A model generated the notes under the pieces. That model had not been told where the DNA came from and made no database searches. It saw only the letters and a list, made by a program, of their open reading frames with translations. The position numbers and the translations under genes were made by a program. 64,000 bases of DNA from Gammaproteobacteria bacterium (GTDB lineage: Bacteria > Pseudomonadota > Gammaproteobacteria > Pseudomonadales > Cellvibrionaceae): NCBI GenBank assembly GCA_004172865.1, contig SEBV01000006.1, forward strand, positions 124,001 through 188,000, given 5' to 3'. Each line of letters starts with the position of its first letter. Position 1 is the first letter of the stretch. Below are positions 1 through 64,000 of this stretch, piece by piece.

Positions 1-729
1 GTTGAGCTGCAAATGCAATTGACGGTAGCGATCTGAATTCGCCGCTGGAATATAAAATAATAATTCCGGGTCTTGCTCCAGACAAAAAACTGCCGTGTGC
101 ATAAACAAACTGCCCATGCGTTCAACTTCACTCGCACGACTGCCTGGCAACAAAGCGACCACGCGCGCATGCTCGGGAATACCTAACTCACGGCGCGCCT
201 GGAACTTATCAACATGCTGGGGAATTTCATCGGCCAGGTGATGACCAACAAACTCTACCGGAACATTATGCTTTTCATAAAACGCCGCTTCAAAGGGTAA
301 AAGCGTGAGCATTAAATCGACAGATTTTGCAATTTTAAAAATACGCTTTTGTCGCCAGGCCCATACTGATGGACTGACGTAGTGAACGGTTTTAATGCCT
401 TTTTCTTTGAGCGAACCCTCAAGGGAAATCGTGAAGTCCGGTGAATCTATTCCGATAAAAACAGCAGGCGGGTTGGCAATAAAATGTTCGCGTAAAAATT
501 TACGAATCCGCAATAGTTCAGGTAAACGTTTTAGCGGTTCAACGAACCCCATTACAGCGAGGCGATCTTGCGGGAAAAAAGAATGGAAACCCAATTCCAA
601 CATGCGCGGGCCACCGATGCCGGAGAATTCTGCGTTGGGATAAAGTTTACGTAACTCGGCGATTAATGCTGCGCCTAGAATATCGCCGGACGCTTCACCA
701 ACAACGATACCTATGTGTATGCGTTCCAT
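1..729 (-). CDS. lpxB: Lipid-A-disaccharide synthase (partial, C-terminus off window)
   Basis: LpxB is a GT19 glycosyltransferase that joins UDP-2,3-diacylglucosamine to lipid X to make the lipid A disaccharide at the inner face of the cytoplasmic membrane. The 243 codons seen begin ATG with MERIHIGIVVGEASGD; the GEASGD motif followed by a GIGGPRM motif is the standard LpxB N-terminus. The frame stays open to base 1, so roughly a third of the protein is outside the window. It lies 68 bases after lpxA and is the last gene seen of the lpxD-fabZ-lpxA-lpxB series. Family assignment is secure; truncation is only due to the window edge. Confidence 0.93.
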   Translation of the reverse strand, partial: MERIHIGIVVGEASGDILGAALIAELRKLYPNAEFSGIGGPRMLELGFHSFFPQDRLAVMGFVEPLKRLPELLRIRKFLREHFIANPPAVFIGIDSPDFTISLEGSLKEKGIKTVHYVSPSVWAWRQKRIFKIAKSVDLMLTLLPFEAAFYEKHNVPVEFVGHHLADEIPQHVDKFQARRELGIPEHARVVALLPGSRASEVERMGSLFMHTAVFCLEQDPELLFYIPAANSDRYRQLHLQLN

Positions 730-797
730 TTCCTAGCCCTAATAAAAATTTCTTGTTGTTCTTTTTTATTTTCGTTTTTGAAACAATAAAATAATTT

Positions 798-1568
798 TTA
801 TCTCACAATACCGCGGGTTGATTCTTTGATGGATTGAATTAATGGCTGCAAAGCTTCGCAATCCGGTAGTAGCGCATTCAACTCAACCAAGACTTCATCA
901 ATCGTCAAACCACGACGATAAATTAATTTGTAAGCTTTGGTGATGGTTGCAATATCTTCAGAGCTAAAACCACGACGACGCAAACCTTCTGAGTTAATAC
1001 TTTTTGCTTCTGCAGGGCTACCGGTAACCATAACGTAAGCAGGAATATCTTTACCAACAGCAGTGCCCATACCGGTGAAACTATGCGTGCCGATTCGACA
1101 AAATTGATGCACAAGTGTGTAGCCGCTAAGTATTGCCCAATCACCAATATGAACATGGCCAGCCAAGGCCGTGTTGTTCACCAAAATACAATGATTGCCT
1201 ATGACGCTGTCATGACCGACATGTACGTAGGCCATAATTAAATTGTGATTGCCGATTGTAGTTTCATTGCGATCCTGAATCGTGCCGCGATGAATAGTTA
1301 CACCTTCTCGAATCGTATTGTGATCGCCGATCACAAGACGCGTTGGCTCACCTTTGTATTTTAAATCCGGAGTATCTTCACCCACTGATGAAAACTGGTA
1401 AATATGATTGTGCTTACCAATGACGGTTGGACCTTTAATCACGACATGGGACGCAACGATAGTTCCTTCACCAATTTCTACATCGGGCCCGATAATTGTC
1501 CACGGACCGACCTGAACATCAGGTGCAAGTTTTGCGCTGGGATGAATTATTGCGTGTGCATCAATCAA
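798..1568 (-). CDS. lpxA: UDP-N-acetylglucosamine O-acyltransferase
   Basis: LpxA transfers a 3-hydroxyacyl chain from acyl carrier protein to UDP-GlcNAc, the first step of lipid A synthesis, in the cytosol. The 256 residues are close to the usual 262. They consist of hexapeptide repeats that form a left-handed beta helix (roughly residues 3-190), followed by a short helical C-terminal domain. His116 and His119 in the HVGHD segment match the catalytic region of the family, His119 being the likely general base. It sits between fabZ (62 bases upstream) and lpxB (68 bases downstream) in the conserved lipid A cluster. Confidence 0.96.
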   Translation of the reverse strand: MIDAHAIIHPSAKLAPDVQVGPWTIIGPDVEIGEGTIVASHVVIKGPTVIGKHNHIYQFSSVGEDTPDLKYKGEPTRLVIGDHNTIREGVTIHRGTIQDRNETTIGNHNLIMAYVHVGHDSVIGNHCILVNNTALAGHVHIGDWAILSGYTLVHQFCRIGTHSFTGMGTAVGKDIPAYVMVTGSPAEAKSINSEGLRRRGFSSEDIATITKAYKLIYRRGLTIDEVLVELNALLPDCEALQPLIQSIKESTRGIVR

Positions 1569-1630
1569 GATAAATTCTCGTCACTAAGTAGATTTTCAAT
1601 AACTATAATTTGTCGACTAACTTACACCTT

Positions 1631-2068
1631 TTATATTTTGCGATCCGCGCACAGAATTGTGGCAGAAGCGGCCAGCACTCCATCCACAGACGCTTTACAT
1701 TCAAACTTCCAGATGCCGCGCTTTTCAGAGACAACACGGGATTCCAACTGCAAACGATCACCAGGAATAACTTGACGCTTGAAGCGCACATTATCAGCAG
1801 CAGCGAACAAATAAATTGAACCATCTTCCGGTTTTTTATTCATAGTTTTGAATCCGAGAATACCGGATGCTTGCGCCATAGCTTCAATAATCATTACACC
1901 GGGAAATATCGGCGCTTGAGGAAAATGTCCGTTAAAAACTTCCTCGTTAGCGGTGATATTTTTGTAGGCAATAATGGATTCACCTTCAATCAACTCAACT
2001 ACTCGATCTACCAATAAAAACGGATAGCGATGAGGTAAATATTCACGTATTTCATTGATATCCATCAT
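1631..2068 (-). CDS. fabZ: 3-hydroxyacyl-ACP dehydratase FabZ
   Basis: FabZ dehydrates 3-hydroxyacyl-ACP to trans-2-enoyl-ACP in fatty acid elongation and competes with LpxA and LpxD for the same hydroxyacyl-ACP pool. The 145-residue hotdog-fold protein has the [10 protein letters not shown] motif at residues 13-22 and the active-site pair His48 (in [11 protein letters not shown]) and Glu62 (in IIEAMAQ). Length and motifs are typical. The gene lies between lpxD and lpxA, the usual position in proteobacteria, with gaps of 76 and 62 bases that suggest one transcript. Confidence 0.96.
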
Positions 2069-2144
2069 CTAATGGCCCTAAAGATATAAGTTAAAAGTCT
2101 TGTTATGCGAGGTAAGAGCTAGCTCAAAAAATAAGGATGCTCAC

Positions 2145-3179
2145 TTATTCTTTGTCTTTTAAACTCCGCTCTAAATTAATTAGACGAGAAGCCAACGCAT
2201 CGAGGTTACGGAAACGCGCTGCATTTTTTCGCCAATCTTTAGTTGGCGCAAGTGGAATACCCGACGAATATGAACCAGCTTCTGTTATCGAGTTGGTCAC
2301 CATACTCATGCCGGTTATATATACTTTGTCGACTATCGTTATATGGCCTGCAATCGCAATTGCACCACCGATGGTGCAGTTTTCCCCGATCACCGTACTG
2401 CCACCAACGACTGTTGTGCCAGCAATAGCGGTATGTTTGCCAATTCGCACATTATGAGCAATTTGGACTAAATTATCGAGAATAACTCCATCATCAATAA
2501 AAGTGTCATCGAGCGCACCGCGGTCGATGGTGGTACCAGCACCCACCTCCACCTTATTGCGGATAATAACTCCACCTAATTGGTGAATCTTTACCCAGCC
2601 ATCGGAAGAGGGAGCAAAACCAAAACCATCAGCACCTACGACACTACCGCTATGCAAAATACAATCTTCGCCAATGCTAATGCCATGATAAATAGTGACA
2701 TTGGCAAGCAATCTGGTCCGCGCGCCAATACTGGAATTAGCACCGATACAGGTTCCGGCTCCAATGAACACGCCATCACCAATAGTTACATCATCGCCAA
2801 TAACTGCATTTGCCTGAATGCTAACACCATTACCCAATTCACAATTTTTTCCGATGACAGCCGTGGAATGTATGCCGGTTTCAAATCGCAAAGAGCTATC
2901 GAATAAAGGAGTTAATTGCGCATAGGCGAGATAAGGATTTGCCACTATAAGTTTGTTGGTGGAAATCGTCTCCGCTAATTCCTTGTTACAAATAATGGCA
3001 CCCGCCTGAGTGGTGGCGAGATATTTTTTGTAAGTTGGATTGGCGATAAAACTGAGATCGTTTGGCGTTGCTGATTGAAGGGTGGCGAGGTCAGAAATCT
3101 TATATTGCGAGTCGCCAACAAGCTCAGCGCCAATGCGCTGAGCCAGTTCGGCTAAGGTGTAACAGGTAGTATTCGACAC
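2145..3179 (-). CDS. lpxD: UDP-3-O-(3-hydroxyacyl)glucosamine N-acyltransferase
   Basis: LpxD adds the second hydroxyacyl chain to UDP-3-O-acyl-glucosamine in lipid A synthesis. The 344 residues contain an N-terminal uridine-binding domain (about 1-100), a hexapeptide-repeat beta helix (about 103-315) and a C-terminal helix. The GADGFGFA motif (182-189) and His242 in QIAHNVRIG correspond to the family signature and the catalytic His. The stop codon lies 5 bases before the next gene downstream of skp, so the pair skp-lpxD is tightly linked, as in most gammaproteobacteria. Confidence 0.96.
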   Translation of the reverse strand: MSNTTCYTLAELAQRIGAELVGDSQYKISDLATLQSATPNDLSFIANPTYKKYLATTQAGAIICNKELAETISTNKLIVANPYLAYAQLTPLFDSSLRFETGIHSTAVIGKNCELGNGVSIQANAVIGDDVTIGDGVFIGAGTCIGANSSIGARTRLLANVTIYHGISIGEDCILHSGSVVGADGFGFAPSSDGWVKIHQLGGVIIRNKVEVGAGTTIDRGALDDTFIDDGVILDNLVQIAHNVRIGKHTAIAGTTVVGGSTVIGENCTIGGAIAIAGHITIVDKVYITGMSMVTNSITEAGSYSSGIPLAPTKDWRKNAARFRNLDALASRLINLERSLKDKE

Positions 3180-3184
3180 ATTAA

Positions 3185-3703
3185 TTACTTAGCTTTGTTA
3201 ATAAGGTCAGTCACTTTTGCAGTGATGTCATAATCTGGTGTTGCGAATATTACTGATGGAGCATTCAACAACAAGCCAATCTTTTCAGCATCAACAATCT
3301 GCTTCAATGAAGTTTGATATTTTTGACCTAATTCTTGAGCAATAACTTCCGCAGCTTCCTGACGTGATTTTTGCAATTTTTGCGCATTGAATTGACCATC
3401 GGCCTGCAAACTTTGTACTTTTTTACCTACTTCAGCTTTCTTTTCAGCTGACCAGGTTGCGCCTTCTTTGTTGGCTGAGTCTTGCAATGCTTTCAAATCT
3501 GCAGAAACTGCATCCAGCTTAGCTTTAGTAGCAGCATAGTCCGGTGTTTTTTCTAATTTTTCGAAACGTGCTTTTGCAACTGTCGTTGAGAAAATTGCGC
3601 CCTCTGGATTGATAACTGCAATTTTGGTTTCTGCAAAGCTCACAGCAGACATCATGCACAAAGCAGCTGCAGCCACACATTTTTTAGTAAAGTTCACAAG
3701 CAT
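3185..3703 (-). CDS. skp: Periplasmic OMP chaperone Skp/OmpH
   Basis: Skp is a trimeric periplasmic holdase that carries unfolded outer-membrane proteins from the Sec translocon to the BAM complex. The 172-residue product starts with a clear signal peptide (about residues 1-24, ending at SFA before ETKIAVIN). Most of the rest is charged Lys/Glu/Gln-rich helix that would form the coiled-coil tentacles (about 50-140). It sits between bamA and lpxD, the canonical site. The C-terminal part is diverged, but length, signal peptide, coiled coil and position agree. Confidence 0.93.
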   Translation of the reverse strand: MLVNFTKKCVAAAALCMMSAVSFAETKIAVINPEGAIFSTTVAKARFEKLEKTPDYAATKAKLDAVSADLKALQDSANKEGATWSAEKKAEVGKKVQSLQADGQFNAQKLQKSRQEAAEVIAQELGQKYQTSLKQIVDAEKIGLLLNAPSVIFATPDYDITAKVTDLINKAK

Positions 3704-3761
3704 TTCCTCTTATCATTAAATAAACAGCTGTTAAAAATCGTAATACGTTTGCCATTAAGCC

Positions 3762-6443
3762 TTAGAAAGTTTGTCCCAAAGAGAATTGGAAAATCTCCTG
3801 GCGATCATATTCATTTTCTTTGCTAATTGGTTTGGCCAAGCTAAAAGTCATAGGACCGAAGCTGGAGATCCATGTTAAACCTAATCCCACCGAAGCCTTA
3901 AGTTGATCTGCGTTCACAGCATAACAGTTTCTTTGTGCAGCACCGCAATTTGTATCAAATACGTTACCGGCATCAAGGAACAAAGTTGATTGCAATGAGC
4001 GTTGATCCTTAATGAAAGGCAGAGGGAATAAAATCTCAGCACCACCTTCAATAATCATGTTACCCCCGAAGGCACCCCGATAACGACCATAGTCACCATC
4101 AGCAACGGTAAGATCAGTAGCGACTTTTCCAGGTTTACAGTTGGTTTCATCTTTACATAGATATAATGCCGGATTAGATAACTCACCAGCTGTTGTCTTG
4201 CCATCGCCATTGAGATCGTCCCATGCGGTATAGATCAATCTTGCGGATTCTTGTACCGTACTTCTTGGCCCCAAAGAGTTACGTTCAAAGCCACGTACTG
4301 ATCCGAAACCACCACCGTAGAAGTTTTCAAAGAATGGCAAACGATCAGTTTTCCCATATGTGTCGGCATAACCTAAACGCCCGTGAACACGTAACGTGAA
4401 AATTCTCGACAATGGCTTGAAGAATTGTGCGTCATAATCAAGTTTAAAATACTCTAAGTCACCGCCCGGTAAAGTCATCTCAGCTGAAACGCGCTGGGAT
4501 GCACCACGATCAGGTAAGACACCGCGATTTAAGGTTGATTTCAGCCAAAACACACTCATTTGTGCATCTGTGAAGGTGTCGCCGTAGCGGTCAATAAATC
4601 CCTTCTCGCCTAATTGTGCGTCCGTTAATGGATTTGTGGTAAATGTTCCAGAGAGGAAATCTGTACCTCGAGATATACGATCGTATATAGACTCATAATC
4701 TTCATTGGAAATATATTGGTTTGCATAACTCGATGCGCCAGTCAGCGCCTCTGTACCACCCACATATCCGCTAGTAACAGCGGGAGTACGTATAATTTCT
4801 TGCGACGAATAACCTGTGGGCGTCACTTCAAGACTTCTTATTCCGATATCAAAACCAATACGTTCAACTTCCGAGATTGGGTAACCAAATGTCACCTTAC
4901 CGCCATAAGTATTAGTACTGTATGGAGTCACGTTATAAGAACCATAATCGCTTTTTGTGTAGTAGAGATTGAAACCGCGGCTTACACCATCAGGCGTAAA
5001 GTAGGGGTCGTTATAGTTCAAGCTGTAGCTGGTTTGATATTGGCTATGGCTGAAGCTGAAACCTACTTGCTTACCAGTACCGAACCAGTTGGTTTGCTGG
5101 ATACCGGCCTGGAATAACAGGCCAGAATATTGCGCGTAACCAATTTGCAGACTCATGCTGCCAGAGGGTTGTTCTTCTACGGTGTAATCTACATCAACCT
5201 TATCTGCAGAACCTGGAACCTCTTTGGTATCTACTTTCACTTCTTTAAAGAAGCCTAAACGTTCAAGATGCACTTTTGAGTTGTCGATTTGCGCAGTAGA
5301 TGCAGAACCACCCTCCATTTGACGCATTTCACGACGCAATACTTCATCGACAGTTTTGGTGTTGCCTTTGAAGTTAATACGGTTAACGTAAGCACGCTTA
5401 CCTGGCTCAATAAAGAACGTCAGTTTTACCGTTTTGTCGGCATCATTTTTTTCTGGCATACCTTCAACTTTTGCAAAGGTATAACCTTCGTTACCCAAAC
5501 GTTGCGTTAAATATTCTGATGTTGTAGTCATTAATATTTGCGAGAAAATTTGGCCTTCTTTTACCAACAAAAGCTGGCGTAAAAGCGCAGGATCTATCAC
5601 CGGATCACCAGCCAACTCAACACTGCTGACTTTATAAATATCGCCTTCAGTTACGTTGATAGTGATAAAAATTTGTGATTTGTCCGGGCTTAATGAAATT
5701 TGTGATGAATCCACTTTAAAGGAAAGATAGCCACGGTCCATGTAATAGGATTCGACTTTCTCTAGATCTCCTTTCATTTTTTCTTTGGAATATTTGTCAT
5801 TGCCGCTGATCCAGGAAAACATTCCTGAGGTGTGCAATTCAAACAAATCAAGTAAATCCTGATCGCTATAAACTTTATTGCCTACGATATTAATTTGCTT
5901 GATACGAGCAACCGCACCTTCACTGATTTTTACTTTTACTTTTACCTGATTACGCGGTAAATCTTCTATCTCAATATTTACTGTCGCGCCGTAACGACCT
6001 TGAGCAATGTATTCACGCTGCAAGGCCTGCGTAATACCTTCAAGAGTTGCGCGTTGGAAAATTTGCCCTTCCGACAAATTGTTCTTTTTAAGGCTGTCCA
6101 TCAAGTTTTCTGATTTGATGGCCTTGTTACCTTCCAATTCGATTTTATTAATGGCAGGACGTTCTTTAAGAACCAACACCAACACATCGCCATCACGATT
6201 GATTGCTACATCGGCAAAGAAACCAATTTTGAATAATTCACGAGTTGCATTTTGAATATCGGCCTGACTGACCGTATCACCAACCCGAACGGGCAAAGCA
6301 CTGAATACACTACCTGCGGAAACACGCTGTAGGCCTTCTACACGTATGTCACTAATACGAAAATTGGGGGATTGTGCTTGCACCGCAAAAGACGTGAGCA
6401 ATACCACTAAGCAGCAGAAAAATCGCATTGAAACTCGCTTCAT
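3762..6443 (-). CDS. bamA: Outer membrane protein assembly factor BamA
   Basis: BamA is the central Omp85 subunit of the BAM complex and inserts beta-barrel proteins into the outer membrane. The 893 residues are longer than the usual 800 or so. A signal peptide (1-23) is followed by five POTRA domains (about 27-425) and a 16-strand barrel ending in QTF, the expected C-terminal Phe. The VRGF motif is at 716-719. Extra length comes from two barrel loops, one about 555-625 and one after VRGF. The second carries a perfect EF-hand calcium loop (Asp743 to Glu754) and a Cys763/Cys769 pair. The gene lies between rseP and skp. Confidence 0.97.
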   Translation of the reverse strand: MKRVSMRFFCCLVVLLTSFAVQAQSPNFRISDIRVEGLQRVSAGSVFSALPVRVGDTVSQADIQNATRELFKIGFFADVAINRDGDVLVLVLKERPAINKIELEGNKAIKSENLMDSLKKNNLSEGQIFQRATLEGITQALQREYIAQGRYGATVNIEIEDLPRNQVKVKVKISEGAVARIKQINIVGNKVYSDQDLLDLFELHTSGMFSWISGNDKYSKEKMKGDLEKVESYYMDRGYLSFKVDSSQISLSPDKSQIFITINVTEGDIYKVSSVELAGDPVIDPALLRQLLLVKEGQIFSQILMTTTSEYLTQRLGNEGYTFAKVEGMPEKNDADKTVKLTFFIEPGKRAYVNRINFKGNTKTVDEVLRREMRQMEGGSASTAQIDNSKVHLERLGFFKEVKVDTKEVPGSADKVDVDYTVEEQPSGSMSLQIGYAQYSGLLFQAGIQQTNWFGTGKQVGFSFSHSQYQTSYSLNYNDPYFTPDGVSRGFNLYYTKSDYGSYNVTPYSTNTYGGKVTFGYPISEVERIGFDIGIRSLEVTPTGYSSQEIIRTPAVTSGYVGGTEALTGASSYANQYISNEDYESIYDRISRGTDFLSGTFTTNPLTDAQLGEKGFIDRYGDTFTDAQMSVFWLKSTLNRGVLPDRGASQRVSAEMTLPGGDLEYFKLDYDAQFFKPLSRIFTLRVHGRLGYADTYGKTDRLPFFENFYGGGFGSVRGFERNSLGPRSTVQESARLIYTAWDDLNGDGKTTAGELSNPALYLCKDETNCKPGKVATDLTVADGDYGRYRGAFGGNMIIEGGAEILFPLPFIKDQRSLQSTLFLDAGNVFDTNCGAAQRNCYAVNADQLKASVGLGLTWISSFGPMTFSLAKPISKENEYDRQEIFQFSLGQTF

Positions 6444-6491
6444 ATCGTCTGATCTAAAAGAATTTGTATTGGCAGAAGGGGAATAAACCGC

Positions 6492-7844
6492 TTACAACCG
6501 CATAATATCGTTATACATGGCTAACATACTTAGGCCGATGACTAGCGTAAGCCCAAGCTGATAAGCCAGAATTTGTACCTTTTCAGATACCGGCTTACCT
6601 TTAATAACCTCAACTGAGAGATATAACAGATGCCCGCCATCGAGAACCGGGATGGGCAAAAGATTAAACACTCCTAAAAAAACACTGAGCAAGGCAATAA
6701 AGCCAACAAAGCTTTTTAAACCGTTCTGCGCTGAAGAGCCGGCCACCTTAGCAATGCTTATCGGCCCACTCAAGTTTTTTGTAGAAATTTCTCCAAGGAT
6801 CAGCTTTTTAACGGACAAAAGTACGAATCCCGCGGTATCCCATGTCCGTTCAACACCTGCAACCAGCGCACCCCCAACCGAATACTCGTAATGACGTAAC
6901 ATCTCGTCTGGCAAAGGTTGCGGCGCCATGCCGACTCGCCCATAAGAGACTCCCTTTTCGGTAAAAGATTCCGGCGTCACCGATAAACTTACCGCATCAC
7001 TATCGGTCGAGCCTTTACGCTCAACAATCACTCTGACAGCTTCGCCACTGTGAGGCCGAACACCGGCTTGAAAATCGCGCCAATCTTTTACAGCAACGTC
7101 ATTTACACTCAAGATCTTGTCGCCAACTTGAAATCCTGCCCTATGCGCGGGACTGTCTGGCAGGACTTGGCCTACTAAAGGTTTAACGGGCGCGATTTCA
7201 ATCCCCAAACCCTTAAGCGGATCTGGATCTTTGGCACCGCGCATCCACTCGTTCAAGCTGATAGATATGCGATATTCCAAGCTGGAGTTGGGATAAGTGA
7301 ACTGAAATTGAATTACACCGGATTCACCCAGGTGATTCATCAGCTGTCTTGCTACCATCTGTTCAGTAGGCGTTGGAACATCGTCGATAGAGACAATCTC
7401 CTGACCTACTTCAAGCCCTGCGGTGTCAGCGAGCGAATCGGGCTCTATGGCGCCAATCACGGGGATTAATCCGCGCTCGCCGCCAAGTAATAAAATCCAG
7501 AACAACAAAATCGCGAGAATAAAATTCGCAACTGGTCCTGCCACTACAATCGCCATTCGCTGCCAGACGGTTTTATGGTTAAACGTTTGCGAGATAAGCT
7601 CGGGTGGAACCTCACCTTCCCGCTCATCCAGCATTTTTACGTAACCGCCAAATGGCAGCGCAGAAATGCTGAATTCAGTCCCCTGTTTGTCGTAGCGACG
7701 AAAAAGTACTTTGCCGAAGCCAAGCGAAAAACGCAGAACTTTTACACCGCATAAGCGCGCCACGTAAAAATGGCCAAATTCATGGATGGTCACCAAAATA
7801 ATAATGGCGACCAGAAATGAAAGTACTTGGTAGGCAATATTCAT
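6492..7844 (-). CDS. rseP: Site-2 zinc metalloprotease RseP
   Basis: RseP is an inner-membrane intramembrane protease that cuts the anti-sigma-E factor RseA after DegS and also clears signal-peptide remnants. The 450-residue protein has the HEFGH zinc motif (His21, Glu22, His25) in the first membrane segment. Two periplasmic PDZ domains follow (about 115-205 and 210-300), and a late membrane segment holds the third zinc ligand in PVLDGGH. It is flanked by dxr and bamA as in Pseudomonas and Escherichia. Nothing unusual is seen. Confidence 0.96.
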   Translation of the reverse strand: MNIAYQVLSFLVAIIILVTIHEFGHFYVARLCGVKVLRFSLGFGKVLFRRYDKQGTEFSISALPFGGYVKMLDEREGEVPPELISQTFNHKTVWQRMAIVVAGPVANFILAILLFWILLLGGERGLIPVIGAIEPDSLADTAGLEVGQEIVSIDDVPTPTEQMVARQLMNHLGESGVIQFQFTYPNSSLEYRISISLNEWMRGAKDPDPLKGLGIEIAPVKPLVGQVLPDSPAHRAGFQVGDKILSVNDVAVKDWRDFQAGVRPHSGEAVRVIVERKGSTDSDAVSLSVTPESFTEKGVSYGRVGMAPQPLPDEMLRHYEYSVGGALVAGVERTWDTAGFVLLSVKKLILGEISTKNLSGPISIAKVAGSSAQNGLKSFVGFIALLSVFLGVFNLLPIPVLDGGHLLYLSVEVIKGKPVSEKVQILAYQLGLTLVIGLSMLAMYNDIMRL

Positions 7845-7852
7845 AAAGTTTC

Positions 7853-9055
7853 CTAAAGCCCTGCTATTACAGCATGCGCTAGCTCACGTGCACGCTGATC
7901 GCTGGCTATGACCAGCGCAAGTGAATCAGGTTCAATGACTTCCTGCTTATCTAACACGCTGGCAATTACAGTGGCGATTTGGTCAAAACGAATTTGACGC
8001 TGCAAGAAAGCAGCTACAGCAATTTCATTGGCCGCATTTAAAATGGTAGGCGCCGTTGCCGCGCGCGCTGCTGCTTGTTGCGCTAGCTGAAGACAGGGGA
8101 AGCGTTCGTAATCAGGCGCGGCAAAATCCAGACGTGCGGTAGCGATAATATCCAGACTTGCAACACCCGAGACTATGCGCTCAGGCCACGCCAAAGCATG
8201 GGCGATAGGCGTGCGCATATCGGGATTACCAAGCTGCGCCAACACTGAACCATCCACATATTCCACCATTGAGTGGATAACACTTTGCGGGTGAATCACC
8301 ACCTGCACCTGTTCCGGCTTGGCATTAAACAGCCAGCAGGCTTCGATCAATTCCAAACCCTTATTAAGCATGGTCGCGGAATCGACCGAAATTTTTCGCC
8401 CCATACTCCAATTAGGATGGGCGCAGGCTTGTTCAGGCGTAACCGTTTTTAATTCAACCAACGGCGTATTGCGAAATGGGCCGCCCGATGCCGTCAATAA
8501 AATCTTGCGTACGCCGCTCGAGTGCAAACTATTAGTCAAGCAATCCAGACGATGATTGGGAAGGCATTGAAAAATAGCGTTGTGTTCGCTGTCGATAGGT
8601 AAAAGTGTTGCACCATGATCGGCTACTGCACGGGTAAACAATCCACCTGCCATTACCAAAGCTTCTTTATTGGCGAGCAGGACTTTTTTCCCGGCTTTGA
8701 CTGCAGCAAGTGTCGGCAACAAGCCCGCCGCGCCTACAATTGCTGCCATTACTACATCGACATCTGCATGCGCTGCAACCTGGGCAAGTGCATCAGCGCC
8801 TTGCAAGACTTCTGTTTTACAACCTTGGCGACGCAGTTCTTCCGCCAACGCTAAAGCTGACTCTTCATCATTAAGAACAGCGTACCGCGGATTATGTTGT
8901 AGACATTGCGTAGCGAGTATTTGCCATTTACGGTCTGCGGATAAGGCAAATACCGAATAGCGATCCGGGTGGCGAGCCAGTACATCCAGCGTGCTAACAC
9001 CGATAGAACCTGTTGCACCAAGAACCGTGACTGACTGGATGGCTTGTGAACTCAT
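7853..9055 (-). CDS. dxr: 1-deoxy-D-xylulose-5-phosphate reductoisomerase
   Basis: Dxr (IspC) converts DXP to 2-C-methyl-erythritol 4-phosphate with NADPH, the committed step of the MEP isoprenoid pathway. The GATGSIG dinucleotide motif is near the N-terminus, the [10 protein letters not shown] segment holds the metal-binding acidic residues, and ASGGPFR is the substrate loop. A longer reading to 9100 exists, but it overlaps cdsA by 44 bases and adds an arginine-rich leader without homology. The ATG at 9055, one base after the cdsA stop, gives 400 residues, the normal length. The gene is coupled to cdsA upstream and lies 8 bases from rseP. Confidence 0.94.
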
Positions 9056-9056
9056 A

Positions 9057-9899
9057 TTAGCTACCCAGCGTCCAACTGCTGGCGAGAACCGCGAGCGCAA
9101 ACACAGGAGCGGCAGCGGTTATGCTATCTACACGATCAAGAATTCCGCCGTGACCTGGCAAAATCACCCCACTGTCTTTTACGCCAGCGTGACGCTTCAC
9201 CATGCTTTCCAGCAGATCACCGAGAACTGAAAACAAACTGGTAGGCACTACTATGGCTAACAACAACCCAATATTGCTGCCCGTAAAATAACCCACTACA
9301 GATGCCAACAGAATGTTGGAGAGCAAACCACCGGCGAAGCCTTCCCAGGTTTTACCAGGGCTTACGGCAGGCGCTAATTTATGTTTGCCGAATTTACGGC
9401 CCGCAAAGTAACCGCCGATATCCGCCGCCGCGACTATGCCTGCAATCATCACCACCAACCAGGCACCTTGCGGCTGGAAACGTATGTAAACCAACGCCAG
9501 CCAGGTCGGTACCAACACCAAAACGCCTATCAATAAACGTACAACGGGATGGCCCCACAAAATCGCGCTTGAGGGATAGCCTTGCACCAACAATAAAGCG
9601 AGCGCCCACCAACCGGCGGCGACAATTAATATGGATTTAATAAGGGCTAGATCGAGTGCTGGCTCAACTCCGCATAAACCTATTCCGCATGCAAGCAAGG
9701 CTAGAAGACCTGCTATGAATAATGCATACAACGCACGTTGCCAGACTGCGCCAAGGCTGGATAAATTTGCCCATTCCCATGCGCCGATCAAAACTACAGC
9801 GCCGATAAAAAGCGGGAAAAAAGTTGGCAATAAACCGAAGAGTGCGCTTAAAAAAATTGCGGTGAGAATGATGGCAGTAATTACGCGTTGCTTAAGCAT
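9057..9899 (-). CDS. cdsA: Phosphatidate cytidylyltransferase
   Basis: CdsA makes CDP-diacylglycerol from phosphatidic acid and CTP, the branch point of phospholipid synthesis, in the inner membrane. About eight hydrophobic segments are seen. The C-terminal signature runs from [10 protein letters not shown] through [13 protein letters not shown], which holds the metal-binding Asp. The ATG at 9899 is chosen over an upstream ATG at 9917 because an AGGAG Shine-Dalgarno lies 6 bases before it. It overlaps the last 8 bases of uppS, so translation is probably coupled. This start gives 280 residues. Confidence 0.94.
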
Positions 9900-10626
9900 G
9901 GCTAACTCCTGCCTCAATTTGATCGCCGGTTAAACCGTAGCGACGTTGGCGTTCATGAAAAGCGGCAGCGGCACGCTTGAGTTCATCGCCATCAAAATCT
10001 GGCCACAATTTATCGCTAAAAAAGAATTCAGCGTAGGCACTTTGCCAGAGTAAAAAATTACTGATGCGAACTTCACCACCGGTACGAATTAATAAATCCA
10101 GCGGCGGCAAATCAGCCATGGATGTGTATTTATCTAATAAATCTTCATTCACATCGTCAGCGTTAATTCGGCCCGCGCTAATTTCGATTGCAACTTTTTT
10201 TGCAGCTTCAGCAATGTCCCAACGGCCACCGTAATCGGCTGCGATGACTAACGTGAATTTGCCATCTTTGGTGAACTCTTCAGCATCCACAATTGCGCGC
10301 TGAATGCCTTTGCTAAAACGTTCGCGATTGCCGATAACACGCAGGCGTACACCTTTTTTCTTGAGCGCTTTAGCTTCATTTTTAAGATACAGCTGGAACA
10401 GCGACATTAGTGCTTCAACTTCCAGCGGCGGGCGCTTCCAATTTTCGCTGCTGAAGGCAAATACGGTAAGAACTTCTATGCCAATTTCTTCGCACGCGGT
10501 CATAGCGTCGCGGATGCGCTCAACGCCCACTTTATGGCCCGCAACGCCAGCTAAGCCGCGTTTTTTAGCCCAGCGATTGTTGCCATCCATAATAATTGCG
10601 ACATGGCGAAGTTGATTGTCAGACAC
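9892..10626 (-). CDS. uppS: Undecaprenyl diphosphate synthase
   Basis: UppS (IspU) extends farnesyl diphosphate with eight isopentenyl units to undecaprenyl diphosphate, the lipid carrier for peptidoglycan and O-antigen. The IIMDGNNRWAKKRG motif holds the catalytic Asp14. RTGGEVRISNFLLWQSAYAE is the second family signature. The start codon is GTG, with GAGGA 6-7 bases before it. A short inverted repeat (GCGACA, 10645-10650, with TGTCGC, 10660-10665) lies in the 5' leader. A strong terminator separates it from frr, so uppS probably begins its own transcript with cdsA, dxr and rseP. Confidence 0.96.
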   Translation of the reverse strand: MSDNQLRHVAIIMDGNNRWAKKRGLAGVAGHKVGVERIRDAMTACEEIGIEVLTVFAFSSENWKRPPLEVEALMSLFQLYLKNEAKALKKKGVRLRVIGNRERFSKGIQRAIVDAEEFTKDGKFTLVIAADYGGRWDIAEAAKKVAIEISAGRINADDVNEDLLDKYTSMADLPPLDLLIRTGGEVRISNFLLWQSAYAEFFFSDKLWPDFDGDELKRAAAAFHERQRRYGLTGDQIEAGVSHA

Positions 10627-10752
10627 GAATATTCCTCAGGGCTCGCGACACAGAATCCTTGTCGCTCGATTTCATTTTTAAATTTTTCTGCGAGTGCTTT
10701 TAAAAAATTAATTTGTTAAATAATAATTTTCAAAACTAAATTTATAAGTACT

Positions 10753-10797
10753 AAAAACAAAACTGGCTCGCGCATAAATACGCGAGCCAGTATTTTT
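10753..10797 (-). terminator. Rho-independent terminator after frr
   Basis: A perfect 10-bp stem, CTGGCTCGCG (10763-10772) with CGCGAGCCAG (10781-10790), has an 8-base loop. On the minus strand it is followed by a T-rich run (TTTTGTTTTT). It begins about 14 bases after the frr stop codon. A T-run also follows on the plus side, so it could act in both directions. Confidence 0.88.
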
Positions 10798-10803
10798 GCG
10801 CGA

Positions 10804-11361
10804 TTAAACGGCCATTAAATCAACTTCTTTTGCTGCTAAAGCTTTATCAACTTCTGCAATATATTTATCAGTAATTTTTTGGATTTCATCTTGCGCGCGA
10901 CGTTCATCGTCTTCACTGATGGATTTATCTTTTACCAAGGCTTTTACATCGCCCAATACATCGCGACGCACATTGCGTACTGATACGCGGCCATTTTCTG
11001 CTTCAGCGCGCGCTTGCTTGATAAAGTTTTTACGCGTTTCTTCAGTCAACATTGGCAAGGGCAAACGAATCAAACCGTTGTTGGTTGATGGATTCAAACC
11101 AAGGTTAGATTTCAAAATTGCCTTTTCAATTTCCGGCACGAGATTTCTTTCCCATGGACTTACCGACAGCGTACGCGCATCTTCCACGTTTATATTCGCA
11201 AGCTGACTTAGCGGAGTATCTGCACCGTAATAATTAACAGTAATACCATCCAAAATGCTGGGGTGCGCACGGCCGGTGCGAATTTTATTGAAGTGATTAC
11301 CTAAAGCTTCAACCGCTTTGCCCATGCGCCCTTCGGCATCTTTTTTAATATCATTAATCAT
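10804..11361 (-). CDS. frr: Ribosome recycling factor
   Basis: RRF splits the post-termination ribosome together with EF-G. The 185-residue protein has the standard length. The [15 protein letters not shown] segment and the C-terminal three-helix-bundle sequence (from [19 protein letters not shown] on) are typical of the family. Its start overlaps the end of pyrH by 8 bases, indicating coupled translation, and a terminator follows the stop codon. Order pyrH-frr is conserved across bacteria. Confidence 0.97.
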
Positions 11362-12094
11362 TTACTTTTTCCTCTTCGATCAAGGTGCCTTCGTTGCTAC
11401 CTACAACAATATTTAGCAAGGCGCCGGTTTTATTCATACGGAACACACGCACAGGCATATCGTGTTCGCGGCACAAACAGATAGCCGTCAAATCCATTAC
11501 ACCTAATTTTTTATTGATCACTTCATCGTAAGACAAACGATCGTATTTGGTTGCGGTTGGGTCTTTTTTCGGGTCGGCAGTATATACGCCGTCCACTTTA
11601 GTCGCTTTTAAAACGATATCCGCATCGACTTCAATACCGCGCAAACAGGCTGCCGAATCGGTAGTGAAAAATGGATTACCGGTGCCCGCAGCGAAAATAA
11701 CCACTTCGCCCATGCCCAAAAAGCGCACAGCACGACGGCGATCATAATGTTCAACCACGCCGCTCATAGGAATGGCGGACATAACGCGGCAAGAAATGTT
11801 GGAGCGCTCAAGTGCGTCGCGCATTGCCAAGGCATTCATTACTGTTGCCAGCATACCCATGTGGTCGCCAGTTACGCGATCCAGACCTGCTGCACTCAAG
11901 GCTGCGCCGCGGAACAAGTTACCGCCGCCAATCACCAAGCCTACTTGTACGCCTATACCCACTAATTGACCAATTTCCAACGCCATTTTATCGAGTACTT
12001 TTGGGTCGATACCGAAGCCCTCGGTCCCCATTAACTCTTCGCCACTCAATTTCAATAAGATGCGCTTGTACTTTTTATCCCTTGGGTTAGACAT
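11354..12094 (-). CDS. pyrH: Uridylate kinase
   Basis: PyrH phosphorylates UMP to UDP for nucleotide and cell-wall precursor synthesis; it is a cytosolic hexamer regulated by GTP and UTP. The 246-residue protein has the amino-acid-kinase fold signatures: KLSGEELMG near the N-terminus, the GGGNLFRG phosphate loop and a [13 protein letters not shown] segment. A GGAGAG Shine-Dalgarno precedes the ATG. A 14-base perfect palindrome GAGTTAGCTAACTC (12115-12128) lies just upstream. The gene is normally next to tsf, but here a cellulase gene lies between them, so pyrH must have its own promoter. Confidence 0.97.
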
Positions 12095-12732
12095 AAATGC
12101 TCTCCAAAAACAATGAGTTAGCTAACTCCCCCAGCCAGGGAGCCAGAGTTCAAAAAAATCGGCGCAGTTTACCAGAAAAATCCCTGCTTGGTTGTGCAGC
12201 TTCTGTAGGAAGCGCACAAATGTGCAATGAAATTTTTGGTAACACTGAACGAAGAATAAAGTGATGTTTGTTACGTTTACGCGCAAATCTGTAAATTTCT
12301 TTTGCCAATAACGACAGCCTGGAGTAAGTTTCCTCTCCGAGAGATTGGTCAAAATAACTACAAATTCCAAGACTGTTTACCTTTTTTGCCCCGAGTAGAT
12401 ATCAACGATAAATATCAGGGGTAAATATCAACTGTGGACGCTACATGCTTCGGCGCGCGGCAACCCACCCGGCTTTACCAGTACAACCTTATGAAATCGG
12501 AGCGCCGAGGTACGCCTTTGCACCGATTTTAGTATGCGTTTGATTTACCTAATCGTGCTCCTTGCAAGTGCCACCAAGCCAGACTCAATTCAGCGTCGGC
12601 TTGCCTATGCATTCGCAAAAATTATTCCAACAGCCAAGGCACTCCAGATGTCACCCGTTGGAAAGCACGTTTGTTCGCAAACTGTCGGTGCAATGTGTAT
12701 CGATGAGTAAAACCAATAATGAGGAATACAAC
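12095..12732. other. Divergent intergenic region between pyrH and the GH9 gene
   Basis: This stretch of about 640 bases should hold the pyrH promoter (minus strand) and the cellulase promoter (plus strand). A weak minus-strand candidate is an extended -10 TGGTAAACT near 12163-12171, without a clear -35. Three ATATCA repeats at about 12-13 base spacing lie at 12399-12432. An 82-codon minus-strand reading (12122-12370) shows no family features and no Shine-Dalgarno of note and is not called. Confidence 0.5.
12192..12219. repeat. Strong inverted repeat upstream of pyrH
   Basis: TTGTGC (12192-12197), an unpaired A, then GCTTC (12199-12203), pairs with GAAGC (12209-12213) and GCACAA (12214-12219) around a TGTAG loop. 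That is an 11-bp stem with one bulge. No T-run follows on either strand, so it is not a classical terminator. It could be an operator or an RNA hairpin in the pyrH upstream region. Confidence 0.55.
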
Positions 12733-15546
12733 GTGAAACCCTTAAGATCAATACTCGGATTCTCCCTACGCGCCTGTGCAGGGCTGGCATTAGCAGGCGC
12801 ATCAGGTGCCTACGCACAAACCTTTAACTATGGCGAAGCACTGCAAAAATCGATTTATTTTTACGAAGCTCAACAAGCCGGGCCAAAGCCGAGCACCAAC
12901 CGCGTGCCCTGGCGCGCTGATTCAGTGCCAACCGATGGCAATGATGTGGGTGTGGATTTGCGCGGCGGCTGGTTCGACGCGGGCGACCATGTGAAATTTG
13001 GCTTCCCCATGGCCGGTTCTGCCACCATGCTGGCGTGGGGCGTGGTGGATTATCGCTCTGCTTACGTTAATTCAAACCAATTAACTTACGCACTCAACAA
13101 CCTGCGCTTTGTGAATGATTATTTCATCAAAGCGCATTCGGCACCCAATGAGCTTTACGGCCAGGTGGGCGTGGGCGCCGAAGATCATACTTTTTGGGGT
13201 CCGGCTGAAGTCCTGCACTATAAAATTCCGAATTCGCGAGTATCTGCAAAAATCAGTTTGACTTGCCCCGGCGTTGATTTGGCAGCGGAAACGGCGGCAG
13301 CTATGGCGTCATCTTCGATTGCGTTTAAGCCGACCGACAGCGCTTATGCAGCAACGTTGTTAACGCACGCCAAGCAGTTATTCAGTTTCGCTGAAGCTAC
13401 CAAAGGCACTAATGGTGTTGAAAACAGCTACTCAAACTGTATCAAGGATTCCTCAGCGTTTTATAACTCCAATTACGGCGTTTATTGGGATGAATTGGCG
13501 TGGGGCGCTCTCTGGTTATGGCGCGCCACGGGTGACGACACCTACCTAACCAAAGCTAAAGGCTATTACGACAAAATGGGCACCGAGAGCCAAAGCACCA
13601 CGCCAATCTACAAATGGGCACAGAGCTGGAACGATAAGGCTTATGGCGTCTATGCGTTATTCGCTGGTTTGGTGGGCGATGCTCGCTATCACGCTGACAT
13701 CCAACGCCACCTCGATTACTGGAGTGTCGGCGCAGGCAAACGCACACCAGGCGGGATTATCGTAGTGGACGCTTCGGGCTGGGGCGTTAACCGTTACGCC
13801 GCCAACACTGCGCTACTCGCACTTTTCTACGCCGATAAGCTCGGCACCACCAATCCGCTTTACGCCCGTTACCACAACTTCGGCAAAAAGCAGATCGACT
13901 ATATTTTGGGTGATAACCCAGCCAACCGCAGCTTTATGGTCGGCTTCGGCAAAGACTTCCCTATCAATGTCCATCACCGCACGTCTCATGGCTCATGGGC
14001 CGATGATATGAAAACTCCCGCACAACAACGCCACGTACTTTACGGCGCGGTAGTCGGCGGACCAGCGGGCGATACGGACTACGTTGAAGATCGCGGTAAC
14101 TATGTGTTAAACGAAGTGGCGACCGACTACAACGCTGGCTTTACCAGCGCGGCGGCGATTTTGTTTGATCACTATGGCGGCCCTGCTCTGCCCGATTCGC
14201 AATTTCCACCGGCTGAATCACCCAAGCCCGACGAATATTTGGTTGGCGCAAAAGTAAATTCTTCTGGCCCACGCCATATTGAAATCAAAGCGGTCATTCA
14301 AAACCATTCGACTACGCCCGCCAAAGGCCGTCAGGATTTGTATATTCGCTACTTTTACGATTTAAGCGAAGCATTTGCAGCGGGATACAACTTGAGCGAC
14401 TTGAGTGTGACGTCCGGCTATTCCCAAGCCTCAAATATTTCAAACCTCAAGCAGTGGTTCGGCAATGTTTATTACGTGGAAATCAGCTTTGCGAAGGATG
14501 TTATTTTCCCAGGTGGTCAATCCGAACATCGCCGCGAAGTACAATTCCGCGTTTCCCTACCTACGACCTCAACTCTGGCTGAATGGGATAACACCAACGA
14601 TCCGTCTTACGATCCAGCGTTTGCGACAACCACCGAAAATTACGGTTTAACCACCAATAAGATTGCGATCTACGGCAGCGAAGGCCTAATCTCCGGTATA
14701 GAACCACCGCGTACCGTGACTTCATCTTCTGCGTCCAGCAGCAAATCGTCGGTAGCGTCGAGCAGCAAATCTTCAGTGGCTTCCAGCAGTATTGTTGCAT
14801 CCAGCTCGTCGATTAGAAGCAGCTCTTCCAATTCGAGCATAGTGTTCTCCAGCAGCGCTTCCAGTAAATCGTCGGTTGCATCGAGCAAATCAAGCAGTTC
14901 AAGCTCGTCGTCCGTAATTTCCGGCCAGCAATGTAACTGGTACGGAACGCTCTACCCATTGTGCGCAACTACTACCAGTGGCTGGGGTTATGAAAACGGC
15001 AAGAGTTGTATCGCCGCAAGCACTTGCGCCGCCCAGCCTGCACCTTACGGTATTGTGGGCAGCTCAAGCAGTGTTGCAGTAAGTTCTGTGGCGTCATCAT
15101 CGCTCTCAACCGCAAGATCAAGCAGCTCGGTTGTATCGTCTGCAAGCTCAGTTAGATCCAGCAGCTCCGTGGTTTCATCTGCAAGCTCAAGCGCGAGATC
15201 AAGTTCGGTTGCATCCAGCACTTCAAGCAGTGCTGCAACGGCGAGCAAGTGCCAGTACATCCTGAGCAATGAATGGAATGCCGGCTTCACCGCTACCATT
15301 CGTGTGACCAACAATGGCACTACGGCGATCAACGGCTGGACACTCGGTTGGAGTTATTCCGATGGCTCGAAAGTAACAAGCTCATGGAACGCGACAGTTA
15401 CTGGATCAAACCCTTATAGCGCCACCAACATCAGCTGGAACGGCACCATTCAACCAGGCCAATCCGCTGAATTCGGTGTGCAAGGCACCAAAGGAAATAG
15501 CGCAAGCGCGCAAATACCGGCGATTACTGGTAGCGCTTGTAATTAA
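12733..15546 (+). CDS. Secreted modular GH9 endoglucanase (GH9-CBM3c-like-CBM10-CBM2)
   Basis: This exported cellulase hydrolyses beta-1,4-glucan. The start is the GTG at 12733, with GAGGA 7 bases before it, giving a clean signal peptide (1-28, ending AYA) and 937 residues; ATGs further upstream have no such context. The GH9 catalytic domain (about 31-480) shows the DAGDH motif (Asp82, Asp85), the HHRTSHGSW motif (about 414-422) and the catalytic Glu461. A CBM3c-like module (about 500-659) follows, as in processive theme-B GH9 enzymes. Then come a poly-Ser linker (662-731), a Cys-rich CBM10 (732-775), a second Ser linker and a C-terminal CBM2 (839-937). The build recalls CelA/Cel9B of Cellvibrio japonicus. 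It is oriented against the flanking tsf and pyrH. Confidence 0.95.
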
Positions 15547-15640
15547 GCAAGCGAGTTAACGGAGCGTTAATTGGAGACCATCACGCCAACAGGGACGAGA
15601 GCGTGATACTTCAGAACTATATTATCTTTAGAAAATCCAT

Positions 15641-15677
15641 AAAAAAACCCTGGATAGTTTTGCTATCCAGGGTTTTT
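15641..15677. terminator. Bidirectional terminator between GH9 gene and tsf
   Basis: CCCTGGATAG (15648-15657) pairs perfectly with CTATCCAGGG (15663-15672) around TTTTG. An A-run lies on one side and a T-run on the other, so it reads as a rho-independent terminator in both directions. It serves the convergent GH9 gene and tsf. Confidence 0.92.
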
Positions 15678-15696
15678 CGTTACTACTTAAGATTAA

Positions 15697-16566
15697 TTAC
15701 GCCTTGGTAGCAGCAACTTGAGCAGCAACTTCAGCAGCGAAATCTACTACTGCTACTTCGATGCCTTCACCTACTTCTAAACGTACAAAGTTCTTAACAG
15801 TTGCGCCGCCAGTCTTAGCGAATTGTGCAACAGTCAGCTCTGGATTTTTAACGAATGGTTGATCAACCAGACTGCTTTCTTTCAAGAACTTGTTGATACG
15901 GCCAACAATCATTTTCTCAACGATTTCAGATGGCTTACCAGCCATGTCTGGTTGAGCACGAATGATTTCTTTTTCTTTCTCAACAACTTCTGGAGACATT
16001 TGGTCAGAGCTAACAACTACTGGATTAACAGCTGCTACGTGCATAGCGATGTCTTTACCAATTTCGTCGTTGCCGCCTTCCAATTGAACCAATACCGCGA
16101 TGCGGCTGTTCAAGTGCAAGTAACCACTTACTACGCCGCCTTCAACGAGGCTGACACGGCGAACGCCAATGTTTTCACCAATTTTTTGAACCAACGCCTG
16201 ACGCGCTGCTTCCAAATCGCCTTCAGTCAACAGTGCAACGTCAGTTTGTTTGGTTGTGAAGGCTTTATCCAATACGCTGGCTACGAACGCCAGGAAGTTT
16301 GGCTCGCGTGCAGCGAAGTCAGTTTCAGAGTTAACTTCTACAGCAACTGCGTAGCTGTTGTCTGGAGCAACTTTAACCGCTACAACGCCGTCAGCAGCAG
16401 TGCGGTCAGCTTTCTTGGCTGCTTTCAAGCCAGATACTTTACGCAGGTTTTCAATGGCCAACTCGATGTCGCCATCAGCTTCATTCAATGCCTTTTTACA
16501 TTCCATCATGCCCAACGCAGTACGGTCACGCAGTTCTTTAACTAGTGCAGGAGTAACAGCTGCCAT
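15697..16566 (-). CDS. tsf: Translation elongation factor Ts
   Basis: EF-Ts is the guanine nucleotide exchange factor that recharges EF-Tu. The 289 residues include the N-terminal UBA-like domain with [21 protein letters not shown] and the core motif [12 protein letters not shown]. The length is typical of gammaproteobacteria. It is preceded by rpsB, with an attenuator-like terminator between them, and followed by a strong bidirectional terminator. The usual downstream neighbour pyrH has been displaced by the GH9 gene. Confidence 0.97.
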
Positions 16567-16619
16567 GATTATTTCCTCTTTAAAGTTTGCTTTTCATTAA
16601 AAGCATTTGGCTGTGATAC

Positions 16620-16680
16620 AAAAAGGGGGCTAAGCCCCCTTCTCACGTTTAGCTAGCCCGCTGACTTCAGTCGGCGGGCT
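16620..16680 (-). terminator. Terminator/attenuator hairpins between rpsB and tsf
   Basis: Reading the minus strand, a first hairpin pairs AGCCCGC with GCGGGCT (16655-16661 with 16674-16680). It is followed by GGGGGC-TTA-GCCCCC (16625-16639) and a run of five T (16620-16624). The second hairpin is a textbook terminator. Since it lies between rpsB and tsf it probably lets S2 be made in excess over EF-Ts by partial termination, as known for this operon in E. coli. Confidence 0.85.
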
Positions 16681-16702
16681 TTAAAGCTAGAAGCGGCTGA
16701 AA

Positions 16703-17440
16703 TTATTCAGCAGCGCCTTCAGCAGCAACGTATTCGTCTTTGTTTGGTACCGCAGATACTGATTTAGAACCATCCAAGCATGCGTCTGCGATTGCAGCAG
16801 CGTAGAGCTTGATAGCGCGAATCGCATCGTCGTTACCTGGAATTACATAATCAACGCCGTCTGGATTGCTGTTGGTATCAACAACACCGATAACAGGGAT
16901 GCCTAACTTGTTAGCTTCTTGAATTGCAATACGCTCATGGTCAACGTCGATGATGAACAAAGCATCTGGCAAACCATTGATGTTCTTAATACCACCAATT
17001 GAACGCTCAAGCTTTTCCATGTCGCGAGTGCGCATTAAAGCTTCTTTTTTGGTCAATTTAGTGAAAGTACCGTCCTGGCTTTGAGTAGTCAGGTCAGACA
17101 AACGACGGATTGAAGCGCGAATGGTTTTGTAGTTGGTCAACATACCACCTAACCAACGGTGACTTACAAATGGTTGGCCAGCGCGTTCAGCTTGTTCTTT
17201 GATGGTCTTTTGCGCAGCGCGCTTGGTACCAACAAACAGAATTTTTTTCTTTTGAGACGCCATTTGTTGAACTAAAGCCAAAGCTTCGTTGAACGCAGGT
17301 ACTGTGTGCTCAAGGTTAATAATATGAATCTTGTTACGCGCGCCGAAGATGTACTTGCTCATCTTTGGGTTCCAGTAACGAGTTTGGTGACCGAAGTGGA
17401 CACCGGCGGACAACATGTCGCGCATGCTTACTTGTGGCAT
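16703..17440 (-). CDS. rpsB: 30S ribosomal protein S2
   Basis: S2 binds late to the head of the 30S subunit. The 245 residues begin with [24 protein letters not shown], the S2 signature (shown here in part: [16 protein letters not shown]). The [13 protein letters not shown] and [18 protein letters not shown] segments follow. The gene has its own strong promoter about 180 bases upstream. A leader of about 170 bases is expected, a region known in E. coli to mediate autoregulation by S2. Confidence 0.97.
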
Positions 17441-17610
17441 TTTAGTATTCCTAAATGTATTGGGTTAGGCCTCCACATACCCCGCTAATCAACCATTCAG
17501 CTTGCGCTTTCAGGCACCCAGATGTTGCGTGACGGTACATGTGTGACGTTAAAGTTAATCTCTATAAGTGACAGCGCTTGGATAAAAAGCAGGCGTATGC
17601 CAAAAATGAG
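17441..17610 (-). promoter_or_regulatory. Long rpsB 5' leader (probable S2 autoregulatory region)
   Basis: About 170 bases lie between the predicted transcription start and the rpsB ATG. This is longer than a simple ribosome-binding leader needs. Autoregulation of rpsB-tsf through the mRNA leader is established for E. coli. The specific fold was not worked out here, so the regulatory role is inferred from position. Confidence 0.45.
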
Positions 17611-17616
17611 GCGCGC

Positions 17617-17644
17617 TTTATACCATAAAACGGCAGGCTGTAAA
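17617..17644 (-). promoter_or_regulatory. Sigma-70 promoter of rpsB
   Basis: On the minus strand, TTTACA (17639-17644) and TATAAA (17617-17622) are separated by 16 bases. A GC-rich discriminator (GCGCGCC) follows the -10 box. Near-consensus boxes with a GC-rich discriminator are typical of stringently controlled ribosomal promoters. Confidence 0.82.
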
Positions 17645-17710
17645 ACCTTTACGGGCAATTAAAGCTAAAAATGGCGAGGAAAGTTGAAAGGACAGAATTG
17701 AAGGACGAAT

Positions 17711-17740
17711 CCCGCCAACACAACGGTATTGGCGGGTTTT
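17711..17740. terminator. Hairpin downstream of msrA
   Basis: CCCGCCAA (17711-17718) pairs with TTGGCGGG (17729-17736) around a 10-base loop. It lies just after the msrA stop. The T-run (17737-17740) is on the plus side, where no gene ends, so for the minus-strand msrA message it is a stable 3' hairpin without a classical T-tract. Confidence 0.5.
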
Positions 17741-17748
17741 AACAGACA

Positions 17749-18462
17749 CTATTTGGCAACGACCTTGTCGGTCACCTTCACGGGCATACCTTGGTAGATC
17801 TCAGGAAAAATGCGCTTCAGATTGTCGATTTTGGGCAAGTCGTTGTACACGATGTAAGGATATCTCGGGTTGTGGATCAAAAAATCCTGATGGTAATCCT
17901 CAGCCTTATAAAACCCTTTAAGCGGATCAAGTTTAGTGACTATCGCCTTGGGAAACGCAGAAGCTTTGTTTAATTGATCGATATAAGTTTGCGCGACGGC
18001 TTTCTGCGCATCGTCGCTGTAGAAAATTGCTGAGCGATATTGCGTGCCGCTATCTGGCCCTTGACGATTCAATTGGGTTGGATCATGTGCAACCGAAAAG
18101 AAAATATGCAGCAATTCACCGTAGGAAACTTCAGCAGGATCAAAAGTAATTTCTACAGATTCCGCATGGCCCGTTTTACCAGAACCAACCAATTCATATT
18201 TCGCGGTATTTTTTTCACCGCCGGCATAACCTGAATAGACTTTTTTAACACCGCGCACGTGTTCAAAAACGCCTTGTACACCCCAGAAACATCCACCGGC
18301 TAAGACTGCCGTTTGCAAACTGCTGGCTGCTTTTGGCTGCTCAAAAGATGGAGCAGGAATTACGGTAGGCGCTTCGGCGGCTTGCGCGCTGACTTGCCAA
18401 AAACCACCCAACACCGCAAAAGATAAAGCTCGAATTGCTGTTGGCGATTTAGAAAAAAACAT
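17749..18462 (-). CDS. msrA: Exported peptide methionine-(S)-S-oxide reductase
   Basis: MsrA reduces the S-epimer of methionine sulfoxide in proteins. The GGCFWGVQGVFEHVRGV segment carries the catalytic Cys, and EDYHQDFL is conserved. Unlike cytosolic MsrA, this one has an N-terminal signal peptide (about residues 1-28, ending AQAAEA), so it should act in the periplasm. The ATG at 18462 is preceded by GGAG at 6 bases; a TTG four codons upstream is less likely. It is the last gene of a dipZ-msrB-msrA set, in which DipZ would supply periplasmic reductant. Product length is 237 residues. Confidence 0.94.
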   Translation of the reverse strand: MFFSKSPTAIRALSFAVLGGFWQVSAQAAEAPTVIPAPSFEQPKAASSLQTAVLAGGCFWGVQGVFEHVRGVKKVYSGYAGGEKNTAKYELVGSGKTGHAESVEITFDPAEVSYGELLHIFFSVAHDPTQLNRQGPDSGTQYRSAIFYSDDAQKAVAQTYIDQLNKASAFPKAIVTKLDPLKGFYKAEDYHQDFLIHNPRYPYIVYNDLPKIDNLKRIFPEIYQGMPVKVTDKVVAK

Positions 18463-18490
18463 AACGTGCTCCAATCAATAAAAAATAAAT

Positions 18491-19087
18491 TTAAGCTCTG
18501 GCAATAAAATTTAACGACACCGAATTCATGCAATAACGCAAACCGGTTGGCGCGGGGCCATCATCAAATACGTGACCCAAATGTGCATCGCAACGGCGAC
18601 ATGAAATCGCTTCGCGCAACATTCCCAAACTTCGGTCAGACGTTTTTATCACATTCGCCGCTGAAATTGGTTTCCAGAAACTGGGCCAGCCAGTGCCGGA
18701 TTCAAATTTTGTTTTTGAATCAAACAAAGCTGTGTCGCAGCAAATGCAGCGATAAATTCCATCGTCGTGATTGCGCGCATATTTACCGGAACCAGGTGCT
18801 TCAGTGCCTTCTTCACGAGTAACTTTGAAAGCTAAAGGCGATAATTGCGCGTGCCATTCCTGTTCCGTTTTTACCAGTTTGGCGACGCGTACTGTGCCCT
18901 GACTTTTTCCATCTGCCGCAAAATTTTCGATAGTGACCTCAGCACCAATTTTTGGACCAGATAAATTCGCAGCAAGCGTGCGCCCACTGAAAGCTCCAGC
19001 TGCAATTACAGCAATGCTTTGCCATAAAAAACCACGGCGAGATGTTGTTAAATCCGGCATTGAAAAACGATCGGTAGACTGTTTCAT
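18491..19087 (-). CDS. msrB: Tat-exported peptide methionine-(R)-S-oxide reductase
   Basis: MsrB reduces the R-epimer of methionine sulfoxide. Two Cys pairs that bind structural zinc (in YRCICC and SCRRC), the GTGWPSFWKPI motif and the catalytic Cys in LRYCMNSVSL are all present. The N-terminus carries a twin-arginine signal (SRRGFLW), indicating folded export to the periplasm. The ATG at 19087 gives 198 residues; a longer reading overlaps dipZ. It lies 25 bases after dipZ and 28 before msrA, so the three genes are probably one operon for periplasmic methionine repair. Confidence 0.93.
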   Translation of the reverse strand: MKQSTDRFSMPDLTTSRRGFLWQSIAVIAAGAFSGRTLAANLSGPKIGAEVTIENFAADGKSQGTVRVAKLVKTEQEWHAQLSPLAFKVTREEGTEAPGSGKYARNHDDGIYRCICCDTALFDSKTKFESGTGWPSFWKPISAANVIKTSDRSLGMLREAISCRRCDAHLGHVFDDGPAPTGLRYCMNSVSLNFIARA

Positions 19088-19112
19088 AATTAACTTCTCT
19101 CTATAGACCCGC

Positions 19113-20948
19113 TTAGCCAAACGTAAACGAAAATGCTTGCGCGCCTTCATCTAAAAATTCAATCGTGAAGGTATGTTCTTTCACATCACCTTGTTGCCGA
19201 ATCAATTGATACAAGCGCTGCTCAGTAATTGTGCCCTCTCCGCCTGCGTTGATATCCATACCGTGACTGCTAGCAGGTACAACGCCATCTAATAACACGC
19301 GAAAGCGAACTGGTTTTCCATTTGGATTTGGGCCGAGCACCAGATGCAAATCGCGCGCCGAGAAACGAAATACTAATTTGCCTGTTGCAGCCGATAAAAC
19401 CGCTTTCTCTTTATCGACCAGCCAATTGCCTTCCAGTGCCCACTCGTTAAGTGTGAATTTGTACGGCAATTTATAGATTTTAGATTCGTCTGCAGCAAAA
19501 CCTTCTGGCGAACTAAAATGTTCAGCGCGCTCGTAACCTAAATAAGTTTCAGGCGATTTCACATTGGCTTCATCCGCCGCCGCTTGCACGCCGCTGGCTT
19601 TTACATTTTTACTCGCGGGTTCCGGTAGATTTTGCACACCAGCTTCAGTCAATAAATCGCGAATCGTTTGTTCCGATTCATCGTATTTTCCTTCGCCAAA
19701 ATGATGACTGCGAATTTTACCTTGAGCGTCGATAAAATAATGCGCGGGCCAATATTGATTATTAAAGGCCTGCCAAATGGCATAGTCGTTATCGAGCGCT
19801 ACGGGATAAGTCACGCCCAGATTTTTTACGGCGCGCTTCACGTTGCCTTCATCTTTTTCAAACGCAAATTCCGGCGCATGAACGCCAATCACCACCAAAC
19901 CGTAATCTTTATATTTGCCATACCACGTTTTGATATATGGCAAAGCGCGTAAGCAGTTGATGCAGGAGTAAGTCCAGAAATCAATTACCACCACTTTGCC
20001 GCGCAATTCAGCGGGTGTTAGCGGAGCCGAATTTAACCAGCTTGTAACGCCATCCAACGCAGGTACCTCGCCTTCGTTAGGTGCGCCATCCGTAGCTTTA
20101 CCGCTCATCATGGAATTAGTGCCGGACATAGATCCGGTCATTGAACCCGTCATAGATCCAGTCATCGCACCGCTCATTGCGCCCGTCATGGCACCACCAC
20201 TCATCGCCATGCTGCCATTATCAGGATTAGCCTCAGGATGAATTTTGTCGATTAAGGTCTGCTCAAGCTGAGTCGTACTGGAAGTCGATAAGCGCGTTAA
20301 CACGCTGGTATCCCAACCCATAAGAATCGCCACAACTGCTGCCAACACCGCAACACCTAAAATGCGACGGAACCATTCGCTCACACCGGGATTTTTCTTC
20401 AAACCCGCCAACAAACGACCACCGGCAAACATCGCAATTGCAAGAGAAAGTGCAGCGCCCGCCGCGTAGGCAAATAACAATAAAGTGGTTTGCGTATTCG
20501 GGCCGGAAATGGCCGCACCCGTTAATACCAAACCTAGAATGGGCCCTGCGCACGGCGCCCATAACAATCCAGTTGCAATACCTAATATGAAAGATGAAAA
20601 GCTTCCACCCGAAGAACCCGTTGCCGGCAACAAACGATTACCCAGCGACACAAAAGGCTTCGCCAACCAATCCGCCAGATGGCGCGATAATAAAGTCGCT
20701 GCAAAAGCCACCAATAAAACCAAGGCAAACACACGCCCATACTGATTAATGCGAACTGCCCAAGCGCCACCAACCGCCGCAAGTGTGGCGATACCAGCAA
20801 AAGTCAGCGCCATGCCGAGTAATAATGGCAACGTACTTTTAATAAAAGGCTGCCCAGCACGCGCAAACACAAAAGGCAAAACAGGCAAAATGCAGGGACT
20901 TAAAATCGTCAAAACCCCGCCTAAAAACACCAACAGCAGTAGCAGCAT
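19113..20948 (-). CDS. dipZ: DipZ-like thiol-disulfide protein: CcdA membrane domain, Met-rich linker, thioredoxin domain
   Basis: The 611-residue protein moves reducing power across the membrane. Residues 1-215 form a CcdA/DsbD-beta-like domain with the paired Cys19 (SPCILP) and Cys133 (APCAGP). Residues 245-283 are a linker with ten Met, six of them exactly every fourth residue (254-274). A TlpA/thioredoxin-like domain (about 295-435) has the redox site CINC (Cys329, Cys332). A C-terminal DipZ-type beta domain (about 490-611) ends the protein. The next genes are exported msrB and msrA, so this protein probably recycles them. The Met-rich linker is the odd feature: it may be a metal ligand or an oxidation target. 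Confidence 0.9.
   Translation of the reverse strand: MLLLLLVFLGGVLTILSPCILPVLPFVFARAGQPFIKSTLPLLLGMALTFAGIATLAAVGGAWAVRINQYGRVFALVLLVAFAATLLSRHLADWLAKPFVSLGNRLLPATGSSGGSFSSFILGIATGLLWAPCAGPILGLVLTGAAISGPNTQTTLLLFAYAAGAALSLAIAMFAGGRLLAGLKKNPGVSEWFRRILGVAVLAAVVAILMGWDTSVLTRLSTSSTTQLEQTLIDKIHPEANPDNGSMAMSGGAMTGAMSGAMTGSMTGSMTGSMSGTNSMMSGKATDGAPNEGEVPALDGVTSWLNSAPLTPAELRGKVVVIDFWTYSCINCLRALPYIKTWYGKYKDYGLVVIGVHAPEFAFEKDEGNVKRAVKNLGVTYPVALDNDYAIWQAFNNQYWPAHYFIDAQGKIRSHHFGEGKYDESEQTIRDLLTEAGVQNLPEPASKNVKASGVQAAADEANVKSPETYLGYERAEHFSSPEGFAADESKIYKLPYKFTLNEWALEGNWLVDKEKAVLSAATGKLVFRFSARDLHLVLGPNPNGKPVRFRVLLDGVVPASSHGMDINAGGEGTITEQRLYQLIRQQGDVKEHTFTIEFLDEGAQAFSFTFG
20106..20210 (-). repeat. Met-Thr/Ser-Gly tandem repeat coding region within dipZ
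   Basis: This part of dipZ encodes about 35 residues of repeating units such as MTGS, MTGA and MSGA. Six consecutive methionines are spaced by exactly four residues. The DNA repeats (ATGAC(T/C)GG-type units) vary at third positions, so the pattern looks kept at the protein level. Confidence 0.85.
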
Positions 20949-21207
20949 TGAAAGTTCTCTCTCGATTTTTAATAGAAGGCTTAACTTGGATGAGCGAAAT
21001 ACGAAATTGTTACAAACTTATCGCAAATAAACACTAATTAGGATTGTTGCAGTCGCGAAAGGTTTATTGGGCATGATAATGGAATGTTCAATGCAGTCGT
21101 TAAAATGAATAGTTTTTATGTGCAATGATTTGTTGATGGTCAATCAATATGACTACGCGGGGCGATATTCACCAAGGCGCAAGTTATAATTTCGTGGCGA
21201 ATAAATC
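20949..21207. other. Intergenic region upstream of dipZ
   Basis: About 260 AT-rich bases between the VOC gene stop and the dipZ start should hold the dipZ-msrB-msrA promoter. A TTGCGA hexamer is visible on the minus strand near 21020-21025, but no convincing -10 box at standard spacing was found. No RNA gene or small ORF with good support was seen. Confidence 0.4.
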
Positions 21208-21603
21208 TTAAACTTGCTTACCTTCAACAGTTGCATCGAAGCGGCTGTAATATTTAAATTCCAATAAATTCCCCGCAGGGTCTTTCAACAAAAACTTACC
21301 AGCTTCGAGCGGAGTTCCTTCATCTTTCAACGTCGGCTTCATTTCAAAAGTCACTCCATGCTGAGAACATTTTTCTGCAACACCTAACCACTCTTCCTTG
21401 CCAAGAATTGGGCCAAAGTGATCAAGAGCTTTGGCAGACACAAACTCATTTTCCTGATGAATCGCGAGCTGATGCCCGAAGAAAATAATATCAATCCAAC
21501 CACCCGAATCTCGTCCGAGCGAACAACCAAGAATATCCAGATAAAACGATTTGGCTGATGCTAAATCCGGAACCACAAACGAAAGATGAAATGGTTTAAT
21601 CAC
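21208..21603 (-). CDS. VOC (glyoxalase/bleomycin-resistance/dioxygenase) superfamily protein
   Basis: The 131-residue product has the paired beta-alpha-beta-beta-beta modules of the VOC fold: FHLSFVVPDLASAKSFYLDILGC at the start (hallmark FVVPDLASAKSFY) and KDPAGNLLEFKYY near the end. Likely metal ligands are His6, His53 or so, and a Glu in the last module. Substrate is unknown. The start is GTG at 21603, with AGGAG 5 bases before it. It is followed by dipZ and preceded by an O-methyltransferase on the same strand, with no obvious link to either. Confidence 0.8.
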   Translation of the reverse strand: MIKPFHLSFVVPDLASAKSFYLDILGCSLGRDSGGWIDIIFFGHQLAIHQENEFVSAKALDHFGPILGKEEWLGVAEKCSQHGVTFEMKPTLKDEGTPLEAGKFLLKDPAGNLLEFKYYSRFDATVEGKQV

Positions 21604-21662
21604 AATTGCTCCTGCTGGAAAGTTTGCGTCAGTGCGCGTGACACCAAGATTACCGTAGGACC

Positions 21663-22247
21663 TTACACTTTGGAAGCCAAAAACTCTCCCTTACCAATTG
21701 GTAACAACGACGTAATAAATGCATCATCTTCACGAACAGCTTTTATGAAAGATTCTAACTCTGCAGCGTGAGATATCGCATTATCGACAACCAAAAGACC
21801 ACCAGTGCGCAAACTGCGTTTTATATGCGGCCACCAATTTATATAATCAGAACGATTTGAATCTAGAAAAATAAAGTCCGTTTCATTCTCAATATAAGTA
21901 TCCAAAATTTGGGCGGCATCGCCATGAATTTGCTGAATGTATTTTTGAAGCCCAGACTTTAAAAAATTCTCTCGCGCTAAAGAAATTTTATACTCGGAAT
22001 ATTCAATAGTTTTCACTTGCCCATTTGTTTTTGATGCTCCCTGAGTTAGCCAAAGTGTCGAATACCCATTAGACGTACCTATCTCCAAAATATTTTTAGC
22101 GTTCATAGCATTAACTAAAACTAATAAAAACTCGCCCGTATCACGGGTGATATTAAGCATTTTTTGCGAACGATCATTATTTGATATATCGTTGGCATCA
22201 CCAAATAATTCAAGATCTTTTAGCAATGCCGCTAACTCTGATGTCAT
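21663..22247 (-). CDS. O-methyltransferase family (SAM-dependent) protein
   Basis: The 194-residue protein resembles class I SAM-dependent O-methyltransferases of the catechol/caffeoyl-CoA type (PF01596). The NILEIGTSNGYSTLWL motif is the SAM-binding loop, TIEYSEYKISLARENF is motif II, and FIFLDSNRSDYINWW carries the metal-linked Asp. The ATG at 22247 has GGAGAGG close upstream and is preferred over a start at 22283. Substrate cannot be told from sequence; ORFs around it give no pathway context. Confidence 0.82.
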   Translation of the reverse strand: MTSELAALLKDLELFGDANDISNNDRSQKMLNITRDTGEFLLVLVNAMNAKNILEIGTSNGYSTLWLTQGASKTNGQVKTIEYSEYKISLARENFLKSGLQKYIQQIHGDAAQILDTYIENETDFIFLDSNRSDYINWWPHIKRSLRTGGLLVVDNAISHAAELESFIKAVREDDAFITSLLPIGKGEFLASKV

Positions 22248-22324
22248 CGTTCCCTCTCCATGTTTAAAATGCCTTTTCGGCACCCGTTTAAACTAATTAC
22301 TTAAAAATAATTTTATAGATGCGA

Positions 22325-23347
22325 TCATAAATTTTCGTTAAGCATTGGAAAATCGCGTTGGTGCCAAACTGGATATGGAATCGGTGTTGCGCTTGCAAGG
22401 TCAAGCTGTGAAATCTGTTCAGAGGTAAGCGTCCAACCTACTGCGCCTATATTTTCGAGTAGCTGTGCTTCATCGCGTGCGCCTATAATCACGGTGGAAA
22501 TGGTTCGGCGCGTTAGCAGCCAATTCAGTGCAATTTGTGGAATAGTTTTGCCGGTTTCGTTGGCGATGGTGCGTAACACATCGACAATACGAAACAATCT
22601 TTCCGGTTCATAGTGTGGGCCGGTTCCCGCGATATCATGGGCGCGAGTTCCGGGTTTTGCAGGCGTATCTCTGGTTATTTTTCCGGTAAGTTTTCCCCAT
22701 CCAAGTGGACTCCACACTACTGCGCCTATGCCCTGATCCTCGCCTAGCGGCAGCAGTTCCCATTCGTAATCGCGGTTCAGCAGCGAATAATAAACCTGAT
22801 GCGCAACATGGCGTGCGTAGCCATAACGGTCCGCAACCGCTTGCGATTTCATTAGATGCCAACCACTAAAATTGGAGCCGCCGATGTAGCGGACTTTTCC
22901 GGCTCGAACCAAATCGTCCAACGCAGACATAGTTTCTTCAACGGGCGTGTTGTAATCCTGTCCGTGCAATTGAAGTAGATCGATATAATCGATGCCCAAT
23001 CTTTTCAAAGATTTTTCAACCGCATCGATAAGATGTTGGCGCGACGAACTGAAATCATTTGCGCCATCACCCGTTGGGAAAGTTACTTTGGTGGAGACAA
23101 GCACGCGATTACGTTTAGCTTTGATGGCACCACCGAGAATTTCCTCTGCTAGGCCGTCTGAATAAACATCTGCTGTATCAAACATGGAAACGCCGTGATC
23201 CAGGCAAATATCGATCAACCTGGATGCACCATCCGAATTAGTACTGCCCCACGCTTTGAAAAAGTCGTTGCCACCACCAAAAGTCGCTGTGCCGAAGCTG
23301 AGTGCTGGTACGCGTAAACCTGATTTACCTAAACGCCGATGTTCCAT
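22325..23347 (-). CDS. Aldo/keto reductase
   Basis: This is a 340-residue NADPH-dependent oxidoreductase of the aldo/keto reductase superfamily with a TIM barrel. The catalytic tetrad is visible: Asp in FDTADVYSDG, the following Tyr, Lys in VLVSTKVTF and His in DLLQLHGQD. The C-terminal IGARDEAQLLENIGA is the cofactor-binding segment. It resembles the YajO/YhdN group of unspecific reductases. The ATG at 23347 has GGAG at 6 bases; an upstream start at 23401 lacks support. It appears monocistronic. Confidence 0.9.
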   Translation of the reverse strand: MEHRRLGKSGLRVPALSFGTATFGGGNDFFKAWGSTNSDGASRLIDICLDHGVSMFDTADVYSDGLAEEILGGAIKAKRNRVLVSTKVTFPTGDGANDFSSSRQHLIDAVEKSLKRLGIDYIDLLQLHGQDYNTPVEETMSALDDLVRAGKVRYIGGSNFSGWHLMKSQAVADRYGYARHVAHQVYYSLLNRDYEWELLPLGEDQGIGAVVWSPLGWGKLTGKITRDTPAKPGTRAHDIAGTGPHYEPERLFRIVDVLRTIANETGKTIPQIALNWLLTRRTISTVIIGARDEAQLLENIGAVGWTLTSEQISQLDLASATPIPYPVWHQRDFPMLNENL

Positions 23348-23628
23348 AATTACTCCGCTAATAATGTGTTTGTATATGCTAAATGCAGATTCGCATGACA
23401 TGGATAAGAATTGAGTAGTACGATTTTATGTGGAAGTAGGATAAGGATTGTTTCGAAATTATCGCGCGAATATTCCAGGGATATTCTTTGTCGCGATGGA
23501 AAATTAATTCCGAATCCTGATATTAATGAATACGCAAGTCAAGTAGCTTGTTAATGGCTGAGGTGCGTCTTTGATATTGTTTGGACTGCGGAATTTTAGC
23601 AAAAAGAATTTCACTTCTTTACCAAGGT
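23348..23628. other. Intergenic region with nested inverted repeat
   Basis: About 280 bases separate the aldo/keto reductase start from the di-haem protein stop. A two-part palindrome lies at 23461-23497: outer arms ATCGCG and CGCGAT, inner arms GAATAT and ATATTC. No T-run follows on the minus strand. It is either the 3' hairpin of the TonB operon or an operator for the aldo/keto reductase gene. Confidence 0.5.
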
Positions 23629-24975
23629 TTAGAGCGACAGCAAAAATGTTTCAAAAGCATCACGCTTAACGCGAGATAATGCTGCAAACTTCTCACGTGA
23701 AATCTTAGCTTCACCGTCGTGCCATAAAATGGCTTCAGTTAAGGTGCGGGCACGGCCATCGTGTAAGTAAGATTGGGATTCGCTAATTAATTGCGTAAGG
23801 CCAATTCCCCACAGTGGCGTCGTGCGCCAATCGCGGCCAGATGCGCCGAAGTCTTCGCGATTATCCGCAAGCCCCGAGCCCATGTCGTGAATTAATAAAT
23901 CAGTGTAAGGATGAATTTCCAATTCCGATAAATGCGGTAACTGATTATTTTTTTCGGTATGCAATGTTTCGCGGTGACATTGTGCACAACCAATTTCGCG
24001 AAATATTGTTTCTCCTTTTTGTACGACTGGATCATCAGAATTGCGGCGTGCAGGCGCAGCCACATCCAAAAAATAAAATTCTACATCGGCTAATTGCGCA
24101 TCACTAAATTCAGGATTATTTCCGCTAGGCGCTTTTAAACATTCAACTTGCAAAGGCATGCAATTTTCGTTGGGATGTAAATGGGAAGTAATTCCTAGAT
24201 CGCCAATTAAAGCATCCAGAATTTGCGTGCGAATGCTGGGGTTATTGGCTTTTAATCCAAAACGTCCTACTGCAATTTCTTGTGTCTCTGCATTCCATAC
24301 CCAATTGATTTTTCCTTTTACACCATTTGACTTAACGTCTTTTTCAAAGTTTTCCAAATCGGTTTGTGCAACTGATTGCAATAACCCTAAACCAAAAACC
24401 GGCGAACCCACACGCATTGAGGTTTGTACTTTATCCAATGGTCCGTAGTGTAAATCGTAAAAACTCAATAACGGCTTGCGCATGGGCACGCGTGTGCCAG
24501 CCGCAAGTGCCATTTCAAATTCTTGCCATTTAATGGAAGCAATGCCCTCGCCTGGAACACCGGGTACGCCTTCTTCATTTAATTGATTACCGTAAATTGG
24601 ATGTGGTTTTGGTGCGCTGTGTTCATCTTTACCTGCAACCGATAAACGAACCAACATAGATTGCATTCGCTCAGTTTCATTTTCGGGCGCGCGGCCACGG
24701 CCATTTTTGGGATGGCAGGATGCGCACGAAATGCGATTGTAAAGCGGCCCTAAACCTACAAGAGTGTCTTTGGCAGGTGCGACTACCCAGCTTTGGCGAA
24801 ATAAACTGCGGCCACGAAAAAAGCTTTCGAGCTCATCTGTTGAAAGCCCTGCAAGTGGTTGACCAAAAGCTTCGCGTCCTTGCACTGGCGTGCGCTCATC
24901 GGCGATTGCCGAAACGCAAACTATTAAGATCAACAACGAACAGACCATTGTTGACCTAATTGTAGCAGTGATCAT
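23629..24975 (-). CDS. Di-haem cytochrome c oxidoreductase (DHOR/COG3488 family)
   Basis: The 448-residue exported protein belongs to the di-haem family often annotated as putative thiol oxidoreductase or peroxidase. A signal peptide (1-25, ending AIA) is followed by two c-type haem sites, CASCH (Cys84-His88) and CAQCH (Cys330-His334). The conserved HDMG, FRTTPLWG-like (DWRTTPLWG) and YLHDGRARTLTEAILWHDGEA motifs follow. Its start overlaps the stop of the upstream binding-protein gene by ATGA, so they are translationally coupled. Proteins of this family are often found with iron-uptake lipoproteins, which fits the TonB receptor here. The electron partner is unknown. Confidence 0.87.
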   Translation of the reverse strand: MITATIRSTMVCSLLILIVCVSAIADERTPVQGREAFGQPLAGLSTDELESFFRGRSLFRQSWVVAPAKDTLVGLGPLYNRISCASCHPKNGRGRAPENETERMQSMLVRLSVAGKDEHSAPKPHPIYGNQLNEEGVPGVPGEGIASIKWQEFEMALAAGTRVPMRKPLLSFYDLHYGPLDKVQTSMRVGSPVFGLGLLQSVAQTDLENFEKDVKSNGVKGKINWVWNAETQEIAVGRFGLKANNPSIRTQILDALIGDLGITSHLHPNENCMPLQVECLKAPSGNNPEFSDAQLADVEFYFLDVAAPARRNSDDPVVQKGETIFREIGCAQCHRETLHTEKNNQLPHLSELEIHPYTDLLIHDMGSGLADNREDFGASGRDWRTTPLWGIGLTQLISESQSYLHDGRARTLTEAILWHDGEAKISREKFAALSRVKRDAFETFLLSL

Positions 24976-26348
24976 CGCGGGAATTTTTCCAATAAAGCTT
25001 TCGCTGTGGCTATACGTTTATCGGTATTAACTTGCCAGGATTTTTCCAAATCGCTTAAACCAGATTGCGCACCTTCGACACGGTCGCGAAATTGCCTTTG
25101 CAAATCGGCATTTGCAGCTTGCGATTCTGAAAGCGGAACCACACTTAACACATCACGCACTTGTGCAATAATTTTCTGTTGTTTTTTAGCGATGGATTTT
25201 TTTGCTGAAACATTTTTCTCAAAAGATTTTAGCTGCGCCCATAACTCAACTTGCTCGTCATGACGATAACCCAACTGCTGATTAAACAATGAAGTCACCA
25301 CACCCAAACGATTGCGACCTTTATCATTGTCGTAATCCAACTCACCGCGTGCGGCGGCTTCGAAGGGGCGATAATAAGAAGCGTCGAGTTTTTCATAAGC
25401 GCTCGGCAATACCGGCAGCTTGCGAATATCTGCATGAGTCAGAATCAATTGGCCTTGCTGCGATAACACAAACTCCGCAAACGTTTTTGCACCGTCAAGA
25501 TTAGGTGCACTCGCGGTGATAGCTACATGGCCGGGATTAATGCCGCTGTAATTGGGGTAGGAAAACGTTAAAGGCGCACCGTTAGCGATTGCGGAAACCA
25601 CAAAAAAATCTATGGATAAACCGACTGCAAATTTTCCTGCACCAACATCATCGCCCACAAAGCTCGCACCTTGTCCCATTAAAACTGATTGGCCGCTGAT
25701 TTCACTCCATAATGCCCAGCCATGCTCCCAACCGTAGCCTTGTAATAAAATATCAATCAACACAGGTGCATAACCGACCTTTGATGGATCAGGCAATGCA
25801 ATTTGGCCTGCAAACTTTGGATCAGTAAGGTCACGCCAGTCCTTCGGTGCAGCAACTCCTAGCTTATTCAGTGCGGCTGTATTTAGTGCAAAACCATAAG
25901 CGGCCATTTCTGTTGCTATATAAAAATTATCAGCATCGCGCAAATGTGTTTGGCCAATTTTTGCGGGCAAATCTTTTGCAAATAGCGACGAATTATCAAT
26001 ATCCAATTTACGCAATGCACTTTCTGCTTTCAACCGCGCAAAGGTTCGTGGCGACGCAGACCAATAAACATCGACACCACTTTGCTGAGGTTTTAGCAAA
26101 TAGGGCAGCGCATCATTCGGCATGCGCCAAATAATTTGCATGCGATATTGCGGATAAGCTTTTTCAAAGGCGGCTTCAATGCGCGATGTCACTTCAGAGG
26201 AATAGCTGGTCACAACAACGACCGGTTTTTTCTCATCTGCATGGGATGATGCAGCAATCAGCATCCCCAGGACTGCGAACGATGTTAAAAATCTGCGGTG
26301 ATTGCAATTGCTTAAATTGAAGACGCATAAATTGAATATTGATTTCAT
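24972..26348 (-). CDS. Periplasmic substrate-binding protein, Fe3+/FbpA-like, with helical C-terminal extension
   Basis: The 458-residue protein has a signal peptide (about 1-37) and a class II periplasmic binding domain (about 40-345) like AfuA/FbpA iron-binding proteins (COG1840). The opening VVVVTSYSSEV strand, LLKPQQSGVDVYWSASP and DWRDLTDPKFAGQIALPDPS are characteristic. An extra 110 residues (346-458) are rich in Lys, Gln and Glu and look like a helical bundle or coiled coil. No permease or ATPase gene is adjacent; the partners are a TonB receptor 11 bases upstream and a di-haem cytochrome that overlaps its stop. The ligand may be ferric iron or a complex of it, but this is inference. 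Confidence 0.83.
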   Translation of the reverse strand: MKSIFNLCVFNLSNCNHRRFLTSFAVLGMLIAASSHADEKKPVVVVTSYSSEVTSRIEAAFEKAYPQYRMQIIWRMPNDALPYLLKPQQSGVDVYWSASPRTFARLKAESALRKLDIDNSSLFAKDLPAKIGQTHLRDADNFYIATEMAAYGFALNTAALNKLGVAAPKDWRDLTDPKFAGQIALPDPSKVGYAPVLIDILLQGYGWEHGWALWSEISGQSVLMGQGASFVGDDVGAGKFAVGLSIDFFVVSAIANGAPLTFSYPNYSGINPGHVAITASAPNLDGAKTFAEFVLSQQGQLILTHADIRKLPVLPSAYEKLDASYYRPFEAAARGELDYDNDKGRNRLGVVTSLFNQQLGYRHDEQVELWAQLKSFEKNVSAKKSIAKKQQKIIAQVRDVLSVVPLSESQAANADLQRQFRDRVEGAQSGLSDLEKSWQVNTDKRIATAKALLEKFPR

Positions 26349-26359
26349 CGCACCGCCCC

Positions 26360-28366
26360 TTACAAGCTGTACTTAAATTGTAAAAAGTAAGTGCGCCCAG
26401 CTTCAGGAAAACCTTCAGTGTATTCGTACAAGCGATCAAACATATTACGCACGCCGGCTTCTACTAACAATTTTTCATCGGCGAAACGATAGCCAGTTTT
26501 TAAATTAGCAATACCGAATCCACCAGTTTGTTGCACGCCATTGGTGGTTGTGTAGCGCGATGAAGATGCTTCAAAACTGGCGGTGGCATTCCATGTAGGT
26601 GTGATATGCCAAACCGCATCGCCCACAAACTTATGGCGCGGCGTATCAATAAGATGAACTGCAGAATCGCTAAGATTTTTACGATCAAGATACGAGTAAG
26701 CCGCGCCAATATTCAAGCTGCCAAAATCGGCGCGCACGCTAGTATCAACGCCATCCACATCAACCTTGCCGATGTTTTGCATTTGTGAACACGGCGGTGT
26801 TGAACATGCACTCGCAGGAATGCTAACGACTTGAATTAAATCAGTCACATCCGAATGGAAAACGCTGATATTTACATGCAGCATTTTGTAGAAAGTATCT
26901 TCATAGCCAATATCGTAATGCAATGCGCTTTCTGCTTTTAGATCAGGGTTAGGAAGCGCTGTGCCCATGCGGTAGGAGTAGCGATCTTTAATCGTGGGGA
27001 AGCGGCTTTTTTGCGCAATAGTGAAATGGATTTTTCCAGTGTCAGTTATTTTATCGAACAAACCGAGTGTTGCATTGTTCGCGTTGCCTTCACCTAATTT
27101 AAAATCAGAAATAACTTTGGTTTTTGTATTGTAGTCTTCTGCTTGTAAACCATCGCGCCAATCATGTGATACGCCTGCAACCAAGGATAAATCGTCAGTA
27201 AAGTTGTGCGTATCTTCGAGCGCTATGGATTGCGTACGATCTTCATCACGACGAATTGGCTCACCTAAATTGTGCTCGCGGTGCAAATCTTCTTTCCAGT
27301 GATAGGCTGATTTCAAAATATTTTTATCGCCGAGCTGGAAGTCAACTTCAACACTTGCGCCGTTGGTGTAGTCGTCGTACCAACTTTGAAATGAAGATGC
27401 TTTTTTCTGTGTGCTATAAGTTGCGTCATCCCACGCGAAAAGTGAGTTGCCGTAAGTATCGTGAAAGGCTCTTACTTTTAATGTAGCTATGCCAATTTCA
27501 GTACTGGAAATGTAGTACAGACTGTCTTTATCCCAATAGGGCCAAGTCCAATAACGTGGCGTTACGCCCGCAACAGAACCAGCGTAAGGTGGTGTACCCT
27601 TTTCACCGTGCTGAGAAATATAATTGAGACTATATTCGTCAGTGTCATTGGGCGTTAATGCAATTTTTAAATTGTATTTGCGATCCGTTGTTGCGCTGTT
27701 ATCGCGACGATCACCGTCTTCACCTTTTGCGGGTACGAAATCATCTGGCAGCTGATAATAATCTTGTTTGAGATAAGACAAACCTGCTTGCACATACCAA
27801 CTACCTTGATTGCTGCCGATATTGGTGTAAATACGATTACCATTATTATCGCCATCATTAGTTATTGTTGAACCGCCACCAATCTCGCCTTCGAATGTTT
27901 TTGATGGACGACGGCTCACTAAATTAATTGCGCCGCCTAATGTATTGGGGCCGTAAATTAACGAACTAAAACCTTTGGCAACATCTATACGTGCAAGATC
28001 AAATGTATTAAAACGGCCTAAATCCGCATAGCCATCGTAAGGAACATACACAGGAACTCCATCTACAAACACTGGAACCTGACGCAAATCAAAACCGCGC
28101 ACGTAAACCATTTCTTCATTGCGCGCGCCGACCTTGCTAATGCTAATTCCGCTTAAGGTATTCAGCGCTCCGCCCACAGTTTCTTTGTCATAAGCACGAA
28201 TTTTTTGGGTGTCGATACTGTTATCCGCATCGCCGCTTTTATCCAGTGCATTGGCTGTGACTACAACCGTGCCGAGCGTGAACTCATTTTCCTCCGCAAA
28301 CGCGAATTCTGCCTGTACGCAAAATGGTATAAGTGCGATAAGTGAAGGGACTAATATTTTGTGCAT
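26360..28366 (-). CDS. TonB-dependent outer-membrane receptor
   Basis: This 668-residue receptor imports a ligand across the outer membrane with energy from TonB. A signal peptide (1-24) is followed by a TonB-box-like FTLGTVVVTA segment and a plug domain (about 40-160, with VYVRGFDLRQVPVFVDGVPV and YGPNTLGGAINLVSRRP). The 22-strand barrel ends in a terminal YSL-type strand. The ATG at 28366 follows AGGAG at 6 bases. It starts a three-gene operon with an FbpA-like binding protein and a di-haem cytochrome. The ligand is probably a siderophore or another metal complex. No clear Fur box was found upstream. Confidence 0.92.
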   Translation of the reverse strand: MHKILVPSLIALIPFCVQAEFAFAEENEFTLGTVVVTANALDKSGDADNSIDTQKIRAYDKETVGGALNTLSGISISKVGARNEEMVYVRGFDLRQVPVFVDGVPVYVPYDGYADLGRFNTFDLARIDVAKGFSSLIYGPNTLGGAINLVSRRPSKTFEGEIGGGSTITNDGDNNGNRIYTNIGSNQGSWYVQAGLSYLKQDYYQLPDDFVPAKGEDGDRRDNSATTDRKYNLKIALTPNDTDEYSLNYISQHGEKGTPPYAGSVAGVTPRYWTWPYWDKDSLYYISSTEIGIATLKVRAFHDTYGNSLFAWDDATYSTQKKASSFQSWYDDYTNGASVEVDFQLGDKNILKSAYHWKEDLHREHNLGEPIRRDEDRTQSIALEDTHNFTDDLSLVAGVSHDWRDGLQAEDYNTKTKVISDFKLGEGNANNATLGLFDKITDTGKIHFTIAQKSRFPTIKDRYSYRMGTALPNPDLKAESALHYDIGYEDTFYKMLHVNISVFHSDVTDLIQVVSIPASACSTPPCSQMQNIGKVDVDGVDTSVRADFGSLNIGAAYSYLDRKNLSDSAVHLIDTPRHKFVGDAVWHITPTWNATASFEASSSRYTTTNGVQQTGGFGIANLKTGYRFADEKLLVEAGVRNMFDRLYEYTEGFPEAGRTYFLQFKYSL

Positions 28367-28833
28367 GTAAAACTCCTGACCTAATAACAAGAAGGCAATT
28401 AATTTTCGATATAGCTTATTGGATATAACAATGGATAAAATTTTTTAGACGAATAACTCCCGAGAAGAGGCGCAAATCCTATTCACTGCAAACACACCTC
28501 GATATACACGGAAGGATACAACGACAAAAGCAAAACACAAGCCAAAATTCAAATTGACCGAAAACATCAAGCTTTTGCCGGCGAAAAATCCATGACCGCA
28601 CCAAATTAAAATAAATATAGTTCAGCTAATCGCACTATATTCGCTCAACAAATGAAACAAACTTCCGAAATTGCATTCTTATAAATCAACATTCGCGACT
28701 CGTAAACAGCAGCTCCATTATCAATAACATACAAATAATAACTGGAAGAAACCGCAAAACAACTTGTACACTAGTAACTACAAGACTCGCGATAACGCGG
28801 GCAATCAACCACCTACAAACGCGAGACTTTAAT
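28367..28833. other. Divergent intergenic region between TonB operon and uxuA
   Basis: About 470 AT-rich bases hold the promoters of both transcription units. No sequence close to the 19-base Fur consensus was found. An inverted repeat CTTGTA-N10-TACAAG at 28763-28784 is the one clear operator-like site. No small gene or RNA gene could be supported. Confidence 0.45.
28763..28784. promoter_or_regulatory. Candidate operator upstream of uxuA
   Basis: CTTGTA (28763-28768) and TACAAG (28779-28784) form an inverted repeat with a 10-base centre, 50 bases before the uxuA start. Spacing suits a dimeric GntR- or LacI-type regulator, but no regulator gene is adjacent and the match to known UxuR sites is poor. 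Confidence 0.35.
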
Positions 28834-30018
28834 ATGAAAGAAACCTGGCGCTGGTTTGGCCCCAAAGATCCCGTCACCCTGCAACACATAGCGCAGGCAG
28901 GCGCGACTGGCATAGTGACTTCGCTGCATCACATTCGTACTGGCGATGTGTGGCCTCAGGCCGACATTCAAGAACGCAAAAAAATCATTGAAGATCACGG
29001 CCTCGAATGGGCGGTTATTGAAAGTATTCCACTGCACAATGACATCAAAACCCGCACCGGAAATTACTTACAGTTAATCGAGAACTATAAGCAATCGATC
29101 CGCAATGTGGCTGCCGCAGGCGTATTTGATGTGTGTTACAACTTTATGCCGGTAGTGGATTGGACGCGAACCAACCTTAGTTACAGCCTGCCGAACAAGT
29201 CGCAAGCGCTGCGTTTTGAGATGAGCGATTTCGCCGCTTACGACGTTTATATGCTGCAACGCCCAGGCTCTGAACAATCCTACAAACCCGATGTACTCGC
29301 CAAAGCCAAAGCGCGTTTGGATGCGATGAGCGAAGAAGAAAAAGCTTTGCTGGAAAAGAACATCATCGCCGGTTTACCGGGCGGCGAAGGTTCCTATGAC
29401 CGCGACGGCATTCGCGCCGCTATCGACCAATTTATCCAGATGGGCGACGAAGGCATGCGCGCCAATCTCTTTGCTTTCTTACGCGAGATTATCCCGGTCG
29501 CTGAGGAAGTCGGCGTGCGCATGGCGATTCATCCAGATGATCCACCATTCTCATTATTCGGCTTGCCGCGCGTGGTTTCTACCGCTGATGATGCTCGCGC
29601 CCTACTCAATGCAGCGCCGAGTCCAGCAAACGGTTTAACGCTGTGTGCAGGCTCATACGGTGCCCGTTGCGACAACGATCTGGTGGCTATGGCCCGTGAA
29701 TTTGGCGACCGTATCTACTTCGTTCATTTGCGTAATATCAAGCGTGAGGACGATGGCTCCTTCTACGAATCCGATCATCTCGACGGCGACAACGACATGG
29801 TTGGTCTTATTGATGCACTTTTGGACGAAGAAGCGCGTCGCGACAAGTCTGGCAGTAAATTACCCAAAATCGCAATGCGCCCGGACCACGGCCATTTAAT
29901 GGGCGATGAAATCGGTAAAAGCGGTATAAACCCCGGTTATTCATTTGCAGGCCGCATGAAAGGTCTGGCGGAACTGCGCGGCGTTATCCATGCGCTCTCG
30001 GTGATTCGCGCTCGCTAA
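28834..30018 (+). CDS. uxuA: Mannonate dehydratase
   Basis: UxuA dehydrates D-mannonate to 2-keto-3-deoxygluconate in glucuronate catabolism. The 394 residues start METWRWFGPKDPVTL-like (MKETWRWFGPKDPV) with the GATGIVTSLHHI segment. Conserved metal ligands appear in IHPDDPP, LCAGSYGARCDND and RPDHGHLM. The length is typical. No other uronate gene is next to it, and a terminator follows within 30 bases, so it is transcribed alone. In a plant-biomass degrader the substrate probably comes from glucuronoxylan or similar polymers. Confidence 0.96.
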   Translation: MKETWRWFGPKDPVTLQHIAQAGATGIVTSLHHIRTGDVWPQADIQERKKIIEDHGLEWAVIESIPLHNDIKTRTGNYLQLIENYKQSIRNVAAAGVFDVCYNFMPVVDWTRTNLSYSLPNKSQALRFEMSDFAAYDVYMLQRPGSEQSYKPDVLAKAKARLDAMSEEEKALLEKNIIAGLPGGEGSYDRDGIRAAIDQFIQMGDEGMRANLFAFLREIIPVAEEVGVRMAIHPDDPPFSLFGLPRVVSTADDARALLNAAPSPANGLTLCAGSYGARCDNDLVAMAREFGDRIYFVHLRNIKREDDGSFYESDHLDGDNDMVGLIDALLDEEARRDKSGSKLPKIAMRPDHGHLMGDEIGKSGINPGYSFAGRMKGLAELRGVIHALSVIRAR

Positions 30019-30043
30019 TCGCAAGCCCTTGTTGAAATCGCAA

Positions 30044-30070
30044 AGCCCCTGCCAAAAACAGGGGCTTTTT
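30044..30070 (+). terminator. Rho-independent terminator after uxuA
   Basis: AGCCCCTG (30044-30051) pairs with CAGGGGCT (30059-30066) around CCAAAAA and is followed by a T-run to 30070. It lies 26 bases after the uxuA stop. Confidence 0.93.
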
Positions 30071-30105
30071 CACAATTTTGGCTATCACAAGTATTAACAT
30101 TGCCC

Positions 30106-30136
30106 TTGGTCAAACCCTTGCTAAATCGTTTAGAAT
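30106..30136 (+). promoter_or_regulatory. Possible map promoter
   Basis: A TAGAAT -10 box (30131-30136) lies 49 bases before the map ATG. The best -35 candidate is TTGGTC (30106-30111) at a long spacing of 19 bases, so only the -10 box is convincing. Confidence 0.4.
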
Positions 30137-30184
30137 GCCCAATCTACTGAAATACTTACTCATAAGCCGAGATTATCTAGCCTC

Positions 30185-30955
30185 ATGTCCGTGAACATCA
30201 AAACCCCAGCCGATATCGAAAAAATGCGCGTAGCAGGCCGAATGGCCGCCGAAGTATTGGAGATGATCGGCCCTTACGTTCAAGCAGGCGTTTCTACCGC
30301 CGAATTGGACAAGCGCTGCCATGACCATATTGTGGACGTACAAAAAGCGATTCCTGCTTGCCTCGGCTACCGCGGTTTTCCAAAATCAATTTGCACCTCG
30401 GTGAATCAAGTGGTTTGTCATGGGATTCCATCGGATAAAAAAATCCTTAAAAATGGCGATGTGATTAACATCGACGTTACCGTTATTTATGAAGGTTTTC
30501 ACGGCGATACCAGCGCTATGTATTTTGTCGGCGCACCGCAACCGCATGCAGAGCGTTTAGTAAATGTAACGCAAGAATGTATGTACAAAGCAATAGCGCT
30601 GGTAAAACCAGGCTGCACGCTTGGCGATATCGGCCATGTTATTCAGCAACACGCTGAAAATAATTATTACTCAGTTGTGCGTGAATATTGTGGTCACGGT
30701 ATCGGCAGAGTGTTTCACGAAGAGCCGCAAATTTTGCACTACGGCCGCCCCAGTACTGGAATGGTATTAAAAGAAGGCATGGCGTTTACGATTGAACCAA
30801 TGGTGAACGCAGGCAAACCGCAAACAAAATTAAAAGGCGACGGCTGGACCGTAGAAACCAAAGACGGCCGCCTTTCCGCGCAGTGGGAACACACCATGGT
30901 AGTGACTGCTACCGGTGTTGAAGTACTCACCGCACGCAGCGATGAAAAATTCTAA
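30185..30955 (+). CDS. map: Methionine aminopeptidase type I
   Basis: Map removes the initiator methionine from nascent proteins in the cytosol. The 256-residue pita-bread-fold enzyme shows all five metal ligands: Asp in INIDVTV, Asp in HGDTSAMY, His in YCGHGIGRVFHEEP, Glu in FTIEPMVNAG and Glu in SAQWEHTMVV. In pseudomonads map is divergent from and next to rpsB. Here an accessory block of about 13 kb lies between them. The next gene is glnD, about 110 bases on. Confidence 0.97.
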   Translation: MSVNIKTPADIEKMRVAGRMAAEVLEMIGPYVQAGVSTAELDKRCHDHIVDVQKAIPACLGYRGFPKSICTSVNQVVCHGIPSDKKILKNGDVINIDVTVIYEGFHGDTSAMYFVGAPQPHAERLVNVTQECMYKAIALVKPGCTLGDIGHVIQQHAENNYYSVVREYCGHGIGRVFHEEPQILHYGRPSTGMVLKEGMAFTIEPMVNAGKPQTKLKGDGWTVETKDGRLSAQWEHTMVVTATGVEVLTARSDEKF

Positions 30956-31067
30956 AATTGTTTTCCCCTAGCGTGCACTTCTAACTCTAACGTAACTCGC
31001 GCGCTTCTCATTAAAAAAGACTTTGACTGAAAAAGACTTTGGCTAAACAGCTTTGGAACAGCAAACT

Positions 31068-33755
31068 ATGTTGATGACAGCGGTGCCCTATTTCGAACGG
31101 CCATTATTTTTCTTCGACCAAAGTCGTTTCCGCAATGCGTTGACTTCGCAACCGCACATCACCGTTTTTAAAGACGCGCTTAGCGGTTCCAACATGCAAT
31201 TTAATCGCCGTTTTATCGAAGGCGAAGATATTCGTACGCTAGTTTATGAACGCGCACTTTTTATCGATTGTATTTTGCATTACGCCTGGTACAAATTTGA
31301 GTGGCCGGACAGCATCAGTCTCGAAGCGGTAGGTGGTTACGGTCGCGGCGAATTACATCCGGCGTCAGACATTGATTTGCTGATTCTTTATCGCCCCGAT
31401 GTACTCGAAGAATGCAAAGAAAATATTGAAAAATTTTTAACATTCTTATGGGATATAAAGCTCGAAATCGGTAGCAGCGTACGCACCGTAAAAGAGTGTA
31501 TTGAAATTGCACGCAACGATATCACCGTCGCGACCAATATTATGGAATCGCGCACGCTGGTTGGCGACCAATCCTTACGTCACGAATTACTGCAACAATC
31601 TGCACCCAATCATATTTGGCCCGCCGATACTTTCTTCCGCGCAAAATGGGATGAGCAAATCGAGCGCCATAAGAAATACAACGATACCGAATATAATCTA
31701 GAACCCAATATTAAAAACGCACCCGGCGGCTTACGTGATATTCAAACTATCAACTGGGTTGCCAAACGTTATTTCCAGGTTCGCACCTTAAAGCAATTGG
31801 AAGGTAAAGGTTTTTTCACTGAAGAAGAGTTTTCGTTGCTGTATAGCGGTGAAGAATATTTGTGGCGTGTGCGTTACGGTTTGCACATGGTTGCCAAGCG
31901 ACCTGAAGAACGGTTGATCTTTGACTACCAACGCGAATTAGCAAAACTGTTTGGCTACGAAGATGAACCAGGTTCACTCGCTGTTGAACAGTTTATGCAT
32001 AAGTATTATCGCACTGTGCTCGCATTGCGCGAACTCAACGATGTATTGCTGCAATTTTTATCTGAAGCTATTTTGCAGAAAGGCAAATGCAAAAGCGTTA
32101 CTACAGTGAACGAACGCTTTCAGTTGCGCGATAATTATATCGAAGCAACACACACCTATGTATTTGAAGAGAACCCATCTGCATTATTAGAAATGTTTGT
32201 GCTTATGGCACAAAACCCGAAAATTGTAGGCGTGCGCGCATCTACAATTCGACTCGTGCGTGAGAGCCGACATTTAATTGATGAAAACTTTCGTAACAAT
32301 CCAAAAAATACGCAACTATTTATTAAACTCCTGCAATACCCCGGCGGTTTGGTTGAACAATTAAAGCGCATGTTGCGTTACGGAATTCTCGGTTTATATC
32401 TGCCAGAGTTCGGTTTAGTAACCGGGCAAATGCAACACGATTTATTCCATATTTATACCGTCGACGCACACACACTTAAAGTTGTGCAAAACATTTGTAA
32501 TTTTTTATTACCAGCAGCCAAGGAACAATTTCCTATAGCTGCATACATCATGAAGCGCTTGCCAAAATTTGAATTATTAATTATGGCGGGCTTGTATCAC
32601 GACATTGGCAAAGGTCGCGGTGGCGATCACTCTACACTAGGCGCTGTTGATGCTGAAGAGTTCTGCGCACGTCACCATATTTCACCGCGCGAAACACGTT
32701 TGGTTAGCTGGCTGGTTGAAAAACATTTGTTAATGTCTTCGGTATCGCAAAAACAGGATTTGTCTGACCCGGATATTATTCGTCAATTTGCGCTGACCAT
32801 CGGCGACCAAATGCATCTTGATTATTTATATTGCTTAACCGTTGCTGATATTAACGGCACCAACAAAGAATTATGGAATACCTGGCGCGCGAGCTTGCTA
32901 CGCCAATTGTACCTTGAAGCCAAGCTTGCCTTGCGTCGCGGCCTTGAAAACAATATCGACAAACAAGATTTAATTGATGAAACCCAACTCGCCGCAATTC
33001 GCAAACTTGTGCGAAAAAATATGAGCGAAACCCAAGTTCGCAAACTCTGGGGCGACATGGGTGAAGATTATTTCCTGCGCGAAAACGTACAGGATATTGT
33101 GTGGCACACTGAAGCTATCGCCGATCACCCTGACGATTCACCGCTTATTCTTATTAAAAAAACCACCAGCAGAGAACTTGCTGGCGCAACCCAAATTTTT
33201 ATTCGTAGCAAAAACCAAAAGAATGTTTTTGTGGCGGCGGCATCTGCATTGGATCATTTAAACTTAAGCATTCAGGATGCAAAAATTTACAGTTCGAAAT
33301 CCGGTTACACCGTAGATACATTTTTTGTATTGAATCAGGACGGCGAGCCACTTGGCAATAACCCTGCGCTGCTCAAGAAAATCCAGCAAACACTGCAAGA
33401 TGAATTACGTCTTGCGGATAATTATTCTGAAGTCATTAGCCGTCGTACACCGCGTCGCTTAAAATATTTCGCCATGCCAACGCGAACCAACATGAGTCAC
33501 GATAGTTTGCGCAACTGTAGCGTGCTGGAAGTCATTACTCCAGACCGCCCCGGTCTTTTGGCCTGTATCGCACGTGTATTTGTGCAATTCGATATACAAC
33601 TATTGAACGCAAAAATCGCCACCCTTGGCGAGCGAGTAGAAGATATTTTCTTTATTGCCGACAAAAACAATCAGCCACTTGGCGATACTGAGCTGGCGAA
33701 TAATTTACAACGTGAAATTCGCGAGCAATTGGATAAGCGCGTAGACCTGCACTAG
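31068..33755 (+). CDS. glnD: Bifunctional uridylyltransferase/uridylyl-removing enzyme GlnD
   Basis: GlnD senses glutamine and adds UMP to, or removes it from, the PII proteins, controlling nitrogen assimilation. The protein of about 895 residues has a nucleotidyltransferase domain with GGYGRGELHPASDIDLLIL (about 85-105). A GlnE-like helical region, an HD domain with LYHDIGKGRGGDHS (about 505-520) and two C-terminal ACT domains (about 700-895) follow. The start is uncertain: ATG at 31068 is chosen, with ATG at 31074 and TTG at 31053 as alternatives. Order map-glnD-dapC matches pseudomonads. Confidence 0.95.
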   Translation: MLMTAVPYFERPLFFFDQSRFRNALTSQPHITVFKDALSGSNMQFNRRFIEGEDIRTLVYERALFIDCILHYAWYKFEWPDSISLEAVGGYGRGELHPASDIDLLILYRPDVLEECKENIEKFLTFLWDIKLEIGSSVRTVKECIEIARNDITVATNIMESRTLVGDQSLRHELLQQSAPNHIWPADTFFRAKWDEQIERHKKYNDTEYNLEPNIKNAPGGLRDIQTINWVAKRYFQVRTLKQLEGKGFFTEEEFSLLYSGEEYLWRVRYGLHMVAKRPEERLIFDYQRELAKLFGYEDEPGSLAVEQFMHKYYRTVLALRELNDVLLQFLSEAILQKGKCKSVTTVNERFQLRDNYIEATHTYVFEENPSALLEMFVLMAQNPKIVGVRASTIRLVRESRHLIDENFRNNPKNTQLFIKLLQYPGGLVEQLKRMLRYGILGLYLPEFGLVTGQMQHDLFHIYTVDAHTLKVVQNICNFLLPAAKEQFPIAAYIMKRLPKFELLIMAGLYHDIGKGRGGDHSTLGAVDAEEFCARHHISPRETRLVSWLVEKHLLMSSVSQKQDLSDPDIIRQFALTIGDQMHLDYLYCLTVADINGTNKELWNTWRASLLRQLYLEAKLALRRGLENNIDKQDLIDETQLAAIRKLVRKNMSETQVRKLWGDMGEDYFLRENVQDIVWHTEAIADHPDDSPLILIKKTTSRELAGATQIFIRSKNQKNVFVAAASALDHLNLSIQDAKIYSSKSGYTVDTFFVLNQDGEPLGNNPALLKKIQQTLQDELRLADNYSEVISRRTPRRLKYFAMPTRTNMSHDSLRNCSVLEVITPDRPGLLACIARVFVQFDIQLLNAKIATLGERVEDIFFIADKNNQPLGDTELANNLQREIREQLDKRVDLH

Positions 33756-33769
33756 AAAAGGTTGATCAC

Positions 33770-33838
33770 GTTCACACTGAGTTTGCCCGAGTGTGAACCT
33801 AAATAAAATATTGGCTTTATAGGCTGCATGACAGCCTA
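33770..33838. repeat. Two hairpins between glnD and dapC
   Basis: GTTCACACT (33770-33778) pairs with AGTGTGAAC (33790-33798). TAGGCTG (33820-33826) pairs with CAGCCTA (33832-33838) around CATGA. The first may end the glnD message, although no T-run follows. The second ends 17 bases before the dapC ATG, where it could affect ribosome access. Confidence 0.55.
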
Positions 33839-33855
33839 CACATGAAACGAAAAAA

Positions 33856-35055
33856 ATGAACCCCGATTTAAATTTATTGCACCCCTATCCTTTTGAAAAA
33901 CTCGCAGCATTAAAAGCCGCGGTAACGCCGCCTGCAGAATTAAAAGATATCATGCTGTCGATTGGGGAACCCAAACATGAACCGCCACGGTTTGTGTTGG
34001 ATACGCTGGTTAAAAATCTAAGCAAACTTTCGAACTATCCAACCACCAAAGGTATTCCAGAGCTACGCGAAGCAATCGCAACCTGGGCAACCAATCGTTT
34101 CAAATTAGCGGCAAATACATTCACCGCAGACAAGCATGTATTGCCGGTGAACGGAACACGCGAGGCGCTCTTTGCATTCGCTCAAGCGATTGTTGATCGC
34201 ACCGAGCCAAATCCATTAATTGTATCACCCAATCCTTTTTATCAAATTTATGAAGGCGCGGCGCTACTGTCGGGTGCAGAACCTTATTTCCTACATTGCA
34301 CACCGCAAAATAATTTTATTCCCGATTTCGCAGCAGTACCTGCAAAAATTTGGGAACGCACCCAATTATTATTTATCTGCTCACCAGGCAACCCCACTGG
34401 TGCCGTCATGAGCAGCGGACAATTGAAAGAGTTAATTGCACTTGCGGATAAATACGATTTTGTTATCGCATCGGATGAATGTTACTCAGAGTTATATTTT
34501 GATGAGCAGAACCCACCGGTTGGTTTATTGCAAGCTTGTGCTGAATTGGGCCGCAATGATTTTGCTCGCTGCGTGGTATTCCATAGCTTATCCAAACGCT
34601 CAAATTTGCCGGGGTTACGCTCTGGCTTTGTTGGTGGCGATGCGAAAATTTTAGAAAAGTTTTTGCTCTACAGAACTTACCACGGTTGTGCCATGCCAGT
34701 TCCAACACAACTTGCGAGCGTCGCTGCATGGCAAGATGAAACTCACGTGATCGAAAACCGCAAAGCCTACGCAGAGAAGTTTGATGCCGTTTTAAAAATA
34801 CTGGATGGTGTATTAGATGTTACTAAACCAGATGCGAGTTTTTATCTCTGGCCAAAAACGCCTATCAATGGCGAAGCATTTGCTCAGAAATTATTTGAAA
34901 CGCAAAAAGTTACTGTGTTACCTGGTAGTTATTTAGCACGTGAAGCAAATGGATTTAATCCTGGTGAAAATTACGTGCGCCTTGCGCTAGTGGCGCCTTT
35001 AGAAGAATGCATTGACGCAGCTGAACGTATTAAAAATTTTGTACAGTCACTATGA
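33856..35055 (+). CDS. dapC: Succinyldiaminopimelate transaminase
   Basis: DapC is a PLP-dependent class I/II aminotransferase that makes N-succinyl-LL-diaminopimelate in lysine and peptidoglycan precursor synthesis. The 399 residues include NYPTTKGIPELREAIA, PLP contacts in ASDECYSELYFD and the Schiff-base Lys in FHSLSKRSNLPGLRSGF. The sequence matches the DapC subgroup rather than general aspartate transaminases, and dapD lies three genes downstream. The stop overlaps the nth start by ATGA. Confidence 0.93.
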   Translation: MNPDLNLLHPYPFEKLAALKAAVTPPAELKDIMLSIGEPKHEPPRFVLDTLVKNLSKLSNYPTTKGIPELREAIATWATNRFKLAANTFTADKHVLPVNGTREALFAFAQAIVDRTEPNPLIVSPNPFYQIYEGAALLSGAEPYFLHCTPQNNFIPDFAAVPAKIWERTQLLFICSPGNPTGAVMSSGQLKELIALADKYDFVIASDECYSELYFDEQNPPVGLLQACAELGRNDFARCVVFHSLSKRSNLPGLRSGFVGGDAKILEKFLLYRTYHGCAMPVPTQLASVAAWQDETHVIENRKAYAEKFDAVLKILDGVLDVTKPDASFYLWPKTPINGEAFAQKLFETQKVTVLPGSYLAREANGFNPGENYVRLALVAPLEECIDAAERIKNFVQSL

Positions 35056-35723
35056 CAGAATTGCAAAAGCTATCCAAACAAGGTCGAGCTGACTACATCC
35101 GGAAAAAACTTCAGGAGCTTTATCCGAGCCCACCGATTCCGCTTGAACACAAAGATGCGTATACATTATTAATTGCCGTTTTACTGTCAGCGCAATGCAC
35201 AGACGCACGCGTAAATACCGTAACCCCTGCGCTGTTTAAATTGGCAGATAATCCTTACGATATGGCTAAAGTGCCGGTAGAAAAAATTCAGGAAATTATT
35301 CGCCCGTGCGGATTGTCACCACAAAAATCCAAAGCGATTTCAGTATTATCGCAAATGCTAGTTAATGAACACGACGGAAAAGTCCCACAAGATTGGGAAG
35401 CCTTGGAACGTTTGCCTGGTGTAGGCCACAAAACTGCAAGCGTTGTTATGAGCCAAGCCTTCGGTGTTCCTGCATTTGCGGTAGATACTCACATACACCG
35501 CTTAGCGCAACGCTGGGGCTTAACCAACGGAAAAAATGTGGTGCAAACCGAAAAGGATTTAAAACGTTTGTTCCCGGAAGATTCCTGGAATGCATTGCAC
35601 TTACAAATTATTTATTATGGGCGCGAACATTGTTCAGCCCGTGGTTGCGATGGGACCATTTGCGAAATTTGCAAAACCAGTTATCCCAATCGAAAGAAGC
35701 CAAAAATTGTATTGAAGCCTTAA
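35052..35723 (+). CDS. nth: Endonuclease III, with atypical C-terminal cysteine pattern
   Basis: Nth is a DNA glycosylase/AP lyase that removes oxidised pyrimidines. The 223-residue protein has the helix-hairpin-helix LPGVGHKTASVV with the catalytic Lys, and the catalytic Asp in FAVDTHIHRLAQRWGL. The C-terminal Cys residues are 194, 199, 204 and 207, a C-X4-C-X4-C-X2-C pattern instead of the classic C-X6-C-X2-C-X5-C 4Fe-4S loop. Whether a cluster is still bound cannot be told. It is translationally coupled to dapC, an unusual partner with no functional link. Confidence 0.93.
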   Translation: MTELQKLSKQGRADYIRKKLQELYPSPPIPLEHKDAYTLLIAVLLSAQCTDARVNTVTPALFKLADNPYDMAKVPVEKIQEIIRPCGLSPQKSKAISVLSQMLVNEHDGKVPQDWEALERLPGVGHKTASVVMSQAFGVPAFAVDTHIHRLAQRWGLTNGKNVVQTEKDLKRLFPEDSWNALHLQIIYYGREHCSARGCDGTICEICKTSYPNRKKPKIVLKP

Positions 35724-35741
35724 ATCCCGAATTTGAAAATT

Positions 35742-36086
35742 ATGATCACCTTATACGGCATTAAAAACTGCGACACCGTAAAAAAATCGCGCGATTGGCT
35801 TGCGACAAACAATATTGAATATCGCTTCCACGATTTTCGCGTGGACGGACTTAATCAAAAACAGGTAGAAAATTGGATTAATGAAATTGGATTGGATGCA
35901 TTGGTTAACAAACGCAGCACCACGTGGAAAGAATTAGATGAATCCACGAAAACCAATTTTGATGAAAAAAACGCGGCTGCTGTCATTACCGAAAATCCAA
36001 CGCTAATTAAACGCCCGCTACTTGATACCGGCAAACAAAAACATGTCGGCTTTAAAGAAGCAGAATATACAAAAATTTTTAGTTAA
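35742..36086 (+). CDS. yffB: ArsC/Spx-family reductase, YffB type
   Basis: The 114-residue thioredoxin-fold protein is of the ArsC/Spx superfamily. It has a single active Cys in TLYGIKNCDTVKKSRDWL and the LIKRPLLDTG motif typical of YffB. YffB-type proteins are glutathione-dependent thiol reductases; arsenate is not the expected substrate. The ATG at 35742 is preferred over an in-frame TTG three codons upstream. In many gammaproteobacteria this gene lies beside dapD or dapE, as here. Confidence 0.9.
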   Translation: MITLYGIKNCDTVKKSRDWLATNNIEYRFHDFRVDGLNQKQVENWINEIGLDALVNKRSTTWKELDESTKTNFDEKNAAAVITENPTLIKRPLLDTGKQKHVGFKEAEYTKIFS

Positions 36087-36107
36087 CTTTTATTGTTAGG
36101 AAAAATC

Positions 36108-37139
36108 ATGACAACTTTATACGCACTCGGCTTGGGCATTGGCACACAAAATTCAAAAGGTGAATGGCTGGAAATATTTTATTCAGCACCTCAATTGAAA
36201 CCATCCGAAGCAACTGTAGCCACAATTTCCGAAATCGTCGGATACACCGAAGGCAATCAAGCGATCAACATCACTAACGCGCAAGCAAGTGATATCGCAA
36301 AAGCATTGGAAGCGATTGGCGAAGCCGAACAATCCGCGCTGGCAAAAAAACTCGCAAGCAGCAAGCGCCCTCTTGTTGTTACTTTAGTGGCAACCGATAT
36401 TAGCCCTACATCTGTACCTGAAGCTTATTTAAAATTGCATTTACTTTCCCATCGCTTGGTGAAACCACACAACACAGTATTGGCTGGAATTTTTGGTGTG
36501 CTGCCAAACGTGGCGTGGACCAATAAAGGCGCAATCGACATTAATGAATTGGCAGAATATCAATTACAAGCGCGTATCGATGGCGAAGAACTCGAAGTTT
36601 CCAGCGTAGATAAATTCCCAAAAATGACTAACTACGTTGTGCCAAAAGGTGTACGTGTTGCTCACACCGCGCGCGTGCGGTTGGGCGCTTACTTGGGCGA
36701 AGGTACAACCATCATGCATGAAGGTTTTGTAAACTTTAACGCTGGTACCGAAGGCCCAGCCATGATTGAAGGCCGTATTTCTGCTGGCGTGTTTGTTGGC
36801 GCGGGTTCAGATTTAGGCGGCGGCAGTTCCACTATGGGAACACTGTCAGGCGGTGGTAATATAATCATCTCCATTGGCAAAGAATCTTTGATCGGCGCAA
36901 ATGCTGGCTCAGGAATTCCACTCGGTGATCGTTGCAAGATTGAATCCGGCTTGTACATTACAGCCGGCACCAAAGTCGTTGTATTGGATGACACAGGCGC
37001 TGAAGTAAAAACTACGAAAGCACGCGAATTAGCTGGCGTTTCAGATTTAGTGTTCCGCCGCAACTCAATCACAGGCCGTGTAGAAGTTGTTACTAACAAA
37101 AGTGCATTGCAATTAAATACTGCGTTGCATAAAAATTAA
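36108..37139 (+). CDS. dapD: Tetrahydrodipicolinate N-succinyltransferase (long form)
   Basis: DapD succinylates tetrahydrodipicolinate with succinyl-CoA in the succinylase branch of lysine/DAP synthesis. The protein has 343 residues, the long Pseudomonas-type form, with an N-terminal domain and a C-terminal hexapeptide beta helix (about 180-300, including HEGFVNFNAGTEGPAMIEGR). The ATG at 36108 follows AGGA at 7 bases; a TTG at 36093 is rejected. It is the second dap gene of this cluster and lies 21 bases after yffB. Confidence 0.95.
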   Translation: MTTLYALGLGIGTQNSKGEWLEIFYSAPQLKPSEATVATISEIVGYTEGNQAINITNAQASDIAKALEAIGEAEQSALAKKLASSKRPLVVTLVATDISPTSVPEAYLKLHLLSHRLVKPHNTVLAGIFGVLPNVAWTNKGAIDINELAEYQLQARIDGEELEVSSVDKFPKMTNYVVPKGVRVAHTARVRLGAYLGEGTTIMHEGFVNFNAGTEGPAMIEGRISAGVFVGAGSDLGGGSSTMGTLSGGGNIIISIGKESLIGANAGSGIPLGDRCKIESGLYITAGTKVVVLDDTGAEVKTTKARELAGVSDLVFRRNSITGRVEVVTNKSALQLNTALHKN

Positions 37140-37208
37140 TTTTTTTGAAATTTCAATGCGGGTTATCGGCCCGCAAAATTTATTAGGCATTTAAGCGAGA
37201 TAAAAATT

Positions 37209-37910
37209 ATGGGCGCTCAATGGAAAGCAAAAGGCCGCGAAGCAGCGGCCAGTGCAAAAGGCAAATTGTTTACCAAACTCACCAAAGAAATCATGATTGC
37301 CGCACGTAACGGTGCAGATCCAGATATGAATCCGCGTTTGCGTCTTGCCATAGTGCAAGCAAAAAAAGCATCAATGACGCGCGAAACACTTGAGCGCGCC
37401 ATCAAAAAAGGCTCAGGCCAATTAGACGGTGGAATAAGTTACGAAAAATTAACTTATGAAGGTTTCGCACCGCATCAAGTGCCCGTTATTGTTGAATGCT
37501 TAACAGATAATGTGAATCGCACAATTTCAAATATTCGCGGATTATTTCGCAAAGGCCAATTAGGTGCATCAGGATCTGTATCCTGGGATTTTGAACATGT
37601 AGGCATGATTGAAGCAACACCAGTAAATAAAGATGCCGATGCAGAAATGGCAGCCATCGAAGCCGGTGCCCAAGACTTTGAAATCGATGAAGATGGTAGC
37701 GCTATATTTATTACTGATATTACTGATTTGGATCTAGTGCAAAAAGCATTACCCGACCAAGGTTTCACCGTAGAATCCGCAAAAATTGGATATCGCGCAA
37801 AAAATCCTGTGAGCTTATCAGGAGAAGCATTAGAAGAAGTCGAAGCATTTTTAGCAGCGATTGATGATGATGACGATGTACATGAGGTTTATGTGGGATT
37901 GGCTGGGTAA
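37209..37910 (+). CDS. YebC/PmpR (TACO1) family protein
   Basis: The 233-residue protein belongs to the YebC/TACO1 family, known as DNA-binding regulators or, in recent work, as translation factors that ease ribosome stalling. It has the typical three-domain order. The start [19 protein letters not shown] (in part [12 protein letters not shown]) resembles the YeeN-type branch rather than the YebC next to ruvC. A highly acidic stretch (five Asp, IDDDDD) lies near the C-terminus. A strong terminator follows. It interrupts the link between dapD and dapE. Confidence 0.88.
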
Positions 37911-37920
37911 TACCAGCAAT

Positions 37921-37952
37921 AAAAAAAGCCGAGCTATTGCTCGGTTTTTTTT
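37921..37952 (+). terminator. Rho-independent terminator after yebC-family gene
   Basis: CCGAGC (37929-37934) pairs with GCTCGG (37939-37944) around TATT. An A-run lies before it and eight T after it. It starts 11 bases after the stop codon and may work in both directions. Confidence 0.92.
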
Positions 37953-38124
37953 GCTTGAAATACTAACGGCAATATTGTTTCTACTGAAGAATAGCCATCC
38001 AAATTTTGTCATTCTGGATGGAAACACACTCTTCTGATGTTTATTTAGCGAAAAATAACGAGTCGCTTCAACTTCAATGAAGCTGCTCACACTTATTTTT
38101 TGTTACTAACAGAAGGGAAATTTC

Positions 38125-39003
38125 ATGAACAGATTATCGCTAGCAAAAACGTTGATTCCGCTTAAAATAATATTTAGCATTCTTGCGCTTGTAAGCTTCG
38201 GCGTCGCTAACGCATCCTCAGACGACCATGACTTTCTAAAAAACTGCTTCGACGTAAAGGCTCCCGCCAGTTTTGTGGGTCTTGACCTCGTATTACAAAT
38301 CGAAAACGTGAAAACCACTTACCCCAACGGTGTTCCTATTAAAGGCGCGGTCGTCAAACGTTTTAAACGCGACGGAACTTTTACCGCACAAGGCACCGCG
38401 ACTATGTCGGGACAAGTACCAGCTGAACAGCAGGCTTTTTACGGCACCTATAAATATCAACGTACCAGCGTAAATACAGCGGTAGAAAAAGCTATTGATG
38501 TTTCGGTAAACAATACACCAACTACTACCAAATATACTTTTGAAACGGAGACCAGTGGAAAATGGGAAGAAAATTTTGGCAATGGCCAAATTAAATCGTC
38601 GGGAAGTTTTACATTAACGCCTTCTAATTTGCCGGTGTCTCAACACTTTGCCCCGAGCGGGAAAGCAGACACGAATGTTGCGCTCATCATAAAATCCACC
38701 GTATCTGATTTACCGCCAAACCTATATCCTACTGCTGGATTGGTGCTGCAAACTTATGCGCAAGACGGCACCTTGGTTTTCAAAGGTTTTGGGCCAGGCA
38801 CGGTTAATTCAACAGGCACTTATAAATACACAAAAATATCTGCCAATACCGCTGTGGAAGAAGTGACTCAGGTTAGCGAATTTTTTACTTTTCCCTATAC
38901 GATGGTGTACACCTTTGAAACCCCAACGTCTGGCAAATGGTTTCAAAATTTTGGCGATGGATTGATAAAGTTTTATGGCACCTTTGACATTTTCCCAAAT
39001 TAA
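38125..39003 (+). CDS. Secreted protein of unknown function with internal duplication
   Basis: I do not recognise the family. The 292 residues start with a signal peptide (about 1-30, ending ANA). Two copies of a domain of about 110 residues follow (about 45-165 and 175-292). Both copies contain GTYKY, then NTAVE, YTFET, TSGKW, NFG and G(S/T)F in the same order, so they arose by duplication. The repeated beta-rich pattern resembles small lipocalin- or META-like beta domains, but no assignment is made. A terminator follows. The next gene is a membrane-anchored AraC regulator on the same strand. Confidence 0.8.
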   Translation: MNRLSLAKTLIPLKIIFSILALVSFGVANASSDDHDFLKNCFDVKAPASFVGLDLVLQIENVKTTYPNGVPIKGAVVKRFKRDGTFTAQGTATMSGQVPAEQQAFYGTYKYQRTSVNTAVEKAIDVSVNNTPTTTKYTFETETSGKWEENFGNGQIKSSGSFTLTPSNLPVSQHFAPSGKADTNVALIIKSTVSDLPPNLYPTAGLVLQTYAQDGTLVFKGFGPGTVNSTGTYKYTKISANTAVEEVTQVSEFFTFPYTMVYTFETPTSGKWFQNFGDGLIKFYGTFDIFPN

Positions 39004-39016
39004 TTTTAAAAATTTA

Positions 39017-39049
39017 GCCATTGCCTAACGCAATGGCTTTCTTTTATTT
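39017..39049 (+). terminator. Rho-independent terminator after the duplicated secreted protein gene
   Basis: GCCATTGC (39017-39024) pairs with GCAATGGC (39030-39037) around CTAAC and is followed by TTTCTTTTATTT. It sits between the stop at 39003 and the start of the AraC-type gene at 39064. Confidence 0.85.
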
Positions 39050-39063
39050 ATATAAAAACACTT

Positions 39064-40152
39064 ATGACACAGACAAGCATTGAATTATTAAAAGTATGGT
39101 TCATCTTTTCATTCAGTTTAGGATGCTGGACATGCATTAATTTATTAGTGAGTCGCCGTGGAGATAAGCGTGTCAAATACACCATTCTCAGTTTAATTTT
39201 ATTGCTACTCGTGCCGCCCCTCAATGCCTATGTTAATTTAATTAGCCCTGAACCAATTCATTGGTTACTTATACTTAGCCAAAAATTAACCTGGGTATAT
39301 GGCCCAGTGATGGTTGTGCTAATACGCCACATTTTATTGCGACCTATCAGCCGTCTAAGCTATACACTGCAAGCCTTACCCCTTTTAATTTCCGTTACTC
39401 ATGACTCATTAAATCTGCAATGGATAAGCTCCCCTATATTGATATCACTTTTATTTATTCAAGTGTTTTGTTACCTCGCTTACGCAGCGTGGCTACTAAA
39501 ATCTGAACGAGCGCAATTGCTAAAATTGACAACGCAATTTAAAAATACGTCTTACTATTGGTTGATCTATTTAATCGCCAGCTTATTTTTAGTTATGTTA
39601 ATTGATGTTTCTGTGCTTACCAGCATGCTCATGAGTTACATACCTTCATTTGTTGCACTCGCCGCTATCGCCAGTTTTATAGCAATTTTTATCAATAGCA
39701 TAGCGTTGTTTTCCATTTATCAGCCCAATGTCTTTTTTCATGAAGTCGGCGAACCAAACGAAAATCCGATGACAGAAAAACAACATTTGCGAAGCATTGA
39801 ATTGAGTCCTGAAGCGGCCAAACAATTAGACGAACAATTAGCTGAATTAGTAAAAAACCATAAACCACATTTAGATGAAGATATTTCATTACCAAAACTT
39901 GCTTCACTGTTAGGCGTTACCAGCCATCAGCTTTCAGAACTGTTAAATATTCACAAATCCACTAGCTTTTACGATTTTCTAAACGATCTGCGCTATCAAG
40001 AATCATTACATTTTTTAACTGCCAATGAAGGCGAATTAACAATTTCGGATATCGCTTATCGCTCCGGCTTTAACAATCGCAATAGTTTTTATAAAGTCTT
40101 TAAGGAAAAAACTGGACTCACGCCCAGCCAATATAAAAAATCCGTCGGTTAA
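39064..40152 (+). CDS. AraC-family regulator with N-terminal membrane domain
   Basis: The 362-residue protein has about seven hydrophobic segments in residues 1-225 and an AraC-type double helix-turn-helix at about 265-360. The second HTH shows [33 protein letters not shown] (in part [18 protein letters not shown]), the family signature. Such membrane-bound AraC proteins are thought to sense an envelope signal and bind DNA while anchored. Targets are unknown; the secreted duplicated protein upstream is a candidate by proximity. ATG at 39064 is the only start that keeps the first membrane segment. Confidence 0.88.
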
Positions 40153-40235
40153 CTTCTGCAAACACCTCAAGCGGCTGGAGCCACAAGTCACAAACCTGTA
40201 GAATCGCGGCATATTTACTATCGCCGGAATTCCAC

Positions 40236-41369
40236 ATGAGCATCACACCCACACTGCAACTTGCCATAGATTTAATTCGCTGCCGTTCAGTTACACCTGA
40301 AGATGATGGTTGCCAGGAAATGATGATAAAACGCCTTGAAGCCATTGGTTTTAAAACCGAGCGTTTACGTTTTGGGGAGGTCGATAATTTTTGGGCAGTG
40401 CGAGGAAATGAAGGCCCCATTTTGGCGTTCGCCGGTCATACCGATGTTGTACCCACCGGCCCGGAAACCAATTGGAATAATCCTCCCTTTGAGCCTCAAA
40501 TAATTGATGGCATGCTGCACGGTCGCGGTGCAGCTGACATGAAAGGTTCACTTGCATCTATGATTATTGCTTGTGAAAATTTTGTAGCAAAAAATCCTAA
40601 TCACAAAGGTCGCATTGCATTTTTGATTACCAGCGATGAAGAAGGTCCATCCGTTAACGGCACTGTAAAAGTTGTCGAGTGGCTGGAAGCGCGCAATACC
40701 AAAATGACCTGGTGCATTGTGGGCGAACCATCCAGCACCAATGTTGTTGGCGATGTTATTAAAAATGGTCGCCGCGGTTCGCTCGGTGCAATTTTAAAAG
40801 TGAAAGGTATTCAAGGCCATGTTGCTTACCCACACTTAGCTGATAATCCCATTCACAAGTTTTCTCCAGCGCTTGCAGAATTAACGGCCGAACATTGGGA
40901 TAATGGCAATGAATTTTTCCCCGCAACGAGTTTTCAAGTTTCAAATATAAATGGCGGCACCGGTGCTACTAATGTGATCCCCGGTGAACTCGAAGTCGTA
41001 TTTAATTTTCGCTTCTCTACCGAATTAACAGATCAAGTTTTACGTGAACGCACCGAAGCAATTCTCAATAAACACAATGTAAATTATGATCTGCAATGGA
41101 TTTTGAGCGGGCAAGCATTTTTAACACCGCGCGGTGATTTGGTAAATGCGGTTGTTGATGCGATTAAATCTGAAGTTGGTTTGAATGCAGAACTTTCAAC
41201 ATCTGGTGGCACATCTGATGGTCGCTTTATAGCGCCAACGGGTGCACAGGTTGTTGAACTCGGGCCGATTAATGCGACCATCCATAAAGTAAATGAATGC
41301 ATTAGTGCGGACGATTTAAATAAGCTGACTGGCATTTATGAAAAAACGCTGGAAAATTTATTAGCGTAA
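40236..41369 (+). CDS. dapE: Succinyl-diaminopimelate desuccinylase
   Basis: DapE hydrolyses N-succinyl-LL-DAP to succinate and LL-DAP; it is a di-zinc M20 metallopeptidase-like enzyme. The 377 residues have the zinc motif [34 protein letters not shown] with the catalytic Glu, and the C-terminal [21 protein letters not shown]. The length is typical. It completes the dapC-dapD-dapE set but is separated from dapD by the YebC-family gene, a secreted protein and a regulator. Confidence 0.96.
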
Positions 41370-41498
41370 TGAAAAAATCATGTTTTGTTCAGCTCTTCGC
41401 GGCCATGAAAACTATCGCCTTGGCTTCATAATTTTTATTATTGTAATCACGTAGTCTATTTATATTTTTTCAACTCACTTAAATCACGGAGTAGACAA

Positions 41499-42563
41499 AT
41501 GAAAAATTTAGTGTGGTGCAAACATCTCTTGTTGTGTGCAGCAGCGAGTTTTTTAACGTTGGCGACGCCAACTTTTGCCGAAGAAGGTAACGATCATCCC
41601 ATGGTGAATCGCTATCCTGGCACTAAAATTAGCCACTACGACTTTAAAGAATTCGAAGAAGCCCAATTGCTGCTCAGCAAACCTTATGAATCTAACGGCA
41701 AATGGGTGGCAGATAAAGTGCTTCCGCTAGAGGGGCAAGTTACCTATATCCATTACAGCAAACCCGATACTGTATCCGCCTTACAAGTATTTCGAAATTA
41801 CCAAACGTCCCTAACTAAAAGCGGATTCACTGAACTCTTTGCTTGTAATCGCCCTTGCACTGACGCCAACATTGGCGCCTTTAAAGATTTGCTGAAGGCG
41901 CGCGGCTTGTACCTTAACTATGCAACTGACAACCAATACTTAGCCGCACAAAAAGGCAATGTGTATGTATCTATGTTTGTGAATGATGGCGGCGTGTGGC
42001 AATTCGTAATAGAACAAGGCCAAATGGATACTGGGAAAATTAAAGTAAATGGTAACAGCCCTATTGCCAATGCACTTAGCCAATCAGGCCGCGTAGATGT
42101 TTATGGGTTAACATTTAATACAGGTAAATCGAGTTTAAAATCAACTTCAAAAACAACACTGACCGAGTTGTCTCAAATTTTAAATGACAATCCGCAATTG
42201 AATTTGGATGTTATTGGCCATACCGACAATGTAGGCAGCGCAGAATCAAATTTAAAATTGTCGCAAGAAAGAAGTGAAGCTGTTATTGCGGCGCTTTCGA
42301 GTGAATATGGCATTAACCCAACTCGTTTAAATCCAATCGGAAAAGGACAAAGTCAACCTATTGGCAGCAATGACACAGAAAAAGGCAAAGCAACAAATCG
42401 TCGTGTTGAATTTGTAGTGCAAGCAAATAGTACAGCGCAAGCTTCAACAGGCAACGCACAAGATTCAGCTTCTACTGAAGAAAAACCGAAAGAAAAAGAG
42501 AAAAAAAAGGTAGATGTGGATAAAGCGCTGGATACTGCCAAAAAATTGCGTTCATTATTTTAA
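41499..42563 (+). CDS. OmpA-family outer-membrane protein with DUF4892-like N-terminal domain
   Basis: The 354-residue exported protein has a signal peptide (1-27, ending TFA), an N-terminal domain (about 33-180) that resembles DUF4892, and a C-terminal OmpA peptidoglycan-binding domain (about 200-310). The OmpA part shows DVIGHTDNVGSAESNLKLSQERS and NRRVEFVV. A charged tail (about 325-345, rich in Lys and Glu) follows, ending KKLRSLF. It probably anchors the envelope to peptidoglycan from the outer membrane or periplasm. It is monocistronic, with its own terminator. Confidence 0.86.
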   Translation: MKNLVWCKHLLLCAAASFLTLATPTFAEEGNDHPMVNRYPGTKISHYDFKEFEEAQLLLSKPYESNGKWVADKVLPLEGQVTYIHYSKPDTVSALQVFRNYQTSLTKSGFTELFACNRPCTDANIGAFKDLLKARGLYLNYATDNQYLAAQKGNVYVSMFVNDGGVWQFVIEQGQMDTGKIKVNGNSPIANALSQSGRVDVYGLTFNTGKSSLKSTSKTTLTELSQILNDNPQLNLDVIGHTDNVGSAESNLKLSQERSEAVIAALSSEYGINPTRLNPIGKGQSQPIGSNDTEKGKATNRRVEFVVQANSTAQASTGNAQDSASTEEKPKEKEKKKVDVDKALDTAKKLRSLF

Positions 42564-42570
42564 TAAATAC

Positions 42571-42600
42571 AGGGCTTAGCGATCAACTAAGCCCTTTTTT
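42571..42600 (+). terminator. Rho-independent terminator after OmpA-family gene
   Basis: AGGGCTTAG (42571-42579) pairs with CTAAGCCCT (42587-42595) around CGATCAA and is followed by a T-run. It separates the OmpA-family gene from the convergent MFS gene. Confidence 0.92.
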
Positions 42601-42608
42601 AACAAGCT

Positions 42609-43808
42609 TCAACTAACTGCTTTAACTTTTGCTGCGGTAAAAATTGCAACCAAGCTTACAACGCAAGCTATATATCCCACCCAATCGTAATGCAAAATTT
42701 CACCGCTTGGCGCTTTCACCATAATCGCACCTGCAACTAAAGCTGCCGTACCAGAGCCAAAATTTTGAACTGCAGAGCTGAATGCCATCACTCGTCCACG
42801 ATAACGCGGCTCGCAAGATGCAGTTATTAGTGCAGACACCGGAATAAAACGACCACTTACAAAAACAAAAAATAGTGTCGATATCACAAGCTGAAAAACA
42901 AAAGCGGTGTGTAGGGTTTGTGTTATTAAAATAATGGGGATAAAACTTAACACGGACATTATCGCCAATACTTTCCAATGCTTGTGTTTGTCAGTCATGC
43001 GACCAATGACCGGGCGAGTGAACAAAGTAGCAATTCCACCGCACAAATAAATGTAAGGTAAATCGTGATCGGTCAAACCGGCATTTGACACCATTGTGGG
43101 AGCAATATAAGGAATTACCATAAAGCCAGCGAACATGACTAAACAGGAAGTTGCAAAGGCCCACCAGTGATTTGAAATGCTAAATAATTCCGCATAACTT
43201 CTGAAAAAATTTACCCTCGGCTGATTCAAATGACCACGCACACTTGGCACAACTTTATAAGCAACAATTAATACCGCAACACCTGAGTAAGCCAGAAAGC
43301 TAAATGGTGTTTGCCATGTGAAGTGAGTGGAAATAAATAAACCGAGAGGAACGCCTGCAATAGCCGCCAATGAAAAAGCGAGCATTACAATTCCCATGGC
43401 CTTACCGCGTTTGTTTGGTGGAAAAACATCGCCCACTATTGCAAGCACGATTGAGCTTAAAACACCGCCAAAAAATCCCGCAATAATTCGCGCAACTAAA
43501 AGTAATTCAAAGGTATTAGCATAAGCGCATGCAAGCGTTGCAACGAGCAAGCCCACAAAAGCAAACAGCAAAGCATTGCGACGATCGAAACGATCTCCTA
43601 ACGACGATGCGAGCAAAGAAGAAACGCCCGCAGCAATTGAATAAGACGACACAAGCAAACCAAAATGCGTAGGCTGGATTTGAAACACTGCCATCAACTG
43701 CGATGACAGCGGCATAATAATCATGAAGTCTACAATCATAATGAATTGCAGCGCCATAAGCGTAAACAACATGATGCGCTCACGCGCAGGAGAAAGCTCA
43801 AGGGACAT
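42609..43808 (-). CDS. MFS transporter (drug/arabinose efflux type)
   Basis: The 399-residue protein has about twelve membrane segments. The motif between helices 2 and 3, SLGDRFDRRNALLFAF, is the MFS loop signature, and VLAIVGDVFPPNKRGKAMGIV is a second. It is of the DHA1-type proton-driven exporter group; the substrate is unknown. It is convergent with the OmpA-family gene and divergent from the small ORF at 43956. The stop lies close to the shared terminator. Confidence 0.88.
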   Translation of the reverse strand: MSLELSPARERIMLFTLMALQFIMIVDFMIIMPLSSQLMAVFQIQPTHFGLLVSSYSIAAGVSSLLASSLGDRFDRRNALLFAFVGLLVATLACAYANTFELLLVARIIAGFFGGVLSSIVLAIVGDVFPPNKRGKAMGIVMLAFSLAAIAGVPLGLFISTHFTWQTPFSFLAYSGVAVLIVAYKVVPSVRGHLNQPRVNFFRSYAELFSISNHWWAFATSCLVMFAGFMVIPYIAPTMVSNAGLTDHDLPYIYLCGGIATLFTRPVIGRMTDKHKHWKVLAIMSVLSFIPIILITQTLHTAFVFQLVISTLFFVFVSGRFIPVSALITASCEPRYRGRVMAFSSAVQNFGSGTAALVAGAIMVKAPSGEILHYDWVGYIACVVSLVAIFTAAKVKAVS

Positions 43809-43906
43809 AAATTTCTCAACGGAAGGGATTTATTAGAAAGAGTCAGAGGGCAGTTTATAGAAAATACATATCCAATTGCCAATGACGGATGTAATAAGGT
43901 TTAATA

Positions 43907-43930
43907 CTTTTACCTCAAATGAGGTGAAAG
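43907..43930. promoter_or_regulatory. Inverted repeat upstream of the small ORF
   Basis: CTTTTACCTCA (43907-43917) and TGAGGTGAAAG (43920-43930) form an 11-base inverted repeat with a 2-base centre and one G-T mismatch. It lies between the divergent MFS gene and the small ORF, 16 bases before that ORF's GGAGG. It could be an operator for either gene or a 5' hairpin of the small message. Confidence 0.5.
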
Positions 43931-43955
43931 GTGTATTTATTTAAACGGAGGCTAT

Positions 43956-44129
43956 ATGCCCAAGAAACAGGAAAGACGTAACGGACATGCATTCCACCCG
44001 ATTATGAGTAAAGGTGGCGTGCATGAAAAAACTGAAAAAGCAAAACGAAAAGCGGCCAGGCAAGACCTGAAACGCAAAATTCAAGAGCTGCCTGGCAGCT
44101 CTTTTTATTTGGCCAAACTAGTAGCCTGA
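43956..44129 (+). CDS. Small basic protein, 57 codons, with terminator inside the coding region
   Basis: This short ORF begins MPKKQERRNGHAFHPIMSK and has a strong GGAGG 5 bases before the ATG. The first 43 residues are very basic (Lys/Arg/His-rich, with a GGVHEKTEKAKRKAARQ stretch). The last ten (about 48-57) are hydrophobic, ending Lys-Leu-Val-Ala. A perfect terminator hairpin spans codons 43-49, with the T-run at codons 49-52, so most transcripts should end before the TGA and lack a stop codon. That is the arrangement of ArfA ribosome-rescue genes, but the protein lacks the ArfA KKGKGS motif. Function is not known; a tmRNA-controlled role is inference. Confidence 0.72.
   Translation: MPKKQERRNGHAFHPIMSKGGVHEKTEKAKRKAARQDLKRKIQELPGSSFYLAKLVA
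44083..44110 (+). terminator. Rho-independent terminator inside the small ORF
   Basis: AGAGCTGC (44084-44091) pairs perfectly with GCAGCTCT (44095-44102) around CTG, with one more A-T pair possible at the base. TTTTTATTT follows (44102-44110). The stop codon of the ORF is at 44127-44129, downstream of the predicted end of the RNA. On the minus strand the T-run is weaker, so it may only partly serve the convergent gene. Confidence 0.85.
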
Positions 44130-44132
44130 AAA

Positions 44133-45218
44133 TTATCCCATCGTTTTTTGTTGCAGCTTTTTTTGTATCTTTTGTTGCAGATAAGGAATAATTTTTTGAT
44201 GATGCAAAATCCAACCACCAATAAGACCTATCATACTACCCAAGGCAATATCACCCAAACGGGTAACAACCAGCGATTCATGCAACACTCGCGACGCGGA
44301 ACCTTCTGCCAATAATAATGTAAGCGGCGTGATAAAAATGACCGCTAAACCGTAATGATGAACCACCAATATTTCTACAACAAAAAATAAAATAATAATT
44401 GCCAACGCAAATGTCCAGCCATGTAAGGATTGCGAAAAAATACACCACGCCAATCCCATACCTAAAACTGTACCTGCTATACGGTGAACCTGACGCTGCC
44501 AAACCAAGGTAAATGTTGCGCCCTGCATAATTGCAGCGCAGGAAATGGGCACCCAATAAGGTTTATTTAAACCAATCGTTTCCGCAATTAAATAGGAACC
44601 ACCGACAAATAAACCAAACACAATCGATTGCAATACAATTCGAAGTGTATTTTTTTCTACGGGCGCTATGGGATTAGGTGCAGGCAGCGTAACGAATAAG
44701 CTATAAAAAAATGCGAGCAAGCAAGATAACATGCAACCCAGGGCAACCAAACCAACCCGCATTGGAATGAGCTCTACCGCAAATGGAAGTGTGCAGCCGA
44801 GTGCTGCGAGAAAAATAAAAAAGAAATTGCCGGGCGCAGGCATTGAATAATAGCGACAAATAAAATCCACCAAGATCGCTGTAAATAGCAAAGCAATTGC
44901 AGACGTATAAATACTAAAACCCGCGCCCAAACCCAAGGTAAAACACGCAACAATTCCAAACGAACAAACAGCAAGCGTCACCATGCGGTGCGGAATACTG
45001 GTGCGCGGAATATAAAGAATCACCATTGACCCAACGCACGCGAGAATCGCATTGGCCATCTGCTCGAAATAAACACCCAGCAACGCAGGAATCGCCATGC
45101 CGATGGTTGCTACTAAAGCCACATGCCAAGGGCGACTAGGTTTGTTCAACACGAATAACGATTTTATATTTTGCTTACGTTGCTGCACCCAGGTTGATTG
45201 CGATTCGGGATTATCCAT
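44133..45218 (-). CDS. FUSC-family (fusaric acid resistance-like) membrane protein
   Basis: The 361-residue protein has about ten membrane segments arranged as two similar halves, as in the FUSC/aromatic-acid exporter family (AaeB, YccS-like). The second half contains KPYWVPISCAAIMQGATF and RIAGTVLGMGLAW, which match the FUSC_2 signature. The substrate is unknown; family members export aromatic acids or act in envelope stress. It converges on the small ORF, whose stop is 3 bases away. Confidence 0.84.
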   Translation of the reverse strand: MDNPESQSTWVQQRKQNIKSLFVLNKPSRPWHVALVATIGMAIPALLGVYFEQMANAILACVGSMVILYIPRTSIPHRMVTLAVCSFGIVACFTLGLGAGFSIYTSAIALLFTAILVDFICRYYSMPAPGNFFFIFLAALGCTLPFAVELIPMRVGLVALGCMLSCLLAFFYSLFVTLPAPNPIAPVEKNTLRIVLQSIVFGLFVGGSYLIAETIGLNKPYWVPISCAAIMQGATFTLVWQRQVHRIAGTVLGMGLAWCIFSQSLHGWTFALAIIILFFVVEILVVHHYGLAVIFITPLTLLLAEGSASRVLHESLVVTRLGDIALGSMIGLIGGWILHHQKIIPYLQQKIQKKLQQKTMG

Positions 45219-45310
45219 AACGTCTGACGCTCTTTGGGATCGATAACTGCATTATTCACATGGAAGCAAGGCTTGTCACGCTCATATAATTTTGTAACTT
45301 GTTTGATAAT

Positions 45311-45348
45311 AAAAAAGGCGAATCATCTTTCAATGATTCGCCTTTTTT
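45311..45348 (-). terminator. Bidirectional terminator after the GH2 gene
   Basis: AAGGCGAATCAT (45315-45326) pairs with ATGATTCGCCTT (45333-45344) around a 6-base loop, with six A before and six T after. It lies 17 bases after the GH2 stop. Confidence 0.93.
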
Positions 45349-45364
45349 GCTTTAAACGCAGAAC

Positions 45365-48235
45365 TTACTTTTTCGGTTGGATAATCACATTCCCATCCAC
45401 ACCGGCTTTTGTTTCACCCTCGCCTTCAACAATGACATTGAGTTGACGATTGCCTTCGCCGGCTGGAATTACAACATTCAGCGGTGCAGGAGCAGCGGTG
45501 GTTTTTTTGGCGAGCAGTGTTCCGTTCAACCAAATTTCAGCTTTACCGGTGATGCTTGCAAAATGGATTTGCCCGTTGCCATCCGCAAGTGTTTTACGCG
45601 GTGTGAAGTTGGTGCGGTATAAGCGATACACACCACCTTTTACTTCTGCAGGAACATTCAACATGGGCGGCTGGCCCCAACCCCAGGTGTTCATGTCGTT
45701 GTCTGCTCTAACCTGATTAGGATCGGGACGCTCTACACTGGCTGGCGATACGCGCCAATTCGTGAGGTAGCTGAGCGGAGCTGCAGAGGCTGGCACAAAT
45801 GGAATGGCATCCACAGATTTAACAGGAATGCTAACGCTGGCAGTTTTCAAACCTGGAGCACTGGCGGTGACTTTAAGGCTGCCTTTGCTTTCAAAGTTTG
45901 ACTGCACGATTAACTGTGCAAGACCATTGAATAGCTGGCGAGTTTTACCTTTTTCATCTTCATGAGAATTGGGGTTGCCATTGCCGTGACCGATGGATTT
46001 GCCCGCGCCGCTGATGTCAAAAGTAACTTCTGAATTGTCGATAGGAACGGCGCGGCCTTTTGCATCCAGAGCACGCACTGTGATTGGCATTGCATCGCGG
46101 CCATCGCCCGCCAGAGTTTTACGATCTGGAACTAATTCCAGCGCAACAGCTTTGCCAGTGGTTTCAACAACTGCACGGGCAACTTCCTTATCGCCATTAA
46201 AACCAATAGCTTCGAGCTTGCCGGGCTCGTAATTCACGTTGAAGTAATTCATGCGGTAGTTATCAACCTTTTGTTCGCCAAGGTCGCGGTCATTGAGCAC
46301 GAGTTTCACGCGCTCAACGTTCGCCATCACCATAACGCGAATCTCGGTGCCTTCTTTGCCAGCCCAATTCCAATGCGGTGCAAGGTAAACCAATGGACGA
46401 TCTTTAATCCATTGCACCTGGTGAATGTAGTAGGCATCTTTCGGGAAGCCGTTGAGATCCATAATGCCGAATACCGAACTGACCGATGGCCATTCGTTAG
46501 GTGTTGGCTCACCGCGATAATCGAAGCCAGTCCACACAAATCCGCCCGCTACGTAATCGCGTGTGTCGATGGCTTCCCAAGCATCACGATGGCTATTGCC
46601 CCATTGCGCGAAATCATCGTCGTAACTGGCGATCAGATTTTTGCTTTTGTCAGTCGTGTATTCACCGCGTGTCATAAATGCAGAAGTGTCTTCCGAGCTG
46701 GTAAAGGGAACGTCCGGGCGAGCCTTATGGAAACGGTCGTAATCTGGAACTTGGTAGTTCGCACCCAACACGTCCACCGCGTGTGACACGTTGAGTTCGC
46801 TGAAGAAGCCGCCGTTCATCGCTGCAGTAACGGGGCGCGTGTCATCCAAAGATTTCACAACAGCCGACATACGACGAACCATTTCATAGCCCACTTCAGA
46901 ACCTTGCACCGGCTCTTCGTTAAATACTGACCAAAGAATTACGCCGGGGTGATGACGGTCACGGCGCACCATCCACTCAAGTTGCTTCATATAATCGGGC
47001 GATGGATTGAAGTTGCGGTTTTCGTCCATCACCACAAAGCCCATACGGTCGACCAAATCCAGCATTTCAGATGCAGGCGCGTTGTGCGAGAAGCGAATGG
47101 CATTCACGCCCAGCTCTTTCAAGCGACGTAGGCGGTATTCCAAAATTGAATCCGGCACGGCAACACCAACACCGGCATGGTCTTGGTGAATACAAACGCC
47201 TTTAAGTTTGACGTGTTGGTTGTTGAGGAAGAAACCTTGTGATGCATCAAAACGAATGCTGCGAAAGCCGGTGTTAAGCGAGGTTTCATCAACCTTTTTA
47301 CCATTTTGAACCACCTGCGTTATAACACGATACAAGTTGGTTTTTTCAATCGACCACAACGCCGGTGCGCTAATTGAGATTGGAATTTGCGCTGTCGCTT
47401 GGGCAAGTACAGGTACTGTGACGCTTTTTGATTGCTTGGCGATTTGCTTACCTTGCGGGTCAAATACTGCAACTTCAACGCTCACGTCTGCCGCTTGTTT
47501 ACCGCTGTTATCAAGCGTGACTTCAACTGGAATTTGCCAGTTGCCATCGAGTTTTTCATCCAGCTGACGCGGTGTAGCGTGAACACCGTCGGTAACAATA
47601 TGGACAGGATTGGTTTTCACCAGCCAGGCATGGCGGTACATACCTGCGCCCTCGTACCACCAACCTTCCATAGGGTTGGCGTCGGCACGAATGGCGATGG
47701 TATTCATCGCATCACCGTAGCGTAAGTAGGGAGTGATATCGATGTAGCTGGAGTTGTAACCAGACCAATTGCGACTCACCACATTGCCGTTTATCCAAAC
47801 AGTGGAATGGGTGGCGATGGCATCGAACTGCAACTCAAAGTGGCGGCCACGTTCGCTTGCATCCACCCGTAAATAACGGCGATACCAGGATGCGCCACGT
47901 GGGCGATAACCTTGGGAAATATTAGCGTTGGGATCAAACGGACCTTCAACCGCCCAGTCGTGTGGAAGATTTAATTCACGCCAGCCCGAGTCATCATACT
48001 CGGTAGCCGCTGCACCACCGGCACTGCCAGCTTTGGCGTTCATATAGGATTCGCCGTGACCTTTCACTTCGGGCATGACTATATCGCCCAGATGAAATAA
48101 CCAACCGCGGTCGAGCGAAAGACGTTCGCGACCGTCTTCAACCTTGGTATTAGCAGCGTGTGCAAAATTGGCGATTAAACCGATTGCGGCCAAAAGCCCC
48201 AACCAGCGACGAGATAAGCCGTGGTGTTTATACAT
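45365..48235 (-). CDS. Secreted GH2 beta-galactosidase-like glycoside hydrolase
   Basis: This exported GH2 enzyme has 956 residues from the ATG at 48235 (GAGAG 5 bases before). A signal peptide (1-27) is followed by a sugar-binding domain (about 38-210), an immunoglobulin-like domain (about 212-325) and a TIM barrel (about 330-600). The acid/base Glu440 lies in VFNEEP and the likely nucleophile Glu515 in FTSSED. A DUF4982-like domain (about 625-690), an Ig-like repeat (about 700-810) and a C-terminal beta domain (about 820-956) complete it. The build fits beta-galactosidases that act on plant side chains; specificity is not proven. Confidence 0.92.
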   Translation of the reverse strand: MYKHHGLSRRWLGLLAAIGLIANFAHAANTKVEDGRERLSLDRGWLFHLGDIVMPEVKGHGESYMNAKAGSAGGAAATEYDDSGWRELNLPHDWAVEGPFDPNANISQGYRPRGASWYRRYLRVDASERGRHFELQFDAIATHSTVWINGNVVSRNWSGYNSSYIDITPYLRYGDAMNTIAIRADANPMEGWWYEGAGMYRHAWLVKTNPVHIVTDGVHATPRQLDEKLDGNWQIPVEVTLDNSGKQAADVSVEVAVFDPQGKQIAKQSKSVTVPVLAQATAQIPISISAPALWSIEKTNLYRVITQVVQNGKKVDETSLNTGFRSIRFDASQGFFLNNQHVKLKGVCIHQDHAGVGVAVPDSILEYRLRRLKELGVNAIRFSHNAPASEMLDLVDRMGFVVMDENRNFNPSPDYMKQLEWMVRRDRHHPGVILWSVFNEEPVQGSEVGYEMVRRMSAVVKSLDDTRPVTAAMNGGFFSELNVSHAVDVLGANYQVPDYDRFHKARPDVPFTSSEDTSAFMTRGEYTTDKSKNLIASYDDDFAQWGNSHRDAWEAIDTRDYVAGGFVWTGFDYRGEPTPNEWPSVSSVFGIMDLNGFPKDAYYIHQVQWIKDRPLVYLAPHWNWAGKEGTEIRVMVMANVERVKLVLNDRDLGEQKVDNYRMNYFNVNYEPGKLEAIGFNGDKEVARAVVETTGKAVALELVPDRKTLAGDGRDAMPITVRALDAKGRAVPIDNSEVTFDISGAGKSIGHGNGNPNSHEDEKGKTRQLFNGLAQLIVQSNFESKGSLKVTASAPGLKTASVSIPVKSVDAIPFVPASAAPLSYLTNWRVSPASVERPDPNQVRADNDMNTWGWGQPPMLNVPAEVKGGVYRLYRTNFTPRKTLADGNGQIHFASITGKAEIWLNGTLLAKKTTAAPAPLNVVIPAGEGNRQLNVIVEGEGETKAGVDGNVIIQPKK

Positions 48236-48413
48236 AGTTGCTCTCACTTTTTACTTTTATAATGAGCTTGAATGATAAATCATATAATTAGATTGTGTAG
48301 GACTTTTTACAGGATTTAACCTCCATTCCAGGTAAACATCCACTTGTAGAAGATTCTTAAGCTCGCTAGGCTGCGCCTCAATTAATATCCCACTTCGCTC
48401 ACATCGACTTCCT
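48236..48413. other. Divergent promoter region between GH2 gene and membrane protein gene
   Basis: This AT-rich stretch contains a near-perfect palindrome ATGATAAATCAT (48272-48283), a possible operator. A TATAAA box lies on the minus strand at about 48254-48259 without a clear -35. Both flanking genes start away from it. Confidence 0.4.
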
Positions 48414-49202
48414 ATGCGCTTACCTAAATACATCATTTGGCCCCTGGTTTTTATTGGGCAACTTCTCGCTACCAGTTTGTTTGCCTGGCACTTGTTGGCG
48501 CAAATTGACTTTGCTTACCCGACTGGCTACAAACTTTTAGGATTGGATAAACATATCGCCGAATTTGCGCCGCTTAATCGCCACATTCATGGTTTTCAAT
48601 TCACACAGCCCAAAGATCACTGGGAATTATTTGCGCAGATTACCAATGCCGTACAACACAGTGGCGAAGGTCTCGCTGAAATTAGTTTCACTCTGCCAAA
48701 CAATACAAAAATTCCGTTGATGCATTCAGCAGAAATTATCCACCTGCAAGACGTGAGCAATTTAATTAATAAGTTTTATATTGTGGGAACGATTGGTGCT
48801 TTAATTTGGATAATTTTTTTCGCCATCGCCTATCGCCAAAAACTTGCGTTTCCATCAACACGAAATATCGTGCTTGGATTTTGCGGCGGAATTTTTATTA
48901 TCACATCGATTATTTTGAGTGTCGGTGCGACTAAAGTTTTTTATTGGCTTCATACCAAAGTTTTCCCAGACGGGCACCAATGGTTTTTTTATTACGAAGA
49001 TTCCTTGATGACAACACTGATGAAAGCGCCAGATATTTTTGCGTTTATTGCATCGCTGTTGTTAATTACGTTAACTATTCTTTGGGGATTTTTGACGTTT
49101 GGGATGGCGCGGTTGCTGAGGGTTAAAATTGTAAAAGCACCTGATATAAAAATAGAAAGCCAAGAAACGAATCGTAAAAAAAATAAAAAGAAGAGTCGTT
49201 AA
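48414..49202 (+). CDS. Integral membrane protein, possibly DUF1461/TIGR01906 family
   Basis: The 262-residue protein has four hydrophobic segments (about 8-28, 120-142, 160-182 and 208-235) and a periplasmic loop between the first two. HFQF/FPDG-type and KAPDIFAF segments recall the DUF1461 integral membrane family, but the match is from memory and partial. The C-terminus is very basic (NRKKNKKKSR). Function is unknown. It is divergent from the GH2 gene and followed by a cluster of palindromic repeats. Confidence 0.65.
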   Translation: MRLPKYIIWPLVFIGQLLATSLFAWHLLAQIDFAYPTGYKLLGLDKHIAEFAPLNRHIHGFQFTQPKDHWELFAQITNAVQHSGEGLAEISFTLPNNTKIPLMHSAEIIHLQDVSNLINKFYIVGTIGALIWIIFFAIAYRQKLAFPSTRNIVLGFCGGIFIITSIILSVGATKVFYWLHTKVFPDGHQWFFYYEDSLMTTLMKAPDIFAFIASLLLITLTILWGFLTFGMARLLRVKIVKAPDIKIESQETNRKKNKKKSR

Positions 49203-49211
49203 AATTCATAT

Positions 49212-49250
49212 AATTTTAATAGGGAATCGTCATCCCGTAGGGATCCAGTG
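49212..49250 (+). repeat. Dispersed repeat, copy 1
   Basis: This 39-base segment (with CATCCCGTAGGGATCCAGTG at its end) matches 49368-49406 at 34 of 39 positions and, in inverted form, 49427-49456. It looks like a short dispersed repeat of the kind common in intergenic DNA. Confidence 0.75.
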
Positions 49251-49277
49251 GCTGGTAGTACGATGCAGTAGTTAATC

Positions 49278-49364
49278 CTCGTTCCCAAGCTCCCGCTTGG
49301 GAATGCATATAAAAAATGTTATGTAGCAAAACTATGCATTACCAAGCGGGAGCTTGGGAACGAG
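49278..49364. repeat. Palindromic repeat element (87 bases, 32-base arms)
   Basis: Arms at 49278-49309 and 49333-49364 are reverse complements at 31 of 32 positions, around a 23-base centre. Each arm begins or ends with CTCGTTCCCAAGCTCCCGCT or its complement and itself contains a small palindrome. This is the layout of a REP/MITE-like element and resembles a repeat motif found widely in bacterial intergenic DNA. Confidence 0.85.
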
Positions 49365-49367
49365 AAC

Positions 49368-49456
49368 AATTTTAACAGGGAGTAGTCATTCCGTAGCGAT
49401 CCAGTGTCTTTAACTACTATCTCAGGGACGCTGGATCCCTGCGGGATGACGACTAC
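49368..49456. repeat. Dispersed repeat, copies 2 and 3 (inverted pair)
   Basis: Copy 2 (49368-49406) is direct with respect to copy 1; copy 3 (49427-49456) is inverted. Together copies 2 and 3 form an imperfect hairpin with the pattern GTAGTC..CCAG..GTC and GAC..CTGG..GACTAC. The palindromic element at 49278-49364 sits between copies 1 and 2. Confidence 0.75.
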
Positions 49457-49487
49457 CTGCTTACTTATTTGAGTACGCTCCAAAATA

Positions 49488-49517
49488 AAAAAGCCCAGCA
49501 ATTGCCGGGCTTTTTGT
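49488..49517 (-). terminator. Terminator after the GH18 gene
   Basis: On the minus strand AGCCCGGC pairs with GCTGGGCT (one G-U pair) around AATT and is followed by a T-run; a T-run also follows on the plus side. It lies about 60 bases after the chitinase stop. Confidence 0.85.
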
Positions 49518-49574
49518 TTAAGCATCTTGCTAATTGTTGATGCAATTTACATCACATCAACCTCCATCATTTCA

Positions 49575-51350
49575 TTAACGAATATTTCCCAACACACGAA
49601 TCAATTCGCCATTGCTGGTATCGCCACTCAATTCCCAGAAGAAGGCGCCGCCAAGATTTTGTTGATTCACATAATCCATTTTGCCAACCAATGTTTGTGG
49701 GGTGTCGTAGCTCCACCAGTTGCCATTACAGAATGCGTAAGCGGTGCCTGCAATTGTTCCAGTGGATGGGCAGCTTGCTTTCAACACTTTGTAATCGTCG
49801 ATACCCGGCTCAACTGAACCTGTTGCTGCACCCGTAGCAGTACCGCCTGGAGTTGCTTGAGTTACACCAGTCCAACCGCGGCCGTAGAAACCAACACCCA
49901 GGAGGATTTTGTTCGCAGGAACACCTTTGGCTTTCAACAATTGCACCGCAGAATCTGAGTAGAAACCTGCCGTTGGAATTCCTGAGTAATCATACAAAGG
50001 TGAATGCGGAGCAGTTGGGCCTTTTGGCGCAAACGCACCGAAGTAGTCGTAGGTCATTGGCATAATCCAATCCAGATATTGGACCGCACCTGCATAATCA
50101 GCCGCATTAATTTTTGAAGCTGCAGCGCCGATTGCCGAGGTCACGAGTGCTGAAGAACCAAACCGTGCACGCAATGCTTGAATGATATTTTTGTAGCCAG
50201 AGAAACCGCTGGTAGTGTCGCAAGACAAACCGCAATCGTTTGGATATTCCCAATCGATATCGATACCATCAAACACATCTGCCCAACGTGGATCTTTCAC
50301 CAGCGCGTAGCAAGATTCTGCGAATGCTGTCGGGTTTTGAGCTGCTTGAGGGAAACCGCCAGACCATGTCCAACCACCGAATGACCACACTACTTTCAAA
50401 CCTGGGTGCAATTTTTTGAGTTTGCGCAATTGACCAAAACTTCCGCGCAAAGTGCCTGCATCCCATGTATCGGCGACGCCATCTACACTGTTTGCTGCAT
50501 CGTAAGCTTTGTCGTAATCAGCATAAGAATCACCCACTACGCATTGGCCGTTAGTAACGTTACCGAAAGCGTAAACGATGGTGGTTAGAATCGCAGCTGA
50601 GCCGCTGGTTTCAATATTTTTAACATGATAGTTGCGCGCATAAACGCCCCACTCTGCAAAATAGCCAACTACTCTTTTTCCACCGAGTGACGTTGCTGAA
50701 CTAGAGCTGGAACTTTTAACCGAGCTAACAGAACTTGCCACTGAAGATTTGCTAGAGCTGACAACACTTGCCACTGAGCTGGATGAGGATTTAACGCTTG
50801 ATGTTGAAGATACAGTGCCACACGCACCTTGATTCAACCACACGCCATCTGCGCCAGAATTTGTCGCTGGGTCTTGCCCTTGCGTCCACCATTTCGCCTG
50901 ATATTTCACATTACCTGATTGAACTTGTGTGCTACCAGTGTAGACACCAGCGCTAGTCCAAACAGGTAAGCCACCGCATGATGAAACTACTGAAGAAGCA
51001 ACGCTGCTCGCAACCGATCCAACAGAACTTTTCACTGAGCTTGAACTGGCGACAGAACTTTTTACAGAACTGACAACTGAACTGGCAACCGATGATGTTG
51101 TGCACGCGCCCAAACTGCTCCACGCATTAGTCCACGCCCAACCTGTACCGGGAGCATAAGGCCCACCCACTGAACACCAGCCAGCAACGGTACACGAATA
51201 TGCAGTACCCGCATTTTTAACGATTGCATTGTTGGCGTAAGCAGCGCCTTCAACATAATTGGCTACACCTGTGCAGTTGTAAGCCGCGTAACTTGCTTGC
51301 GACGCGCCTCCAAACAAACACAGTAAAATTAAGGCTTTGATTTTTTTCAC
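49575..51350 (-). CDS. Secreted GH18 chitinase with two CBM5-type modules and poly-Ser linkers
   Basis: This exported chitinase hydrolyses chitin by substrate-assisted retaining catalysis. The GTG at 51350, with AGGGGA 6 bases before it, gives MKKIKALILLCLFGG and a clean signal peptide (1-23); an ATG five codons upstream lacks a ribosome site. A Trp/Cys-rich chitin-binding module (about 24-83), a Ser/Val linker, a second CBM5-like module (125-177) and another Ser linker (178-222) precede the GH18 barrel (about 225-591). The catalytic motif DGIDIDWEYP is at 361-370, with Glu368 as acid. Substrate-site MTYDYFGAF is also present. A long untranslated upstream region follows. Confidence 0.95.
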   Translation of the reverse strand: MKKIKALILLCLFGGASQASYAAYNCTGVANYVEGAAYANNAIVKNAGTAYSCTVAGWCSVGGPYAPGTGWAWTNAWSSLGACTTSSVASSVVSSVKSSVASSSSVKSSVGSVASSVASSVVSSCGGLPVWTSAGVYTGSTQVQSGNVKYQAKWWTQGQDPATNSGADGVWLNQGACGTVSSTSSVKSSSSSVASVVSSSKSSVASSVSSVKSSSSSSATSLGGKRVVGYFAEWGVYARNYHVKNIETSGSAAILTTIVYAFGNVTNGQCVVGDSYADYDKAYDAANSVDGVADTWDAGTLRGSFGQLRKLKKLHPGLKVVWSFGGWTWSGGFPQAAQNPTAFAESCYALVKDPRWADVFDGIDIDWEYPNDCGLSCDTTSGFSGYKNIIQALRARFGSSALVTSAIGAAASKINAADYAGAVQYLDWIMPMTYDYFGAFAPKGPTAPHSPLYDYSGIPTAGFYSDSAVQLLKAKGVPANKILLGVGFYGRGWTGVTQATPGGTATGAATGSVEPGIDDYKVLKASCPSTGTIAGTAYAFCNGNWWSYDTPQTLVGKMDYVNQQNLGGAFFWELSGDTSNGELIRVLGNIR

Positions 51351-51825
51351 GATGATTCCCCTCATGGTTCTATTTCAGTTCATTGATTTTTTTAACGCTT
51401 ATTTTTAGTGCGAAAATAATTGATTTCCTAAATTTCAGGCATAGGAAACCGTTACCCAGTAAAATTGCTACTGAAGCAAAAAATAAACGAATGATTTTTA
51501 AAACGCAGATGCTCCCTACTACAAATACCAGGTTTAAATGCTCCAGCAGTTAAAATATCGGTGGTATTTTTTGGGTCAAACGTAGTGATAGAACAAACAC
51601 AAATAAAAACGAAGTAAAACGTGATGAGTCGATAGTTTTATTATGTTTTAAAAAATTCTCGTACCGCAAAAATTTTAAAACGAAGCTTATTCGCTTCTTA
51701 TGAGAAGAAATTACGCCTTAAGGACAACGTTGTCAACAATGATCTAGCGTTTTTGTGAAATTGTTACCATAGGTAATTTTTAAGAAGATATTGCAGAAAT
51801 AAAGTGTATCAATTGCGAAGTTGAT
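51351..51825. other. Intergenic region upstream of the chitinase gene
   Basis: About 475 AT-rich bases should contain the chitinase promoter (minus strand). A perfect 12-base palindrome GACAACGTTGTC lies at 51723-51734. A second inverted repeat TTACC-ATA-GGTAA lies at 51764-51776, close to the rsuA stop. No small gene could be supported. Confidence 0.5.
51723..51734. promoter_or_regulatory. Candidate LacI-type operator upstream of chitinase gene
   Basis: GACAACGTTGTC is a perfect palindrome with the central CG typical of LacI-family operators. It lies about 370 bases upstream of the chitinase start. No regulator gene is in the window, so the assignment is by pattern only. Confidence 0.35.
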
Positions 51826-52515
51826 TTAAACGGCAATAACTTCTGCTGCAGTTAAATCACGCGATTTGCCCGGCGCGAGATCAACATCCAGATAAATTGA
51901 TCCCATCGATAAACGATGAAGATTGACTACTTCATTATTAAAGAAACCAAACATGCGTTTAATTTGATGATAACGACCTTCATATATCGTGAGGTAAGCT
52001 GTGTGCGACGAAATAATTTCCAGCTGCGCCGGTAGTGTTGTTAAATTTTCAAACTGAAAATAAAACCCTTCTAAAAACTTTTGTACGTGTACTGCAGTAA
52101 TTTCATCTTTGGTTTGCACCCAATAGCGCTTGGGAATTTTTTGTTGCGGCTGGGTAATTTTGCGCGACCAACGGCCATCGTTAGTGAGGAGCAGCAATCC
52201 AGTAGTATTAAAATCTAAACGGCCCGCTAGATGCAGTTGATTTTTTCCAGGTAAATCGATGAGATCAAGTACGGTTGGGTTTTTCTTATCGGTAGTCGCA
52301 CTCACACAACCTTTGGGTTTATTGAGCATCACATAAATTGGTGTGCGCGCCTGCAAAATTTTTCCGTCAACCACAACATGACAAAATTCTGAAATTTGCC
52401 CACGCCCTTCACTTATTGCTACACCGTTTAACTGCACCAATCGTTGCACAAATAATTCGCGTACCGATTGCGCAGAAAAACTTAAGGTGCTTTCAATAAA
52501 ACGATCAAGGCGCAT
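51826..52515 (-). CDS. rsuA: 16S rRNA pseudouridine(516) synthase
   Basis: RsuA converts U516 of 16S rRNA to pseudouridine. The 229 residues comprise an N-terminal S4 RNA-binding domain (about 1-60) and the catalytic domain. That domain has LNKPKGCVSATTD, AGRLDFNTTGLLLLTNDG with the catalytic Asp, and YEGRYHQIKRMF. The length fits RsuA rather than the larger RluB or RluF. It follows djlA by 18 bases and probably shares its transcript. Confidence 0.93.
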   Translation of the reverse strand: MRLDRFIESTLSFSAQSVRELFVQRLVQLNGVAISEGRGQISEFCHVVVDGKILQARTPIYVMLNKPKGCVSATTDKKNPTVLDLIDLPGKNQLHLAGRLDFNTTGLLLLTNDGRWSRKITQPQQKIPKRYWVQTKDEITAVHVQKFLEGFYFQFENLTTLPAQLEIISSHTAYLTIYEGRYHQIKRMFGFFNNEVVNLHRLSMGSIYLDVDLAPGKSRDLTAAEVIAV

Positions 52516-52533
52516 ATAGAAAATCTAGATACA

Positions 52534-53310
52534 TTAGCCGCGCGATTTTTTAATAAGATCGTAAGCCGCCTGAATTTCTTGCGAGCGTTCGGTAGCGGCT
52601 TTAATCATATCTTCAGGCAAACCCTGCCCCATTAATTTGTCAGGATGATATTGGCTCATTAATTTTCGGTAAGCTTTTTTAATATCCGCATCACTTGTAT
52701 CAGCGGTAACACCTAGGGCTTCATAGGCAAGCGTTAAAGCATTGGTATTATTTTGTTGGCCCGACGCGAAAGAATTTTGCGCACCCACCATACGTAATAA
52801 TTGTTCAAAAGCCACGCGCGAAAAACCTAAACTGCTGGCAACTTGCTGAAGAAGATCGAACTCCTTCGCGTCCATATCGCCATCTATCATCGCCAAATTG
52901 ATGAGGTATACCAATAGCATTTGGCTAAGGTTTGGGCTACGTGCGCCCAAACCGCGATAAGTGTTTAAACAATCTTGTAAATTAAAGTTCGCCTCGGCGC
53001 CCTCTTTAAATAAACGAATGGCTTCACGTTTGTGATCTGGTGTTAAACCCATTTTATCCATATAAGCTTCAGTGAGTTTGACTTCCATTTCACTGATGTG
53101 ACCATCAGCCTTGGCGATGTGCCCCAATAAATTAAAAACTGTTTTAAAAAATAATGTTTGAGCCTGTTGCAGCTCTTCTTTGGAAATCTTTGGATTAGCT
53201 TTTTGCTGTTGGTTGTAAACAACGTAACCTATAACAGCACCAACAAGGCCGCCCCACTTACTGTGGGTTGCAAACAAACCTAATACAAAACCTATTATTG
53301 CCCCAATCAT
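52534..53310 (-). CDS. djlA: Membrane-anchored DnaJ-like co-chaperone DjlA
   Basis: DjlA stimulates DnaK at the inner membrane and is linked to envelope stress signalling. The 258-residue protein has an N-terminal membrane segment with Gly-rich repeats (about 1-32), a TerB-like helical domain (about 55-175) and a C-terminal J domain (about 190-258) with the HPD motif in MSQYHPDKLMG. All three parts are in the usual order. The next gene on the same strand upstream is a TPR-like protein whose stop lies 14 bases away. Confidence 0.94.
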   Translation of the reverse strand: MIGAIIGFVLGLFATHSKWGGLVGAVIGYVVYNQQQKANPKISKEELQQAQTLFFKTVFNLLGHIAKADGHISEMEVKLTEAYMDKMGLTPDHKREAIRLFKEGAEANFNLQDCLNTYRGLGARSPNLSQMLLVYLINLAMIDGDMDAKEFDLLQQVASSLGFSRVAFEQLLRMVGAQNSFASGQQNNTNALTLAYEALGVTADTSDADIKKAYRKLMSQYHPDKLMGQGLPEDMIKAATERSQEIQAAYDLIKKSRG

Positions 53311-53324
53311 ATCGACACCAACAG

Positions 53325-55484
53325 CTAATTAAAATGACGTTTTAGTTTTGCAAATTTTTCCAATGGATATTGAAAAAATGCGCGAGAAAATTCTGGTTCA
53401 GGACACGCTTGTCCGAAATCCGCCCCCCAGGGCACGTAGGCTCCTTCTTTGATATAGCGCTTATAAAGTGGCAAGGCATCGTCCGGGTAGCGGGCCAATA
53501 AGTAGTTCGTACCCTCACATAATACCGCAGCAAATGCTTGCGAGCTTGAGGGCAATAAATCCGCCGCTTGATTGGCTAAATTCGCAGCGATAAAACGATA
53601 ATGAAATCGCTTTTCGGGACTTGCTTTAGTTGCATCAAACCGCAGTTTTTCCGCAGCGCCGATTATATTACCATCTGGCGTAATATTTTCTGGCGTGCCG
53701 TATTCAAACATACCATCCCACACTTTAAAATCTGGCGCTCCCTCAAAACCCATTAAATCCATACCATCGTAACGAGCAAGCACACTGGCGTTATAGAGAC
53801 CTTTCGCACGAGCGGTTTTGGGTTGGAATGGTGATTTGGCTTTTTCCAAATCAGCCATATAATCCTTTGCTTTTTTTCGCACTTCCGGGTTTTTAAAAAA
53901 TGGTAAAGCTTCGCCGTAACGCTTCTCGCGCATTAAGCGTCGGGCTAATAAATCACGGATTAAATAGTCGGGTGAAGTAAATGGATCTTCAGCGCTATCT
54001 GAGCTTTTCTGAATTGGCGCGGGTTCGGGTACATGCTGATCGACAAATGTTTTTAATTCATCGGTAGTTAAAATTCGCTCGGCAACATAAGCCGTATCCA
54101 TCCAATAATCTTTTGAACCTGCATATAAATAATTAAGCGCCTGAACATATTCATTTCGACCTAACTGCAACAAACCCATTTCTGTATTTACTAAACAATG
54201 CGGTGTTACACCCGAATCGCCTTCGTTATAAAATGCTGATGTCATTGATGACGTCCAGCTTTCACTTTCAGGAAAAGATTTAATTGCTTCGGAATAAGCC
54301 GCTAACGCTCTCGGTTGATCACCTTTTTGTAGCGCTAGTTTTGCATTCACCCAGGCCGCCAAAGGTGTTTTGGATTTCGCAACATAGTGTTCGGCCAATT
54401 CATAGCGACCGGCGCGATAAGCAAATGCAGCAACAACATCTGCATTAAGAATATGTTCCACTTTTTGTTGATCAAGCAATGTAAATAAAGCGACGCGCGC
54501 ATTCTCATCAAAATAACCGGAGAAGGCATAGGCAAAAACCAATTGCTGAATTAAAGCGTATTGCATTAAAGGTGCTATCAGGCCATCTTGTTGGATCACC
54601 TGCCCAATTGTCATGCGTAATGAATCATAGGCGGAATTGGAGCCGTAGGCGGCTTGCTGCGCATATAATTCGGTAGCTTTTAAAAACGCATTCTGCACTG
54701 ACACTTTTTCTGACTCAGGAACTTCGTCAGTAGCAATCAAATAATATAACCTCGCTTCTTCACCGTAACTGGAAACTGCCAAACCAAGATTGTCGTTGTT
54801 ACCTTTGGCCGCAAGCTCACGCACCATTGAAAAATATTTAACAGCCTCTTCAATATTTTGATCATAAGTCGCCATTTTTCCCAACATATACGCGGCCCAC
54901 ACAGCGCGTAATTTCTTTTCAGAATCAGGTAACGCTAGAACGGACAAAAACTTTTCGCGCGCAAAATTAAGATTATGGCTGTTTAAATTTTCGATGCCAG
55001 ACGCTACCGGTTTTTTCTCATCTACCGTAACGATATTTGACTGAATAGCAGTGGTTGTATTTTCGCCTGAGTTATTTTCTGACTCTGAATTTTCGGTTGG
55101 AGTAATTTCACGGTTATAGGCAATGGCTGCTGCTGTGTACAAACGAATTGCTTCAGGTAAACCTTTCCCCGCTTCATAAGCAAGTGCCGGGTCACTGATA
55201 ATGCGCATAGCTTTTAATAGTTCAGCTTCTTTATCGCTGAGTCCGACTAACTCAACGGTTCCCACTGAACTACTTTCATCTGCAATAAAAGTAAATTCTT
55301 TTTTGGGCAGTAATTTGCCAACTTCAAAGTAAGCATCGCCAGCAGGTAAGTTGGTAAGATTTGTTTTGCGATCCAATACCAGCACAGATGAAAAAAAGGG
55401 CCCACAAGCTTGTGCATGGCTAATTAAAAAAATACCTATTACTGAAGCGAGTAATGTCCGTTTATACTTTTTAAAAGCTAACAT
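53325..55484 (-). CDS. Exported TPR-like repeat protein, function unknown
   Basis: The 719-residue protein has a signal peptide (1-26, ending AQA) followed at once by CGPFF, a start seen in a family of uncharacterised exported proteins. The rest is mainly helical with TPR-like spacing; several YALA/AAY-type helix pairs are seen at about 175-460 and 560-600. A low-complexity Asn/Glu-rich stretch occurs near 135-150. Cys residues are few. Its start overlaps the DUF3142 gene by 14 bases, so the two are coupled and probably act together. No enzyme motif is seen. Confidence 0.75.
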   Translation of the reverse strand: MLAFKKYKRTLLASVIGIFLISHAQACGPFFSSVLVLDRKTNLTNLPAGDAYFEVGKLLPKKEFTFIADESSSVGTVELVGLSDKEAELLKAMRIISDPALAYEAGKGLPEAIRLYTAAAIAYNREITPTENSESENNSGENTTTAIQSNIVTVDEKKPVASGIENLNSHNLNFAREKFLSVLALPDSEKKLRAVWAAYMLGKMATYDQNIEEAVKYFSMVRELAAKGNNDNLGLAVSSYGEEARLYYLIATDEVPESEKVSVQNAFLKATELYAQQAAYGSNSAYDSLRMTIGQVIQQDGLIAPLMQYALIQQLVFAYAFSGYFDENARVALFTLLDQQKVEHILNADVVAAFAYRAGRYELAEHYVAKSKTPLAAWVNAKLALQKGDQPRALAAYSEAIKSFPESESWTSSMTSAFYNEGDSGVTPHCLVNTEMGLLQLGRNEYVQALNYLYAGSKDYWMDTAYVAERILTTDELKTFVDQHVPEPAPIQKSSDSAEDPFTSPDYLIRDLLARRLMREKRYGEALPFFKNPEVRKKAKDYMADLEKAKSPFQPKTARAKGLYNASVLARYDGMDLMGFEGAPDFKVWDGMFEYGTPENITPDGNIIGAAEKLRFDATKASPEKRFHYRFIAANLANQAADLLPSSSQAFAAVLCEGTNYLLARYPDDALPLYKRYIKEGAYVPWGADFGQACPEPEFSRAFFQYPLEKFAKLKRHFN

Positions 55485-56715
55485 TTAGTGTGCCTCCATT
55501 TTGCAAGCGAGAACAACGCAGCCAGGCAAGAGGTAGATGTTGCTGTGGCATTATTTTCTTCACCTTATCGCGTTTAAACATCCAGGAATTTTTTCCTAAC
55601 TCAAGTTCATAGCCATTTAAACCATCCGCTGCGGTACAGTTTTGCACTGGAGCCACGTGAATTTTCTCTGGCAGATTCACGCTTATATTACCTTGATTTA
55701 ATAAATCAAGAGCCAATAATTCTGTTGTGGTATTGGGATTATGATTTTTGTCATTTTCATCGGGAATAACGGCCGCAATTAGGTGCGATTCTAGAACTTG
55801 CTTATTCATAACCGCAAGCAAACTCTCTAAAGGCCAGGCACGACGGTCATCAGTTGTGGGTAAACGAAACCAAATAACGCTGGTGAAATTATTTTTCTGA
55901 AGCTGGTGTATAAAGTTAGCGACGTCCGCAGGTTCAGCGCTTAATTCGAGACCATTATCTGCATCATTAAAAACTCTTTGCTCACTTTGAATTGCAGAAA
56001 TTTTTTCATCATTCGAGAATAAAACGTTGGAACCATACGCAGGCAATGCAATTTGAAAAGGTTTATTCGTCATTTTTCGATATTGTTTGGCCCAAGCCAA
56101 TGCCTGTTTCGAATCAAATAAACCCTGCTTTGGATTTAACACAGCATGAACTTGTAGAATAGACTCATCAGTAAGCGCTAATAATTCAGGCAGTTCTGAA
56201 GATTCCATCCACGTCGGCAATGCCGTATTAGAAAGTTTGAACCGGGAAGGCAATGCTAAACGTAATTTTTTTAAAAAATCACGGTAAGCGGGTAGTTGAG
56301 ATGTAGGGCAATCGTAATCAATCTCTACACCAGTAAAATGAATTAGCTGTTGTTGCCAATCGCTAGTGAGCTTGATAGTTTTGAGAATTAAATTTTCATC
56401 TAACAATTGCTCTACGCGGCCATCGAGCCGAATTACTGCATAGACGGATAAATCGGTAGAATTGATTGCAACATAATGTGGTTTTACTTCGAAAAATTCT
56501 CCTTCACTATTTTTTTCCAACGCAAGCACACGCACTTGTTTGATTGAATTTGTAACAACCTTCAGCGATTCAATCAGAGAGTTAGTCCACACACGCTGCC
56601 AAATGTATACGTTGTGCTGCAATGCAGGAGCAGGCGTCCGCATAAAAAAAGTTAATGCAAAAGCCACCAAACCAATAGCTACAAGTGATAACACAATATT
56701 AGTAGTTCGCGACAC
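55471..56715 (-). CDS. DUF3142-family protein, membrane-anchored
   Basis: The 414-residue protein begins with a single hydrophobic segment (about 7-25) and probably remains anchored in the membrane with the rest in the periplasm. YIWQRVWTNSL near the start, GVEIDYDCPTSQLPAYRDFL in the middle and QVHAVLNPK further on are the DUF3142 signature. The EIDYDCPTS segment resembles the active-site strand of GH18-like TIM barrels, but hydrolase activity has not been shown. It is coupled to the TPR-like gene downstream and lies 19 bases after selO. Confidence 0.8.
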   Translation of the reverse strand: MSRTTNIVLSLVAIGLVAFALTFFMRTPAPALQHNVYIWQRVWTNSLIESLKVVTNSIKQVRVLALEKNSEGEFFEVKPHYVAINSTDLSVYAVIRLDGRVEQLLDENLILKTIKLTSDWQQQLIHFTGVEIDYDCPTSQLPAYRDFLKKLRLALPSRFKLSNTALPTWMESSELPELLALTDESILQVHAVLNPKQGLFDSKQALAWAKQYRKMTNKPFQIALPAYGSNVLFSNDEKISAIQSEQRVFNDADNGLELSAEPADVANFIHQLQKNNFTSVIWFRLPTTDDRRAWPLESLLAVMNKQVLESHLIAAVIPDENDKNHNPNTTTELLALDLLNQGNISVNLPEKIHVAPVQNCTAADGLNGYELELGKNSWMFKRDKVKKIMPQQHLPLAWLRCSRLQNGGTLNVSF

Positions 56716-56734
56716 GCACCATTCCTAACTAAGA

Positions 56735-58348
56735 CTACGAACTACACGACAACATGGAACAACCGGCTTTTACGCGGGCCCATTCCGGGCGTTTTGCAAA
56801 ATAAATTTCTTGATCCGGTTGCTCATTGTAAGGGTTGCGCAAAAGCTGCAACAGGTTTTCAACTGCGGAGTAATCACCTTCAGTCGCTTTATCGATTGCT
56901 TGTTGTGCCATGTAATTGCGCAATACATATTTAGGATTTGCGAGATTCATTCGAATTTTTCGTGCATCATTGCTTTCGCCATTTAAAACATAATCTTGTT
57001 GCAAGCGCTCGCCATAGGATCGCAACCATTTCGCCATAGCAGTTTTCGCCTGCTGGTCAGGCTCTGCATAATAAGCAAATTTTATAATATCGATTAAGGC
57101 TTCATCTGACGCTGGAATATTTTGCAAATCAAAGTTGGCGATCTGGCGATAAAAAATTGTCATGTCGGTTTCAGCAAGTTGAAAAACCGCATGCAATTCA
57201 TCCAATAAATTGACATCGCTTTCGTTGAAATTTTTCAATCCCAATTTATTCGCCATATCCGCCTGCCATTGAGCCGAATAGGTTTGGCGATAACTATTTA
57301 AAGCCTCTTGTAAGGGTTCAACAGCTTCAATTAAGGGATAAATTGCGTTGCCTAGCTGAGCCAGATTCCAAAGCGCTATTTGCGGTTGATTAATGTAGCG
57401 GTAACGACGCCCTTGCGCGTCTGTTGTGTTCGGTGTCCAATCAGGATCATAGCCCTCAAGCCAACCATAAGGACCGTAGTCGATTGTTAAACCGTGGATG
57501 GACATATTGTCCGTATTCATCACGCCGTGTACAAAACCAACGCGCATCCAATGCGCAATCATTGTTGCAGTACTGGTGCAAATTTCATTAAACCATTGCA
57601 CATAAGTATCGCGAGTTAGTTCTTTTTGATTTTCACATAAATGCGAGAAGTGATTGCGAATTGTAAAATCCGTTAAGGTTTTGAGCGATTCAATATCGTT
57701 GCGAGCTGCAAAAATTTCAAAATTTCCGAAGCGAATAAAACTTGGAGCCACACGACACACAACAGCTCCCTGCTCAAGCTGCGGGTTGCCGTCATAAAAC
57801 ATATCGCGCCTAACTTGCTCGCCCGTTAACAACAAACTCAATGCGCGTGTTGTAGGCACGCCCAAATGATGCATGGCCTCGCTACATAAAAATTCACGCA
57901 CGGATGAACGCAAAACCGCAAACCCATCTGCAGTTCGTGAATATGGCGTTGGACCAGCGCCTTTTAATTGCAAAGTCCAATGTGCATTTTGTAGATTTTT
58001 AACGTCGCCCAAATTAATTGCACGCCCATCGCCTAACTGCCCTGCCCAATTACCAAATTGATGGCCCCCATAACACATGGCAAATGGTTGCATTCCTGGC
58101 AATAATTTATTGCCAGAAAAAATATCGGTAAATAATTGTGTAGATAATTCGGAGTGATTAAGATTAATTAGATCTGCAACTTCAGTAGCTGCACAAACTA
58201 ATTGAGGCGCTCGTACTGGCGTTGGATTAGCAAAGGAATAACACGCGTTAAAAACCTGTCGCCGATAATTATCTGTAATAGCGTCTGCAGGTAATTCGCG
58301 CACGAAACGGTTGTCGAAAACGAGGTCGTTAAGATGTTTGTTACTCAT
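56735..58348 (-). CDS. selO: Protein adenylyltransferase SelO (YdiU)
   Basis: SelO is a pseudokinase-fold enzyme that transfers AMP to Ser, Thr or Tyr of target proteins, linked to redox homeostasis. The 537 residues have the conserved YGGHQFGNWAGQLGDGRAI, LKGAGPTPYSR, RSSVREFLCSEAM and GVMNTDNMSI (metal-binding) segments, in the usual order. The C-terminus ends CSMLSCSS; the final Cys-Ser-Ser aligns with the selenocysteine position of the human protein. The length is slightly above average. It is between a GST gene and the DUF3142 gene on the same strand. Confidence 0.93.
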   Translation of the reverse strand: MSNKHLNDLVFDNRFVRELPADAITDNYRRQVFNACYSFANPTPVRAPQLVCAATEVADLINLNHSELSTQLFTDIFSGNKLLPGMQPFAMCYGGHQFGNWAGQLGDGRAINLGDVKNLQNAHWTLQLKGAGPTPYSRTADGFAVLRSSVREFLCSEAMHHLGVPTTRALSLLLTGEQVRRDMFYDGNPQLEQGAVVCRVAPSFIRFGNFEIFAARNDIESLKTLTDFTIRNHFSHLCENQKELTRDTYVQWFNEICTSTATMIAHWMRVGFVHGVMNTDNMSIHGLTIDYGPYGWLEGYDPDWTPNTTDAQGRRYRYINQPQIALWNLAQLGNAIYPLIEAVEPLQEALNSYRQTYSAQWQADMANKLGLKNFNESDVNLLDELHAVFQLAETDMTIFYRQIANFDLQNIPASDEALIDIIKFAYYAEPDQQAKTAMAKWLRSYGERLQQDYVLNGESNDARKIRMNLANPKYVLRNYMAQQAIDKATEGDYSAVENLLQLLRNPYNEQPDQEIYFAKRPEWARVKAGCSMLSCSS

Positions 58349-58405
58349 GGATTAACCTGAGCTAGCGTTTTACTCAAGCTGATTTAATCAGTGAGTAAAG
58401 AGGAA

Positions 58406-59053
58406 TTAAGTAGCGGGTGTCGGTGCAACTACACCCGGCCCAACTGGCGGATATGCCAAAAATTCTGGCAAGCTTTCAGCGTAGGCGGATAAGGTTTGCA
58501 ACCGTGGAAAAGCTGATGCAGGAATAATATCAGGTAACGTGCTTTGAATAAATTGCCAAACCACTGCCGGAGTAATAAATGGTTGAGTTAAATTAGCAGG
58601 CGTTAACTCAAATTCACTCACGCGAAGTTTCGTTTCCAACTCTTCACAAGCAGCTTTCAATTGCAAAGTGATTCGATCAATCCAGGGCTGGTGTTGTTTT
58701 TCTTCAGGGCGTAAATTTTTTTCGTAAACTAATTGAATGGCTTTTTCACAGGCCGTTAGCGCCAAGCCCACTATTTGCAGTGCAATTCTAAAATCTTCAC
58801 CGAGATGCGGCATTAATCGACGCGATGCAGGCACAGCAGATTCTGCGTAGTGAAGAATAATGGTGGAATCCATTAAAACTTCGCCGCTCTCAAACACTAG
58901 TGTGGGCGCTTTAACGATGGGATTGATGGCTTGAAATTCGGCAAAATCATTGAACACCGATAATGGCTGATGTTCAAAACTGATGCCCATGTAGTTAAGC
59001 GTGATAGCCGTTCTACGCACATAAGGTGAATCAAGCATGCCAATAAGCTTCAT
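58406..59053 (-). CDS. Glutathione S-transferase family protein
   Basis: The 215-residue protein has an N-terminal thioredoxin-like domain (about 1-80), with SPYVRRTAI as the likely catalytic-Ser region and KAPTLVFESGEVLMDSTIIL as the glutathione-binding strand-helix. An all-helical C-terminal domain follows. Two adjacent ATGs exist; the second (59053) is preferred because AGGTGG is 6 bases before it. Substrate is unknown. It lies upstream of selO on the same strand, which might hint at a redox link, but the gap is about 57 bases. Confidence 0.86.
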   Translation of the reverse strand: MKLIGMLDSPYVRRTAITLNYMGISFEHQPLSVFNDFAEFQAINPIVKAPTLVFESGEVLMDSTIILHYAESAVPASRRLMPHLGEDFRIALQIVGLALTACEKAIQLVYEKNLRPEEKQHQPWIDRITLQLKAACEELETKLRVSEFELTPANLTQPFITPAVVWQFIQSTLPDIIPASAFPRLQTLSAYAESLPEFLAYPPVGPGVVAPTPAT

Positions 59054-59097
59054 CATATGCCACCTAAAAAACAGTTATTCTCTTTGCCAACCACGAT

Positions 59098-60852
59098 TTA
59101 AAATTGCTGATAAGCGCCCATAATAAGTTGATATTTACTAATACCTTCGCGCGCGGAAGTAGGCATTGCAACATCGATATGAATAACATTACCGATACGG
59201 ATTTTGCTGGAGCTTAAGCGTAAACCTACACCCACGTTTGAAAGTAAAGGCGAGTTTTGTTCGCTTGGTAAACCCCATGCTTTACCTGCGTCAAAAAATA
59301 CCACGCCACCAACACGCATTAAGTTAAATATGTGTAAGTCAGAAAAGTAACGGCGCTCAACTGAAACTACATAACGCTTTTTACCGCGAAGATAATCTGT
59401 TGGATAACCGCGTAGCCCTGTGATGTCGCCTACGGTTAATTCTTCATACTGCGGAAGATGTTCACCTACACCGTATTCAGCGCGAAAGTACCAACGGTTC
59501 TTCTCGTTAATTAAATAGTGATAGGCGACTGTTGATGTCAGCAAATTTGGATCAAGACTATCGATTCCCAAATGTTGACGACCATCCAATTTTGCGGAGA
59601 CTTCAAAAATATGTTTGTCGGAGATATCGAGAATATTTCCGTAAGTAATTTTGTAGCGCAACACATCATCTGGGTTGCCAAATGTTGTACCCGCAAAACC
59701 CAAACGCGCTGTTACAGTTTGCCCAGTGGGAATATCTTCTGGTCGTTGAATTTGGTTTAAGTTTTTAAACACGCCGTATTGGTTTTGCAAATATTGATAT
59801 TCGATCCACGGATACACAGCTTTATCGCGTTTAGGAATTGGCTGCAAGGTATCTTCGTTGGTGAAAAAGCTATCCTCTTCATGGGTAACACCGACTAACC
59901 AACGCTGCGTAAAATTCGGATTAACATCAGTTGCAACACCGAAATAAACTTCGTTATCGATTGCTCTATGACGAAATGAATTTACAACTTCATCGTGCGA
60001 ACGAATTTCATCAACTTGAGATAAATCGGAATACTGCACGCCCATGGCTCTGGGAGTATCCAACGCATAGAAAGGACGTTCTACCGTAAGTAATGTATTT
60101 CTTCCGTCGGAAGTATCTTCATACAAAGCGCGAACGGCGATTTGTTTATTTAAAAAATAGGGGTTACTAAAATCATAGCTGATAGTTTTGCGTAATTGAT
60201 TTTCTTCATAACCAATTTTGAATGCGTTACCTGTACCTAAGACGTTGCCATCACTAATAGCAAAACCGGATTCATTGTCGCTGGATTTATGACTGAAGCT
60301 AACTTGTGGCTCAAGCACCCAGGAATCTTGGGTGATTACTAAAACGTCGACTTGATCGCCGCACACTTTTTCGGGAAGCACATGCGCGTTGGTTAAATAT
60401 TTTCTGGTACGTAAATTACGCGCAGTCTCTTCCAAATTTTTATAGTTAACTTTATCTCCAACTTTAAATAACAATTGCGACTTCACTACTTTTTCGCGCG
60501 TTGTTATGTGCAGTCTATTTAAGAGGCGATAAACAGCATTATTTTCATCGGGATTTTTTTCATTAAATACATTGATTTGTGCAATGCGAATATTGCGAAT
60601 AGTTTTCCCCTGTAACACTTCAAAGGGTGATTCTTCTTCGCGTGATTCTTTTTTATCTTCAAAGTCTTCGGGATTGATATTGTAAGCAATACATTCAGGT
60701 GTGGACGACACAGGTTCAGCGGTAAATGCTTCTTGAGCGCTAACAATATTTACTAAACCGAAAAAACCTATTGTAGATACAAGAACGACTCGCCCCGCCA
60801 TTGCTGCAGGCGTATTTTTCAATGACAAGATGTTATTTGAAAATATAAACAT
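59098..60852 (-). CDS. Omp85/BamA-superfamily outer-membrane protein, short form
   Basis: The 584-residue exported protein has a signal peptide (about 1-39) and a POTRA-like region (about 80-180, including LLFKVGDKVNYKNLEETARNL). A C-terminal barrel of the Omp85 type follows (about 190-584), ending IMGAYQQF with a terminal Phe. LRGYPTDYLRGKK contains the (V/L)RG(F/Y) motif. With one or two POTRA domains it is shorter than BamA or TamA and may be a surface-antigen-type or TamA-like assembly factor; no TamB partner gene is adjacent. Substrates are unknown. Confidence 0.82.
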   Translation of the reverse strand: MFIFSNNILSLKNTPAAMAGRVVLVSTIGFFGLVNIVSAQEAFTAEPVSSTPECIAYNINPEDFEDKKESREEESPFEVLQGKTIRNIRIAQINVFNEKNPDENNAVYRLLNRLHITTREKVVKSQLLFKVGDKVNYKNLEETARNLRTRKYLTNAHVLPEKVCGDQVDVLVITQDSWVLEPQVSFSHKSSDNESGFAISDGNVLGTGNAFKIGYEENQLRKTISYDFSNPYFLNKQIAVRALYEDTSDGRNTLLTVERPFYALDTPRAMGVQYSDLSQVDEIRSHDEVVNSFRHRAIDNEVYFGVATDVNPNFTQRWLVGVTHEEDSFFTNEDTLQPIPKRDKAVYPWIEYQYLQNQYGVFKNLNQIQRPEDIPTGQTVTARLGFAGTTFGNPDDVLRYKITYGNILDISDKHIFEVSAKLDGRQHLGIDSLDPNLLTSTVAYHYLINEKNRWYFRAEYGVGEHLPQYEELTVGDITGLRGYPTDYLRGKKRYVVSVERRYFSDLHIFNLMRVGGVVFFDAGKAWGLPSEQNSPLLSNVGVGLRLSSSKIRIGNVIHIDVAMPTSAREGISKYQLIMGAYQQF

Positions 60853-60913
60853 AAAATCCCTAAGTACTGTTTAAATTTAATTACTGTCAGCCATTCTTGC
60901 TCAGGTGTTTCAG

Positions 60914-61858
60914 CTAATGATGATATGCATGATCTGCCTCTGATGAGGAGTCAGACGATAACCCATCTTCCACCGCAGCGGGATTTAACTCTGTACGCTG
61001 GCGCTCCAAGGCGGAGTCGGATGCGCTCGAATTGGCGCTCTCGTTCACATCTTGGGAATTTGTGGCGCCATGATTCATAGTCGCATGATTCATATGTGAA
61101 TGATCCAATTCAGCGTGGTTCATTTTTGAGTGATCCATACCTGAGTGATCATCAGTCATCGACGAGCCTTGCTCTATATGTTGATGCTGGTGAGCATGCC
61201 CAAGGCTTCCCCATATGGTCCATAGCCCGAAAGTAATGATGATAAGAGCCATGCCCAAACGTAATTTTCGCTGCCTTAGTAGACGAGTAAGTTGTTGCGC
61301 GGCGATGCCCGATGCTAATACTGAAGGCAAGGTGCCCAACCCAAATGCAAACATAGCAGCAGCAGCCAAGCCTGGCGCAGGCTGAGTCATAGCAGTCGCC
61401 AAAGCTGCGTAAACCAAACCGCAAGGTAACCAACCCCAAAGCGCGCCAAGCAATAAGGCTTTGGGAAGATTATTGACGGGCATCAGCTTTTTACCCACAG
61501 GTTGAATATAAACCCACAAATAACGGCCCAAGGTTTCAAGTTTGGTAAGCCCACGCCACCAATCTGCTAAATACAACCCCATGGCGACCAATAAGATGCC
61601 AGCAATCACGCGTAAAATAGTCCCACCGCCGATAACGGCGAACTGCTCGGCAAACAGGCCTGCGAGCATTCCCATGAGCGCATAACTAAGAATTCGTCCA
61701 AAATTATAAGCAACCAGAATTAGCCAGCGCTTGGCTTTGGCCTCCGCCGGAATTGCCATTGTCAGCGCGCCCATAATGCCACCACACATGCCAATGCAAT
61801 GTGTGCTACTGACTAAACCCAGAATAACTAAAGGAAGGAAAATGACGGGATCAATCAT
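60914..61858 (-). CDS. TauE/SafE-like membrane protein of the cco cluster, with His/Met-rich tail
   Basis: The 314-residue protein has six or so membrane segments (within 1-217) of the sulfite-exporter TauE/SafE or DsbD-like group that follows ccoS in many proteobacteria. Conserved Cys residues are Cys21 and Cys25 (HCIGMC) and Cys146 (LPCG). The C-terminal 95 residues are hydrophilic. Residues 221-263 hold eleven His and five Met in MDH/MNH-type repeats, and the chain ends HAYHH, so copper binding is likely. The ATG abuts the ccoS stop. A role in copper supply to cbb3 oxidase is inferred from context. Confidence 0.82.
   Translation of the reverse strand: MIDPVIFLPLVILGLVSSTHCIGMCGGIMGALTMAIPAEAKAKRWLILVAYNFGRILSYALMGMLAGLFAEQFAVIGGGTILRVIAGILLVAMGLYLADWWRGLTKLETLGRYLWVYIQPVGKKLMPVNNLPKALLLGALWGWLPCGLVYAALATAMTQPAPGLAAAAMFAFGLGTLPSVLASGIAAQQLTRLLRQRKLRLGMALIIITFGLWTIWGSLGHAHQHQHIEQGSSMTDDHSGMDHSKMNHAELDHSHMNHATMNHGATNSQDVNESANSSASDSALERQRTELNPAAVEDGLSSDSSSEADHAYHH
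61070..61198 (-). repeat. His/Met-rich repeat coding region
   Basis: This part of the TauE/SafE-like gene encodes residues 221-263 with repeated Asp-His-Ser, Met-Asn-His and Met-Asp-His triplets. Related units are about 5 residues apart. The pattern is clear at the protein level and imperfect in DNA. Confidence 0.85.
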
Positions 61859-62107
61859 CTACTTTTGCTCGGACTTATGCTCTAGGTTTGAATGTGCTTG
61901 TAGAGATTCCGGGTGTGATTTTTCGGCGGGATCTTGCACATGAGATTCGAGATTCGACGACTTCTTTTTTTCATCATCGAATAAAATTCGGTGAGCTTCT
62001 GTATCGAGATTATCGTACTGGCCATTATTAATAGCCCAAAATAAAACCTTCACTGCGATAGCGATAAAAATCAGCGCACAGGGAACCAGAAAGTAGAGAC
62101 TTTCCAT
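61859..62107 (-). CDS. ccoS: cbb3-type cytochrome oxidase assembly protein CcoS
   Basis: CcoS is a small single-span membrane protein needed to mature cbb3 cytochrome oxidase. The 82-residue chain has a membrane segment at about 3-26 (YFLVPCALIFIAIAVKVLFW) followed by INNGQYDNLDTEAHRILFDDE, the CcoS signature. The charged tail is longer than average. It sits between ccoI and the TauE/SafE-like gene, abutting the latter, as in pseudomonads. Confidence 0.93.
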   Translation of the reverse strand: MESLYFLVPCALIFIAIAVKVLFWAINNGQYDNLDTEAHRILFDDEKKKSSNLESHVQDPAEKSHPESLQAHSNLEHKSEQK

Positions 62108-62135
62108 TTAATTCACTCAACAGAAATTTTGATGA

Positions 62136-64000
62136 CTATTTACTTAACCGCAAGGCGTTGAGGACCACTATCAGCGAACTCATGGTCATACCAATTGCCG
62201 CTGCCCATGGTGCGACATGACCGCTTGCCGCAAGCGGTAAAGCGATTAGATTATACGTGAGCGAGAAGATTAAATTTTGTTTAATTATGTTATTGGTGCG
62301 CTTTGCGATTTCGATGGCTTTTGGTAGAAGCGTTAATTGATTGTTGAGCAACACGGTATCGGCACGCGTTTGGGCGAGGTCGGATGCCGACGCCATAGCG
62401 ACAGACACATCTGCTCCGGCGAGTACGGGTACATCATTGATACCGTCGCCCACCATCAATACTTTGTCGCCTTGGGCTTGAGCTTTTTGAAGTCGCGCAA
62501 GCTTATCGGCTGGTTTTGCACCGGCAATAAAATCAGCGAGGTTCAATTGTTTTGCAAGCTGCGCAACTGAACCCGACTGATCGCCGCTTAACAATTCAAC
62601 TTTAATATTCATTTTTTGTAGAGCAAGAATCGCCTCTTGTGCATGAGGACGAATTTCATCTTCCAAACCGATCCACGCAACTGCACCTTGCGTATTCGCG
62701 AGCAGCAGCCAGAGTTTTTGCTGATCAGGTGAGGCTGGATTATTGCGTTGGACGGAAATTATTTCGCTCGCGAATTCTTGCGTACCTATGCGATAAATTT
62801 CCCCACCGACAATACCTTCGATACCGGCGGCGGTTGTTTGTTTCACATCGACAGCACGGCGGTTGTTTTGCCAGGCACTAAATGCTCGTGCAATAGGATG
62901 ATTGGAATCAGTCTCTAAAGTTGCTGCAATCGCTAGGACATCTTCACGCTTTTGTTCAGCGAGTAAAAGGACATCGGTTATGTAAAAACGGCCTTGGGTT
63001 AAAGTACCGGTCTTGTCAAAAATCACGCGAGTAATTTGCGGCAAAGCTTCAATAACATGACCGCGCGCCACCAGGAACCCGCGTTGACGCAAATTAGCCG
63101 TAGCGGCTGAAAGTGCTGCGGGCATGGCCAAAGCCAAAGCACAGGGACAAGTAACTACAAGCACGGATAAAGTAATCCACAAAGCGCGACTCGAATCTTT
63201 GAACCACCAAAAAATAAATACACATGCGCAAACTATTAATAAACGTGCGACAAAAAAACGTGCAATTTTGTCAGCTGCTATAACCTGTTTTGGTTTTTCA
63301 TCTGCAGCTTGTACGGCTAAACGTTCAATGCCTGAAAGTTGCGTTGCGCTGCCAATGGCGGTGACGCGAATGCGCATTGAGCTTTGTCCGTTCAGCGTAC
63401 CGGCAATAACTCTGTCGCCAGTTTTTTTTGCGACGGGAATAGATTCGCCCGTGATTAATGCTTCGACGACTTCGCTTTCGCCGCTCACCACAATTCCATC
63501 GCACGGAAAAGTATCGCCAGACTTTACTAATACTAAGTCATTAACAGACAGCATTTTGAGTGGAATATTTTCGGTAGTCTCTTCGCCGGAATTTTGGGTA
63601 ATGCAACACGCAGTGAGCGGCATTAATTGTGCGAGATTTCCAAACGCCAGGCGATTGCGATGGCGCGCGCGCTGCTCTATGTAACGGCCCAACAATAAAA
63701 AGAACGCAAACATGGAAACCGATTCAAAATAAACTTCGCCACTGTTAGTGATAGTGGCCCAAGCGCTGGCGAGATAAGCCAAACCAATCGCAAGTGCGAC
63801 TGGAACATCCATAATTAATTGTTTGCTTTTAATGCTGCGCCATGCAGCTTTAAAAAAAGGCGACGCGGAAAAAAATACGACTGGTGTTGCCACCAACATA
63901 CTTAACCAGCGCAAAAATTCTAGCCAGGTATCAGTTGCGCCGAAATAAATCCCCACCGCTACCATCATGGCTTGCATCATGCCGAAGCCAGCAACACCTA
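62136..64000 (-). CDS. ccoI: Copper-translocating P-type ATPase CcoI (partial, N-terminus off window)
   Basis: CcoI is a P1B-type ATPase that exports copper for cbb3 oxidase assembly. The visible 621 codons run open past base 64000. A likely internal Met lies at 63980, but the frame continues upstream with GVAGFGMMQAMM, a CcoI-type segment. The TGES actuator loop, CPCALALAMPAAL membrane copper site, DKTGTLT phosphorylation site and GDGINDVPVLAGADVSVAM hinge are all present. The missing part should hold the N-terminal metal-binding domain. Position before ccoS supports the CcoI assignment over a general CopA. Confidence 0.92.
   Translation of the reverse strand, partial: GVAGFGMMQAMMVAVGIYFGATDTWLEFLRWLSMLVATPVVFFSASPFFKAAWRSIKSKQLIMDVPVALAIGLAYLASAWATITNSGEVYFESVSMFAFFLLLGRYIEQRARHRNRLAFGNLAQLMPLTACCITQNSGEETTENIPLKMLSVNDLVLVKSGDTFPCDGIVVSGESEVVEALITGESIPVAKKTGDRVIAGTLNGQSSMRIRVTAIGSATQLSGIERLAVQAADEKPKQVIAADKIARFFVARLLIVCACVFIFWWFKDSSRALWITLSVLVVTCPCALALAMPAALSAATANLRQRGFLVARGHVIEALPQITRVIFDKTGTLTQGRFYITDVLLLAEQKREDVLAIAATLETDSNHPIARAFSAWQNNRRAVDVKQTTAAGIEGIVGGEIYRIGTQEFASEIISVQRNNPASPDQQKLWLLLANTQGAVAWIGLEDEIRPHAQEAILALQKMNIKVELLSGDQSGSVAQLAKQLNLADFIAGAKPADKLARLQKAQAQGDKVLMVGDGINDVPVLAGADVSVAMASASDLAQTRADTVLLNNQLTLLPKAIEIAKRTNNIIKQNLIFSLTYNLIALPLAASGHVAPWAAAIGMTMSSLIVVLNALRLSK

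Follow-up and report, generated by a model that had tools for sequence, protein, structure and literature searches.

Two ribosome-rescue factors, ArfA and BrfA, are described in the sections of PMC8012679 and PMC6881298 that bear on them as products of nonstop mRNA that are repressed by trans-translation. Reviews and the BrfA paper (PMC6881298, PMC8012679), in corresponding sections, also raise the possibility that more release-factor-dependent rescue factors exist, beyond the reach of sequence similarity. In addition, Burroughs and Aravind suggest, in a section of PMC6514570, a possible role as ArfB-like tails for charged proteins found near RFH-RtcB. The window, the whole stretch of 64,000 nt analysed here, holds a small ORF with a predicted intrinsic terminator ahead of its stop codon. 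The parts of this ORF and its neighbours are as follows:

43956..44129, + strand: small ORF of 57 aa with an ATG start; its TGA (44127-44129) is codon 58; read from the sequence
43947..43951, + strand: ribosome-binding site GGAGG, 4 nt 5′ of the ATG; read from the sequence
43956..44087, + strand: conserved basic core, residues 1-44 (RNGHAFHPIMSKGGVHEKTEKAKRKAARQDLKRKIQE); from the relatives' matches, alignment A1 and dN < dS
44083..44103, + strand: predicted in-ORF terminator hairpin of 9 pairs (5 GC) with loop CTG, AAGAGCTGC-CTG-GCAGCTCTT; from the terminator scan and folding
44102..44110, + strand: T-run TTTTTATTT; read from the sequence, with the RNA 3′ end expected at about codon 51-52
44111..44129, + strand: coding tail 3′ of the terminator, ending LVA and then TGA; read from the sequence
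43907..43930, + strand: 10-pair hairpin in the 5′ region of the small ORF; from the terminator scan
42609..43808, - strand: divergent neighbour, MFS transporter (PF07690, E 1.8e-59)
44133..45218, - strand: convergent neighbour, FUSC-like membrane protein (PF13515, E 7e-25)

The predicted hairpin at 44083-44103 is followed by TTTATTTG, and hairpin and T-run together span codons 43-52 of the small ORF. Residues 1-44 of the protein contain 14 K+R against 5 D+E, and its C terminus reads ...AKLVA. An initial annotation of this DNA had noted a terminator hairpin with T-run in codons 43-52, a TGA as codon 58, a GGAGG ribosome site, a very basic N-terminal part and a Lys-Leu-Val-Ala end; all of these were found again, with a stem of 9 pairs. 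An AlphaFold2 model of moderate quality (pLDDT 77, pTM 0.42) predicts helices at residues 10-13, 27-44 and 48-56. A Foldseek search of the PDB with this model returned 0 matches, and an Rfam scan at the small-ORF locus gave no credible match.

A tblastn-type search found relatives of the window protein at E < 1e-10 in 14 of the 20 other genomes of the genus and no convincing family member in the remaining 6; one relative, at E 8e-8, belongs to a different family within the order. Most matches stop at residue 44-51, before or inside the hairpin. The conserved core of the family reads RNxxAxxPIMxKGGVHEKxxKAKR, and dN was lower than dS in 15 of the 15 core pairs compared. At least 56 loci came from a genome-contig scan, from Cellvibrio, Saccharophagus, Teredinibacter, Reinekea, Marinomonas, Kangiella, Marinicella, Thiodiazotropha, Lysobacterales and further groups, and a single betaproteobacterium (Andreprevotia) was among them. 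At a cut-off of E 0.001, the narrow profile found the family in 52 of the 390 genomes searched from the order, and the broad profile found it in 27 of the 369 from the class. When 68 family members were scanned, Pfam and NCBIfam gave nothing better than E 0.023 and E 0.013, respectively, and no member matched a Pfam repeat family. Furthermore, the family profile matched no PDB chain, the first 45 residues had no tblastn match in plasmids or phages at E 0.01, and no description of the family was found in the open PMC literature searched. Judged from these sequence comparisons, the small ORF is a real, selected gene of a family that has neither a Pfam nor an NCBIfam model and that is found across Gammaproteobacteria. 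The 3′ regions discussed below derive from 149 loci, which gave 126 distinct 3′ regions after near-identical ones were dropped; because these loci are mostly the first matches of longer lists (30 per search; 56 from the genome-contig scan), the 126 are not a random sample. Start codons of the relatives were picked by a simple rule, under which L098 has no start codon. When the 126 cores were placed on a tree, 27 label changes were counted; this number has no shuffled control and was left unused as evidence.

On its own, the hairpin in the window is unremarkable: 14 of 200 dinucleotide shuffles fold equally well or better (z -1.56), and a terminator scan of positions 40000-48000 found 12 sites against 10.9 expected. 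It rises above chance once relatives are considered: purifying selection acts on the coding core, and terminators inside the ORF recur among them. Such a recurrence in the 3′ coding ends of homologues, which the initial annotation had suggested looking for, stands well above both controls and synonymous recodings. In the strict test, which superseded a looser first count (58 of 86), a hairpin with dG <= -9 kcal/mol followed by at least 5 T in 8 had to precede the stop codon. By this measure 62 of the 126 listed 3′ regions have an in-ORF terminator, 10 have one behind the stop only and 54 have neither; among 262 other long ORFs from the same loci, matched for tail length, 14-16 scored, and 40 synonymous recodings gave a mean of 12.3 and a maximum of 20 of 126. 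At dG <= -12 the count was 51 of 126 versus 4, 5 and 5 of 262 in three control draws, with a mean of 3.2 and a maximum of 10 of 126 in 40 recodings, and at -14 it was 37 of 126 versus 1 of 262. Hairpins of -14 or below, counted regardless of a T-run, were present in 84 of 126 regions versus 42 of 262 controls (recoding mean 17.5). Hairpins at -10 kcal/mol separated non-terminator members poorly from controls (39 of 64 versus 117 of 262) and were not used as evidence. In the central 50% of cases the terminator stem reaches its end at residue 51-57; the full range is 48-75.

The window hairpin is in register with the GAGTGGC-GCCGCTC stem of its relatives, and the window copy carries one double compensatory change. 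Covariation of the stems was significant only in the Marinicella/Lysobacterales group (A4), where 3 pairs with 11 cells were changed on both sides and 0 of 500 shuffles reached the covariation score. It was marginal in the Thiodiazotropha group (A5; 2 pairs, 4 cells changed on both sides, 11 of 500 shuffles), whose hairpins have no T-run, and weak in the window's own group (A3), where the single pair is the one changed in the window's copy (36 of 500 shuffles).

The initial annotation had also held that homologues whose ORFs end before the terminator would speak against it. Such homologues do occur, as a minority (10 of 126), beside the 54 that have neither arrangement by the strict test. In the clade with a shared DWLSE end (L107, L183, L184 and L186) the terminator lies behind the stop only. 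Nonstop control, as predicted from these 3′ regions, is thus not universal in the family. Because about half of the regions fail the strict test and some clades have ordinary 3′ ends, gating may have been gained and lost several times, or the basic task of the family may be independent of it. Several loci have layouts of their own. L183, L184, L186 and L187 share an N-terminal extension and a conserved TDWLSE end, with rtcB 0.2-0.7 kb upstream, and three of these four have an ordinary terminator about 60 nt past the stop. The Cellvibrio relatives L003-L007 have the tail EWLDVKGG, and L003 has another 3′-end layout, a 41-nt hairpin of -22.7 kcal/mol with AAAAGGAGG in its loop and no T-run. At L051 (3127-3170) a hairpin of the Thiodiazotropha type has an in-frame TGA in its loop, so that the ORF stops within the hairpin, which sister loci read through.

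We also compared the reading frames across the terminator. Of 72 terminator-bearing members, 62 have a coding frame that stays open across it, versus 54 of 124 off-frames (the two other frames of the 62). The comparison is imperfectly matched, since openness was the criterion by which the 62 were selected and the other 10 came from a search of the 100 nt past the stop. From the T-run to the first stop the median distance is 12.5 codons in frame and 12.5 codons off frame (p 0.91). The first stop behind the terminator therefore looks to be at a chance position and unselected, and the frame through the terminator looks to have been kept open; both features agree with an mRNA that terminates at the hairpin. 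Since the position of the stop fits chance across the family, the coding tail of the window gene (44111..44129) is probably seldom transcribed. The degron-like tail that the initial annotation had seen in the final residues is weakly supported. C-terminal AA is enriched (11 of 126 members versus 3 of 262 control genes, with 9 of the 11 among the 64 members lacking a strict terminator; p 4e-4 and 4e-5), which hints at such a tail; mean hydrophobicity of the last six residues, in contrast, is hardly different (0.53 and 0.07 versus -0.09, sd 1.45) and gives no support to a general degron at the C terminus.

The initial annotation had further predicted an independent family without the KKGKGS motif of ArfA, and our searches agree. 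Pfam, including the ArfA model PF03889, matched neither the window protein nor the 68 members; ArfA was not found in the window's genome or in 36 relatives; the KGKGS motif is missing from the window protein and from the family consensus; and hhalign of the family against ArfA gave a probability of 0.1% (E 0.51), at the level of column-shuffled controls (0.1-1.7%). These results rule out membership in ArfA. Two likenesses noticed by eye were also rejected: that of [DH]P[IL][ML] to the DPLF of ArfA was given no support by hhalign, and for that of KGGVHEK/HDK to the SmpB tail the family profile gave no match to E. coli SmpB. At the level of gene anatomy, E. coli arfA served as positive control, and its in-ORF hairpin was recovered by the script used for the new family; of 22 further ArfA genes of the class (from 25 control loci, L158-L182, of which 3 without KGKGS were left out), 7 scored for an in-ORF terminator in the same test. 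By eye, 14 of the 15 that have no in-ORF T-run terminator end in AA, as if they encoded their own ssrA-like end.

The distribution of the two families was examined in the same genomes. Among 390 genomes of the order, 52 have the new family, 29 have ArfA and 0 have both (hypergeometric P 0.013, with kinship ignored); among 369 genomes of the class the figures are 27, 6 and 0. In 34 ArfA genomes the broad family profile gave 0 matches at E 0.001, the best being E 0.16. Four bacterial families (f34, f28, f78 and f97) hold the new family and ArfA in different genomes; f97, a single genus with four genomes, has ArfA in three of them and the new family in the remaining one. These counts suggest that the new family and ArfA exclude each other, although the zero overlap is weakly significant and partly phylogenetic.

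Clustering of neighbouring genes revealed a link to RNA repair, an addition to the initial annotation, which rested on the window alone. A protein of about 405 aa is common to 65 of the 126 listed loci and proved to be RtcB (PF01139, E 4e-129). In these 65 clustered cases rtcB is immediately upstream of the small gene, on its strand and no more than 250 nt away, in 46, and 318-740 nt upstream in 4; in 15 more, a gene for a protein of about 320 aa is directly upstream, with rtcB before it (in L086 rtcB is downstream of the small gene). Searching the 126 listed loci by tblastn gave rtcB in 71, the ~320-aa protein in 32 and either in 76, and no rtcB was found within the 0.2-3 kb upstream searched in 55, the window locus among them. 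The ~320-aa protein, seen beside rtcB and the small gene at L002, L062, L098, L140 and others, has no Pfam or NCBIfam match. Neither rtcB nor the ~320-aa gene was found in the 25 ArfA loci. The in-ORF terminator is equally common with rtcB (34 of 71) and without it (28 of 55). The letters GGQ occur in 15 neighbour ORFs of fewer than 420 aa at scattered loci, two of them the ~320-aa protein, and a recurrent PrfH was not seen in this letter search; the RtcB tested scored 145.5 against TIGR03073, the model of PrfH-linked RtcB, below the cut-off of 271.8. In the 1.83 Mb searched of the window's 5.25-Mb genome rtcB was not found, which says little because an E. coli SmpB query had no match there either.

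The rescue machinery of this genome was surveyed as well. Its only tmRNA match is a tmRNA-like gene of 222 nt (L023 1501-1722; C182:83926-84147) with the tag ANDDNYGAQLAA and a 3′ CCA. This gene is short and divergent, has no recognisable T arm, is followed by a strong terminator and receives no call from ARAGORN. A full tmRNA was not found in the assembly; an assembly gap is the likely cause, because relatives have full tmRNAs, and 20 of the 24 genomes examined, the window genome's weak match included, have a tmRNA match at E 1e-12. A third ORF with an RF-1 domain, 148 codons long, is ArfB-like, and the genome thus probably has ArfB as well, so that backup rescue may already exist. E. coli also has ArfB.

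Based on these results we propose, as the reading we hold to be reasonably probable, that the small protein is a tmRNA-gated ribosome-rescue factor, probably dependent on a release factor, whose mRNA lacks a stop codon and which is often linked to RNA repair. The initial annotation had called it a possible ArfA-type rescue factor of a new family; comparison largely upholds the notion that it works like ArfA and rejects the notion that it is ArfA. Gating by tmRNA is the natural reading because the anatomy of the gene matches that of ArfA and BrfA, and a role in rescue is suggested by the nonstop gating, the ArfA exclusion and the rtcB linkage, for which RtcB2-PrfH is a precedent. RNA polymerase would usually halt at the hairpin in codons 43-50, and because it stops there, ribosomes would reach the RNA end at about codon 51 with no stop codon met. 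With trans-translation working, tmRNA-SmpB would tag and remove the product; with trans-translation overloaded or absent, a product of about 50 residues would be released, build up and help to free stalled ribosomes. By analogy with ArfA and BrfA, its basic part would most likely enter the empty mRNA channel and bring in a release factor, RF1 or RF2. Ribosome binding is predicted from charge and analogy, since there is no sequence link to ArfA or SmpB and no PDB match. In the many relatives that co-encode it, RtcB would reseal RNA cut by the same damage. We tentatively extend this proposal to a damage-gated module of rescue and repair, possible though short of an even chance, in which an RtcB ligase, the ~320-aa protein and a nonstop-encoded small adaptor act together: failure to clear stranded ribosomes would switch on the factor that frees them, and RtcB would reseal the cut RNA.

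Other explanations have to be weighed against a rescue factor. The small gene might be an ordinary one, whose 3′ end is overlapped by chance by a plain or bidirectional terminator that has no regulatory nonstop use. The window gene itself would suit this view, with a convergent FUSC-like gene whose stop begins 3 nt past its TGA and a hairpin of low significance as a single case, as would the several clades with terminators behind the stop. Across the family, however, the 51 of 126 regions against 4-5 of 262 controls, a coding frame that stays open across the terminator much more often than the off-frames do, and the same anatomy in ArfA genes make this explanation very unlikely. Furthermore, 25 of the 58 terminator-bearing loci with a called neighbour are followed by a gene on the same strand, and the hairpin is for this reason rejected as a device of the convergent gene for the family as a whole. 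If the gating is accepted, the product could still be another kind of tmRNA-gated regulator, for instance an inhibitor of ribosomes or a hibernation-type factor, building up once trans-translation reaches saturation; nonstop gating by itself marks the product as a target of trans-translation and no more, and a small basic protein predicted to be helical suits many ribosome binders. We regard this as improbable, with only a slight chance of being right, in view of the exclusion of ArfA, the fact that the nonstop-encoded factors described in the parts of the literature consulted (ArfA, BrfA) are rescue factors, and the precedent, in the sources on PrfH cited below, for a rescue factor as partner of RtcB.

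Closer to the rescue reading is the idea that the small basic protein guides RtcB, together with the ~320-aa protein, to damaged ribosomes or tRNAs, being gated by tmRNA and releasing no peptide itself. The presence of rtcB in 71 of 126 loci, its same-strand place immediately upstream, at most 250 nt away, in 46 of the 65 clustered cases, the ~320-aa gene directly upstream in 15 more, and a nonstop anatomy that is alike beside rtcB and away from it all speak for such a partner. We nevertheless consider it rather unlikely: 55 of the 126 loci, including the window, show no rtcB in the 0.2-3 kb upstream, a search of 1.83 Mb of the window's genome turned up none, and the exclusion of ArfA points to a function that overlaps with that of ArfA.

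Were the product a rescue factor, the family would fill part of the rescue-factor gap in lineages without ArfA, the in-ORF terminator would be a usable search signal for rescue factors, and ribosome rescue would be tied to RtcB RNA repair via a small adaptor instead of PrfH. Were the module also to hold, rescue factors controlled by the lack of a stop codon in their own message would have arisen independently three times, with ArfA and BrfA as the two earlier cases, and this one, spread over much of Gammaproteobacteria, would be the first of them tied to RNA repair.

Among known systems, ArfA resembles the new family as a small basic protein with a terminator or hairpin inside the 3′ coding region; it differs in having no sequence relation to the new family, whose core is another one and lacks KGKGS, and in that rtcB, often beside the new family, is in none of the 25 ArfA loci. 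BrfA of Bacillus, as the relevant sections of PMC6881298 and PMC8012679 describe it, is likewise encoded by a short gene (72 codons) with an intrinsic terminator before the stop, is repressed by trans-translation and is active without its last residues. It is reported there from Bacillus only and has a cryo-EM structure, whereas the new family's profile finds no PDB chain; otherwise the two were compared by description. The same holds for ArfT of Francisella, a basic protein of about 40 aa with a KKGG-containing stretch that acts in rescue with RF1 or RF2; unlike the gene in the window, arfT is described in the relevant section of PMC6299226 as having no terminator or RNase III site before the stop. 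Finally, the RtcB2-PrfH (RFH) operon, in the sections of PMC9223846 and PMC6514570 that deal with it, places an RtcB ligase beside a rescue factor and repairs 16S rRNA cut by colicin E3; in the new family the partner of RtcB is not a release factor but a protein of 50 aa without GGQ.
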